DNA of 38,541 nt, from positions 1 to 38,541 of the forward strand of contig JAGUZU010000015.1 in NCBI GenBank assembly GCA_020060625.1, written 5' to 3'. Shown here in pieces: positions 1 to 38,541 of this stretch. Numbering within the stretch: the first letter of the stretch is position 1; each line of letters opens with the position of its first letter. Under the pieces are notes generated by a model. It ran no database searches and had not been told where the DNA came from. It saw only the letters and a list, made by a program, of their open reading frames with translations. Source of the DNA: Anaerolineales bacterium. GTDB taxonomy: Bacteria > Chloroflexota > Anaerolineae > Anaerolineales > Villigracilaceae. Both the position numbers and the translations under genes were made by a program.

Positions 1-57
1 CGGAGTCCACAGAGAAAAACCTTTAAAAAATCTCCGTGCCCTCTGTGCGCTCTGTGG
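1..57. repeat. Dispersed dyad repeat, CACAGAG/CTCTGTG family
   Basis: CCACAGAG at 7-14 is the exact reverse complement of CTCTGTGG at 50-57, and CGGAG at 1-5 matches CTCCG at 32-36. The right half has the look of a dispersed intergenic repeat seen in many environmental bacterial genomes. No coding potential is apparent. The element may extend left beyond the window. Confidence 0.6.
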
Positions 58-98
58 TAAATAGGGTATTACCCCACTTAATCCTGAAGAGCCTAAAA

Positions 99-142
99 GA
101 ATCAAAAAAGACGGGCATTGGAAAGCCCGTCTTTTTTGATTC
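99..142. terminator. Perfect bidirectional intrinsic terminator
   Basis: An 18-bp perfect stem (99-116 with 125-142) encloses an 8-nt loop. The stem has a GC core (GACGGGC) flanked by A6 on one side and T6 on the other, so it can act in both directions. It lies 4 nt beyond the stop codon of the minus-strand mutase gene and should end that transcript. Confidence 0.92.
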
Positions 143-146
143 CAGT

Positions 147-1826
147 TTAGATCATCGTTGGTTCTTCGTACTTTCCAAAGACCTTCGTCATCACGCCGAC
201 GATCTCGCCAAGCGTGCAATACGCATGGACGCATTCCATGATGTATGGCATGGTGTTTTCGGTTCCCTCGCACGCGATGCGCAGACGATCCAGCGTTTGC
301 CCCACGCGCCCGCTGTCGCGCGTCTTGCGGACTTCATTCAAACGCGCCACCTGCCGACTGTACCCGTCCGGGTCCATTTTCAGGATGGGGATCTCCTGCG
401 GCTTGTCATCGAGATAAGCGTTCACTCCCACAATCTTCCGCTTGTGTTCATCGATCTCGCGTTGATAACGATATGCCGCATCCGAGATTTCGCTTTGCAT
501 GAACCCCTTTTCAAGCGCCGGGATGACTCCGCCCAGGTCTTCGATGCGACGGAAGTAGGCGTACGCATCTTTCTCCATTCGGTCTGTTTGCGCTTCGACG
601 AAGTAACTCCCCCCAAGCGGATCCACCGTATTCGCCACGCCCGATTCCTCGGCGATGATCTGCTGGGTGCGCAAGGCAACCGTCACAGCATGTTCGGAGG
701 GAAGCGCCAACGCTTCATCCATTGAATTTGTATGAAGCGACTGTGTCCCGCCCAGCACAGCCGCCAACGCCTGTATCGCCACGCGGACAATGTTGTTCTC
801 CGGTTGCTGCGCTGTTAATGAAACGCCCGCCGTCTGCGTATGGAAGCGCATCAGCCACGAGCGCGGATTCTTTGCCTTGAAAGTCTCGCGCATTTCACGC
901 GCCCATATCCTGCGGGCGGCGCGGTATTTGGCGATCTCTTCGAAGAAATCGTTGTGCGCGTTGAAGAAGAAGGACAGGCGCGGCGCGAATTCGTCCACGT
1001 CCATGCCGCGCTCGATCCCCCAGCGGACGTATTCCATCCCGTCCGCCAGCGTGAACGCAAGTTCCTGCGCGGCGGTCGAACCCGCCTCGCGGATGTGATA
1101 GCCGCTGATCGAAATCGTATTCCACTGCGGAACTTTCTGCGCGCCGAATTCCATCGTGTCCACTACCAGCCGCATCGAAGGTTCCGGGGGGAAGATGAAT
1201 TCCTTCTGCGCGATGAATTCCTTGAGGATGTCGTTCTGCGTGGTGCCGCGCAGTTGATCGGGGCGCGCGCCCTGTTTCTCGGCGGCGGCAATATACATCG
1301 CCCAGATGATCGCGGCGGGCGAGTTGATGGTCATGCTGGAGGAAACTTTATCGAGCGGAATTCCATCCAGCAAAATTTCCATGTCTTTCAGGGAGGAGAT
1401 TGCCACGCCGCATTTGCCAAACTCACCCAGCGCTTCGGGCTGGTCGGTGTCGTAGCCCATTAAAGTCGCCAAATCGAAGGCAATGCTCAAGCCGGTCTGA
1501 CCCTGCTCGAGTAAGTATTTGAAGCGTCCGTTCGTTTCTTCCGCTGTTCCGAAGCCCGCGAACATGCGCATCGTCCACAGTTTAGAGCGGTGCAATGTCG
1601 GGTGGACTCCTCTTGTGTACGGGTACTCGCCCGGAAATCCGAGCGAGGTGTTGTAGTCCATGTCCGCCACATCGAACGGCGTGTACAGTCGGTTGATCGG
1701 TTCGGAGGAGGTGGTGATAAATTCGTCGGCGCGTTCGGGCAGTTGACTTAACGCTTTTTTGAGGGAGGTCTCCTCCCATTTGGAAAGCGATTTTTTCAAT
1801 TCATCGAGCTTCTTTTTATCGTACAT
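147..1826 (-). CDS. B12-dependent acyl-CoA mutase, large (catalytic) subunit; isobutyryl-CoA mutase-like active site
   Basis: 559 residues, covering only the substrate-binding TIM-barrel part of the methylmalonyl-CoA mutase family. The C-terminal cobalamin-binding domain is absent and is presumably a separate small subunit elsewhere. The family interconverts branched and linear acyl-CoAs by a radical mechanism. Start ATG at 1826 has AAAAGGAG upstream; the frame stays open further upstream, but only as antisense of the next gene. Active-site residues fall on the standard numbering: His244 is present, but position 89 is Phe (in WTMRMFAGF) and 207 is Gln (in KEFIAQKEF). In true methylmalonyl-CoA mutase these are Tyr89 and Arg207; Phe plus Gln is the isobutyryl-CoA mutase pattern. 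Position 116 is Ala, which argues against 2-hydroxyisobutyryl-CoA mutase. Family assignment is certain; substrate is inferred. Confidence 0.93.
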
Positions 1827-1853
1827 GGCGGCTCCTTTTGCGGCAATATTCGC

Positions 1854-1874
1854 ATTATACTTTACTGGTATACT
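1854..1874. promoter_or_regulatory. Overlapping divergent -10 elements
   Basis: On the plus strand TATACT occurs at 1856-1861 and again at 1869-1874. On the minus strand TATAAT spans 1859-1854. They lie between the divergent mutase and DUF3090 genes, so the two promoters may share this 60-bp gap. I see no convincing -35 for either direction. Confidence 0.4.
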
Positions 1875-1892
1875 CACGCACGAAGGTAACTT

Positions 1893-2420
1893 ATGCCCCG
1901 CTTTGAACTTGACGTTGATCCCTGCGACCACATCACCGCAGATGCCATTGGCAGCCCCGGTCAGCGTGTCTTTTATCTGCAAGCCTATCAGGACACCCGT
2001 ACCATCACCATTATCATCGAAAAGGCGCAGCTGCTCTCGCTTGCGATCGGCATCGAGCAGTTTCTGGCGCAGTTGAGTCGGCAAAACCCTGAGCTGGAAG
2101 AAGCGTCGGGCGATTACGTGGAAGAATCCATGCGCATCCACCCGCCCGTGGACCCGCTCTTCCGCGCCGGTGAGATCGGCTTGGGGTACGACAAGGAACG
2201 CGACCGCGTCGTCATCTTCACCAAGGAATTGCTGACCGAAGACGCCGAACCCGAGGAGGCTGCCCAAATCCGCTTTTGGGCGACGCGCGCGCAAATCCGC
2301 CGCCTCGCCCGTTGGGGGCAGGAAGTCTCCTCGCGCGGACGCCCGCTTTGCCCGCAATGCGGTCAACCGATGGAACCGGAAGGTCATTTCTGCCCGAAGA
2401 AGAACGGGCACCTTCATTAA
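1893..2420 (+). CDS. DUF3090 family protein
   Basis: 175 residues, matching my recollection of the DUF3090 family (YjbI-like or unknown proteins of Actinobacteria and Chloroflexota). The N-terminal half is a beta-rich domain beginning [10 protein letters not shown]. The C-terminal end holds a small zinc-ribbon-like segment: CPQCGQ, then a later Cys and His in [11 protein letters not shown]. The start has GAAGGTAAC upstream as ribosome-binding site. The next gene is an SCO1664-type protein; in actinobacteria DUF3090, SCO1664 and a histidine-phosphatase-like protein are commonly adjacent, so the pairing supports both calls. Biochemical function is unknown. Confidence 0.82.
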
Positions 2421-2433
2421 GATTTGGTTTCAG

Positions 2434-2490
2434 GTTGAAGGTTACAGGTTGCAGGTTTTATCTTTCAACCTTCAACCTGTAACCTTCAAC
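2434..2490. repeat. TTGAAGGTTACAGGTTG-type palindromic element
   Basis: An 18-nt arm (2434-2451, beginning GTTGAAGGTTACAGG) is perfectly complementary to 2473-2490. The element fills the short gap between the DUF3090 stop and the next start codon. The same words recur at 3213-3268, inside thiN, and inside thiP, so this is a dispersed family rather than a single terminator. It has no T-tract after the right arm. Confidence 0.85.
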
Positions 2491-2496
2491 TTTTCC

Positions 2497-3207
2497 ATGA
2501 GCATCCCCCCCTCTCCAAAAATAAAAGCAGCAATTACGAACGGCAACTACGAACTTCGCGGTCAGTTCATGTTGGGGAGCAATTACACCTTCCTTGTGGA
2601 TGTCCATCACGAGAGCGAAACAATCCAAGCCGTGTATAAACCCAGCAAGGGCGAACAACCGCTGTGGGATTTCCCCGAAAGCACGCTTGCCTTGCGCGAA
2701 GTTGCCGCGTATGTCTTGAGTGAGGCGCTCGGTTTTCATATCGTCCCCATCACCGTCTATCGGGAGGACGGTCCGCACGGTCCCGGTTCGCTTCAGCAAT
2801 ACATCGATTACGACGTTGAATATCATTACTTCAGTTTCACGCCTGAAGACAAACAAAAACTTCGTCCCATCGTCCTCTTCGATCTTCTTGCCAACAACGC
2901 CGACCGCAAGGCCAGTCATGTTTTCTTTGAAGACGAAACGCATCACCTCTACGCCATCGATCACGGGATATGCTTCCACGAGGAATACAAACTCCGCACC
3001 GTGTTATGGGACTTCGCCGGTCAAGCCATTCCGGACGAATTGCTCGCGCCTCTCTCCTCGACCGGAAACTGGTCTGCCCTCTTCGAGCCTTATCTCAGCC
3101 CGAAGGAAATCCGCGCCCTCCTCCTCCGCGCGGAAGAATTGTGCGCATCGAAAGTTTTTCCCCGTCCGTTGCAGGGACGCAGGGCGTATCCATACCCGCC
3201 AATCTAA
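2497..3207 (+). CDS. SCO1664 family protein (PI3/4-kinase-like fold)
   Basis: 236 residues from ATG 2497. An in-frame upstream ATG at 2449 lies inside the palindromic repeat and would add a repeat-encoded stretch, so I reject it; neither start has a clear Shine-Dalgarno. Recognisable features are a TFLVDVHHE/YKP strand pair near residues 27-45, DLLANNADRKASHV (an Asn-x-x-x-Arg-Lys catalytic-loop-like motif), and AIDHGICFHEE (a metal-binding Asp-His-Gly motif). This pattern is typical of HipA/PI3K-like phosphotransferase folds annotated as SCO1664 family. Its partner DUF3090 lies immediately upstream. The substrate is unknown. Confidence 0.78.
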   Translation: MSIPPSPKIKAAITNGNYELRGQFMLGSNYTFLVDVHHESETIQAVYKPSKGEQPLWDFPESTLALREVAAYVLSEALGFHIVPITVYREDGPHGPGSLQQYIDYDVEYHYFSFTPEDKQKLRPIVLFDLLANNADRKASHVFFEDETHHLYAIDHGICFHEEYKLRTVLWDFAGQAIPDELLAPLSSTGNWSALFEPYLSPKEIRALLLRAEELCASKVFPRPLQGRRAYPYPPI

Positions 3208-3212
3208 AAAAT

Positions 3213-3268
3213 GTTGAAGGTCGCAGGTTGCAAGAGAGCCAAACCTTCAACTTTCAACTTTCAACCTG
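3213..3268. repeat. Second TTGAAGGT-type palindromic element
   Basis: GTTGAAGGT at 3213-3221 pairs with ACCTTCAAC at 3243-3251, and CAGGTTG at 3224-3230 pairs with CAACCTG at 3262-3268. It occupies the gap before hom, just upstream of that gene's AGGAG ribosome-binding site. With the copy at 2434-2490 it brackets the SCO1664-like gene. Confidence 0.78.
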
Positions 3269-3284
3269 AAACAGGAGTTTCCCT

Positions 3285-4319
3285 ATGCACTACAACCTCG
3301 CCCTCATCGGTTTTGGAAACGTCGCCCGCGCATTGGCGCGACTTCTCATCCGCAAAGCAGACTTGCTTAAATCAAAACATGATGTCACGTTTTCATTCAC
3401 AGGCATCTCGACGGGAAGACACGGTTTTGCAGTTAATCCAAAAGGTCTCGATATTCAAAAGGCTCTCGAACTCGTCGAAAGTGGTAAAGATATCTTTCCT
3501 CTTTCCTCTTTCGACGTGAAAGACTCTCTTGCCGTCATCCAACACTCCCAAGCCAACGTAATGTTCGAAAATTCCCCCGTCAATACCCAAACCGGTCAGC
3601 CCGCCATTGACCACATCCGCACCGCGTTGGAGTTGGGCATGCACGTCAGCACCGCGAATAAAGGCCCCGTAGTGCATGGCTACCGTGAATTGACCGCGTT
3701 AGCGGAATCGAAGGGGAAAAAGTTCCGGTTTGAATCCGCGGTTCTGGGCGGCGCGCCCGTTTTCTCGGTCATGCGTGAGGCGTTCCCGCTGGCGGAGCTG
3801 GAATCTTTCAAAGGCATCCTCAACGCTACGACCAACGTCATCTTATCCCGCATGGAAAGTGGCGAGACGTACGAACAAGCCTTGAACCATGCCCAATCCA
3901 TCGGCTTGGCGGAGACCGACCCGACCAACGACGTGGACGGTTGGGACGCCGCCATCAAAGTCGCCGCGCTGGCGACGGTATTGTGGAATACGCCCATGAC
4001 GCCGCAGCAGGTCAACCCGACGGGCATTCGCGGCATCACATTCGAGATGATCGCCAAAGCCAAAGCGGACGGCAAGCGTTATAAATTGGTTTGCTCTGCT
4101 GAAAAAGTAAATGGAGAGATCGTTGCCAGCGTTTCGCCCCAATTGGTGGACTCATCTTCATCGCTGTACGGCATGATGAACTCCAGCACGGGCATCACCT
4201 TTAGAACCGATGTGGTGCTGGATTATTCGATTGTGCTCTCTGAAAAACCCGGCATGACGGGTGGACCGGTTGAAACCGCCTATGGTCTGTTCGCAGATTT
4301 TGCGAGTATTGTCAAATAA
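3285..4319 (+). CDS. hom: Homoserine dehydrogenase
   Basis: 344 residues. It reduces aspartate semialdehyde to homoserine, the branch point to threonine and methionine. The N-terminal Rossmann motif is GFGNVARA (residues 9-16). STANKGPV follows near residue 122, with the family Asn-Lys pair. NATTNVILSRM (about 180-190) corresponds to the GTTN substrate loop. The catalytic region ETDPTNDVDGWDAAIKVAAL contains Glu210, Asp221 and Lys225, spaced as the conserved Asp-x3-Lys catalytic pair. There is no C-terminal ACT domain, so feedback control by threonine through ACT is not expected. AGGAG precedes the ATG. Confidence 0.93.
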   Translation: MHYNLALIGFGNVARALARLLIRKADLLKSKHDVTFSFTGISTGRHGFAVNPKGLDIQKALELVESGKDIFPLSSFDVKDSLAVIQHSQANVMFENSPVNTQTGQPAIDHIRTALELGMHVSTANKGPVVHGYRELTALAESKGKKFRFESAVLGGAPVFSVMREAFPLAELESFKGILNATTNVILSRMESGETYEQALNHAQSIGLAETDPTNDVDGWDAAIKVAALATVLWNTPMTPQQVNPTGIRGITFEMIAKAKADGKRYKLVCSAEKVNGEIVASVSPQLVDSSSSLYGMMNSSTGITFRTDVVLDYSIVLSEKPGMTGGPVETAYGLFADFASIVK

Positions 4320-4328
4320 AATTCTTGG

Positions 4329-4387
4329 ATGCGTCGCACCAGACTCGATTAGATAAAATCAAACGGGAATGATATGCGACGCATTTT
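4329..4387. terminator. Possible convergent terminator between hom and DUF1304
   Basis: ATGCGTCGCA at 4329-4338 is perfectly complementary to TGCGACGCAT at 4375-4384, which is followed by TTTT. The loop is long (36 nt), so the structure is plausible but not a classical compact terminator. It lies between two converging genes and touches the stop codon of the minus-strand one. Confidence 0.5.
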
Positions 4388-4733
4388 ATGCAACCAACAA
4401 AATCACCAACGCCAAAATAGCGGGGACAGCTTGAATGTAAAAGATGCGTTTGCTCACCGTGAATGCGCCGAAGATTCCCGCAATGATGACACAACTGAGG
4501 AAAAATATTTTTACAGGGTCGCCTGCGAACAATCCCCAGATCAATCCTGCCGCGAGGAAGCCGTTGTACAGTCCCTGATTCGCAGCAAGGGTCTTCGACT
4601 GTTTGGCTTGCCCCTCCGTCATGCGAAAGGATTTCATCCCGCGCGGCTTGTCCCATTGGAACATTTCGAGATAGAGAAAATAGAAGTGCAAGAGAGCGAC
4701 GATCACGATAAGAATGTCTGATACGAGTTTCAT
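4386..4733 (-). CDS. DUF1304 family small integral membrane protein
   Basis: 115 residues with four predicted membrane segments: about 4-22, 51-66, 71-88 and 95-114. The conserved N-terminal signature runs through LHFYFLYLEMFQWDKPRG, followed by NQGLYNGFLAAGLIWGL, which is characteristic of DUF1304. The start at 4733 is preceded by AAAAGGAGAAACC; the 31 additional codons upstream lack such a site. TATACT on the minus strand around 4777-4772 is a candidate -10. Function is unknown in this family; it is a cytoplasmic-membrane protein. Confidence 0.85.
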   Translation of the reverse strand: MKLVSDILIVIVALLHFYFLYLEMFQWDKPRGMKSFRMTEGQAKQSKTLAANQGLYNGFLAAGLIWGLFAGDPVKIFFLSCVIIAGIFGAFTVSKRIFYIQAVPAILALVILLVA

Positions 4734-4820
4734 GGTTTCTCCTTTTGTAGGTCGCGTTTTCGACGTGACTACAGTATAGCAGGGACAAAACAGAACAAAA
4801 ATTCTGTTATACTGCCTTAT

Positions 4821-4913
4821 TGTCATTCTGAGTGGCGCCTCGCGCCACGAAGAATCTCTACGACAATCCTAGAGACTCTTCGGTCGCGGAACACACGCTC
4901 CCTCAGAGTGACA
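4821..4913. repeat. GTCATTCTGAG-type palindromic intergenic element
   Basis: TGTCATTCTGAG (4821-4832) pairs with CTCAGAGTGACA (4902-4913) with one mismatch. Inside are a perfect GTGGCGC/GCGCCAC hairpin (4832-4838 with 4842-4848) and an AGAATCTCTA/TAGAGACTCT pair (4851-4860 with 4870-4879). This resembles the widespread GTCATTCTGAG dispersed repeats of many bacteria. Its right edge is 5 nt before the radA ribosome-binding site. Confidence 0.8.
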
Positions 4914-4929
4914 TGCACAGGTGAACCTT

Positions 4930-6330
4930 ATGGCAAAAACGAAAACCCACACCCGATATGTCTGCCAGCAGTGCGGACGAGTCTCCGCTTCATATATGGG
5001 CAAATGCCCGCAGTGCGGCGCGTTCGATAGCATGGTGGAGGAAGTCGTCCACGACGAACCCGTCGCGAAGAAGGGAGCGGCGAATGTTCGCGGCTTGAGC
5101 GGTCGCTCGGAGCCGCGCCCCATCTCCGAGGTCAGCGGTGAAGCGGAAGATCGCGTTCACCTGCCGATCGGTGAGTTCGCGCGTGTGCTCGGCGGCGGCA
5201 TTGTTCCCGGCTCCATCGTGCTTGTGGGCGGCGACCCGGGCATCGGCAAGTCCACGCTCATGCTGCAAATGGCGATGGAGATGGCGAAGGTACAGCGCGT
5301 GTTATATGTGTCGGGCGAAGAGTCGGAGCGGCAGATCAAGATGCGCGCGGTACGTTTGTTCAATGGGACAAAGGAGTTGCCGAAGGAATTGCTGTTGGTG
5401 ACGGAGACGAATCTCGAAGTGATCTTCAGCCACGTCCGCGAATCAAAACCGGACCTGTTGATTGTTGACTCCATCCAGACCACGTACCTCTCTGAATTGG
5501 ATTCATCGGCGGGCTCAGTTTCACAGGTGCGCGAATGTTCTTCGCAGTTGCGAGAGTTGGCGAAGTCCAGCGGTGTGACGGTTTTCATGATCGGACACGT
5601 TACAAAAGAAGGCGCGATTGCCGGTCCGCGTGTGCTGGAACATATTGTGGATACGGTTTTGTATTTGGAAGGAGATCGTTTTCAAGCCTATCGCTTGTTG
5701 CGTTCGGTGAAGAATCGCTTCGGCGCGACCTCTGAAGTGGGCGTGTTCGAAATGCGCGAAGGCGGCATGATCGAAGTGACCAACCCCTCCGAGGCGTTTT
5801 TGGCGGAGCGGCTGGTCAATGCCGCAGGTTCTGCGATTGCGGTAACGATGGAAGGCACACGTCCCATCCTCGTGGAGGTGCAGGGACTCACGTCACCGAC
5901 TCAATTTGGCAACGCCCGCCGCACCCCCAACGGTGTGGACTTCAATCGTCTGCTGCTCATTACCGCCGTGTTGACCCGCCGTGTCGGCTTGAAACTCGCC
6001 GAGCAGGATGTCTTCGTCAACGTGGTGGGCGGCATTCAAATTGACGAACCCGCCGCAGACTTAGCCGTCGCCGCCGCCATCGCTTCTTCGTGGAAGGATG
6101 TGCCTGTCCGCGCCGAAGCAGTCTTGATCGGTGAAATTGGCTTGGCAGGCGAATTGCGTATGCCGGGGCAGATGGTGGCGCGCTTGAAGGAAGCGCAGAA
6201 ACTTGGCTTCAAAACCGCCATTATTCCCAAAGCAATTCGCAAAGGCGAAGAATACCCGAAAGGCATCGAGATCGTCGAAGTCCGCTCGGTGGATCAGGCG
6301 TTGGATAAGGCGTTGAAGAGAGAGAAATAG
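4930..6330 (+). CDS. radA: DNA repair protein RadA
   Basis: 466 residues, full length. RadA is a RecA-like branch-migration helicase that processes recombination intermediates. The N-terminal C4 zinc finger uses Cys12, Cys15, Cys26 and Cys29. Walker A is GDPGIGKST (101-109), Walker B is LLIVD (176-180), and the RadA-specific KNRFG motif lies at 261-265. The C-terminal third is the Lon-protease-like domain, with IGEIGLAGELR. I chose ATG 4930 because AGGTGA at 4919-4924 is correctly placed for it; the GTG at 4921 overlaps that site. The repeat upstream separates it from the divergent DUF1304 gene. Confidence 0.96.
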   Translation: MAKTKTHTRYVCQQCGRVSASYMGKCPQCGAFDSMVEEVVHDEPVAKKGAANVRGLSGRSEPRPISEVSGEAEDRVHLPIGEFARVLGGGIVPGSIVLVGGDPGIGKSTLMLQMAMEMAKVQRVLYVSGEESERQIKMRAVRLFNGTKELPKELLLVTETNLEVIFSHVRESKPDLLIVDSIQTTYLSELDSSAGSVSQVRECSSQLRELAKSSGVTVFMIGHVTKEGAIAGPRVLEHIVDTVLYLEGDRFQAYRLLRSVKNRFGATSEVGVFEMREGGMIEVTNPSEAFLAERLVNAAGSAIAVTMEGTRPILVEVQGLTSPTQFGNARRTPNGVDFNRLLLITAVLTRRVGLKLAEQDVFVNVVGGIQIDEPAADLAVAAAIASSWKDVPVRAEAVLIGEIGLAGELRMPGQMVARLKEAQKLGFKTAIIPKAIRKGEEYPKGIEIVEVRSVDQALDKALKREK

Positions 6331-6335
6331 AAAAT

Positions 6336-6429
6336 GTCATTGCGAGGGCGCTCTTGTTCTATGCCCGAAGCAATCTCAAACTTAATTGCGAGATTGCTTC
6401 GTCGGGAAGATCGCCCTCCTCGCAATGAC
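6336..6429. repeat. GTCATTGCGAGG-type palindromic intergenic element
   Basis: GTCATTGCGAGG (6336-6347) is perfectly complementary to CCTCGCAATGAC (6418-6429). An inner pair, CGAAGCAATCTC (6366-6377) with GAGATTGCTTCG (6390-6401), is also perfect over 12 bp. This nested structure matches a well-known class of dispersed repeats. It starts 6 nt after radA and ends at the ribosome-binding site of the next gene (GGGAGAA). Confidence 0.88.
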
Positions 6430-6440
6430 GGGAGAATTTT

Positions 6441-6668
6441 ATGTGCCGAAGTATCAAACCCCTTAGAAATATGGATCACCCCGTCACCGAGCAGGAGATA
6501 TACGAAGCCGCTTTGCAATATGTGAGAAAAGTCAGCGGGTATCGAAAGCCTTCCAAAGTCAATGAAGAGACGTTCAATAAAGCGATTGAGGAAGTGGCGG
6601 ATGCGACAAAAAAGATATTGAAGAATCTAAAGATGGTCGAAGGTCAAAAGTTGAAAGTCTCTGCCTGA
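6441..6668 (+). CDS. DUF2277 family protein
   Basis: 75 residues. The MCRSIKPLRNM opening and the AALQYVRKVSGYRKPS block are diagnostic of DUF2277, a small cytoplasmic family of unknown function with a Cys at position 2. The ribosome-binding site GGGAGAA overlaps the right end of the preceding palindromic repeat. The last ten or so residues (after KKILKNL) come from sequence that forms the left arm of another palindrome at 6642-6684, so the C-terminus appears to have been replaced or extended by a repeat. The core family ends at about this point. Confidence 0.85.
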   Translation: MCRSIKPLRNMDHPVTEQEIYEAALQYVRKVSGYRKPSKVNEETFNKAIEEVADATKKILKNLKMVEGQKLKVSA

Positions 6669-6684
6669 CTTTCGAACTTTGACC
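6642..6684. repeat. Palindrome overlapping the 3' end of the DUF2277 gene
   Basis: The 18-nt arm 6642-6659 pairs with 6667-6684 with few mismatches, around a short loop holding the TGA stop. The words (AAGGTCAAAAGTTGAAAGTC against GACTTTCGAACTTTGACC) are related to the GTTGAAGGT family. It may double as a transcript end, but no T-tract follows. Confidence 0.65.
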
Positions 6685-6843
6685 GTTCCCTCCCGCAGCC
6701 ACTTTCCACTTAAAACTTGGCGTTTTTGGCGGTCCCGTGTACGGTGGAGAATTCTTATAAAAAATCTATCCAGTGTTATTCAAAATCCTACACTCCCGAT
6801 TTAACATCGGCGTATTGATGTCGAATAAAAAGGAGTGATAAAA

Positions 6844-7227
6844 ATGACGCTGTACGTCCAACCTTATCCGTTTCGCCGCATGGCGCGCCGCCATTACCAA
6901 CAGCCGCAGCAACGCTCGCTGAACGTGAACGTCCGCGAGGAGGATGAATCTTATATCCTTTCCGCGCTTGTGCCGGGCTTGAAGGCGGATGACCTGAAGA
7001 TCCAGGTGCTTGAGAACGTCGTCAGCATCGAGGGCGAATTCAAGGCGGATGAAACGGAATTCCTGCTGAACGAACTTCCACAGGGTTTCTTCCAGCGCAC
7101 ATTGCGCATGCCCGCCGCCATCGACGCGGAAAAGGTCGAAGCGAAAATTTCGGATGGCATCCTGACCCTGACCTTGCCCAAAGCCGAGTCTGCCCGCCCG
7201 AGGAAGATCAAGGTCACAGTACGCTGA
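6844..7227 (+). CDS. Small heat-shock protein, Hsp20/alpha-crystallin family
   Basis: 127 residues; an ATP-independent holdase chaperone that keeps unfolding proteins soluble. The alpha-crystallin domain spans about residues 25-118, from NVNVREEDESYILSALVPG through FQRTLRMPAAIDAEKVEAKISDGILTLTLPKAE. The last of these includes the conserved A-x-x-x-x-G-x-L motif as SDGILTLTLP. A short basic N-terminus (RRMARRHYQQPQQR) precedes it. AAGGAGTG at 6829-6837 is the ribosome-binding site for ATG 6844; the GTG at 6835 overlaps it. No CIRCE operator was found upstream, only a short CCGAT/ATCGG dyad at 6796-6810. Confidence 0.93.
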   Translation: MTLYVQPYPFRRMARRHYQQPQQRSLNVNVREEDESYILSALVPGLKADDLKIQVLENVVSIEGEFKADETEFLLNELPQGFFQRTLRMPAAIDAEKVEAKISDGILTLTLPKAESARPRKIKVTVR

Positions 7228-7360
7228 GTCAGTTGTCGGCGTGATGAGAGGCGCATGAAGTCCCGTGCGCCTTTTTGCTTTAATAGGGGAAAATTAAGCC
7301 TGGCGTTTCCTGTAAAATCAGGCAGTATAATTCTGGAATTCTTTCCCCTGGAGAAAACAA

Positions 7361-8380
7361 GTGCGCGTCAAGTATTTGCTGACTTTTATTCTGATATTTG
7401 CCCTGTTGAGCGCGTGCGGAGGAAATGCCGCCACGGAAATTCCCGCGCCGACAGTTGTGCCGACTCATACGCCGGCACCGCCTGCCACCATGATCCCGAC
7501 GGCTTCCACGCCGCTGGCGATTCTCGTCATCCCCGAAGATTTGGACAAGGCGACATCCGACCTGTATCAGGAAACGGTGTATGACCTCGCGCAGGAATCG
7601 GGCTTTCGTTTTCAAGTCCGCAACGTGCTGACACCGGAAGACCTCGCCGACCCAACTTTGAAGGTTGTCATCGCTTTTCCGCCGGACCCCGGTATCGCTT
7701 CTTTTGCGCCCTCTGCGCCAAACGCGCAGTTCCTTGCCGTCAACATCCCCGACTTGACAGCGGGCGGAAACGTGAGCGTCCTCGCGCCGAACACCCAGAT
7801 CGAACTGCCCGCCTTTCTCGCGGGATATACCCTGGCAATGCTTGTCACAGAATATCATATCGGCATGTTGTATCCCGAAGGCGATGGGGAGGCTGTGGCG
7901 GCTGTCAATGCGTTCAATAACGGCATGAGGTATTACTGCGGTCTGTGCAAAAGGATTTACTTTACCGCGATTGATTATCCGACATTTTTGGGAATCCCGC
8001 AGGGTGAAGACCCCGGTAAATTCGGCGGATATGCCAATGTCCTCATCAATGACCGCGATGTGGACGCGCTGTATATTTACCCCTCGCTCGTCAGCGATGA
8101 TTTCCTGACGTATGTCGGCACGCAGGGGGTCTTGTTGATCGGAACGTCCATGCCGGAGCAGCGCCCCGGCGGCTGGGTGATGACGATTCGCCCGGATACG
8201 GTCAAGGCGATCCAGACTGCCTGGCCCAACCTAATTGCCGGGCAGGGCGGCATCAACGTTCAATCCCCGCTCGGAATTGCGGACGTGGACCCGGGCATTC
8301 TCACCGATGGTAAATTGCGCCTCGTAGAAGAAACGTTGGAAGGCTTGCTGGCGGGGCGGATCTCCACTGCCAACCCATAA
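7361..8380 (+). CDS. PnrA/BMP-type substrate-binding lipoprotein
   Basis: 339 residues. A GTG start follows GGAG at 7350-7353. The lipoprotein signal peptide ends in LLSAC, giving a lipidated Cys19. A Thr/Pro/Ala-rich linker (about 24-52) follows. The rest resembles the periplasmic-binding type I fold of basic membrane protein (BMP/Med/PnrA) lipoproteins: a sequence of alternating strands such as LKVVIAFPPDPG, AGYTLAMLVTEYHIGMLYPEG, VDALYIYPSLVSDD and GVLLIGTSMPEQ. Ligands of this class include nucleosides. No permease or ATPase genes are adjacent, so it may act as a solitary receptor. Ligand unknown. Confidence 0.72.
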   Translation: MRVKYLLTFILIFALLSACGGNAATEIPAPTVVPTHTPAPPATMIPTASTPLAILVIPEDLDKATSDLYQETVYDLAQESGFRFQVRNVLTPEDLADPTLKVVIAFPPDPGIASFAPSAPNAQFLAVNIPDLTAGGNVSVLAPNTQIELPAFLAGYTLAMLVTEYHIGMLYPEGDGEAVAAVNAFNNGMRYYCGLCKRIYFTAIDYPTFLGIPQGEDPGKFGGYANVLINDRDVDALYIYPSLVSDDFLTYVGTQGVLLIGTSMPEQRPGGWVMTIRPDTVKAIQTAWPNLIAGQGGINVQSPLGIADVDPGILTDGKLRLVEETLEGLLAGRISTANP

Positions 8381-8416
8381 AGAAAAGGACGGGCGTTCGC
8401 CCGTCCTTTTCTTTAT
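8377..8416. terminator. Perfect bidirectional terminator shared by convergent genes
   Basis: An 18-bp perfect stem (8377-8394 with 8399-8416), GC-rich in the centre and A/T-rich at the ends, has a four-base GTTC loop. It contains the stop codons of both the lipoprotein gene (TAA 8378-8380) and the minus-strand gene (TAA at 8415-8413). Confidence 0.93.
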
Positions 8417-8853
8417 GAATACATCTGCACAGTTTGTTTGCGTGGAACGAACCATTCCTGCCGCGCCAGCCACGCCATGGATTTGATCAACAACGCCATT
8501 GGGCTGATGGGGGTGAAGATATATTCGTCCACGCCCGCATGATAGTATTCGGAGATTTCCCGTTCGCCGCGCCGGGCTGCCAGCAATAGAAGCGTGCCAT
8601 TGGTCGTGGGGCGAAGGTGATTGCAAAGCGCCAGGGTTTCATCCCCCGGCAGGTTGAGGTGCAGGACGATCAGCTCGGGCGTAAGCAGGCGGGCGGTTTG
8701 AATCCCGTGCTGCGCCGAAGCCTCGCTGATGACGCGGCAATTCTTCTGTGTGTACAGCGTTTCCCATACGCTGACCATTTCCGTGTCCTGCGAAATGATG
8801 AGGACCGTGCGCGTTTCAGGGGTGTCTGAATTGGATTTCCATGCTGCAATCAT
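8413..8853 (-). CDS. Pseudo-receiver (degenerate response-regulator domain) protein
   Basis: 146 residues, a stand-alone CheY-like fold from about residue 14 to 130. The alignment TVLIISQDTEMV, PELIVLHLNLPG, GTLLLLAARRG and DEYIFTPIS follows the receiver pattern. However, the phospho-acceptor Asp is His65, the usual Thr/Ser is Ala, and the conserved Lys is Thr. It therefore should not be phosphorylated in the normal way. AGGAAGGA precedes the start at 8853. There is no output domain. It probably acts as a phosphorylation-independent protein-interaction module. Confidence 0.8.
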   Translation of the reverse strand: MIAAWKSNSDTPETRTVLIISQDTEMVSVWETLYTQKNCRVISEASAQHGIQTARLLTPELIVLHLNLPGDETLALCNHLRPTTNGTLLLLAARRGEREISEYYHAGVDEYIFTPISPMALLIKSMAWLARQEWFVPRKQTVQMYS

Positions 8854-9066
8854 ATATCGTCCTTCCTGGATTCTTTCTTTTTAATCTATGAGTTGCCGGA
8901 TATGCAAACAACGGGAGTGACCCCTTGGTACTAACCCGGTGCGGTCTTCTCAAAGCGCGGATTCTCCGTGAAAAACGGAAAAATATCCGTCCAATCCGTT
9001 AAACTCGCGTACAAACAAGCCTTGAAACCGGATTTTGAGAAAGCGATGCCAACCCGGTCATTTCCC

Positions 9067-9096
9067 TTGACGCCGCTCGGGATTGCGTGATAAACT
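9067..9096 (+). promoter_or_regulatory. Candidate sigma70 promoter of the GNAT leader transcript
   Basis: TTGACG at 9067-9072 is followed by GATAAA (9089-9094) or TAAACT (9091-9096) at 16-18 nt spacing. Transcription would start near 9101, leaving a short 5' leader before the small ORF at 9144. The 210 bases to the left (8854-9066) hold no ORF or structure I can support. Confidence 0.6.
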
Positions 9097-9143
9097 CGCG
9101 GACGCTTGCAAAAGCAAATCCAATGAAAGGAGGCGCACGCCCA

Positions 9144-9227
9144 ATGTTTATGATCAAGTTCTATATCACCCCGTCGTTTACCAGCATCGTTGGTGCTGAT
9201 TCTCGCAGTGCGCCTGTTCGCCGCTAG
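9144..9227 (+). CDS. Putative 27-residue leader peptide
   Basis: A 28-codon ORF including the stop, starting with a near-consensus Shine-Dalgarno AAAGGAGG at 9126-9133, ten bases before the ATG. The peptide begins MFMIKFYITPSFTSIV and ends SAPVRR. I recognise no protein family. Its position supports a regulatory leader-peptide role: it sits just after a promoter and just before two terminator-like hairpins and a long GNAT gene series. Its last codons lie inside the left arm of an RNA hairpin, so ribosome position could change RNA folding. That the peptide is actually translated is an inference from the ribosome-binding site. Confidence 0.6.
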   Translation: MFMIKFYITPSFTSIVGADSRSAPVRR

Positions 9228-9284
9228 GCAAGTCTTTTGCTGCCATGCGGCCGCGGCGCGCCAAGCCCGTGGTCGTTTTTATTT
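9220..9284 (+). promoter_or_regulatory. Mutually exclusive leader hairpins (attenuator)
   Basis: Hairpin A pairs 9220-9224 (GCCGC) with 9247-9251 and 9227-9230 with 9241-9244, and includes the leader-ORF stop. Hairpin B pairs 9247-9256 with 9267-9276 (10 bp with G-U pairs), followed by TTTTATTT. Both need bases 9247-9251, so they cannot coexist. A ribosome on the end of the leader ORF would melt A and favour the terminator-like B. Confidence 0.5.
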
Positions 9285-9292
9285 AAGCGTCG

Positions 9293-9324
9293 AAACGCCA
9301 TGGGTCGAACCTGTGGCGTTTTTT
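9293..9324 (+). terminator. Intrinsic terminator directly before the first GNAT gene
   Basis: A continuous 13-bp stem (9293-9305 with 9309-9321, two G-U pairs) has a 3-nt CGA loop and runs into a T6 tract (9319-9324). It ends 5 nt before the GGAGG ribosome-binding site of the acetyltransferase gene. Its left arm overlaps a smaller GCGT/ACGC hairpin (9287-9298), a possible antiterminator. Confidence 0.8.
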
Positions 9325-9338
9325 GTTTGGAGGAAATC

Positions 9339-9917
9339 ATGTTGGATATACAAACTCAATTGTTCGAGGCAAAGGATGTCCGTTTTGGTCCCATCGACCA
9401 TGAAACGCATCCCGAAGTCGAATCCAAATGGACGCATGACGCCGAGTTCATGCGCCTGATGGAACTCAAGCCCGTCCGCCCGCTTTCGCCTGCGATGGTG
9501 AAGAAGCAGTATGAAGCCATCGAAAAGGAAATGGAGGAGGACAAGAACCTGTTCTATTTCACCATCCGAGCCCGCGAAGACGACCGTTTGATCGGCAAGG
9601 CGGTGGTGGAGTGGATAGACTGGGCGAACGGCAACGGCTACGTCCGCTTGGGGATTGGCGCGGCGGAGGATCGCCGCAAAGGTTACGGCTCACAGGCGCT
9701 GGGCATGTTATTGCGCTATGCCTTTGGTGAGTTGAACCTGTACCGTGTCACTGCGGTTGTGCCTGCCTACAATGAAGGCGCATTGCGTCTCTTTCAAAAG
9801 TTCGGTTTTGTGGAAGAAGTTCGCAGGCGCAAGGCTTTGCATCGCGATGGGGGTTTTTGGGACATTGTCGCATTCGGCTTGTTAAATGCCGAATGGCGCG
9901 AGCAGACAGCGGCGTAG
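9339..9917 (+). CDS. GNAT family N-acetyltransferase (RimJ/RimL-like), copy 1
   Basis: 192 residues. Start ATG 9339 has GGAGG at 9329-9333; longer readings upstream run through the terminator. The GNAT fold is clear: FYFTIRAREDDRLIGKAVVEW (strands beta3-4) is followed by YVRLGIGAAEDRRKGYGSQALGMLL. The latter contains motif A, the pyrophosphate-binding R-x-x-G-Y-G loop for acetyl-CoA. NEGALRLFQKFGFVEE is motif B. This is the RimJ/RimL subtype, which acetylates protein N-termini or small amines, including some antibiotics. It is the first gene of five consecutive GNAT genes and the direct target of the attenuator. Substrate unknown. Confidence 0.88.
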   Translation: MLDIQTQLFEAKDVRFGPIDHETHPEVESKWTHDAEFMRLMELKPVRPLSPAMVKKQYEAIEKEMEEDKNLFYFTIRAREDDRLIGKAVVEWIDWANGNGYVRLGIGAAEDRRKGYGSQALGMLLRYAFGELNLYRVTAVVPAYNEGALRLFQKFGFVEEVRRRKALHRDGGFWDIVAFGLLNAEWREQTAA

Positions 9918-9926
9918 GGTGAAGCG

Positions 9927-10484
9927 ATGAAAGACATCTATCGCGGATCCCTCGTCCGCTTATCTGGCGCGTCACCGGAAGTCATGGCGAAAGCCTTTGC
10001 CCGCTGGAATCGCGATTCGGAAATTTACCGTCTCGCGGATAACGAGCCGACGCGGTTGTGGTCGGAGAAAAAACTAAAGGAAAGTTTCGAGAAACAGCAG
10101 GAGAAGGACGCGCGCGCCTACCGCTTCGTGTTGCGCGCGCTGGTTGATGACAAGCTGCTTGGCATTATCGGGCTTGTGCCGAACGATACCTGCGAGGATG
10201 CGTGGCTGTATATCTCCATCCATGAACGTGAATATCACGGCAAGGGTTATGGTACGGATGGCATGAAGATCATCATGCGGTACGGTTTTCTTGAGTTGGG
10301 CTTGCGGCGCATCACGCTCGGTTTGCACGGATATAACGAGCGCGCGCTGAAAACCTATCAAAAGGTCGGTTTTCAGCTTGAAGGCAGAGTGCGCGGAGAT
10401 GTCATCAAGGACGGCGCGCGTTACGACGGGCTTTACATGGGCATCCTGCGCGAAGAATGGCTTGCAAGGCAGAATGCGGCATGA
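9927..10484 (+). CDS. GNAT family N-acetyltransferase (RimJ/RimL-like), copy 2
   Basis: 185 residues, with AGGGTGA upstream of ATG 9927 and only 9 nt after copy 1. The acetyl-CoA loop is EYHGKGYGTDGMKIIMRYGF; motif B is NERALKTYQKVGFQLEGRVR. It is much closer to copy 3 than to copy 1: both share the N-terminal ARWNRDSE/AVWNRDSE and the ending GLYMGILREEW/MLYMGILRDEW, pointing to a tandem duplication. Its stop overlaps the next start. The substrate is not deducible from sequence. Confidence 0.88.
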   Translation: MKDIYRGSLVRLSGASPEVMAKAFARWNRDSEIYRLADNEPTRLWSEKKLKESFEKQQEKDARAYRFVLRALVDDKLLGIIGLVPNDTCEDAWLYISIHEREYHGKGYGTDGMKIIMRYGFLELGLRRITLGLHGYNERALKTYQKVGFQLEGRVRGDVIKDGARYDGLYMGILREEWLARQNAA

Positions 10485-11038
10485 ACGGACTTTTGAAAGG
10501 CAGTCTTGCGCGCCTTGCGGCTGTGGATCATGAAGAACTTGGCAAAGCCTATGCGGTTTGGAATCGCGATTCTGAACTGAAGCGCCTGCTGGACAGCGAT
10601 GCGGCGCGGTTGTATTCCGCCAAAGCCGGCATTGATTTTTTCAAGAAGATGATCGAGGAAGCCTCGCCGAACGACCATTTTTTCTCGATCCGCGCATTGG
10701 ACGATGACCGGTTGCTCGGCGATATCAATCTGAACGTCGTCAATGATTGGGGCGGACGCAATGCGTTCGTCGGCATCTGCATTGGGAATCGAAAGGATTG
10801 GGGCAGGGGTTACGGCACGGATGCGATGAAGGCGATCCTGCGCTTTGCTTTTACGGAGATCAACCTTAACCGCGTGACGCTCACTGTCTTTGAATATAAC
10901 CCGCGGGCGATCCATTCCTATGAAAAAGCGGGCTTCCGCCATGAAGGACGCGCGCGCGGCGTCCTTCTCAAAGATGGAAAACGCTGGGACATGCTCTATA
11001 TGGGCATCCTGCGTGATGAATGGACAAATCTTCAATGA
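10481..11038 (+). CDS. GNAT family N-acetyltransferase (RimJ/RimL-like), copy 3
   Basis: 185 residues from ATG 10481, overlapping the previous stop codon as ATGA, which implies translational coupling. The acetyl-CoA loop is DWGRGYGTDAMKAILRFAF and motif B is NPRAIHSYEKAGFRHEGRAR. It has the same length and the same N- and C-terminal blocks as copy 2, so the two are recent paralogues that have since diverged. Upstream in-frame codons (from 10457) belong to copy 2. A 59-bp gap without an obvious terminator separates it from copy 4. Confidence 0.88.
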   Translation: MNGLLKGSLARLAAVDHEELGKAYAVWNRDSELKRLLDSDAARLYSAKAGIDFFKKMIEEASPNDHFFSIRALDDDRLLGDINLNVVNDWGGRNAFVGICIGNRKDWGRGYGTDAMKAILRFAFTEINLNRVTLTVFEYNPRAIHSYEKAGFRHEGRARGVLLKDGKRWDMLYMGILRDEWTNLQ

Positions 11039-11097
11039 ACGACCTGATTGTGGAATTGGCTTGTCCACACACCCTTCAGGTCTATATAGGATAAAAA

Positions 11098-12093
11098 ATG
11101 ACAACACAACTACAACCCACTGAAACGACCCTCGACCCGGCACTTACCCTGCGCGCGGTGCAATGGTCTGACCTGAATGCGGTGACGCAGCTTATTTACG
11201 ATGTCTGCGAAGCGGATGGCGATACGACGGTGGCGGTCACGCCGGAAGAATTGAAGAATGAATGGGAGACGGAAGGCTTCGACCTTCAACGTGACGCCTT
11301 TCTGGTACAAACACAGGACGGGCATGTGGTCGGTTATGAAGAATTCGTCAATATCAAGGATCACAGCCACCTGAACGCGGATGGATATGTCCACCCGAAG
11401 TTCAAAGGGATGGGAATTGGCACAGCCCTCTTGCGGAAGGTCGAAGCGCGCGCCCGTGAGGAAATTTCACCCGCCGCATCTGACCTTCGCGTTTTCCTGC
11501 GCGCCACAACCGACAGCAAGGACGAAGCTGGGAAATCCATGTTTGAAAATGAGGGTTTTTCGGTCATTCGGTATCACTGGCGCATGGAAGCCCGGTTGAA
11601 TGAAGCGCCGCCCGCGCCTGTTTTTCCGGATGGCATCGAATTGCGTCCCTTCGACCGTGAGGAACACGCCCGGGCAGTGTGGGAGGCGGAAAATGAAGCC
11701 TTCCGCGATCATTGGGGAAGCCACGACGTCACATTCGAGGAATGGCAGCATCGAAAATTCGGCAAGCCCGATTTTGACCCGGCATTGTGGGTGATTGCCT
11801 GGGATGGCGACCGGATTGCAGGGGTCTCGCAGAACCGTTACCGAATGGGAATCGGGTGGATCGGCTCGTTGGGAGTCCGCCGCCCGTGGCGCAAACGAGG
11901 GCTTGGTCTCGCGCTTCTGACACATTCATTCCGGGAATTTCACTCGCGCGGTACGACCACCATCGGGCTGGGCGTGGATGCGTCCAACCCCACCGGCGCG
12001 ACCCGTCTTTATCAAAAAGCGGGCATGTACGTGGCGAGTGAATTTGTCACATTTGAAAAGGAATTACGCCCCGGCAGAATGCCGGAGGAATAG
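11098..12093 (+). CDS. Tandem-GNAT acetyltransferase (MshD-like architecture), copy 4
   Basis: 331 residues carrying two GNAT domains. Domain 1 (about 15-160) has VHPKFKGMGIGTALLRKVE as the acetyl-CoA loop. Domain 2 (about 175-325) has LGVRRPWRKRGLGLALLTHSF and VDASNPTGATRLYQKAGM. This two-domain layout is that of mycothiol synthase MshD, but mycothiol is an actinobacterial thiol and no other mycothiol genes are present here, so I do not assign that function. AGGAT precedes the start. Copy 5, 7 nt downstream, has the same architecture. Confidence 0.85.
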   Translation: MTTQLQPTETTLDPALTLRAVQWSDLNAVTQLIYDVCEADGDTTVAVTPEELKNEWETEGFDLQRDAFLVQTQDGHVVGYEEFVNIKDHSHLNADGYVHPKFKGMGIGTALLRKVEARAREEISPAASDLRVFLRATTDSKDEAGKSMFENEGFSVIRYHWRMEARLNEAPPAPVFPDGIELRPFDREEHARAVWEAENEAFRDHWGSHDVTFEEWQHRKFGKPDFDPALWVIAWDGDRIAGVSQNRYRMGIGWIGSLGVRRPWRKRGLGLALLTHSFREFHSRGTTTIGLGVDASNPTGATRLYQKAGMYVASEFVTFEKELRPGRMPEE

Positions 12094-12100
12094 GATCGAA

Positions 12101-13135
12101 ATGAACGCAACACAAGCAAAAACAAAGGCTGAACTGCCAAAGGGCTTCACCGTCCGCGGCGCGGCATTGAACGATGTCGAACCCGCATTAACCCTGTTCA
12201 ACACCTGGTCACGGTCAGTTATCGGACAGGATGAAATTACTGATGTGGACGCGATCCGCAATGAATGGGTTTCACCCGGCTTTGACCCTGCACAGGATAT
12301 TCGTCTGGTGTTTTCACCCGAAGGGCAGATGGTCGGTTACATCGAAGCATGGACGACCGCCAAGCCGCCCGTCCACCCCTGGATCTGGGGACGGGTGCAT
12401 CCCAATTACAACGGTTTGGGCATTGGCACATGGCTGTTGAATTGGGCGGAGGAACGTGTCTGTAAAGCGTTGGATGAACTCCCCGCCGACCTGCGGTTTG
12501 CGCCGCGTGTGGGTATCTTCCGCCAATCTGAAGCGTCCAAAAAATTATTCGAGGATATGGGCTTTCAATATATCCGTAGTTCGTATGACATGCAGATCGA
12601 ATTGGATGAAACCCCGCTCGCGCCGCAATGGTCCGGGGAGATAACGCTCAAGACCTGCGACCCCGAAAAGGATATGAGAGCGGTCTATCTGGCACAGCGC
12701 GAATCCTTCCGCGACCATTTTGGTTATGTGGAGGAGCCGCTCGAGGAAGGCTTTGAACGCTTCAAACATTTTTTGACCGGCGAAGCCTTTGACCCGTCCC
12801 TGTGGTTCCTTGCCATGGATGGCGATGAAATTGCAGGCATTTCCCTGTGCCGTTTGCAATCCTACAGCGACCCGAACCTCGGTTATGTGAACATTCTTGG
12901 CGTGCGCCGCGCCTGGCGTAAACGCGGCGTAGGGCTGGCATTGCTCCGTCACAGTTTTGGCGAACTCTATGAACGCGGCAAACGCAAGGTCGGTTTGGGT
13001 GTGGACGCATCGAATCTGACGGGCGCCCTGCGATTGTACGAAAAAGCAGGCATGCACGTTCATCAGGCGTTCGACCTGTACGAAAAAACGATTCGCTCTG
13101 GACGCGAAATCAGTGTAGAATCACTGTCGGAATAG
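12101..13135 (+). CDS. Tandem-GNAT acetyltransferase (MshD-like architecture), copy 5
   Basis: 344 residues, two GNAT domains. ATG 12101 is preceded by GGAGGAATAGG, which overlaps the end of copy 4. Domain 1 contains VHPNYNGLGIGTWLLNWAEE. Domain 2 contains LGVRRAWRKRGVGLALLRHSF followed by VDASNLTGALRLYEKAGMHV, nearly the same as copy 4, so copies 4 and 5 are duplicates. Earlier in-frame codons (from 11978) are the end of copy 4 read in another frame. It closes the GNAT run; 76 bases with no clear terminator follow. Confidence 0.85.
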   Translation: MNATQAKTKAELPKGFTVRGAALNDVEPALTLFNTWSRSVIGQDEITDVDAIRNEWVSPGFDPAQDIRLVFSPEGQMVGYIEAWTTAKPPVHPWIWGRVHPNYNGLGIGTWLLNWAEERVCKALDELPADLRFAPRVGIFRQSEASKKLFEDMGFQYIRSSYDMQIELDETPLAPQWSGEITLKTCDPEKDMRAVYLAQRESFRDHFGYVEEPLEEGFERFKHFLTGEAFDPSLWFLAMDGDEIAGISLCRLQSYSDPNLGYVNILGVRRAWRKRGVGLALLRHSFGELYERGKRKVGLGVDASNLTGALRLYEKAGMHVHQAFDLYEKTIRSGREISVESLSE

Positions 13136-13211
13136 CTCATTTACACAAAATGTCCCGTGGAAAACCTGCGGGGCAGGGTCGCATAGCCAAATACCGCACA
13201 AGGAGAGATCT

Positions 13212-13754
13212 ATGAATCTGCGTTGCCTCTACTGCCAAACTCCGTTCACGCTCAACCGCGCCGAAATGCTCACCGCGATTGTCACCATGAACGAAAAGAA
13301 CCTGAACCATTACGACGCCCATTGCCCCCGCTGCCGCCGCGCCAACTCCATTTCCCGCCAGCGGATGGAACTCTTCTTCCCGAACTGGCGCGACGCAGCC
13401 AAGCAGATGGCTTCCGCCCCCGCCTCTCCTCCTCCGCCCGTGCCTGCTTCTGCTTCCCTGAAAACGGAACCACTCTCGAAGGCGGTTCGGAAAGCCGCCC
13501 TGAAAATCTCCGCATCCAAAACGACCGCGGCGGAAAAAGCCAAACCTTCCGCGTCAAAACGAAAGCGTGCCTCGAAGCCCGCAACGGTGAAGAAGACAAC
13601 CACCGCCTCATCCAAGCCCGCGCCCGCGAAGAAGACAACCGCTGCCTCATCCAAGTCCGCGCCCGCAAAGAAGACGACTTCCAAATCCGCTGCGAAGAAA
13701 TCCACAACCGCCAAGACGACGAAGAAAACCACGACAAAAAGCAGCAAGAAATAA
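13212..13754 (+). CDS. Zinc-ribbon protein with histone-H1-like Lys/Ala-rich tail
   Basis: 180 residues. The N-terminus has two Cys pairs, CLYCQ (Cys5, Cys8) and CPRCR (Cys38, Cys41), forming a probable zinc ribbon. From about residue 65 the protein is low-complexity Pro/Ala, then Lys/Ala/Thr/Ser. It contains near-identical KKTT-A-SSK-APA units and ends in poly-Lys/Thr, as in eukaryotic H1-like and bacterial nucleoid proteins. The tail is strongly basic and probably disordered. CAAGGAGAG precedes the ATG. A long overlapping ORF in a second frame is a by-product of the repeats. It may bind DNA or RNA; function is not known. Confidence 0.75.
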   Translation: MNLRCLYCQTPFTLNRAEMLTAIVTMNEKNLNHYDAHCPRCRRANSISRQRMELFFPNWRDAAKQMASAPASPPPPVPASASLKTEPLSKAVRKAALKISASKTTAAEKAKPSASKRKRASKPATVKKTTTASSKPAPAKKTTAASSKSAPAKKTTSKSAAKKSTTAKTTKKTTTKSSKK

Positions 13755-13772
13755 GCGAGCGGTGAAGGAATG

Positions 13773-13808
13773 ATCCCGCAGGTTGGTTAATCGCCTGCGG
13801 GATGTTTT
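13773..13808 (+). terminator. Intrinsic terminator
   Basis: ATCCCGCAGG (13773-13782) pairs perfectly with CCTGCGGGAT (13794-13803) around an 11-nt loop, followed by GTTTTT. It ends the zinc-ribbon gene transcript. Confidence 0.92.
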
Positions 13809-13825
13809 TATGAAACGGACAGTAA

Positions 13826-14431
13826 ATGAACATTCGCGCGGTATTTTTCGATTTTGGCGGCGTCATCCAGCGCACTGAATACCAGGCTCCGCGCCAGCAT
13901 CTGGCGGAACGATACGGCATGGACTATGACGACATTGACAAGATTGTCTTTGCGAGCGATTCCGCGCAGCGCGCCTCCGTGGGCGAGATCAAGGAGGAGG
14001 CTCACTGGCAAAATGTGCTGAAGCGCGTCAAAGGTTCCGAAGCGGATGTGTCGGTCATCAAGAATGAATTTTTCGGCGGCGACGTGATAGACCTTGATCT
14101 GGTGAATTTTATCCGCTCCCTGCGCGGGAAATTCCACACGGGGCTTATCTCGAACGCATGGAGCGGCTTGCGGTCTGTCCTTGAAAAGGAAAAACTCATC
14201 GATGTTTTCGATACGGTCATCATCTCTGCGGAGGTGGGTATGACAAAGCCCGAGCTGGGAATCTTTCGTCTCGCGTTGGAGCAGGCAAAGGTCAAGGCGG
14301 AAGAGGCGGTTTTCGTGGACGATGTCCAGGTCAACATTGACGGATGTCAGGAGGTTGGGATGAAGGGCGTCCTGTTCGATGATCCGCGCAAGGCGATGGA
14401 GCGATTGAAGGAATTGTTGAAGGTTGGGTAA
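13826..14431 (+). CDS. HAD superfamily (IA-type) hydrolase
   Basis: 201 residues, a cytoplasmic phosphatase-like enzyme. Motif I is FFDFGGV, with nucleophile Asp9; the usual second Asp is Gly11, a variant common in this HAD subgroup. Motif II is LISNAW (Ser), motif III is the Lys of GMTKPELGIF, and motif IV is FVDDVQVN with the Mg-binding Asp pair. The helical cap lies between motifs I and II (about 18-90). The start has no good Shine-Dalgarno. The substrate (probably a small phosphorylated metabolite) cannot be predicted. It precedes but does not join the next operon, which has its own promoter. Confidence 0.87.
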   Translation: MNIRAVFFDFGGVIQRTEYQAPRQHLAERYGMDYDDIDKIVFASDSAQRASVGEIKEEAHWQNVLKRVKGSEADVSVIKNEFFGGDVIDLDLVNFIRSLRGKFHTGLISNAWSGLRSVLEKEKLIDVFDTVIISAEVGMTKPELGIFRLALEQAKVKAEEAVFVDDVQVNIDGCQEVGMKGVLFDDPRKAMERLKELLKVG

Positions 14432-14500
14432 TTTTTGCGGTGCGGACGAATCCATCCGCCTGTCTTTCACTGCCCTATACAAGAATGTAAAGGTGATTAA

Positions 14501-14529
14501 TTGACGCATGCAGTCCTACCATGTATAAT
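14501..14529 (+). promoter_or_regulatory. Near-consensus sigma70 promoter of the signalling/lipid block
   Basis: TTGACG (14501-14506), a 17-bp spacer, then consensus TATAAT (14524-14529). It lies about 42 bp before the DUF4388 start and is the strongest plus-strand promoter in the left half of the window. Confidence 0.88.
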
Positions 14530-14570
14530 TTCGGCGCTGTCCCTTATTAATGAGGGAAAGTAGAGGAAAA

Positions 14571-15377
14571 ATGGCGCTGCGCGGAAATTTACGTGATTTT
14601 ACGATTACACAACTTTTAAACCTGATTAACCTTGCGGGTAAGACGGGAACGCTGGTGGTGGATGGGACTTCCGAGCAGGCGTATGTTTCCTTCCGTGAAG
14701 GCAAGCTTGCCTATGCCCGCGTCGGCAGGGAGGATGGAGGACTGGCGTCCGTTCTGCATAAGGCGAACAAGATCAACGCCAGCCAATACCGCGCCATTGC
14801 GGACCGGGCGGGTCAGATGACCGATAAGGAATTGGGTTTGCTTCTTATTAATGCCGGATACGTCACTCAGGACGATATCCTTTTGAATTTGCAGGCATAT
14901 TTCACGGATGTGGTACGCCGCTTGTTTACGTGGGTGGAGGGGATATTCCGTTTCGAGAACGATATGCTCCCGCCGGACGACCGCATCAACGTGCGGCTCG
15001 ACCTGGAGAACATCATCATCGAGGGGTCGCGCCAGCTTCGCGAGTTGGAGCAGTTGCAGGATGAAATTCCCAGCCTCGACATGGCTCTCAAGTTCACAGA
15101 CCGCCCGCTTACTAATGTGAATTTGAGCGTGGACGAATGGAAGGTTGTCAAGTTCGTTGACCCGAAGAATACGATGCGGCAGATCGCAGGCACGAACAAA
15201 CTGACGGAGATTGAAGTCCGCAGGATCGTGTATGGCTTGTTACAGGCGGGGTTGGTCGAACTGGTGCGCCCCGCCAATGCTCCTGTTCCGCCGAACCCGA
15301 AGATGTTCCCGACAGAGAACAAGGAAGAACAGAAAACTTTGATCAATAAACTGATCGGCCGCATTCGCACGATGTAG
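14571..15377 (+). CDS. DUF4388 (PATAN-like) domain protein
   Basis: 268 residues from ATG 14571 with AGAGGAAAA upstream (ATG 14550 lacks a site). The N-terminal domain (about 1-125) has the DUF4388 pattern: LRDFTITQLLNLINLAGKTG, then TLVVDGTSEQAYVSFREGKLAYA. Related PATAN domains occur in cyanobacterial and delta-proteobacterial signalling proteins, often next to Ras-like GTPases. A C-terminal winged-helix-like part (about 190-245) follows: DEWKVVKFVDPKNTMRQIA, then ITEIEVRRIVYGLLQAGLVELV. It is the first gene of the block and is followed by a GTPase 26 nt downstream, which suggests it is a partner for that protein. Exact role unknown. Confidence 0.82.
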   Translation: MALRGNLRDFTITQLLNLINLAGKTGTLVVDGTSEQAYVSFREGKLAYARVGREDGGLASVLHKANKINASQYRAIADRAGQMTDKELGLLLINAGYVTQDDILLNLQAYFTDVVRRLFTWVEGIFRFENDMLPPDDRINVRLDLENIIIEGSRQLRELEQLQDEIPSLDMALKFTDRPLTNVNLSVDEWKVVKFVDPKNTMRQIAGTNKLTEIEVRRIVYGLLQAGLVELVRPANAPVPPNPKMFPTENKEEQKTLINKLIGRIRTM

Positions 15378-15403
15378 GCATACAGGTCGGAAGGATAACA
15401 ACT

Positions 15404-15943
15404 ATGCAAACGGTCAAAATGGTAGTGACAGGTCCATTCAGCGCAGGCAAGACGCAGTTCATCCAATCGGTCAGCGAGATCGACGTGGTTGCCACCGAGC
15501 GCAGGATTTCCTCGGATGAAGAGCGCACCATCAAGTCGTCCACCACGGTGGCGATGGACTTTGGGCGCATCACTGTGGATGAAGACCTGGTGCTTTATCT
15601 CTTCGGCACGCCCGGTCAGAAGCGCTTCGATTTCATGTGGGAGATTCTCTCCGAAGGGATGCTGGGCTTCATCGTCATGGTGGATAGCACCCGCCCTGAA
15701 ACCTTCCGCGAGGCGCGTTCCATCCTTGAAACCTTCCGCGCGTACGCCCCCACGCCCTTCGTGGTCGCCGCGAACAAACAGGATATGGAGGATGCCTGGG
15801 AACTCGACGATATGCGCCATGCCTTGCGGCTGGATAAAAATACAAAACTGCTGCCCTGCGTCGCCACCGACCGCAGCTCCGTGAAGACCGCCTTGCTGGA
15901 GTTGCTGTACAGCATATTGCAGGAAATGGAATCCGGGAAATAG
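15404..15943 (+). CDS. Ras-like small GTPase (MglA/CvnD-type ATP/GTP-binding protein)
   Basis: 179 residues, a single G domain. The P-loop is GPFSAGKT (10-17), the switch region is YLFGTPGQKRFDFMW (G3 as GTPGQ), and the specificity motif is AANKQDM (G4, NKxD). The basal switch-I threonines appear in SSTTVAMDFG. AAGGATAAC precedes the ATG. Pairs of DUF4388 and this GTPase type are known from bacteria with multi-component signalling. It lies inside the block that includes a giant sensor kinase, so it may be a switch in the same circuit. No effector is identified from sequence. Confidence 0.85.
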   Translation: MQTVKMVVTGPFSAGKTQFIQSVSEIDVVATERRISSDEERTIKSSTTVAMDFGRITVDEDLVLYLFGTPGQKRFDFMWEILSEGMLGFIVMVDSTRPETFREARSILETFRAYAPTPFVVAANKQDMEDAWELDDMRHALRLDKNTKLLPCVATDRSSVKTALLELLYSILQEMESGK

Positions 15944-15964
15944 GGGGCGGGTTGATATTTTGCC

Positions 15965-16765
15965 GTGTCTTCCATTACGACTGACCAGGGAATTGTTCAT
16001 TATGAAGTCTACGGGCGGGGACGCCCGGTAATTCTTTTACATGGCTGGCTCGGCTCATGGGGGTTGTGGCAGGAGACCATGGCATATTTGGGTGCCTTTT
16101 ACCGCACCTATGCGCTCGACTTTTGGGGGTTTGGCGAATCGGGAAAGAAACGTGAAACCTACGCTGTTTCGGATTTTGTAAGCCTCGTCAATCAATTCAT
16201 GGAGCAATTGGGAATCGTCCACGCGCCGCTGGTGGGACACAGCATGGGCGGCACGGTCAGCCTGTCTGTCGCCATTCAATACCCCGAACGGGTCAGCAAA
16301 GTGGTGGTGGTCGGCTCGCCCATGGTCGGCTCGTCGCTTGCGCCTCTGTTGAAACTGGCAGGGTATCGCCCCATCGCCTTTATGCTGTTCAACATGATGG
16401 GACCCTTCCGCGCCTTCATGAAATATTACTATTCGCGGATGATATGCAGTGACCCGCGCTTCCCCGACATGATGGACCGCGACCTTTCCCGCACCACCGT
16501 TGAATCCTTCCTGCGTTCCATCGCTTCGCTTCGCCGTACAGACCTGACTCCCATGCTGCCATCGGTCAAAGTCCCGGCGATGGGTATCTATGGCGACAAA
16601 GATCTCATCGTCCATCCCATGCAATGGAAGCCGATGCTGGAGGGAATCGATCACGCCATCATCGAACGGTTTCCCAATGCGGGGCATTTCCCGATGCTGG
16701 AAGAGCCGACCGAATTCAGCCAGAAATTAAAAAAATTCCTCGACCAAGATTTCCCAACTTCATGA
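15965..16765 (+). CDS. Alpha/beta hydrolase, Ser nucleophile
   Basis: 266 residues; a soluble alpha/beta-fold enzyme. The oxyanion loop is HGWLGSWG (26-33), the nucleophile elbow is VGHSMGG with Ser93, and the acid and base candidates are in YGDKDLI and GHFPMLEEP. The start is GTG 15965; there is no strong Shine-Dalgarno, so the exact start is uncertain. Its stop overlaps the next start. A paralogue at 28547 shares the first 60 residues closely but has Asp at the nucleophile position. Likely an esterase, lactonase or similar; substrate not known. Confidence 0.87.
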   Translation: MSSITTDQGIVHYEVYGRGRPVILLHGWLGSWGLWQETMAYLGAFYRTYALDFWGFGESGKKRETYAVSDFVSLVNQFMEQLGIVHAPLVGHSMGGTVSLSVAIQYPERVSKVVVVGSPMVGSSLAPLLKLAGYRPIAFMLFNMMGPFRAFMKYYYSRMICSDPRFPDMMDRDLSRTTVESFLRSIASLRRTDLTPMLPSVKVPAMGIYGDKDLIVHPMQWKPMLEGIDHAIIERFPNAGHFPMLEEPTEFSQKLKKFLDQDFPTS

Positions 16766-17370
16766 ACCCTGAAACATATTACTATCCCTCGAAAATGGGA
16801 AGGACGATTTTTCTTGGCATGGAGGAGGTGATCGGCAAAAGCGGGGTGGATGCCATCCTTCGCCTTGCCGGGCTTGAGCATCTTTTGGAAAACGTCGACC
16901 AAGGCGTCTCATTCGAGGAGGTGAGCCGCCTGCAAAGTGCGTTGGAGCAGGCATACGGTCCGCGCGGGGGACGCGGGCTGGCGTTACGGACGGGGCGTTC
17001 CTGTTTCAAATACGGGCTTAAGGAATACGGTTCCATGCTCGGTCTGACTGAAATGGCGTTCCGCCTGCTCCCGCTTTCCACGAAACTGCATAGAGGCGCG
17101 ATGATTTTTGCCGACCTCTTCAACAAGCACACCGACCAACGGGTGAAGGTGGAGGAAACGGAGAATAAACTCCTTTGGCATATCGAGCGTTGTCCGCTGT
17201 GCTGGCAGAGAGATGCGGAGGAGCCGGTCTGTCACCTGGCGGTTGGGCTTTTGCAGGAGTCCCTCTACTGGTTAAGCGGCGGCAAGGTCTTTCGTGTGGA
17301 GGAGACCGCCTGCATTGCCCGGGGCGACCGTTTTTGCACCATTACCATAGATAAAACCCCGCTCTCATAG
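16762..17370 (+). CDS. V4R (4-vinyl reductase-like) ligand-binding domain protein
   Basis: 202 residues starting at ATG 16762, overlapping the hydrolase stop by ATGA. The C-terminal half contains the V4R signature: HIERCPLCWQR (Cys144, Cys147), a third Cys157, then VEETACIARGDRFCTITI with Cys184 and Cys192. V4R domains bind small hydrophobic molecules, as in the phenol sensor DmpR/XylR and in BchJ. Here the domain stands alone without a DNA-binding or kinase part. Translation coupling to the hydrolase suggests the hydrolase makes or removes its ligand. That link is inference. Confidence 0.8.
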   Translation: MNPETYYYPSKMGRTIFLGMEEVIGKSGVDAILRLAGLEHLLENVDQGVSFEEVSRLQSALEQAYGPRGGRGLALRTGRSCFKYGLKEYGSMLGLTEMAFRLLPLSTKLHRGAMIFADLFNKHTDQRVKVEETENKLLWHIERCPLCWQRDAEEPVCHLAVGLLQESLYWLSGGKVFRVEETACIARGDRFCTITIDKTPLS

Positions 17371-17435
17371 TGGGAATCATCGTTTAATAACAATTTTGTT
17401 TTGTCGGGGGAGATGTTTTATCCCATGCTTTGATT

Positions 17436-17441
17436 TATAAT
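17436..17441 (+). promoter_or_regulatory. -10 element placed for a leaderless mRNA
   Basis: TATAAT at 17436-17441 ends seven bases before the ATG at 17449. Transcription would begin at or next to the start codon, in agreement with the absence of any Shine-Dalgarno there. No good -35 is visible. Confidence 0.5.
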
Positions 17442-17448
17442 TTCAACC

Positions 17449-18726
17449 ATGCTTAAGATCATCCTCCACGCGCCGAATCACATCATGCCTTTTTGTGAAC
17501 CTGCGCGTGAATTGCGGATTCAAAATTCGCCCCTGTGGCTGCATCAGCGAAACCTGCTCGCTCCCTACGTGACCCGCGAAATGGAGCTCAAACAGGGCGA
17601 ACGACTCCAGCCTGTGCGCGAACCCGCCATTGTATACCGCGACAACCTCTTTTTCGATGAGTTTTACATTCAGGCGTTCATGGAGAAGGCGCTCAAGCGC
17701 AACCGCCCCGTTCGCGCCGCGTTTCGGAGCGATGACCCTGCCTTTCGTGAACACGCTTTTCCCCTTTCCACGTCCTACACGCCTGCCGGAAGTTTGTACC
17801 TTGCCGACCTGTGGTATTACCCCAACGGTCCCGTAGCGGGCGCGGAGCCTTTGGTCATCGACCTCGATGCGCGCGAGATCGGCTATTACCATGTGCCAAC
17901 CTATATGGCAAACCAAACCGGCGATCTTGTATTCCAGGTTCCGTTGCGGAGTTTGATTGCCATTGACTCGTGGGTGCATGTCTTCATTGCGGATATGGTC
18001 TTCAGCCAATTCGCACGCGGCGCGCGTTTCGAAAAGCGCCTCAACGAAGACCTCGGCTTCAAATTGAAGATCATCGGCAAAGCCATTTATGAAGGAAGGC
18101 AGGTTCTTGAAAGTTCCGAGTTGGTCAAGATCGGAAAGGGTTGTGTGATCGACCCGAGCGCCGTCATTCACGGACCCGCCATTATCGGCGATAATGTCAC
18201 CATCAACGCGGGGACGGTGATCGAAAACTGCGTGATTGGGAATAACGTCAACATTTCGCAGGATGTGCAGCTGATGCTCTCCGTGGTGGGGGATGGGGCA
18301 TTCCTGCCTTTTCGCTCCGCCCTATTCATGACCACGCTGATGGAAAACAGCATGGTGGCGCAAAACACCTGCCTGCAAATGTGCGTGGTGGGGCGGAACA
18401 CCTTCATCGGCGCAGGCTCCACGTGGACGGACTATAACCTGATTCCCATTCCCATCCGCGCGAGGGATGGAAACGCGAATCTCAGCCCGTCCAACCGCCC
18501 GGTGTTGGGCGGATGCGTGGGACATAACTGCCGTATCGGCTCCGGCATGATCATTTACCCCGCGCGCACCATCGAATCGGACGTGGTGCTGGCGGCTTCG
18601 GCGGAAAGGCGCGTCATAGACCGCGACATCACCTTCGACCAGAGCGACCACCACCTTATGAAACTTGCCCACATGCACCAGACTCCATATCACAGGCATT
18701 TGAAAGCCGAGGTGGAGTCATGGTAA
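17449..18726 (+). CDS. Left-handed parallel beta-helix (hexapeptide-repeat) protein
   Basis: 425 residues. The first 200 residues are of a type I do not recognise and contain no NTP-transferase motif. From about residue 225 there are hexapeptide repeats, such as VIDPSAVIHGPAIIGDNVTI and VIENCVIGNNVNI, then CVVGRNTFIGAGSTWTD and CVGHNCRIGSGMIIYPA. These form the left-handed beta-helix known from acyl- and acetyltransferases and GlmU/LpxA-like enzymes. It lacks a Shine-Dalgarno and seems to be leaderless. It ends directly at the next gene's ATG (no gap). It could be an acyltransferase or sugar-modifying enzyme working with the neighbouring acyl-ACP reductase-like protein; function not known. 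Confidence 0.72.
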   Translation: MLKIILHAPNHIMPFCEPARELRIQNSPLWLHQRNLLAPYVTREMELKQGERLQPVREPAIVYRDNLFFDEFYIQAFMEKALKRNRPVRAAFRSDDPAFREHAFPLSTSYTPAGSLYLADLWYYPNGPVAGAEPLVIDLDAREIGYYHVPTYMANQTGDLVFQVPLRSLIAIDSWVHVFIADMVFSQFARGARFEKRLNEDLGFKLKIIGKAIYEGRQVLESSELVKIGKGCVIDPSAVIHGPAIIGDNVTINAGTVIENCVIGNNVNISQDVQLMLSVVGDGAFLPFRSALFMTTLMENSMVAQNTCLQMCVVGRNTFIGAGSTWTDYNLIPIPIRARDGNANLSPSNRPVLGGCVGHNCRIGSGMIIYPARTIESDVVLAASAERRVIDRDITFDQSDHHLMKLAHMHQTPYHRHLKAEVESW

Positions 18727-19815
18727 ATGGATAGCTTTGCTTTCATCATACATCCCATCGATCCCAAACGCGACGTCAGCCGCAAGTTTCCGTTTTTGGG
18801 AAGGACGCTTTCCGAAAAACAGATTGATTTCTTTTCCACCTTCTTTCCGCCGGTGTACATTTCGGAGATCGAAGGCATTACCTCGCAAATCACCGGCAAG
18901 GAGGTGAGAGGTTGGTTCATCGCCTGCCCGTACACGCCGCGCCGCATGATGCAGTTGCCGGAGCGCATGGTCTATCGTAAAATTGTCCAGACCGGGCGCA
19001 TGGCTGAGAAACTTGGAGCGAGTATCCTCGGTCTTGGGGCGTTCACTTCGGTGGTCGGCGATGCCGGTGTGACGATTGCCAATGCGCTGGACATTCCAGT
19101 CACCACAGGCGATTCCTATACGGTGGCGATTGCCGTGCAAGCCATACGGGACGCGGCAAAATTGATGGATATCAACATGGCGGACGCGACGGTGGCGGTC
19201 GTCGGCGCGACGGGCGCCATTGGGCGCGTCTGCGCTGAACTGATGGCTGGTGAGGCTGCCCGGACCTGGCTCATCGCCCGGGACGAGAAAAAGCTCGAGG
19301 CTCTGCGAGACAGGCTCGAGGTCCGGGCGCGAAGCGAATTGTGTGTCAGTACGAAGATGGATGTCTTGAAGGAAGCGCAGTTGATTCTGACGGTCACGAG
19401 TTCGATCCACGACGTTATCCAACCGGAGCATTTGCTGCCGGGGAGTGTTGTTTGCGATGTAGCCCGCCCCCGCGATGTTTCTGCAATGGTGGCGGCGGTC
19501 AGAGATGATATATTAGTGATTGACGGCGGCATGGTGGATGTGCCGGGTCCTGTGAATTTCAATTTCGATTTCGGCTTTCCGGAGGGTAAGGCGTATGCCT
19601 GCATGGCGGAGACGATTGCCCTGGCGCTGGAAGGACGTTTCGAGGATTATACGGTTGGCAGGGATATTACGCTCGAACGCGTGCGGGAAGTGACCGCGAT
19701 TGCCGAACGACACGGTTTTCGCATGAGCGGTTTCCGTTCGTTCGAGCGCGAAGTGACAGAAGAACAGATCGAAGCCGTTCGGCGCAATGCCCGCCTGGGC
19801 AGACGACGTGCTTAG
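18727..19815 (+). CDS. Rossmann-fold protein resembling cyanobacterial long-chain acyl-ACP reductase (AAR)
   Basis: 362 residues. Blocks appear in the same order as I remember in AAR of Synechococcus elongatus: RDVSRKFPF near the N-terminus, LGLGAFTSVVGDAG (about 101-114), TTGDSYTVAIAVQAI, the NAD(P)-binding ATVAVVGATGAIG (154-166), and AYACMAETIALALEG. The last holds Cys292, where AAR has its catalytic Cys (294 in S. elongatus numbering). VGRDITLERVREVTAIAERHGF near the C-terminus matches too. AAR reduces fatty acyl-ACP to aldehyde. Many databases call such proteins shikimate-dehydrogenase-like. The gene starts immediately after the beta-helix gene's stop. The AAR link rests on recollected alignment and needs confirming. 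Confidence 0.72.
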   Translation: MDSFAFIIHPIDPKRDVSRKFPFLGRTLSEKQIDFFSTFFPPVYISEIEGITSQITGKEVRGWFIACPYTPRRMMQLPERMVYRKIVQTGRMAEKLGASILGLGAFTSVVGDAGVTIANALDIPVTTGDSYTVAIAVQAIRDAAKLMDINMADATVAVVGATGAIGRVCAELMAGEAARTWLIARDEKKLEALRDRLEVRARSELCVSTKMDVLKEAQLILTVTSSIHDVIQPEHLLPGSVVCDVARPRDVSAMVAAVRDDILVIDGGMVDVPGPVNFNFDFGFPEGKAYACMAETIALALEGRFEDYTVGRDITLERVREVTAIAERHGFRMSGFRSFEREVTEEQIEAVRRNARLGRRRA

Positions 19816-19826
19816 AGGAGGCTCAA

Positions 19827-20732
19827 ATGGGTAATGCCCGCCTATTGGTAGTGGAAGACGATGTAGATATCGCCAACATGCTCAAAATTTATTTCACAGG
19901 TTTGCAATACGCTGTGGATGTGGCGAATCGCGGACAGGATGCGCTGGAAAAAACCAGGCAGGTCCTGCCGCATTTGATCGTGCTGGATATCATGCTGCCG
20001 GATATTGACGGATACGAGGTCTGCCGCACACTGCGGACGAACACGCGAACCAGTCACATCCCTGTGATCTTTCTGACGCAAAAGGATGAACGCAGCGACA
20101 AACTTCAGGGTCTCGAACTTGGCGCGGATGATTACATTACCAAGCCTTTCGATATCGAGGAGTTGAAATTGCGCGTGCAGGGAGCCATTCGCCGCGCGGA
20201 ACGCGAAAGCCTCACGGACCCGCGTTCGGGCTTGCCCGCGGGGCGTTTGATCGAGGAGCAGTTACGGCGCATCATCCGCGAGAAGGATTGGGCGCTGCTC
20301 GACCTGCGCGTGAACAATTTCGAGGCGTTCAAGGATGTGTATGGGTTCGTGGCGGGGGATGACGTGATGCGCTTTGCGGCGATGCTGATCGGCGAGGTGG
20401 TGGATGAACTGGGGACGCCGAACGATTTCATCGGTCATGCCGGAGGCGATAACTTCATCATCATCACGACGAACGAGGCGGCGCCGTTGATCCGTCAAAA
20501 GGTCAAGGAACGCTTCGCGGAGGAAGTGCAGAGTCACTACAATTTTATAGACCGCCAGCAGGGCTTCATTCAGTCGCCCAAGGCGGAGGGGGGCGTCGAG
20601 AAGGTGGGTTTTATGACATTTTCTGCGGGAATCGTCTCGCCTGACGTGCATTCCTTTGCGGATATTCGCGAAATTACAGAATTGGCGGCTGAGGCTCGAA
20701 GACAGGACGCTGCAACTGCCTCAACCGCTTGA
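19827..20732 (+). CDS. Response regulator with degenerate GGDEF domain
   Basis: 301 residues, with TAGAGGAGG before ATG 19827. The receiver domain (1-118) is intact: Asp54 in LIVLDIMLPD, Thr84 and Lys106 in DDYITKPFD. The second domain (about 130-290) follows the GGDEF fold (LLDLRVNNFEAFKDVYGFVA) but its signature is GGDNF (206-210). The catalytic Glu is Asn, so diguanylate cyclase activity is unlikely. It may act as a c-di-GMP or GTP sensor or scaffold. It is 18 nt from the giant kinase gene, so it is a probable phosphotransfer partner. Confidence 0.85.
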   Translation: MGNARLLVVEDDVDIANMLKIYFTGLQYAVDVANRGQDALEKTRQVLPHLIVLDIMLPDIDGYEVCRTLRTNTRTSHIPVIFLTQKDERSDKLQGLELGADDYITKPFDIEELKLRVQGAIRRAERESLTDPRSGLPAGRLIEEQLRRIIREKDWALLDLRVNNFEAFKDVYGFVAGDDVMRFAAMLIGEVVDELGTPNDFIGHAGGDNFIIITTNEAAPLIRQKVKERFAEEVQSHYNFIDRQQGFIQSPKAEGGVEKVGFMTFSAGIVSPDVHSFADIREITELAAEARRQDAATASTA

Positions 20733-20749
20733 GCAGGTAAGGGTTTTTC

Positions 20750-23700
20750 ATGGTTCCTGGATTGGGCATTAGCCTGTTTGTTGCCGGGCTGGTGATCGTT
20801 GCGCTAGCCTGGGTAATTCTGCGTATGTTGTCGCTGACGCGAAAAACAGCGCAGGCTGATGCCGGCTCCCGGGCGTTCCCCGAAGCGACAAAATCCAATG
20901 ATGCGGTACTCATCCTCCAGCCCGGCGGGCGGGTGGAGTATATCAGCGCGCAGGCAAGGGCTTATTTCAATTTGCGCGAGAATGAGCCGTACGATATCGA
21001 ACGCCTCGCGCGGCATGTGCGCCCGGCGGGCGATTTCCTGGATCTGTGCGCCATGCCCGGCTCGAAGCGCGTTTCCATTAGCGGCAGGCTGGTGGAAATT
21101 GCCTCCTATGAAGTGCCGGGCGCCTACCCGATGATGCTTATTTCCCTGCGCGCCAAGGATTTGACACCCGCGTTGGAGCAGGAGAATGGGGCGGCGAGTG
21201 AAATCCTACAGGTTGCCACGGAATTCAGCCAGGCAATCGCCGCAAGCCTCGATCTCGATGCCACCATCCGCTCCATTTTGGAGAATGTCAGCCGTCTCGT
21301 CCCTTCGGACGTGCTGGAATTGAAGTTGTGGAACGATGAACGCCAGGGGCTGATGCCGTATCGCTACCAACAGTCGGGTATGAGCCGGGTGGTGACTGCT
21401 TCTCTCTCTCAATTTGGCAGTCTTACTGATCAATTGGTTGCGAAGCGCAAGCCTGTTTTGCTTGAAGACGCGCGTTCCCGCGAAGAGCTCGCAACAGGCA
21501 ATGAGTTGACACCCATCCTGTCCTATTTGGGCATTCCCCTCATCGCGGGCGGGAAACTGGTTGGCGCGTTGGAAGCGGGGCAGTTGAGCAGCGGCGCATT
21601 CGGACAACACGACCTCGACCTGCTGCACATCATCTCCGGACAAGCCGCCGTTGCGCTCCGAAATGCCAAACTGTATGAAGAGGAACAAAAACGGGGCGCC
21701 GAGCTTGCCGGTTTGGCAAACATCAACCAGGTGCTTGGCTCGGTCCAGGATGTGCAGGATGTCTTCGCGCGTTTGATGGAAAGCGTCGCTCCGCTGTTTC
21801 AAGCGGAGATCATGGGTTTCCTGCTTTATGACGAAAGCAGGCGCGCGCTCGAAGGAAAAATTCCCTTTCGCGGAATACCGCCCCACGTTGTCGAAATCTA
21901 CCGCTCGTCCATTCCGCAGGATGGACCCGCCCAGGAAATCATCTCCGGTCAACAGCCCATCATCACGCGCGATGCGATGAACGACCAGAACTGGCGCGCG
22001 CTCGGGCTTTCGGATGTGGCGACGGCAGCCAGCTTGCGCGACAACGCCCTCGTGCCGCTTCTTTCTTCGGGACGCATGCTCGGCTACTTCCAGGTTGGAC
22101 ACCACACTCGCGGCGTTTCCTCCTTCACCCCGGACGAAATCCGTTTGATGAACATCGTGGCGAGCCAGGCGGCGGCGATTATCGAGAACGTCCTCCTTGT
22201 GCAGCAGGCGCGCGCCCGCGCCCAACGCGCCGACGCCCTGCGCCGCATTGCCAGCCTTTCGGCATCTTCCGCCACGCTGGAAGAAACCTTGAAATATTCC
22301 ATGCAGGAACTGGCACGCCTCTTCCAGGCGGACGCGGGCGCGGTCTTCCTCATGGATGAGACTCGCGGCGTCCTGCGGCTGAACCGGGAATCCATGTTCG
22401 GCGTTTCGGACGAGCTCAGCAATTCGTTCATTCAGATTTTCATTGACGACCCCAATTACCGCTACACGGTTTCAGGAAGCCGCAAGTCCTTCCTTTCCGG
22501 GCGTCTGAGCAGCGACAGAAGAATCCTGCCCGCCTACCGCCCGCTGGCAACCGCGCTCTCGATGGAATCCGCCATTGTCGTTCCGCTTGTGGCGCGCGAA
22601 CGCAGCATCGGCGAATTGATGATCGGAAGCAAAAAAGCGGACCACTTCAATTCCTACGATCTGCAGATCGTTTCCACGGCTGCCGGGCAGATGGCTGCCG
22701 CTGTGGAATCGGCGGGACTGCTTGCCCAAACGGATGAATCCCTGCGCCGCCGCATGGATCGCTTGAGCGAGATCGCGCGAGTCAGCCGGGAACTGGGCGC
22801 GTCATTGGATGTAACGCACCTGCTTCAAATCGTCCATGACGAAAGTATGCGTAACATGCGGGCGGATTGTTCGTCGGTTCTTCTGTTCGAACAGAATGCC
22901 GATTCCGCCGAACCGCGCATTCAGCAGGCTGTGGGGTGCGAGCGTCAGCGTGGATTAAGCCTGGTCGAGCAAACAGCCATAAGGAAGAGCGAGCCGTACA
23001 TCGTCCCCGATTATTTGCGCGGCGACGACCTGCCCCCGCATGAGGGGGTGCATTCCTCCATCATTATTCCGATTACTTATCAAACGCGGACGATTGGTTT
23101 GATCGACATCCACTCCGGGCGCCCCGGCGCTTTTACGCCGGAATCCGCCGAGTTCCTGCAAATGCTGGCGATACAGGCTGGCATTGCGTTGAACAACGCG
23201 CAAAAATATCAAGCAGAAAAACGGCACGGCGAGTTGATGCGCCGCCGCTCGGACACGCTGGTGCGCCTGACCGATGCCAGTTTCAGCCTGGGACATGACC
23301 AGCCGCTCGACCAGGCGCTGCAAACCATTGCGCTTGGCATCCGGGATTCGACGCCGTTCCGCGTGGTGTTGGTGAGCATCGTCGAGCCGGAGACGGAGTT
23401 GCTGCGCCGCGTGACGGCGCTGGGCATTCCGCAGGAGACGCTGAACGAACTGCTTGCCACCCGGCAGCCGCTTGCGAGCGTTCAGCAACTCATGCGCCCG
23501 GAATTCAAGATCAGCCGTTCGTATTTCATCCCTGCCGATCAAACGCCGGTCATACCGCCTGATCTGCACATGGTCACGCTGGATATGACCGCATCGGAGA
23601 CGAAGACCGCCGAGGCATGGGACCCGGACGATTTCCTGCTGATCCCGCTGGAAAATGCCGAGGGACGCATCATCGGGTTGATTAGTTTGGATGATCCCTC

Positions 23701-26700
23701 GAACGGGCTGCGCCCGGACAAGGCGGCGATAGAGGCATTGGAAGTGTTCGCTTCGCAGGCTTCGCTGCTGGCGGGCAATATCCTGCGGCAGGATGAACTG
23801 CGCGCCCACATCGACTCGCTTTCCTCCGCGCTGGATCGCCAGCAAAAACTGCTCGGCATGACCCAGAACGACCTGCCGGTTTTGCTTCGCAAAGACCTCG
23901 AGCAGACCATCGCCTTGCATAACCTGGATCGGCGCGCCCAGCGCGTGCGCGCAGGGTTGGCGATCACCGAATCCGTCAGCCGCCAGTTGGACGCTTCTTC
24001 CGCGCTCTCCGCGTTGGGGCGCGAAACTCTGACCCAGCTTGGCATGTCGGTGGCGCTTGTGGCGGAGAACACGCCCGAAGGTCCGCGCCTCCTGCATGTG
24101 ATGGGAAGCCTGCCGCGCTCGACGAACGTCGAGGCATTGTTCGGTCAGCGGAATCCGCTGCGGGTGTGTTTGCAAAACGGCGTTCCCGTTTTGATCCCCA
24201 ACCTGGACGATAACGATGAATGGCGCGACGCCGCCCTGCTCACGTCCCTGCGCGCGAAAGGCGTGATCTGCCTGCCCATCCTTGTGGAAAACAAGCCCGT
24301 GGCGGCAATGCTGGCGGCAAGCCCCGAACCCATGCCGGCGTTCACGGAAGAAGACTCGCAGGTCTACGCCCAAATCTCGCGGCAGACGTCGCTCATCCTT
24401 CAGAATATTTCGCTGTTGAACCAGACCCGCCGCCGTTTGGACGAGGTGAATCTCCTGCTCGAGTTCAGCCGCCAGTTGTCGGGTATGGACGCCGATGCGA
24501 TTGTCAAATCCCTGCTGGAAAGCGCGCGCCGCGTCATTCAACATGCTCACGCGGGCGCGGTTCTCTTGTGGAACGCCAAGACCGAAACGCTTGCTCCTCG
24601 CGCGGTTTCAGGCTACGTGGATAACGGCAGGATGATGAACATCAATTATCGCGCCGGCGAAGCATTGCCCGGCGCCGCGTTCATGAACCGCCGCGCGCGC
24701 CGCGTGGATGAGATCAACTTTGCGCGCGATTACAACCTGGGCGCGGAAAACCTCGCCGTCTATCGCGAAGCCACCGGCGGGCGTTTGCCCGTCTCTTGCC
24801 TGCTTGTGCCGATTGTGGCGAGCGAGCAAAATTTGGGTTTGCTCGTTTTGGATAACTTCAACACAACCGGAGCCTTCCGCGCCGAGGATGAAGCGCTCCT
24901 TCTTTCGCTGGCGCAGCAGGTCGCCCTGTCGCTGGATAACCTCCGCCTCGTGCAGGCGACGCAGGAACGCGCCGGGCAACTGGAGGCATTGAACGACGCC
25001 TCCGTATCCCTGACCTCGAGCCTGCGCAGCGACGAGTTGACCAAAGCCCTGCTCGATCAGTTAAAGCCCATCCTCCCCTTCGATACCGCCACCCTGCTCT
25101 TGCGGGAAAAAGACCGCCTCACCGTTGCATCCACGCGCGGGTTCCCGGATGCGGAGGAGAGGCTGGGGCTTTCCGTCCCGGTTTCAGACAGCGCCCTGTT
25201 CAAGGAAATGGCGCAGTCGGGTCAGCCCATCCTCGTCAAGGATGTGCGCGAAGACCCGCGCTTTCCGCCCGTCGAAACGCCGCGTCTTTCCTGGCTTGGC
25301 ATCCCGTTGATCTCGAAGGGCGAGCTGGTCGGTGTCATCACCGCGGAGAAATGGCAGGCGAACTTCTACACCCGCGAACAGGTGCAGGTCGGCTTGACCT
25401 TCGCCAGCCAGTCCGCTGTTTCATTGGATAATGCCCGCCTGTACGAAGACAGCGTGAAACGCGCCACCGAACTGGATCAACGCTCCCAGCGTTTGACCGC
25501 CCTGAACCGCTTCGCCTCCGCCCTGACCCGCTCACTGGATACCGACCAGATTCTGAATCTGACCGCCGAAGAAGTGTTCAAAGGCTTGACCGCCAGCCGC
25601 GTCTCCGTAGTGACTTTTGAACGCGGTCAGGCATGGTGGAAATTCACCATACCCCGCATGCGCGCCAAATTCCCGCGCATCCTGCCCGATGCGCCCATCT
25701 TCAACCGCCTGCGCGAATCGTTGGGTATCTTCAACACCGACGACGTGCGCGGCGAACCCGACCTTGTTGCCCTGGCGGAAATGCTTGGCGAAAGCACAAG
25801 GGCGTTGCTGATCCTCCCGCTCGCCAGCGGACAGACGCTGACGGCGCTGGTCTTCGTCCAAATGACGGGCGAGACCCGCTTCGGAATCAACGAACTTGAA
25901 GTGGCGCGCACGATCACCAACCAGGCGACCATCGCGCTCGAAAACGCTCGCTTGTACCAATCCTCCGTCCGCACGGCGGAACGGTTTGCCGTTCTCAACG
26001 AGACGAGCTCGCTCGTCAGCGCGACCCTCGACCCGGATGAAATCTACGTCTCCGTTCACAAGGCGGCGGAACGGCTGATGCCGTTGGACACCTTCGTCAT
26101 CACCCTCTTCGATGAAGAAAAGAACGAGATCGACCCGGTCTATTTGTATGAACGCGGAAAACGCTATACCGCGGAACGCGTCCCGTTTGGGAAGGGCATG
26201 AGCAGCGAAGTGATCAAAACTGCGAAGCCCATCATCGTTTCCGGTCTCGAAAATGTCGGCGCCATGGAGGCTGCCCGGTTCGGCGAAGACTCGGAAACGA
26301 TCCAATCCATTGTGGCGGTTCCGATGATTTTGGGGAACAAGGCGCTCGGTATGCTCTCGGCGCAGAGCTACAAAGTGGACGTGTACAGCGAAGAGGATAT
26401 GCAAATCCTCGGCACGCTGGCGAATCAGGCGATTGTCGCCATCCAAAACGGACGGCTCTTCGCCGAAACGCAGGAACTGGCTTCCCAACTCGAATTGCGC
26501 GTGATGGAACGCACCGCCCAGTTGCAGCGCGAACAGCAAAATACGGAAACCCTGCTCCGCATTCTTACGGAGGTCTCATCCAGCCTCGATCTGGACCGCG
26601 CCTTGAACCGCACGTTGTCCCTGTTGAACGATGCCATCGGCGCGGAACAAGGCACGATTCTGCTCCTCCACGCAGATGACAACCTCCTGCACTATCGCGC

Positions 26701-28165
26701 GGGCTATGGCTATCTTTCCGACCGTTCCCAGCCGGATCGGCGCGGGTTTACGCTAAAGGTCGGGGAAGGGCTGGCAGGCTGGGTTGTCAAGAATCGCGAG
26801 GCGGTTCTTATCAGTGACCTGCATCAGGATTCGCGTTGGGTCCGGAATCCATCCGCAGGTCAGGACCATCGAAGCGCGATTGCGGTTCCCATGCTGGTCG
26901 GCGAGGATGTGATCGGCGTCCTCATGGTCTTCCAGCGCACGGTGAATTTCTTCAGCGCGGAAATGCTCAACCTCGTCAAGGCGATTGCCAGTCAGGTGGC
27001 GGTGGCGATCAACAACGCGCATCTCTATGAATTGATCCGCGACCAGGCGGAACGCCTCGGCGTGATGCTCCGCAAAGAGCAGGAGGAAGCCAGCCGTTCG
27101 CAAGCCATCCTCGAAGCGGTGGCAGACGGCGTGCTTGTCACCGGCGGCGACAATCGCATTACCTTCGTCAACGCCTCCGCTGTGGATATTTTGGATGTTG
27201 ATTCCGGGCGGCTGACAGGCAGTTCGCTGGAAGGGTTTGCGGGGCTGTTCGGCAAAGCCGCCGGCGACTGGATTGCGACCATCCGCCGCTGGTCTGAAAG
27301 CCCGTCCTCGCATCAATCCGGCGATACGTATGCGGAACAACTTGAGTTGGAAAACGGACGCATTGTGCTTGTCCACCTTGCGCCGGTGATTCTGCAAAAC
27401 GATTTCCTCGGCACGGTGTCCATCTTCCGCGACATCACGCACGAGGTCGAAGTGGACCGCCTGAAGTCCGAGTTTGTGGCGACGGTCAGTCACGAACTGC
27501 GCACGCCCATGACCGCCATTAAAGGCTATGTGGATATCCTCACCATGGGCGCGGCTGGCGCTTTGAACGAAAACCAGATGCACTTCCTCGATGTGGTTCG
27601 CAACAACATCGAACGCCTCAACATCCTCGTCAGCGACCTGCTGGATATTTCCCGCATCGAATCGGGACGCATCACACTCGACCAGAGACCGATCAAACTG
27701 CCCGAAATCGCCGAGGATGTCGTTGCCGAAGCCCTGCGCCGTTCGCAAACCGAGAGCAAACCCATTGCGCTTTCCTTGAACGCGCCCAAGAACCTGCCAA
27801 CGGTGGTTGGAGACGCCGACCGCGTGCGGCAGATTTTGAGCAACCTTGTGAACAATGCCTACAACTACACGCCCAACAACGGAACCATCCATGTAAACAT
27901 CCACCCATTGAACGGCGAATTGCAGGTGGACGTGGAGGATAACGGAGTCGGCATTGCCCCTGAAGACCAGGACCGCATATTCGAACGATTCTTCCGCGGC
28001 GAACACCCGCTTGTGCTTTCCACTCCCGGAACCGGGCTGGGGCTTCCCATTGTCCGCCAGTTGGTGGAAATGCACAACGGGCGTATTTGGATGAAAAGCA
28101 CGGGCGTGCCGGGTGAAGGCTCCACGTTTTCATTCACCCTGCCCATCTACAATAACGGAGATTAA
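20750..28165 (+). CDS. Giant multi-GAF hybrid-type sensor histidine kinase (about 11 GAF domains)
   Basis: 2471 residues. One membrane segment lies at about 5-25 (LGISLFVAGLVIVALAWVIL), then a PAS-like domain (50-140). Successive GAF domains begin near residues 154, 324, 497, 671, 837, 1068, 1233, 1414, 1585, 1748 and 1935. Each starts with a recognisable L-x-x-x-S-x-x-L-D helix (for example FSQAIAASLDLDATI and LNETSSLVSATLDPDEI). A PAS domain (about 2120-2230) is followed by the HisKA box SHELRTPMTAIKGY with His2248 and an HATPase_c domain containing NAYNYTPN, DNGVGIAPEDQDRIFERFF and GTGLGLPIVRQ. Most histidine kinases carry one or two GAFs. Cytoplasmic except the N-terminal anchor. The next gene is its receiver. 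Confidence 0.93.
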   Translation: MVPGLGISLFVAGLVIVALAWVILRMLSLTRKTAQADAGSRAFPEATKSNDAVLILQPGGRVEYISAQARAYFNLRENEPYDIERLARHVRPAGDFLDLCAMPGSKRVSISGRLVEIASYEVPGAYPMMLISLRAKDLTPALEQENGAASEILQVATEFSQAIAASLDLDATIRSILENVSRLVPSDVLELKLWNDERQGLMPYRYQQSGMSRVVTASLSQFGSLTDQLVAKRKPVLLEDARSREELATGNELTPILSYLGIPLIAGGKLVGALEAGQLSSGAFGQHDLDLLHIISGQAAVALRNAKLYEEEQKRGAELAGLANINQVLGSVQDVQDVFARLMESVAPLFQAEIMGFLLYDESRRALEGKIPFRGIPPHVVEIYRSSIPQDGPAQEIISGQQPIITRDAMNDQNWRALGLSDVATAASLRDNALVPLLSSGRMLGYFQVGHHTRGVSSFTPDEIRLMNIVASQAAAIIENVLLVQQARARAQRADALRRIASLSASSATLEETLKYSMQELARLFQADAGAVFLMDETRGVLRLNRESMFGVSDELSNSFIQIFIDDPNYRYTVSGSRKSFLSGRLSSDRRILPAYRPLATALSMESAIVVPLVARERSIGELMIGSKKADHFNSYDLQIVSTAAGQMAAAVESAGLLAQTDESLRRRMDRLSEIARVSRELGASLDVTHLLQIVHDESMRNMRADCSSVLLFEQNADSAEPRIQQAVGCERQRGLSLVEQTAIRKSEPYIVPDYLRGDDLPPHEGVHSSIIIPITYQTRTIGLIDIHSGRPGAFTPESAEFLQMLAIQAGIALNNAQKYQAEKRHGELMRRRSDTLVRLTDASFSLGHDQPLDQALQTIALGIRDSTPFRVVLVSIVEPETELLRRVTALGIPQETLNELLATRQPLASVQQLMRPEFKISRSYFIPADQTPVIPPDLHMVTLDMTASETKTAEAWDPDDFLLIPLENAEGRIIGLISLDDPSNGLRPDKAAIEALEVFASQASLLAGNILRQDELRAHIDSLSSALDRQQKLLGMTQNDLPVLLRKDLEQTIALHNLDRRAQRVRAGLAITESVSRQLDASSALSALGRETLTQLGMSVALVAENTPEGPRLLHVMGSLPRSTNVEALFGQRNPLRVCLQNGVPVLIPNLDDNDEWRDAALLTSLRAKGVICLPILVENKPVAAMLAASPEPMPAFTEEDSQVYAQISRQTSLILQNISLLNQTRRRLDEVNLLLEFSRQLSGMDADAIVKSLLESARRVIQHAHAGAVLLWNAKTETLAPRAVSGYVDNGRMMNINYRAGEALPGAAFMNRRARRVDEINFARDYNLGAENLAVYREATGGRLPVSCLLVPIVASEQNLGLLVLDNFNTTGAFRAEDEALLLSLAQQVALSLDNLRLVQATQERAGQLEALNDASVSLTSSLRSDELTKALLDQLKPILPFDTATLLLREKDRLTVASTRGFPDAEERLGLSVPVSDSALFKEMAQSGQPILVKDVREDPRFPPVETPRLSWLGIPLISKGELVGVITAEKWQANFYTREQVQVGLTFASQSAVSLDNARLYEDSVKRATELDQRSQRLTALNRFASALTRSLDTDQILNLTAEEVFKGLTASRVSVVTFERGQAWWKFTIPRMRAKFPRILPDAPIFNRLRESLGIFNTDDVRGEPDLVALAEMLGESTRALLILPLASGQTLTALVFVQMTGETRFGINELEVARTITNQATIALENARLYQSSVRTAERFAVLNETSSLVSATLDPDEIYVSVHKAAERLMPLDTFVITLFDEEKNEIDPVYLYERGKRYTAERVPFGKGMSSEVIKTAKPIIVSGLENVGAMEAARFGEDSETIQSIVAVPMILGNKALGMLSAQSYKVDVYSEEDMQILGTLANQAIVAIQNGRLFAETQELASQLELRVMERTAQLQREQQNTETLLRILTEVSSSLDLDRALNRTLSLLNDAIGAEQGTILLLHADDNLLHYRAGYGYLSDRSQPDRRGFTLKVGEGLAGWVVKNREAVLISDLHQDSRWVRNPSAGQDHRSAIAVPMLVGEDVIGVLMVFQRTVNFFSAEMLNLVKAIASQVAVAINNAHLYELIRDQAERLGVMLRKEQEEASRSQAILEAVADGVLVTGGDNRITFVNASAVDILDVDSGRLTGSSLEGFAGLFGKAAGDWIATIRRWSESPSSHQSGDTYAEQLELENGRIVLVHLAPVILQNDFLGTVSIFRDITHEVEVDRLKSEFVATVSHELRTPMTAIKGYVDILTMGAAGALNENQMHFLDVVRNNIERLNILVSDLLDISRIESGRITLDQRPIKLPEIAEDVVAEALRRSQTESKPIALSLNAPKNLPTVVGDADRVRQILSNLVNNAYNYTPNNGTIHVNIHPLNGELQVDVEDNGVGIAPEDQDRIFERFFRGEHPLVLSTPGTGLGLPIVRQLVEMHNGRIWMKSTGVPGEGSTFSFTLPIYNNGD

Positions 28166-28540
28166 ATGGCGCGAATACTGATTGCAGAAGACGAACCCGA
28201 TATCCGTGAATTGGTGGCATTCACCCTGCGCTTTGCAGGGCATGAAGTCATCACGTCCTCCAACGGCGAAGAGGCGCTCCACCAGGCATCCCAATCCGTC
28301 CCCGACCTCATCCTCATGGATGTGCGTATGCCGAAAATGACCGGCTACGATGCCTGCCGCGCAATGAAAGCCGACTCCAACCTGAAGGACATCCCCGTCG
28401 TTTTCCTGTCCGCCAAAGGACAGGATTCCGAGATTCAAACCGGACTGGATGCGGGCGCGGAGGAATACCTGCTCAAACCGTTCGCGCCGGACCAATTGGT
28501 GGAACGCGTCAAAGACATTCTTTCGAAATTTGGAAAATAA
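28166..28540 (+). CDS. Single-domain response regulator (CheY/Spo0F-like)
   Basis: 124 residues: one intact receiver with Asp52 (LILMDVRMPK), Ser82 in the Thr/Ser position (FLSAKG) and Lys104 (EEYLLKPFAP). The start abuts the kinase stop codon with no gap, and CGGAGAT in the kinase's last codons serves as ribosome-binding site. It lacks an output domain. It is the natural phospho-acceptor of the giant kinase, and may relay to the GGDEF-like regulator or to the hydrolases and GTPase in the same block. Confidence 0.92.
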   Translation: MARILIAEDEPDIRELVAFTLRFAGHEVITSSNGEEALHQASQSVPDLILMDVRMPKMTGYDACRAMKADSNLKDIPVVFLSAKGQDSEIQTGLDAGAEEYLLKPFAPDQLVERVKDILSKFGK

Positions 28541-28546
28541 TCCTTA

Positions 28547-29335
28547 ATGAGCGCGATCATTCTCGACGGTTCGATGGTGCATTACGAGGCTCTGGGACGC
28601 GGACGCCCCATTGTCTTCCTGCACGGCTGGGTCGGCTCATGGCGTTACTGGATCAACGCCATGCAAGTCGCATCCACATCCTTCCGCGCCTACGCGCTCG
28701 ATCTCTACGGTTTCGGCGACACCACCCGCGACCCGCTGCGCTACTCCCTCGACCAGCAGGCGGACCTCCTCAACCAATTCCTCGAAGAGATGGGCATTGG
28801 CAAAGTCGCCATCGTTGGGCATGACCTCGGAGCGCTGGTTGGCTTTACATTTCTTAAACGCTTCCACGCCAGTGTGGACCGCGTCATGGCGATCAACTGT
28901 CCCCTTGACTATGAAGCGGTCAACACCCGCATGAGGACGGCTCCCGCCACCGAACTTGCGGAATGGTTGACATCCAAATCGCCGGACGCCATGTCCGCCC
29001 TTGCAGACGCCTCCAAAGTGGACCCGCAGGCTGTTACCGCCTCCCTCGCCGGACTCCAAGCCGACAACTGGCTCGCCGGCATCCGAAACCTCGGCGTGCC
29101 GTGCCTGTTCGTATACGGCTCGAACGACGCCGCCCTCACCCTCCCTTCGCAGGAAAAAGTGGATTCCCTTCCCATGCACATGCACCAGATCAACCTCGAA
29201 GGCGCGGGTCACTTCCCCATGCTCGATAACCCCGCCCTGTTCAACCGCCTGCTCACCGACTTCCTCGCATTGGATTCCGGGGCAAGTCCTCGTGAAATGC
29301 AATTGAAAGAGGAGTGGAAGCGCAGAGTTCGCTGA
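28547..29335 (+). CDS. Alpha/beta hydrolase with Asp nucleophile position
   Basis: 262 residues, closely similar over the first 60 to the hydrolase at 15965 (HYEALGRGRPIVFLHGWVGSW against HYEVYGRGRPVILLHGWLGSW), including the oxyanion loop. The nucleophile elbow reads VGHDLGA with Asp93, in the exact position of Ser93 in the paralogue. Asp nucleophiles occur in haloalkane dehalogenases and epoxide hydrolases. The final acid/base motifs are VYGSNDAAL and GAGHFPMLDNP. It starts 7 nt after the receiver gene; no strong Shine-Dalgarno. It ends the block. Substrate unknown; an Asp nucleophile suggests a dehalogenase- or epoxide hydrolase-type reaction. Confidence 0.87.
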   Translation: MSAIILDGSMVHYEALGRGRPIVFLHGWVGSWRYWINAMQVASTSFRAYALDLYGFGDTTRDPLRYSLDQQADLLNQFLEEMGIGKVAIVGHDLGALVGFTFLKRFHASVDRVMAINCPLDYEAVNTRMRTAPATELAEWLTSKSPDAMSALADASKVDPQAVTASLAGLQADNWLAGIRNLGVPCLFVYGSNDAALTLPSQEKVDSLPMHMHQINLEGAGHFPMLDNPALFNRLLTDFLALDSGASPREMQLKEEWKRRVR

Positions 29336-29337
29336 AA

Positions 29338-29372
29338 ATGCCGTGAGAAAAATCATCTCGCGGTATTTTTTT
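29338..29372 (+). terminator. Intrinsic terminator of the signalling/lipid block
   Basis: An 11-bp stem with two G-U pairs (29338-29348 with 29356-29366) and a 7-nt loop is followed by a T7 tract. It sits three bases after the last hydrolase stop and just before the thiamine operon promoter. Confidence 0.9.
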
Positions 29373-29374
29373 AC

Positions 29375-29403
29375 TTGACACCCCACCTCCACAGGCATAT
29401 ACT
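29375..29403 (+). promoter_or_regulatory. Consensus sigma70 promoter of the thiamine operon
   Basis: TTGACA (29375-29380), exactly 17 bp spacer, then TATACT (29398-29403). Transcription would start near 29410, at the beginning of the TPP riboswitch. Confidence 0.92.
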
Positions 29404-29413
29404 CCAATTACAA

Positions 29414-29508
29414 CCGAACGGGGAGTCCCGCATTACGGGACTGAGAGGAGCGTGAACGCGCTCGACCCGCATCACCTGATCTGGTTCATACCAGCGGAGG
29501 GATTCTCA
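29414..29508 (+). promoter_or_regulatory. TPP (THI-element) riboswitch
   Basis: The conserved TPP-aptamer blocks appear in order: CGGGGAGTCC (about 29419-29428), then GGGACTGAGAGG, ACCCGC, CACCTGATCTGG and TACCAGCGGAGGGA (ending near 29502). The loops between are of normal length. This senses thiamine pyrophosphate and controls the thiN-thiB operon. CGGAGG at 29495-29500 can pair with CCTCCG at 29525-29530, which lies in the terminator stem below, giving the expected antiterminator. Confidence 0.96.
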
Positions 29509-29519
29509 ATACGCCTGCC

Positions 29520-29548
29520 AACATCCTCCGCTGCCGAGGATGTTTTTT
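29520..29548 (+). terminator. Riboswitch-controlled intrinsic terminator
   Basis: AACATCCTC (29520-29528) pairs perfectly with GAGGATGTT (29536-29544) around a 7-nt loop and runs into a T6 tract. The left arm overlaps the antiterminator pairing partner, so TPP binding should promote termination. Confidence 0.92.
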
Positions 29549-29560
29549 GTTTAACCGTAG

Positions 29561-29622
29561 CGCAAGATTTATCTTGCGTCCCTCCCGGGCGACATAAATG
29601 CTTGCCCTGAGTTTATCGAACG
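29561..29622. repeat. Repeat material between riboswitch and thiN
   Basis: CGCAAGAT (29561-29568) and ATCTTGCG (29571-29578) form a perfect dyad. It is followed by CCCTGAGTTTATCGAACGG (about 29604-29622), a variant of the CCCTGAGCCTGTCGAAGGG word found inside thiQ. The stretch looks like dispersed-repeat insertion between the riboswitch terminator and the coding region. Confidence 0.65.
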
Positions 29623-29645
29623 GTCTCGGTACTGAAAGCCTGCCC

Positions 29646-30281
29646 ATGAGAATCATCATCTTCGCCAACGGCGACCTTCCAAATCTCGAAAAAGCCGGCG
29701 CCCTCATCCGCCCCGATGACTTCATCCTCTGCGCGGACGGCGGCACACGCCACGCCCTCGCGCTGGGACTTGTCCCAAACGTCATCATCGGCGATATGGA
29801 TTCATTACCTTCCAACTTTCAACCTTCAACCTTCAACGGCGAATTGATCCTATTTCCAAAAGATAAAAACGAAACCGACCTCGAACTCGCCCTCAACCAT
29901 GCTCTCACCCTCAACCCCGACGAAATTCTCATCCTCGCCGCCCTCGGCGGTCGCCTGGACCAAACCCTCGCCAACATTGCTTTGCTTTCCAATCTTCAAC
30001 TTGCAACCTTCAACATTAAACTCACTGATGGCGTAGAAGAAATCTTCTTTTGCAGAGACCAAGTCCAAGTCGAAGGAAGAAGCGGCGACATCGTCTCACT
30101 CATCCCCTGGCAGGGAGAAGTCACAGGCGTCTTTACCGAAAATCTGCGTTGGCAACTTCATCATGAAACGCTGTACCCTGATAAAACTCGCGGCATCAGC
30201 AACGAAATGACATCGGATGTCACGACTGTCATGATAAAGAGCGGTTTGTTGTTGGTTGTTCACAGCATTGGCGATACGTAA
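29646..30281 (+). CDS. thiN: Thiamine pyrophosphokinase
   Basis: 211 residues from ATG 29646; the in-frame codons upstream (from 29598) belong to repeat sequence. It converts thiamine to TPP using ATP. N-terminal motifs ILCADGGTRHALALGLVPN and IGDMDSL, then DKNETDLELAL and ALGGRLDQTLANIALL, match the ThiN/TPK catalytic domain; a beta-sandwich domain follows (VEEIFFCRDQ). Between IGDMDSL and the ETD motif is SNFQPSTFN, and later SNLQLATFN; both are encoded by TTCAACCTTCAAC-type repeat words inserted in frame. There is no strong Shine-Dalgarno. First gene under the TPP riboswitch, fitting feedback control. Confidence 0.92.
   Translation: MRIIIFANGDLPNLEKAGALIRPDDFILCADGGTRHALALGLVPNVIIGDMDSLPSNFQPSTFNGELILFPKDKNETDLELALNHALTLNPDEILILAALGGRLDQTLANIALLSNLQLATFNIKLTDGVEEIFFCRDQVQVEGRSGDIVSLIPWQGEVTGVFTENLRWQLHHETLYPDKTRGISNEMTSDVTTVMIKSGLLLVVHSIGDT
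29811..29836. repeat. In-frame repeat segment in thiN (copy 1)
   Basis: Three successive CTTTCAAC/CCTTCAAC words occur in the linker between the DMDSL and ETD motifs of thiamine pyrophosphokinase. The words are those of the GTTGAAGGTTACAGGTTG element. The reading frame stays open. Confidence 0.75.
29991..30014. repeat. In-frame repeat segment in thiN (copy 2)
   Basis: AATCTTCAACTTGCAACC followed by TTCAAC repeats the family words in the part of the gene after the GGRLDQ motif. The segment encodes SNLQLATFN without breaking the frame. Confidence 0.6.
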
Positions 30282-30310
30282 TTCGTAATTGAATTCAAAA
30301 GGAACTTCCC

Positions 30311-31366
30311 ATGAAAAAAACTTTCCACTTTCCACTTTCCACTTTTAACCTACTTCTTTCCTCTTTTCTCTTCCTTGTGGCTGCCTGCGCCCCCAAAAGC
30401 CCCACCACCCTCACCGTCATGACCCACGACTCGTTTGCGATTAGTGAAGATGTTGTCACCGCATTTGAAGCCGCCAACAACGTCGATGTCGTTTTCCTTC
30501 AAAGCGGTGACGCGGGTACGATGCTCAACAAAGCCATTCTCTCCAAAGATGCCCCGCTTGCGGATGTGATGTTCGGCGTGGACAACACCTTCCTCTCCCG
30601 CGCCCTCGAAGCGGACATCTTCGATGCCTACCAATCGCCCGGTCTGAGTGACGTCCCCGCCGACTTCGTGCTGGATTCTTCCTTCCGCGCCCTGCCCGTG
30701 GACTATGGCGATGTCTGCATCAACTACGACAAAAAATATTTTGAAGAAAATAATCTTGTTGCGCCACAATCGTTCGAAGATTTGGCAAAGCCCGAATACA
30801 ACGGCTTGCTCGTTGTGGAAAGCCCCGCTACTTCTTCGCCCGGCTTGGCGTTCATGCTCGCCACTCGTGCCTGGTTCGGTGACGGCTTCCTCGATTACTG
30901 GCAGAGCCTGAAAGAGAATGGGGTGGTGGTCGTTGATGGATGGGAAACCGCCTACTATACCAACTTCTCTGCTTCATCGGGACAAGGACCGCAGCCGATG
31001 GTGGTCTCGTACGCCTCCAGCCCCGCCGCGGAAGTGTTCTTCGCTTCCGAGCCGCTGACCGAATCCCCGACCGCTTCCATCGTCGCTTCGGGTATGTGCT
31101 TTCGCCAGATCGAATTCGTGGGCATCCTCAAGAACGGACAGAACCGCGATCTCGCCGAAAAATTCGTGGACTTTATGTTGAGTAAAGAATTTCAGGAAGA
31201 TATGCCGTTGAACATGTTTGTCTATCCTGTCAACCAAACTGCCCAACTGCCTGAAGTCTTCGTGCAACACGCCCAAGTCGCCGACCAACCCGCCTCCATC
31301 ACCTACGAAGACATCGCCGCCAACCGCGACACATGGATCGAAGCATGGGCGGAAGTGATGAAATAG
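30311..31366 (+). CDS. thiB: Thiamine ABC transporter substrate-binding lipoprotein
   Basis: 351 residues, with AAAGGAA before the ATG. A lipoprotein signal ends in VAAC (Cys26). The mature part has the ThiB/TbpA pattern: LTVMTHDSFAISEDV, DAPLADVMFGVDNTFLSRAL, FRALPVDYGDVCINYDKKYF, and later VVVDGWETAYYTNFS and SYASSPAAEVFF. It binds thiamine outside the cell and delivers it to ThiP. The signal peptide's first dozen residues come from ACTTTCC-type repeats. It is the second gene of the TPP riboswitch operon; its permease gene is 660 bp further on, after an inserted toxin-antitoxin pair. Confidence 0.93.
   Translation: MKKTFHFPLSTFNLLLSSFLFLVAACAPKSPTTLTVMTHDSFAISEDVVTAFEAANNVDVVFLQSGDAGTMLNKAILSKDAPLADVMFGVDNTFLSRALEADIFDAYQSPGLSDVPADFVLDSSFRALPVDYGDVCINYDKKYFEENNLVAPQSFEDLAKPEYNGLLVVESPATSSPGLAFMLATRAWFGDGFLDYWQSLKENGVVVVDGWETAYYTNFSASSGQGPQPMVVSYASSPAAEVFFASEPLTESPTASIVASGMCFRQIEFVGILKNGQNRDLAEKFVDFMLSKEFQEDMPLNMFVYPVNQTAQLPEVFVQHAQVADQPASITYEDIAANRDTWIEAWAEVMK
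30320..30340. repeat. ACTTTCC triplet repeat in the thiB signal-peptide region
   Basis: Three exact 7-bp copies of ACTTTCC (30320-30340) followed by a diverged ACTTTTAACC. Together they total 21 bp and preserve the reading frame. They encode part of the signal peptide TFHFPLSTF. Similar ACTTTCC words occur near 6700, after the DUF2277 gene. Confidence 0.75.
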
Positions 31367-31369
31367 TGT

Positions 31370-31666
31370 TTACTTTATTGGTTTTACGACATCCCAAACG
31401 ATGTCTGGGTAACGTGCCGCCACTTGCAGCAAAACACGGGCTGGACCCTGTGGGGTGCGCCTGCCTTGTTCCCAGTTCCGCAGCGTGGCGGCGCTGATAC
31501 CAAGTAGTGAAGCAAAATCCTGCTGGGAAAGTTTATAACCTGCGCGAATGCGCTTAATATTTGGCGGCGTGATCTTAAATGCGCGAGAAGGTTTCTTTTC
31601 TCCGCGTAATATCGCCCCGCCTTCGCGAACGCTTTCCAAAAGGTCGTTGAACAATTCTTCTTTCAT
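31370..31666 (-). CDS. HigA-like antitoxin (XRE family)
   Basis: 98 residues from ATG 31666, with AAAGAGGAA upstream. The C-terminal half is a helix-turn-helix (IKRIRAGYKLSQQDFASLLG followed by ISAATLRNWEQGRRTPQGPA) of the Cro/CI type used by HigA-like antitoxins. The N-terminal part (KEELFNDLLESVREGGAI) is likely the toxin-binding region. It overlaps the preceding toxin gene by 4 nt (ATGA), the usual toxin-first HigBA order. It represses its own operon through the operator upstream of the toxin. The gene ends 3 nt from the thiB stop on the opposite strand. Confidence 0.9.
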   Translation of the reverse strand: MKEELFNDLLESVREGGAILRGEKKPSRAFKITPPNIKRIRAGYKLSQQDFASLLGISAATLRNWEQGRRTPQGPARVLLQVAARYPDIVWDVVKPIK

Positions 31667-31980
31667 CGAAATTCCTCTTTCACGATCTTCCGCAGGATTT
31701 TCAATTGTTCCTGAGTCAAATCGTCTTTGACATTTTTCGGGTAAATCAGGAGCATCAAAATGCGTTCCTGTTTTACCGCCCAATAATAGATCACGCGCAC
31801 ACCGCCACGCTTTCCGCGCCCTGTCATACCCCAGCGCATTTTTCGCAAACCTCCGCTGGAAGGAATGACCACACCCGCATCGGGGCGGTTGGCGATCACG
31901 GATTGCAACAGGCGGTATTCTTCATCGCTCAAGAGCAGTAAAACCTGGCGGGTGAAGATGTGCGTTTCGACGATAACCAT
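31663..31980 (-). CDS. RelE/HigB-type toxin of a type II toxin-antitoxin pair
   Basis: 105 residues, a typical RelE-superfamily size. The C-terminal basic face is recognisable: GGLRKMRWGMTGRGKRGGVR, then VIYYWAVKQERILMLLIYPKN and the helix LTQEQLKILRKIVKEEF. These are features of the ribosome-associated mRNA endonucleases of the HigB/RelE group. The start is ATG at 31980; no strong Shine-Dalgarno. It forms a two-gene operon with the downstream antitoxin, on the opposite strand to the surrounding thiamine transport genes. Confidence 0.9.
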   Translation of the reverse strand: MVIVETHIFTRQVLLLLSDEEYRLLQSVIANRPDAGVVIPSSGGLRKMRWGMTGRGKRGGVRVIYYWAVKQERILMLLIYPKNVKDDLTQEQLKILRKIVKEEFR

Positions 31981-31988
31981 TATTATGT

Positions 31989-32016
31989 ATTATACGCCAT
32001 TGGCGTAGTTTTGGAA
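31989..32016 (-). promoter_or_regulatory. Toxin-antitoxin promoter with central operator dyad
   Basis: On the minus strand TATAAT lies at 31994-31989, with a weak -35-like TTCCAA at 32016-32011. Between them is the exact dyad TACGCC-ATT-GGCGTA (31993-32007). An operator in the spacer is the classical arrangement for antitoxin autorepression. It lies 20 bp from the thiP start, so it could also affect thiP expression. Confidence 0.7.
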
Positions 32017-32027
32017 GACCGAAAATT

Positions 32028-33692
32028 ATGACTATAACCAAAAATTATTTCAGCCTATCAACATCCCGCCTCCTTCTTTGGATTCCAACCCTCCTCTTTC
32101 TTCTTTCCTTTTTCTTCTTCCCTCTCTTCAAAATACTTGTCCTCACCTTCAACCCCGCCACCCTCACCGACCCAAACAATCTACGCATCACGCAACACGC
32201 AGCACTCTTCACCTTCTACCAAGCCATCCTCTCCACCTTCCTCACATTCGCTCTCGGACTCCCCGCCGCCATCCTCTTTTCCAAATTTGACTTTCGCGGC
32301 AAATCCCTGCTCCGCGCCTTGACCGCCGTCCCATTCATGCTTCCAACCGTTGTCGTTGCCGCCGCCTTCAACTCCCTGTTTAGTTATAAGGTTACAGGTT
32401 CAATGTTACAGGTTTTCAACCTTCAACCTGAAACCTTCAACTTTCTACTGATTTTAATCGCCCACACCTTCTACAACACCACCATCGTCATCCGTATCGT
32501 CGGCAATGCCCTATCCCGTCTCGACCCCAGCCTCGAAGCCTCTGCCCGTGTTCTTGGCGCAGATACTTTCCACGTCTGGAAAGATGTCATCCTCCCAATC
32601 CTTCGCCCTTCCCTACTCGCCGCTGTCCTGCTCGTCTTCATGTTCGACTTCACCAGTTTCGGCGTCATCCTTTTGCTGGGCGGCTCGAACTTCGCCACCC
32701 TCGAAGTGGAAATCTACATCCGCGCCCTGCAGCTGCCCAACCTGAATCTCGCCGCGCTTCTTTCCGCTATCCAACTTATCTTCACGCTTATTTTTTCTAT
32801 ACTCTATACCCGCGCCATCAACCAAGTCCAAACCCAAACCGCCCCGCGTTTCTCCGCTTCTCGCTCACCAAAAACAATCCACGAACGAGCCTTCGTCTTT
32901 GCGTTTTGCGTTTTTCTCCTTGCGTTTTTCGTCCTGCCCCTCATCTCCCTCCCCATCCGCTCCCTCACCCGCCTCGAAGCAGACCGTGGACAACGCACCG
33001 AAGTCCAATACGGCTTCACGACAGATTACTACGAAGAACTCTTCATCAACCGACGCGGTTCCTTGTTCTACGTCCCGCCGGTGCAAGCCGCCGTCAACTC
33101 GCTGGGGTTTGCAGGCATCACTGTCATCCTTTCGCTTGCCCTCGGTTTTCCCGCCGCCTACGCTCTCGCCAAACCGACGCGACTCGAAAAATTCCTCGAC
33201 CCCTTCCTCATGCTTCCGCTCGGCGCCTCGGCTGTGATGATGGGACTTGGCTTCATCCTCTCCTTCGGGCGGCTCATCGCGTCGCCGTTTTTTATTCCCA
33301 TCGCACATACGCTTATTGCGCTTCCCTTTGTGATTCGCACCCTGCAACCCGCGTTCGCATCCATCCCCGAAAGACTCCGCCAAGCCGCCTCCACTCTCGG
33401 CGCGTCACCTTTCCGTGTTTGGCAAACCGTAGACTTTCCCATCCTCGCGCGCGCCACGCTCGGCGCCGCCACCTTCGCCTTTACCGTCTCGCTCGGCGAG
33501 TTCGGCGCCACCCTGCTCATCACCCGCCCCGAGTATCCCACCATCCCCATCGCCATCTCGCGCTTCCTCTCGCAGCCAGGCGGGATCAACTATGGTCAAG
33601 CCATGGCGATGGCAACCATCCTCATGCTGCTGACCACGCTCAGCATCCTGCTCATCGAAAAACTGCGTTTCAACAACACCGGAGAACTCTAA
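32028..33692 (+). CDS. thiP: Thiamine ABC transporter permease
   Basis: 554 residues, a fused two-half permease as ThiP usually is. It contains about 12 hydrophobic segments and two binding-protein-dependent transport motifs: EASARVLGADTFHVWKDVILP (170-190) and RQAASTLGASPFRVWQTVDFP (455-475). GGAAGA at 32013-32018 is a possible ribosome-binding site. Between AAFNSLFS and LLILIAHTFYN (residues 120-138) is the peptide YKVTGSMLQVFNLQPETFNF, encoded by a GGTTACAGGTT-type palindrome with the frame retained. It ends in TAATG overlapping the ThiQ start. A toxin-antitoxin pair separates it from thiB. Confidence 0.93.
   Translation: MTITKNYFSLSTSRLLLWIPTLLFLLSFFFFPLFKILVLTFNPATLTDPNNLRITQHAALFTFYQAILSTFLTFALGLPAAILFSKFDFRGKSLLRALTAVPFMLPTVVVAAAFNSLFSYKVTGSMLQVFNLQPETFNFLLILIAHTFYNTTIVIRIVGNALSRLDPSLEASARVLGADTFHVWKDVILPILRPSLLAAVLLVFMFDFTSFGVILLLGGSNFATLEVEIYIRALQLPNLNLAALLSAIQLIFTLIFSILYTRAINQVQTQTAPRFSASRSPKTIHERAFVFAFCVFLLAFFVLPLISLPIRSLTRLEADRGQRTEVQYGFTTDYYEELFINRRGSLFYVPPVQAAVNSLGFAGITVILSLALGFPAAYALAKPTRLEKFLDPFLMLPLGASAVMMGLGFILSFGRLIASPFFIPIAHTLIALPFVIRTLQPAFASIPERLRQAASTLGASPFRVWQTVDFPILARATLGAATFAFTVSLGEFGATLLITRPEYPTIPIAISRFLSQPGGINYGQAMAMATILMLLTTLSILLIEKLRFNNTGEL
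32390..32435. repeat. In-frame palindromic element inside thiP
   Basis: GGTTACAGGTT (32390-32400) pairs with AACCTGAAACC (32425-32435) with one mismatch. Between them are another TTACAGGTT copy and CAACCTTCAACCTG. The words are the same as in the intergenic element at 2434-2490, yet this copy is translated as part of an extramembrane loop of the permease. Confidence 0.85.
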
Positions 33693-34846
33693 TGCTCGAA
33701 CTTCGCAATGTCGTCAAATATTACGAAGGCAGACCGCTCCTGCGCGACATATCCTTCACCGTCTCGCAAGGCGAAACCGTATGTCTGCTCGGCGCATCGG
33801 GCAGCGGCAAAAGCACCATTTTGAGGATGATCGCTGGATTGGACTTTCCCGAACGTGGAGCGATTCTGCTAAACGACCTTGACCTCGCCCAGACTCCGCC
33901 TCACCTCCGCGACTTTGGCTTGGTCTTCCAGGACTACGGGCTTTTCCCACACCTGAACGTTTTTGACAACATCGCTTTCGGCTTGAAAATGCTCGTTGCG
34001 CGTAGGGGACGTTCTCCCCTGGCACCGCCCGCCAGGGCAGGTGTAACGTCCCCGAATGCGCAAGAGAGCGCATTCTACGCGAGGGATAAAATCCAACATC
34101 GCGTGCATGAACTTTTGGAACAGGTCAATTTGGTTGGCTTTGACTCCCGCAAAGTAACCGACCTCTCCGGTGGCGAGCAACAGCGTGTTGCACTCGCGCG
34201 TGCCCTTGCTCCCCAACCTCGCTTGCTCATGTTCGATGAACCTCTCGGCGCATTGGACAGGTCGCTGAAAGAAGACTTGCTCAACGAAATACGAGGTATC
34301 TTGCACCAGACGAAAATCCCTGCCATCTACGTCACCCACGACCAGGAGGAAGCCTTCACTATCGCAGACCGCATTTTGGTTTTGCATGAAGGCACCATCA
34401 TCCGCGACGCTGCGCCGCATGAAATTTGGCGCGAGCCCAAGTCCGCGGTTGTGGCGAAGCTGCTTGGGATTGGGAACGTGATTGGAGGCGAAGTGATTTC
34501 GGAAAATAAAGTCAAAACAGTATTTGGTGTTTTCAATTTAGATTGTGCAAAAAGTATTGGAGAAAAAATCCAATTACTACTGACCGAATCCCCCTCTCCC
34601 AGTGGGAGAGGCGCTGCCCTGAGCCTGTCGAAGGGGGCTAGGGGTGAGGGCAAGCCCCCCTCTCCTTTTAGGAGAGGGGACGGGGGTGAGGTCATAGAGG
34701 AGATTCAACTTACAGTGGAAGACATCCTCTTTAAGCAGGATCAGTTCCAGGTCAAGGCTAGAGGCGGAATTAACATCCACATGAAAGACGCGCCCCGCAT
34801 CGGTGACGTCATCACTGTGAAGGTTCAGGTACAATGCCTGTCATGA
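33692..34846 (+). CDS. thiQ: Thiamine ABC transporter ATPase
   Basis: 384 residues from ATG 33692, overlapping the thiP stop (TAATG), with CGGAGAAC as ribosome-binding site. Walker A is GASGSGKS (34-41), the signature is LSGGEQQRV (158-166), Walker B is LLMFDEP (Asp182, Glu183), the D-loop is ALD and the H-loop is THDQ (His216). A C-terminal TOBE-like domain follows (MPPR-type ending GDVITVKVQV). Two repeat-encoded insertions lie at about residues 103-131, between the Q-loop part and the signature, and 299-333, within TOBE. The 384-residue length exceeds typical thiamine ATPases (about 235-360). All catalytic motifs are intact. Confidence 0.92.
   Translation: MLELRNVVKYYEGRPLLRDISFTVSQGETVCLLGASGSGKSTILRMIAGLDFPERGAILLNDLDLAQTPPHLRDFGLVFQDYGLFPHLNVFDNIAFGLKMLVARRGRSPLAPPARAGVTSPNAQESAFYARDKIQHRVHELLEQVNLVGFDSRKVTDLSGGEQQRVALARALAPQPRLLMFDEPLGALDRSLKEDLLNEIRGILHQTKIPAIYVTHDQEEAFTIADRILVLHEGTIIRDAAPHEIWREPKSAVVAKLLGIGNVIGGEVISENKVKTVFGVFNLDCAKSIGEKIQLLLTESPSPSGRGAALSLSKGARGEGKPPSPFRRGDGGEVIEEIQLTVEDILFKQDQFQVKARGGINIHMKDAPRIGDVITVKVQVQCLS
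33999..34081. repeat. In-frame palindromic element inside thiQ (copy 1)
   Basis: Outer arms CGCGTAG (33999-34005) and CTACGCG (34075-34081) enclose GGGGACGTT/AACGTCCCC (34005-34013 with 34045-34053), CCCTGGC/GCCAGGG (34017-34023 with 34031-34037), and AATGCGC/GCGCATT (34055-34061 with 34068-34074). All four pairs are exact. The piece interrupts the ATPase between FGLKM and HRVHELLEQ without a stop codon or frameshift. Confidence 0.88.
34590..34692. repeat. In-frame palindromic element inside thiQ (copy 2)
   Basis: Contains exact dyads CTCTCCC/GGGAGAG (34594-34600 with 34604-34610) and CCCCTCTCC/GGAGAGGGG (34657-34665 with 34671-34679), with CCCTGAGCCTGTCGAAGGG (34617-34635) between. The latter is a well-known dispersed repeat word. 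It encodes a Ser/Pro/Gly/Arg-rich stretch inside the C-terminal domain of the ATPase. Confidence 0.88.
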
Positions 34847-35292
34847 AAATCCTGAAAAAGAATCTGGCAGAGGAAATTCTTTGGCAGTATGACGGCGTGG
34901 AATTGCGCCGTGATGAAACATCCGTTACCGTCGAGGCATTTTTTAATCGCGATGACCTGCCGTTTCAAGAGATTATTTTGAAACGCAATGACCGCTTCGT
35001 TGAAACATTTTATACCGATAAGTGGTACAACATCTTTGAAATCTACGACCGCGATGATGGAAAATTGAAAGGCTGGTATTGCAACATAACCAAGCCCGCC
35101 GTTATCCAGGATGGTTCAGTCTCGTATGTGGATCTGGCGTTGGATTTGTGGGTTTCGGCAAATGGGAAGCGAACCGTTTTGGATGAAGATGAACTGGAAG
35201 AGTTGAATTTGAATGAGGCATTGAAGCGAAACGTCTTTGAAGGTTTGCGCGAACTTGAAGACTATTTTGAGTCAAAAAAACCTCCGCAGTGA
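34834..35292 (+). CDS. DUF402 family protein
   Basis: 152 residues. The DUF402 core is seen in EAFFNRDDLPFQEIILKRND and ETFYTDKWYNIFEIYD, with KGWYCNITKPA and the acidic VSYVDLALDLWVSANGKRTVLDEDELEEL. This is the Ntdp/FomD-like fold, whose known members hydrolyse nucleoside tri- or diphosphates. Two starts are possible: ATG 34834 (AAGGTT eight bases before it) and ATG 34843, which overlaps the thiQ stop as ATGA. The frame overlaps the end of thiQ either way, so it belongs to the same transcript. Any thiamine-related role is unknown. Confidence 0.8.
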   Translation: MPVMKILKKNLAEEILWQYDGVELRRDETSVTVEAFFNRDDLPFQEIILKRNDRFVETFYTDKWYNIFEIYDRDDGKLKGWYCNITKPAVIQDGSVSYVDLALDLWVSANGKRTVLDEDELEELNLNEALKRNVFEGLRELEDYFESKKPPQ

Positions 35293-35306
35293 CGGAGGAT
35301 TTTTTA
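35281..35306. terminator. Bidirectional terminator after the thiamine operon
   Basis: CCTCCG (35281-35286) and CGGAGG (35293-35298) form the stem, with A7 to the left and ATTTTTT to the right. It overlaps the stop codons of both the DUF402 gene and the converging HEAT-repeat gene. Confidence 0.88.
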
Positions 35307-36284
35307 TTCTTCATCTTCTTCGCCGAGAAGATCGTCTTCATCCAGTGACAGGAGGTCGAAACTGTTTAGTTCTTCGTTGAAGTCGAGGTTTTCGAGGGCG
35401 TCTTCAAGGAAGGCGATGGTCTCCTCGTCGTCGGTCTGTTCGATCAGGTTGACCAGATAAATGCGGGCGTCTTCGCCGCCGATCTGCGAGAGCGACCAGA
35501 TTGCCGCCATGACGACATCGTCATCTTCCTCTTCGTCTTCGAGCATCTTGAGCATGATGGGAGCCGCGTCTTCGATGTTGAGTTCGCCTGCGGCTTCGGC
35601 GGCGGCAAAGCGGATGCGCGGGTCTTCGTCCAGCAGTTTGCTGATTACGCGCTCATCCCACAGGTTGTCGTGCGAACGCCCCATGGCGCGCAGCGCGCTG
35701 GCGACCCAGGCAGGGTCTTCGCGCTGAAATGCGGTTTCGAGGATGTTCTCCATTTCCCCGCGCGAGGAATAGCCGAACGATTCCAATGCGCGCCTTCGCA
35801 GGGACGGGTTTTCGTCGCTGCGAATGATGGAAATGAGGGCGTCTTCCGTTTTGCGCTGCAGGGATTCGTCCAGTTCCTCCAACTCGCCGAGCAGGACGAA
35901 TTCGCCGAGCAAAGCTGCCGCTTCCATGCGCGGAGCGAGAACGGTGTCGGTGAGGAAAATGTCGATCAATGGGTCAACAAGATTCGGGTCGTTTGATTCG
36001 GCGAGCAGTCCAATGGCGCGGGCGCGGACTTCTCCATCCGTATCGGTCAGCAATGCCCTGCCGATGTCTTCGTAGGAGACGAGGGTGTCCGAGTCGAGGT
36101 GGGATAAAAGCGTATCGAGCAGGAGCAGTTTCCGATCCGGTTTGACGCTGTGCCACACATCCAGAAAGAGCCGCAGGGATTTCGGGTCCAGGTCGGAGTA
36201 ATGTTGGAGATGGTTTTGCGGGATGTCCTTTTTGGAATCCAGCAGGTGGTCGAGAATGGTTTGGAAGGAAAGGGTTTCAGTCAT
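35304..36284 (-). CDS. HEAT-repeat protein, strongly acidic
   Basis: 326 residues built of about eight helical-pair repeats of the HEAT/PBS-lyase type, such as DGEVRARAIGLLAESNDPNLV, NPSLRRRALESFGYSSRGEM and DPRIRFAAAEAAGELNIEDA. The C-terminal end is very acidic (SLDEDDLLGEEDEE). Such scaffolds mediate protein interactions; no enzymatic motif is seen. The start at 36284 is one base beyond the RseP stop, so the two genes are co-transcribed. Position in operon with the site-2 protease suggests a link to membrane protein quality control, but this is inference. Confidence 0.87.
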   Translation of the reverse strand: MTETLSFQTILDHLLDSKKDIPQNHLQHYSDLDPKSLRLFLDVWHSVKPDRKLLLLDTLLSHLDSDTLVSYEDIGRALLTDTDGEVRARAIGLLAESNDPNLVDPLIDIFLTDTVLAPRMEAAALLGEFVLLGELEELDESLQRKTEDALISIIRSDENPSLRRRALESFGYSSRGEMENILETAFQREDPAWVASALRAMGRSHDNLWDERVISKLLDEDPRIRFAAAEAAGELNIEDAAPIMLKMLEDEEEDDDVVMAAIWSLSQIGGEDARIYLVNLIEQTDDEETIAFLEDALENLDFNEELNSFDLLSLDEDDLLGEEDEE

Positions 36285-36285
36285 G

Positions 36286-37401
36286 TTATGGAAGGGGGAT
36301 TTGAGGCGGGTCGATGAAATCCCTTACGTTGACGATGAGCATCAGGCTGATGAGCAGGAGCATGGCAATGCCGTTGACCATGTTTTCCCATTTGGGCGGG
36401 ATGCGTTTGCGGAAAAGGATTTCGGGAAGGGTGAAGAGAATGCGCCCGCCGTCCAGCGCGGGGATGGGGAAGAGGTTGAAGACGCCGAGGGACACGCTCA
36501 ATACGCCGATGATGTTGAGCGTCCAGTTTGTGGGGCGGGGGGCGGGAGCGCCAGTATTCTCCGCCGAGACCACCTCCTGACGGCTGGAGACGTCCTCTTC
36601 CACTGCAAAATTAAAGATGTCGTAAATGCCTTTGAACCCGACCAGACGCGCATCTTCAGGCGCGATGATGCCCTGGATCAACGCAATGGGAAGGTAGACG
36701 ATTGTCGCGGCTTGCACGCCGGTGATGACCACTCCGCCCGAAACGCTTTCAGCGATGGTGGCGGGACGCGTTGCGGAGGAAAGCCCCACGCCCAGCGCGC
36801 CCTCCTGCGCCGACCGGCTCGAAAGCGGCGTGGCAGTGACCGTGATCTGTTCCCCTTCCCGTTCGATCAACAACTCCACAGGCGTATCGAGATTTTCACG
36901 GATGATGGTAATGGCGGGGTTCACCTCCTCCACCTTCTGCCTGTTGATGGCTAGCAGAACGTCGCCGGATTGAATGTCTGCCTGCGCGGCAGGGGAGTTC
37001 TGGCTGACAGAGTCAATTGTGATGGGTCCGGGAACCGGCACGCCCTGAAACGCAATCAGCATCGAAAAGACCACAACCGCCGTCAATAAATTCATCAAAG
37101 GACCAGCCGCAAGAACCACCAGCCGCTTCCATGGGTTTGCCGAGGCAAGTCCGCCTGGCACGTTCGGGTCATTCTCGCCTTTCGGGCGGATGAACCCGCC
37201 CAAAGGCAGGGCATGAATCGTAAACTCCGTTCCCTGCCATTTGAAGAGCGTCGCAATCTTATATGAAGGCAGACCAAAGCCAAATTCCTCCACTTCGATC
37301 TTTGCCCAACGCGCCGCAATGAAATGCCCCAACTCATGCACGAAAATCATTCCGCTCAAAGCGAGCAGAAAGACGATGAAAACTGCAAATCCAGATACCA
37401 T
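36286..37401 (-). CDS. rseP: Site-2 intramembrane metalloprotease (RIP protease) RseP
   Basis: 371 residues. The zinc site is HELGH (His22, Glu23, His26) in the first membrane helix, with the third ligand in FPIPALDGGR (Asp317) in a later one. Further membrane segments lie near 95-117, 225-245 and 338-358. A PDZ domain occupies about 120-195 (SPAAQADIQSGDVLLAINRQ and later). This enzyme cuts single-pass membrane substrates such as anti-sigma factors after a first cleavage. I chose ATG 37401 with AGGAAA upstream rather than ATG at 37446. Downstream, the HEAT-repeat gene follows with a one-base gap. Confidence 0.94.
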   Translation of the reverse strand: MVSGFAVFIVFLLALSGMIFVHELGHFIAARWAKIEVEEFGFGLPSYKIATLFKWQGTEFTIHALPLGGFIRPKGENDPNVPGGLASANPWKRLVVLAAGPLMNLLTAVVVFSMLIAFQGVPVPGPITIDSVSQNSPAAQADIQSGDVLLAINRQKVEEVNPAITIIRENLDTPVELLIEREGEQITVTATPLSSRSAQEGALGVGLSSATRPATIAESVSGGVVITGVQAATIVYLPIALIQGIIAPEDARLVGFKGIYDIFNFAVEEDVSSRQEVVSAENTGAPAPRPTNWTLNIIGVLSVSLGVFNLFPIPALDGGRILFTLPEILFRKRIPPKWENMVNGIAMLLLISLMLIVNVRDFIDPPQIPLP

Positions 37402-37611
37402 TTTTTTATTTCCTAATCCAGACTTCGGAAGCCTGTTTGAAATCATTTAGACCGGGAATCTTATAAAAGACTTCTGAAGCCTAACTCCGACGATGCGGAT
37501 TATATCTTCAAATGGATGGGTGGAAGTTAATCTTTTATTAGACGGATTCCCCGCCTCACCTCCCCGCTGATGCCTGATTCTGTATTCTGCGACCTTTATC
37601 TCGTCTGCAAG
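37402..37611. other. Intergenic region upstream of rseP
   Basis: About 210 bases with no ORF I can support. A minus-strand TATAAT lies at 37504-37499 as a candidate rseP -10, without a good -35. GACTTCGGAAGCC (around 37422) and GACTTCTGAAGCC (around 37468) are near-identical short repeats of unknown meaning. Confidence 0.4.
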
Positions 37612-38541
37612 TTAAACGATCTTCGCCGCGCCGCCGACTCCCGCTGCAAGCACATCGCTCACACCCGGCAACTCGCGCAGGCGTTTTTCCACTTCCTTTG
37701 CATATTCCCCCAAACACAGCACATGGACATTCGGTCCCGCATCCACCGTGTAGCCGACGGGCAGTCCGCTCGCGCGCCATTCGCGCACCTGATGGAATAT
37801 CTCCACCGTGGCAGATTGCCAATACATCAACGGCGGATTGGAAGTCATCATCACCGAATGCATCATGTCCGAATCATGCTCGACGATATTCGCAAACGCC
37901 TCGAAATCCCGATTCAAAATCGCATTGCGGCAAATCTCAAGCCTGCGCGGAGCATCTGCCACACGCGCCCCCTGCAGCGGACTCGTCCCTGCAATGGCAT
38001 GACCTTCCGTAGAGCCTGTCTTTTTGTGAGCCGAACTGACGATGGCAACGCAGTCCGCCAAATTCCAATGGTCAACCGGCGCGATGGAGAAGGCGTAAGA
38101 GTCGCTTTCAGTTTCGCCCATTTTCCACTCCACGAATCCAGCCGGAATGGAGCGCGAAGCGGAGCCTGATCCGCGCCTTGCCAAAACGGAGAGTTCGGGT
38201 TCGCTCAAGTCAAGTCCCGCCGCTTTACTGCCCGCCACTGCCAACGCCGCAAACGCCGCCGCCGAGGAAGCGATCCCTGCCCCAGCGGGGAAGTTGTTTT
38301 CGCTCATCACTTCCGCGTTTATCTTAATCCCCGCCTTTTCACGGATGAGATCGAGGATGTAAGAGACCCGGTCCAAGCCTTTGCCAACGACTTCGCGCCC
38401 GTTGATAATCAACTCGTCGAACGGCAGCGACGGCTGAAAACTGACCGTTGTGCGCGCGAACAATCCATCCAGATTCATCGAGATGGAGCCGTTGACGGGG
38501 AGACGTAAATCATGATCGCGGTTCCCCCAGTATTTGATGAA
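37612..38541 (-). CDS. mvaD: Diphosphomevalonate decarboxylase (5'-truncated by the window edge)
   Basis: 309 residues in the window; the frame continues to the right edge (F-I-K-Y-W-G-N-R-D start of the visible part), so the N-terminus is missing and the in-frame ATG at 38478 is internal. It decarboxylates mevalonate 5-diphosphate to isopentenyl diphosphate (GHMP kinase fold). Recognisable parts are the NNFPAGAGIASSAAAFAALA ATP-binding loop, RRGSGSASRSIPAGFVEW with the catalytic region, and MHSVMMTSNPPLMYW. GHMP C-terminal motif DAGPNVHVLC is present. It shows that this organism makes isoprenoids through mevalonate. Confidence 0.93.
   Translation of the reverse strand, partial: FIKYWGNRDHDLRLPVNGSISMNLDGLFARTTVSFQPSLPFDELIINGREVVGKGLDRVSYILDLIREKAGIKINAEVMSENNFPAGAGIASSAAAFAALAVAGSKAAGLDLSEPELSVLARRGSGSASRSIPAGFVEWKMGETESDSYAFSIAPVDHWNLADCVAIVSSAHKKTGSTEGHAIAGTSPLQGARVADAPRRLEICRNAILNRDFEAFANIVEHDSDMMHSVMMTSNPPLMYWQSATVEIFHQVREWRASGLPVGYTVDAGPNVHVLCLGEYAKEVEKRLRELPGVSDVLAAGVGGAAKIV

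What the first reader, a model, noticed from the sequence alone, without database searches (positions are those of the whole stretch)
18727..19815. Cyanobacterial acyl-ACP reductase-like protein in a non-photosynthetic Chloroflexota context
Motif order and a Cys at the AAR catalytic position (Cys292 in YACMAETI) fit long-chain acyl-ACP reductase, an enzyme tied to alkane biosynthesis in cyanobacteria. No aldehyde-deformylating oxygenase is in the window. The adjacent beta-helix gene (zero gap) may use the product. Such an enzyme could make fatty aldehydes or alcohols for membrane lipids.
Basis: partly seen in the sequence, partly recalled or inferred. Interest (0 to 1): 0.6.

Follow-up and report, generated by a model that had tools for sequence, protein, structure and literature searches.

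The report
Fatty-acyl reductase in conserved signalling island
This gene encodes a real relative of the cyanobacterial enzyme that turns activated fatty acids into aldehydes, but in these non-photosynthetic bacteria it sits inside a conserved block of signalling genes rather than in an alkane- or wax-making pathway, so its product and purpose remain to be found.

Summary
ORF 18727-19815 is an AAR-fold acyl-thioester reductase: its model matches cyanobacterial AAR at Z 38.7 (2.3 A, 323 residues), and Cys292 aligns with catalytic Cys294 of AAR and Cys296 of PigE, kept in 35 of 35 relatives. The protein is as close to PigE as to AAR, lies far below both curated cut-offs, and lacks AAR's Arg73 and Tyr247. 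ADO was found in 0 of 199 class genomes. This AAR type is in 58 of 199, so a recent cyanobacterial import is not indicated. Wax ester supply is unlikely: a second, fused AAR type tracks the wax synthase gene (25 of 27), this type does not (7 of 58). The new point is context: all 58 genomes also have the neighbouring beta-helix gene, usually in an island with a Ras-like GTPase, PATAN and V4R proteins, a hydrolase, a regulator and a giant GAF histidine kinase. Some genomes keep the island without this AAR. Most likely it makes a long-chain aldehyde as an optional part of that island; substrate and product fate are inferred.

The parts
18727..19815 (+). AAR-fold acyl-thioester reductase (NAD(P)H), 362 aa
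19600..19602 (+). codon of Cys292, the acyl-accepting catalytic cysteine by alignment
19204..19224 (+). dinucleotide loop GATGAIG (residues 160-166)
   Evidence: the three Gly are kept in 35 of 35 rows; 80 of 80
17449..18726 (+). sugar-nucleotidyltransferase-like domain plus left-handed beta-helix (hexapeptide) protein, 425 aa (called LbH here)
16762..17370 (+). V4R-domain protein with conserved Cys cluster; start chosen here inside ORF 16624-17370, overlapping the hydrolase stop as in relatives
15965..16765 (+). alpha/beta hydrolase, nucleophile motif GHSMGG (28 of 28 rows)
15404..15943 (+). Ras-like small GTPase (NKQD in 32 of 32 rows)
14550..15377 (+). DUF4388 protein (that DUF4388 is the PATAN domain is recalled)
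19827..20732 (+). response regulator with degenerate GGDEF domain (GGDNF)
20750..28165 (+). giant histidine kinase, 2471 aa, about 11 GAF domains, PAS, HisKA, HATPase
28166..28540 (+). CheY-like response regulator, found after the kinase in several relatives
28547..29335 (+). second alpha/beta hydrolase, GHDLG where G-x-S-x-G is expected

Best explanation
The protein is an NAD(P)H-dependent acyl-thioester reductase of the AAR/PigE fold family. By homology an acyl chain is passed from acyl-ACP (less likely acyl-CoA) to Cys292, and hydride from NAD(P)H at the GATGAIG loop releases it as an aldehyde. It works as an optional accessory of a conserved Chloroflexota island (PATAN, Ras-like GTPase, hydrolase, V4R, LbH, response regulator, giant GAF kinase), and the aldehyde or its alcohol is most likely used for a lipid or signal made or sensed by that island. 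Shown here: fold, catalytic residues, conservation, gene context, co-occurrence, no ADO found. Inferred: activity, carrier, chain length, cofactor, fate of the aldehyde, any contact with the signalling proteins.
For: Fold match to AAR Z 38.7, 2.3 A, 323 residues (model pLDDT 93.4). Cys292 and Glu295 35 of 35, GxxGxxG 35 of 35, Arg185 (AAR R189) 33 of 35, position 312 (R314) Arg or Lys in 35 of 35. Relatives with experiments: AAR (PMC7089970, passages), PigE (PMC8341465, whole text; active in lysate, not as purified protein), TamH, whose reductase domain makes a C12 aldehyde from C12-ACP but gave no product with C12-CoA (PMC9594044, passages). Context: 58 of 58 genomes with this AAR also have LbH, Fisher p 5e-41. 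In 80 named loci, counting those with room: LbH 78 of 79, regulator 77 of 77, kinase 75 of 75, GTPase 60 of 67, PATAN 58 of 64, hydrolase 64 of 71, V4R 51 of 73; LbH-AAR gap 4 nt or less in 57 of 78. These 80 are the best of at least 588 relatives, so mostly close ones. Purifying selection.
Against: No activity is shown for any member of this type. Tyr247 of AAR, whose Ala mutant loses stearoyl-CoA binding (PMC7089970), is Arg in 34 of 35 rows, so substrate binding may differ. Nine of 67 genomes have LbH without this AAR; in the eight of them that I fetched most of the island is there, so the island does not need it. In two of 24 fetched loci the AAR lies away from the island (L044, L047). No obvious aldehyde-using enzyme is in the island. 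Co-occurrence tests ignore shared ancestry.
Confidence: 0.66

Rival explanations
1. It is an AAR-family reductase acting on a non-fatty or specialised thioester (short or branched chain, polyketide or peptidyl carrier) and not a long-chain acyl-ACP reductase.
For: Closest by score is PigE, whose substrate is a 3-acetyloctanoyl thioester (PMC8341465). The next fold match after AAR is the carmabin TAD domain, Z 35.3. Tyr247 of the AAR acyl tunnel is replaced.
Against: No carrier protein, PKS or NRPS was recognised among the 16 window proteins scanned against Pfam; the window's first 9 kb and last 5 kb were not scanned. The tree pattern fits descent within the class.
Confidence: 0.2
2. The reductase fold is used as a sensor: acyl loading of Cys292 reports the acyl-ACP pool to the GTPase and kinase, and aldehyde release is secondary.
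For: Gene context is mostly signalling.
Against: The catalytic Cys, its Glu and the dinucleotide loop are kept; nothing shows contact with the signalling proteins; the island is found without it in some genomes.
Confidence: 0.07
3. It supplies fatty alcohol for wax esters.
For: WS/DGAT genes occur in the class, 41 of 199 genomes over the cut-off.
Against: WS/DGAT gave no match in the 17 genomes of the window's family. It occurs in 7 of 58 genomes with this AAR, and in 2 of 53 that have this type only, but in 25 of 27 with the fused AAR type.
Confidence: 0.04
4. It is the first step of alkane synthesis as in cyanobacteria.
For: Fold and catalytic Cys.
Against: ADO family PF11266 in 0 of 199 class genomes, S. 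elongatus control rings; ADO-contact Arg73 is Pro in 33 of 35 rows.
Confidence: 0.02

Closest known systems
Cyanobacterial long-chain acyl-ACP reductase (AAR, TIGR04058, PDB 6jzq/6jzu/6jzy)
   Same: Fold (Z 38.7), catalytic Cys and following Glu, GxxGxxG loop, Arg185 and basic residue 312 for the NADPH phosphate
   Different: 30% identity; 121 of 449.7 bits; Arg73 and Tyr247 not kept; no ADO found; different gene context
PigE N-terminal thioester reductase domain (NF053554, PDB 4ppm); TamH reductase domain
   Same: PigE is the best score in NCBIfam and PDB searches; same Cys motif CMAET; thioester to aldehyde chemistry reported
   Different: No aminotransferase domain here; 229.6 of 850 bits
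Carmabin TAD (PDB 9e4s; also 9e56)
   Same: Same fold, 9e4s Z 35.3, 3.1 A, 342 residues; the title of 9e56 names a disulfide between Cys2238 and dephospho-CoA
   Different: A domain of a multidomain protein, judged by its residue numbers; 18% identity; no paper naming it among the 8 listed
Fused AAR proteins of Chloroflexota (about 690-770 aa)
   Same: AAR domain about 35-44% identical with the same Cys motif
   Different: Extra N-terminal domain of about 300 aa (15 of 16 fetched loci), none of the island around most of them, tied to WS/DGAT; separate clade, SH-aLRT 100
MglA-type GTPase loci with PATAN neighbours
   Same: Small GTPase near a PATAN protein, reported for some MglA Group 1 and 5 members (PMC4316618, passages)
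   Different: Here with V4R, hydrolase, LbH, AAR and a GAF kinase; a search for AAR, GTPase, V4R and Chloroflexota terms listed two papers, neither holding 'acyl-ACP reductase'

Membership tests
Cyanobacterial AAR (TIGR04058) | curated score cut-off 449.7 bits | tested here: not met
   121.2 bits
Cyanobacterial AAR (TIGR04058) | catalytic Cys294 | tested here: met
   C292, 35 of 35 rows, 80 of 80 loci
Cyanobacterial AAR (TIGR04058) | dinucleotide loop GxxGxxG | tested here: met
   35 of 35
Cyanobacterial AAR (TIGR04058) | three basic residues for NADPH phosphate (R189, R193, R314) | tested here: inconclusive
   first and third kept; second is Lys here but Ala in 14 and Pro in 3 of 35 rows
Cyanobacterial AAR (TIGR04058) | Tyr247 of the acyl tunnel | tested here: not met
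   Arg in 34 of 35 rows
Cyanobacterial AAR (TIGR04058) | ADO partner and contact residue Arg73 | tested here: not met
   ADO 0 of 199; Pro in 33 of 35 rows. The Arg79 and Lys80 positions are largely kept: Arg or Lys in 29 and 34 of 35
Cyanobacterial AAR (TIGR04058) | reduces long-chain acyl-ACP | not testable with these tools
   needs an assay
PigE (NF053554) | curated cut-off 850 bits | tested here: not met
   229.6 bits
PigE (NF053554) | fused aminotransferase domain | tested here: not met
   single domain of 362 aa
AAR-fold acyl-thioester reductases (wide sense) | whole-length fold match | tested here: met
   Z 38.7, 2.3 A, 323 of 362 residues
AAR-fold acyl-thioester reductases (wide sense) | acyl-accepting Cys between NAD(P)H and acyl sites | tested here: met
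   by alignment; geometry in the model not inspected
AAR-fold acyl-thioester reductases (wide sense) | aldehyde product | not testable with these tools
   needs an assay

The most novel reading that the evidence does not exclude
The island is a bacterial lipid-switch system: the reductase makes a long-chain aldehyde or alcohol that is bound by the V4R protein, the bacterial relative of the palmitate-binding TRAPP subunit, and so sets the Ras-like GTPase, PATAN protein and multi-GAF kinase. This would join fatty-acid status to cell-surface or polarity control in Anaerolineae.
Probability: 0.13. Interest if true: 0.82.

Novelty: new variant of a known kind. Interest (0 to 1): 0.47.

Why it matters
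The papers seen here treat AAR as the first enzyme of cyanobacterial alkane synthesis, and its other characterised relatives (PigE, TamH) serve pyrrole pigment pathways. Here many genomes of one bacterial class carry their own AAR subfamily in a conserved block with a Ras-like GTPase and a V4R protein, with no alkane partner found and mostly no wax synthase. That gives a testable entry into what fatty aldehydes do in Anaerolineae, into the use of Ras-like GTPases with V4R proteins in bacteria, and into the diversity of acyl reductases. The side result, a fused AAR type that tracks wax ester synthase, points to a candidate acyl reductase for wax esters in Chloroflexota.

Tried and rejected
Alkane route: rejected, ADO 0 of 199 class genomes (of 14 controls two ring, one over the cut-off).

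Wax ester route for this gene: rejected on distribution. PF03007 rang in none of the 14 control genomes, so that search has no positive control of its own; its 41 hits over the cut-off, with E down to 3.1e-65, stand in for one.

Cyanobacterial gene transfer: not supported. The tree groups rows by family code, but no species tree was made, and AAR and PigE sit on very long branches whose places are unsure.

Fate of the aldehyde from neighbours of displaced AAR copies (L044, L047, L166): no common partner. L166 has an acyltransferase gene next to the AAR and a patatin gene near; L044 gave three proteins without a Pfam match and a JetD; L047 an FAD oxidoreductase, an acetyltransferase and others.

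Identity of the N-terminal domain of the fused type: no Pfam match in four proteins, and no PDB match better than E 0.045.

Literature on this AAR in Chloroflexota: 2 of 2 papers listed, neither on the subject by title; 12 of 310 listed, none of the 12 holding 'acyl-ACP reductase'; 10 of 15 listed; 2 of 2 listed. Nothing on it was seen, in a library without most subscription papers. Carmabin TAD: 8 of 324 listed, none holding 'carmabin'.

Sorting of hits: of the rows I took as this type those at 47% identity or more over most of the protein (58 genomes; G028 and G122 are cut by contig ends) and as fused type those at 44% or less with E below 1e-59 (27 genomes; 13 of these were fetched, 16 loci). 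G049 was first counted as this type (59 and 26) and moved after one search showed its fragment to be up to 73% identical to fused proteins; one search has the final counts. The tree still labels its LbH (L164) as having an AAR elsewhere; it was not rerun. The 67 LbH genomes include G028 (a 77-residue match at a contig end) and G058 (a weaker, partial match, not fetched). Of the loci L005-L033, L019 and L020 were left out of alignment A1 because the listing counted a stop in the match. L064 (434 aa) lacks the N-terminal domain.

V4R counts by BLAST may miss divergent copies.

Full report
What was claimed.

The observation. The ORF is there, 362 aa, directly after the stop of the upstream gene. 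phmmer against the PDB finds PigE 4ppm (E 2.2e-38) and S. elongatus AAR 6jzq (E 1.1e-27) with two further AAR sequences; the next hit is at E 0.0015. In the alignment Cys292 falls on AAR Cys294 and PigE Cys296, the residues named as catalytic or conserved in PMC7089970 (passages) and PMC8341465 (whole text). An AlphaFold2 model (pLDDT 93.4, pTM 0.91) matches AAR 6jzu at Z 38.7, 2.3 A over 323 residues, then the carmabin TAD domain at up to Z 35.3; the best row of any other kind is at 14.5. The wide-sense family call is therefore firm. dN/dS against five relatives is 0.06-0.14, with dS above 1 in four of the five pairs.

Residue tests (35 rows, 80 named loci, at least four of them the same contigs as rows of the 35 by length). 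Kept: Cys292 35/35 and 80/80; Glu295 35/35 and 80/80; the three glycines of the loop 35/35 and 80/80; Arg185 (AAR R189) 33/35 and 79/80; Arg or Lys at 312 (R314) 35/35 and 80/80; Lys85 (K80) 33/35 and 80/80. Not kept: AAR Arg73, an ADO contact, is Pro in 33/35 and 74/80; AAR Tyr247 is Arg in 34/35 and 80/80; AAR R193 varies. The protein scores 121.2 bits on the AAR equivalog model (cut-off 449.7) and 229.6 on PigE (cut-off 850). It is a separate branch of the fold family and is not AAR in the strict sense.

Distribution. The window's genome has one copy (the other three rows there are weak, at 35% identity or less over short stretches). Of 199 genomes of the class, 58 carry this single-domain type (sorted by hand). 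All 17 genomes of the window's family that were searched carry it, and none of the 7 other genomes of the order that were searched do. Named contigs with the nearest copies are mostly labelled Anaerolineales, Anaerolineae or Chloroflexi MAGs, one Candidatus Villigracilaceae (best 80 of at least 588). Outside the class, the 301-genome phylum search found a single-domain copy in one genome, G208 (55% identity), by my sorting; G394 and G430, with open frames of 432 and 390 aa, were not examined. The tree mostly groups copies by family code, which fits descent within the class. ADO was found in 0 of 199, and the host shows no PF00124 reaction-centre gene.

The island. Around the gene lie, all on the + strand, DUF4388/PATAN, a Ras-like GTPase, an alpha/beta hydrolase, a V4R protein, the beta-helix protein (LbH), the AAR, a response regulator with a degenerate GGDEF (GGDNF; GGDEF itself in 1 of 33 rows, five rows' motifs not printed), a 2471-aa histidine kinase with about 11 GAF domains, a CheY-like protein and a second hydrolase. 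In 24 fetched loci of varied families, LbH lies next to the AAR upstream in 22 and the regulator downstream in 21. In the 80 named loci the counts, over those with room, are LbH 78/79, regulator 77/77, kinase 75/75, GTPase 60/67, PATAN 58/64, hydrolase 64/71, V4R 51/73. LbH was found in 67 of 199 class genomes and the AAR in 58, always with LbH somewhere in the genome (58 of 58; Fisher 5e-41). V4R proteins of this profile are in 98 of 199 genomes, often in several copies, so V4R alone is no marker of the island.

The AAR is optional. Nine LbH genomes lack this AAR; three of them (G049, G133, G181) have a fused AAR elsewhere. In the eight fetched (L154-L160, L164) the LbH is followed by the regulator as the next recognised island gene, 33 to 544 nt on; whether an unrelated small gene lies in the longer gaps was not checked. 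Most other island genes are there, but L159 shows no kinase and L156 no first hydrolase. On the LbH tree the seven labelled absences need 5 changes, of which starred branches force 3; gain and loss cannot be told apart. In four loci outside the class (L167-L170) the order LbH, regulator, giant kinase is found without an AAR between; two further loci (L171 of G208 outside the class, L172 of G388 in the window's order) have LbH without regulator and kinase next to it. So the LbH-regulator-kinase core is found more widely than the AAR in it.

What LbH is. Its model (pLDDT 78.5, parts below 50) matches the sugar-1-phosphate nucleotidylyltransferase/acetyltransferase ST0452 best (Z 24.5, 5.0 A over 303 residues; another chain 3.2 A over 294 at Z 24.0), then GDP-mannose pyrophosphorylase and eIF2B subunits. 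By sequence essentially only the hexapeptide part is recognised, so the nucleotidyltransferase half has probably lost its activity; this is inference, its active-site residues were not tested. Nothing links it to aldehyde chemistry.

The second AAR type. Proteins of about 690-770 aa carry an unknown N-terminal domain and a C-terminal AAR domain about 42% identical to this one, in a clade of its own. In the class they occur in 27 genomes, and 25 of these have WS/DGAT; of the 58 genomes with the window's type 7 do. In G282, G379 and G410 such a gene lies about 0.3 kb (matched parts) from a WS/DGAT gene (coordinates). Outside the class the tie is looser: many genomes there have a fused AAR and no WS/DGAT match, G305 and G297 among them. 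This makes wax ester supply a fair guess for the about 750-aa form and a poor one for the window's gene. The contig lengths of G305, G349 and G297 are those I recall for Chloroflexus aurantiacus, a Roseiflexus and Herpetosiphon aurantiacus; no call gives these names.

Mechanism. Knowledge of the family: acyl transfer to the Cys, then hydride from NAD(P)H gives an aldehyde (PMC7089970, PMC9594044, passages). TamH worked with acyl-ACP and NADH, not with C12-CoA or NADPH, and purified PigE gave no product, so carrier and cofactor differ within the family and cannot be set by sequence here. The use of the product is unknown. The V4R fold is shared with the TRAPP subunit that binds palmitate (PMC10933270, passages), and the V4R profile here reaches phenol sensors such as MopR only weakly (E 0.025). 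That is why I name a lipid switch as the boldest open reading, at low probability.

Limits. Most genomes are drafts, so absences are soft. Fisher tests ignore ancestry. Hits were sorted by hand, as told under Tried and rejected. I know of no assay of a member of this type.

Noticed in passing
L056-L063, L065-L068, L072, L173-L176; G282, G379, G410: Fused AAR proteins with an N-terminal domain of about 300 aa that has no Pfam match and no convincing PDB match; 25 of 27 class genomes with them have WS/DGAT, and in three genomes outside the class the two genes' matched parts are about 0.3 kb apart, though other genomes there have the fused AAR without WS/DGAT. Candidate wax-ester acyl reductase of Chloroflexota.
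   Followed up: partly
L167, L168, L169, L170: The triad LbH, regulator, giant GAF kinase is found outside the class without an AAR (4 of 6 loci fetched for this).
   Followed up: partly
window 28547-29335: Second hydrolase of the island has GHDLG, an Asp where the serine nucleophile is expected, as in haloalkane dehalogenases and epoxide hydrolases (that comparison is recalled; sequence).
   Followed up: no
window 16762-17370: V4R protein keeps several cysteines (C147, C157, C184 invariant in 14 rows, C144 nearly so), which could be a metal site as in other V4R/TRAPPC3 proteins (PMC10933270 passages).
   Followed up: no
window 19827-20732: Response regulator whose GGDEF motif is GGDNF here; GGDEF itself is in 1 of 33 rows, five rows' motifs not printed.
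   Followed up: partly
L044 2285-3388: A JetD (Wadjet) protein gene lies about 2.8 kb from a displaced AAR copy.
   Followed up: no
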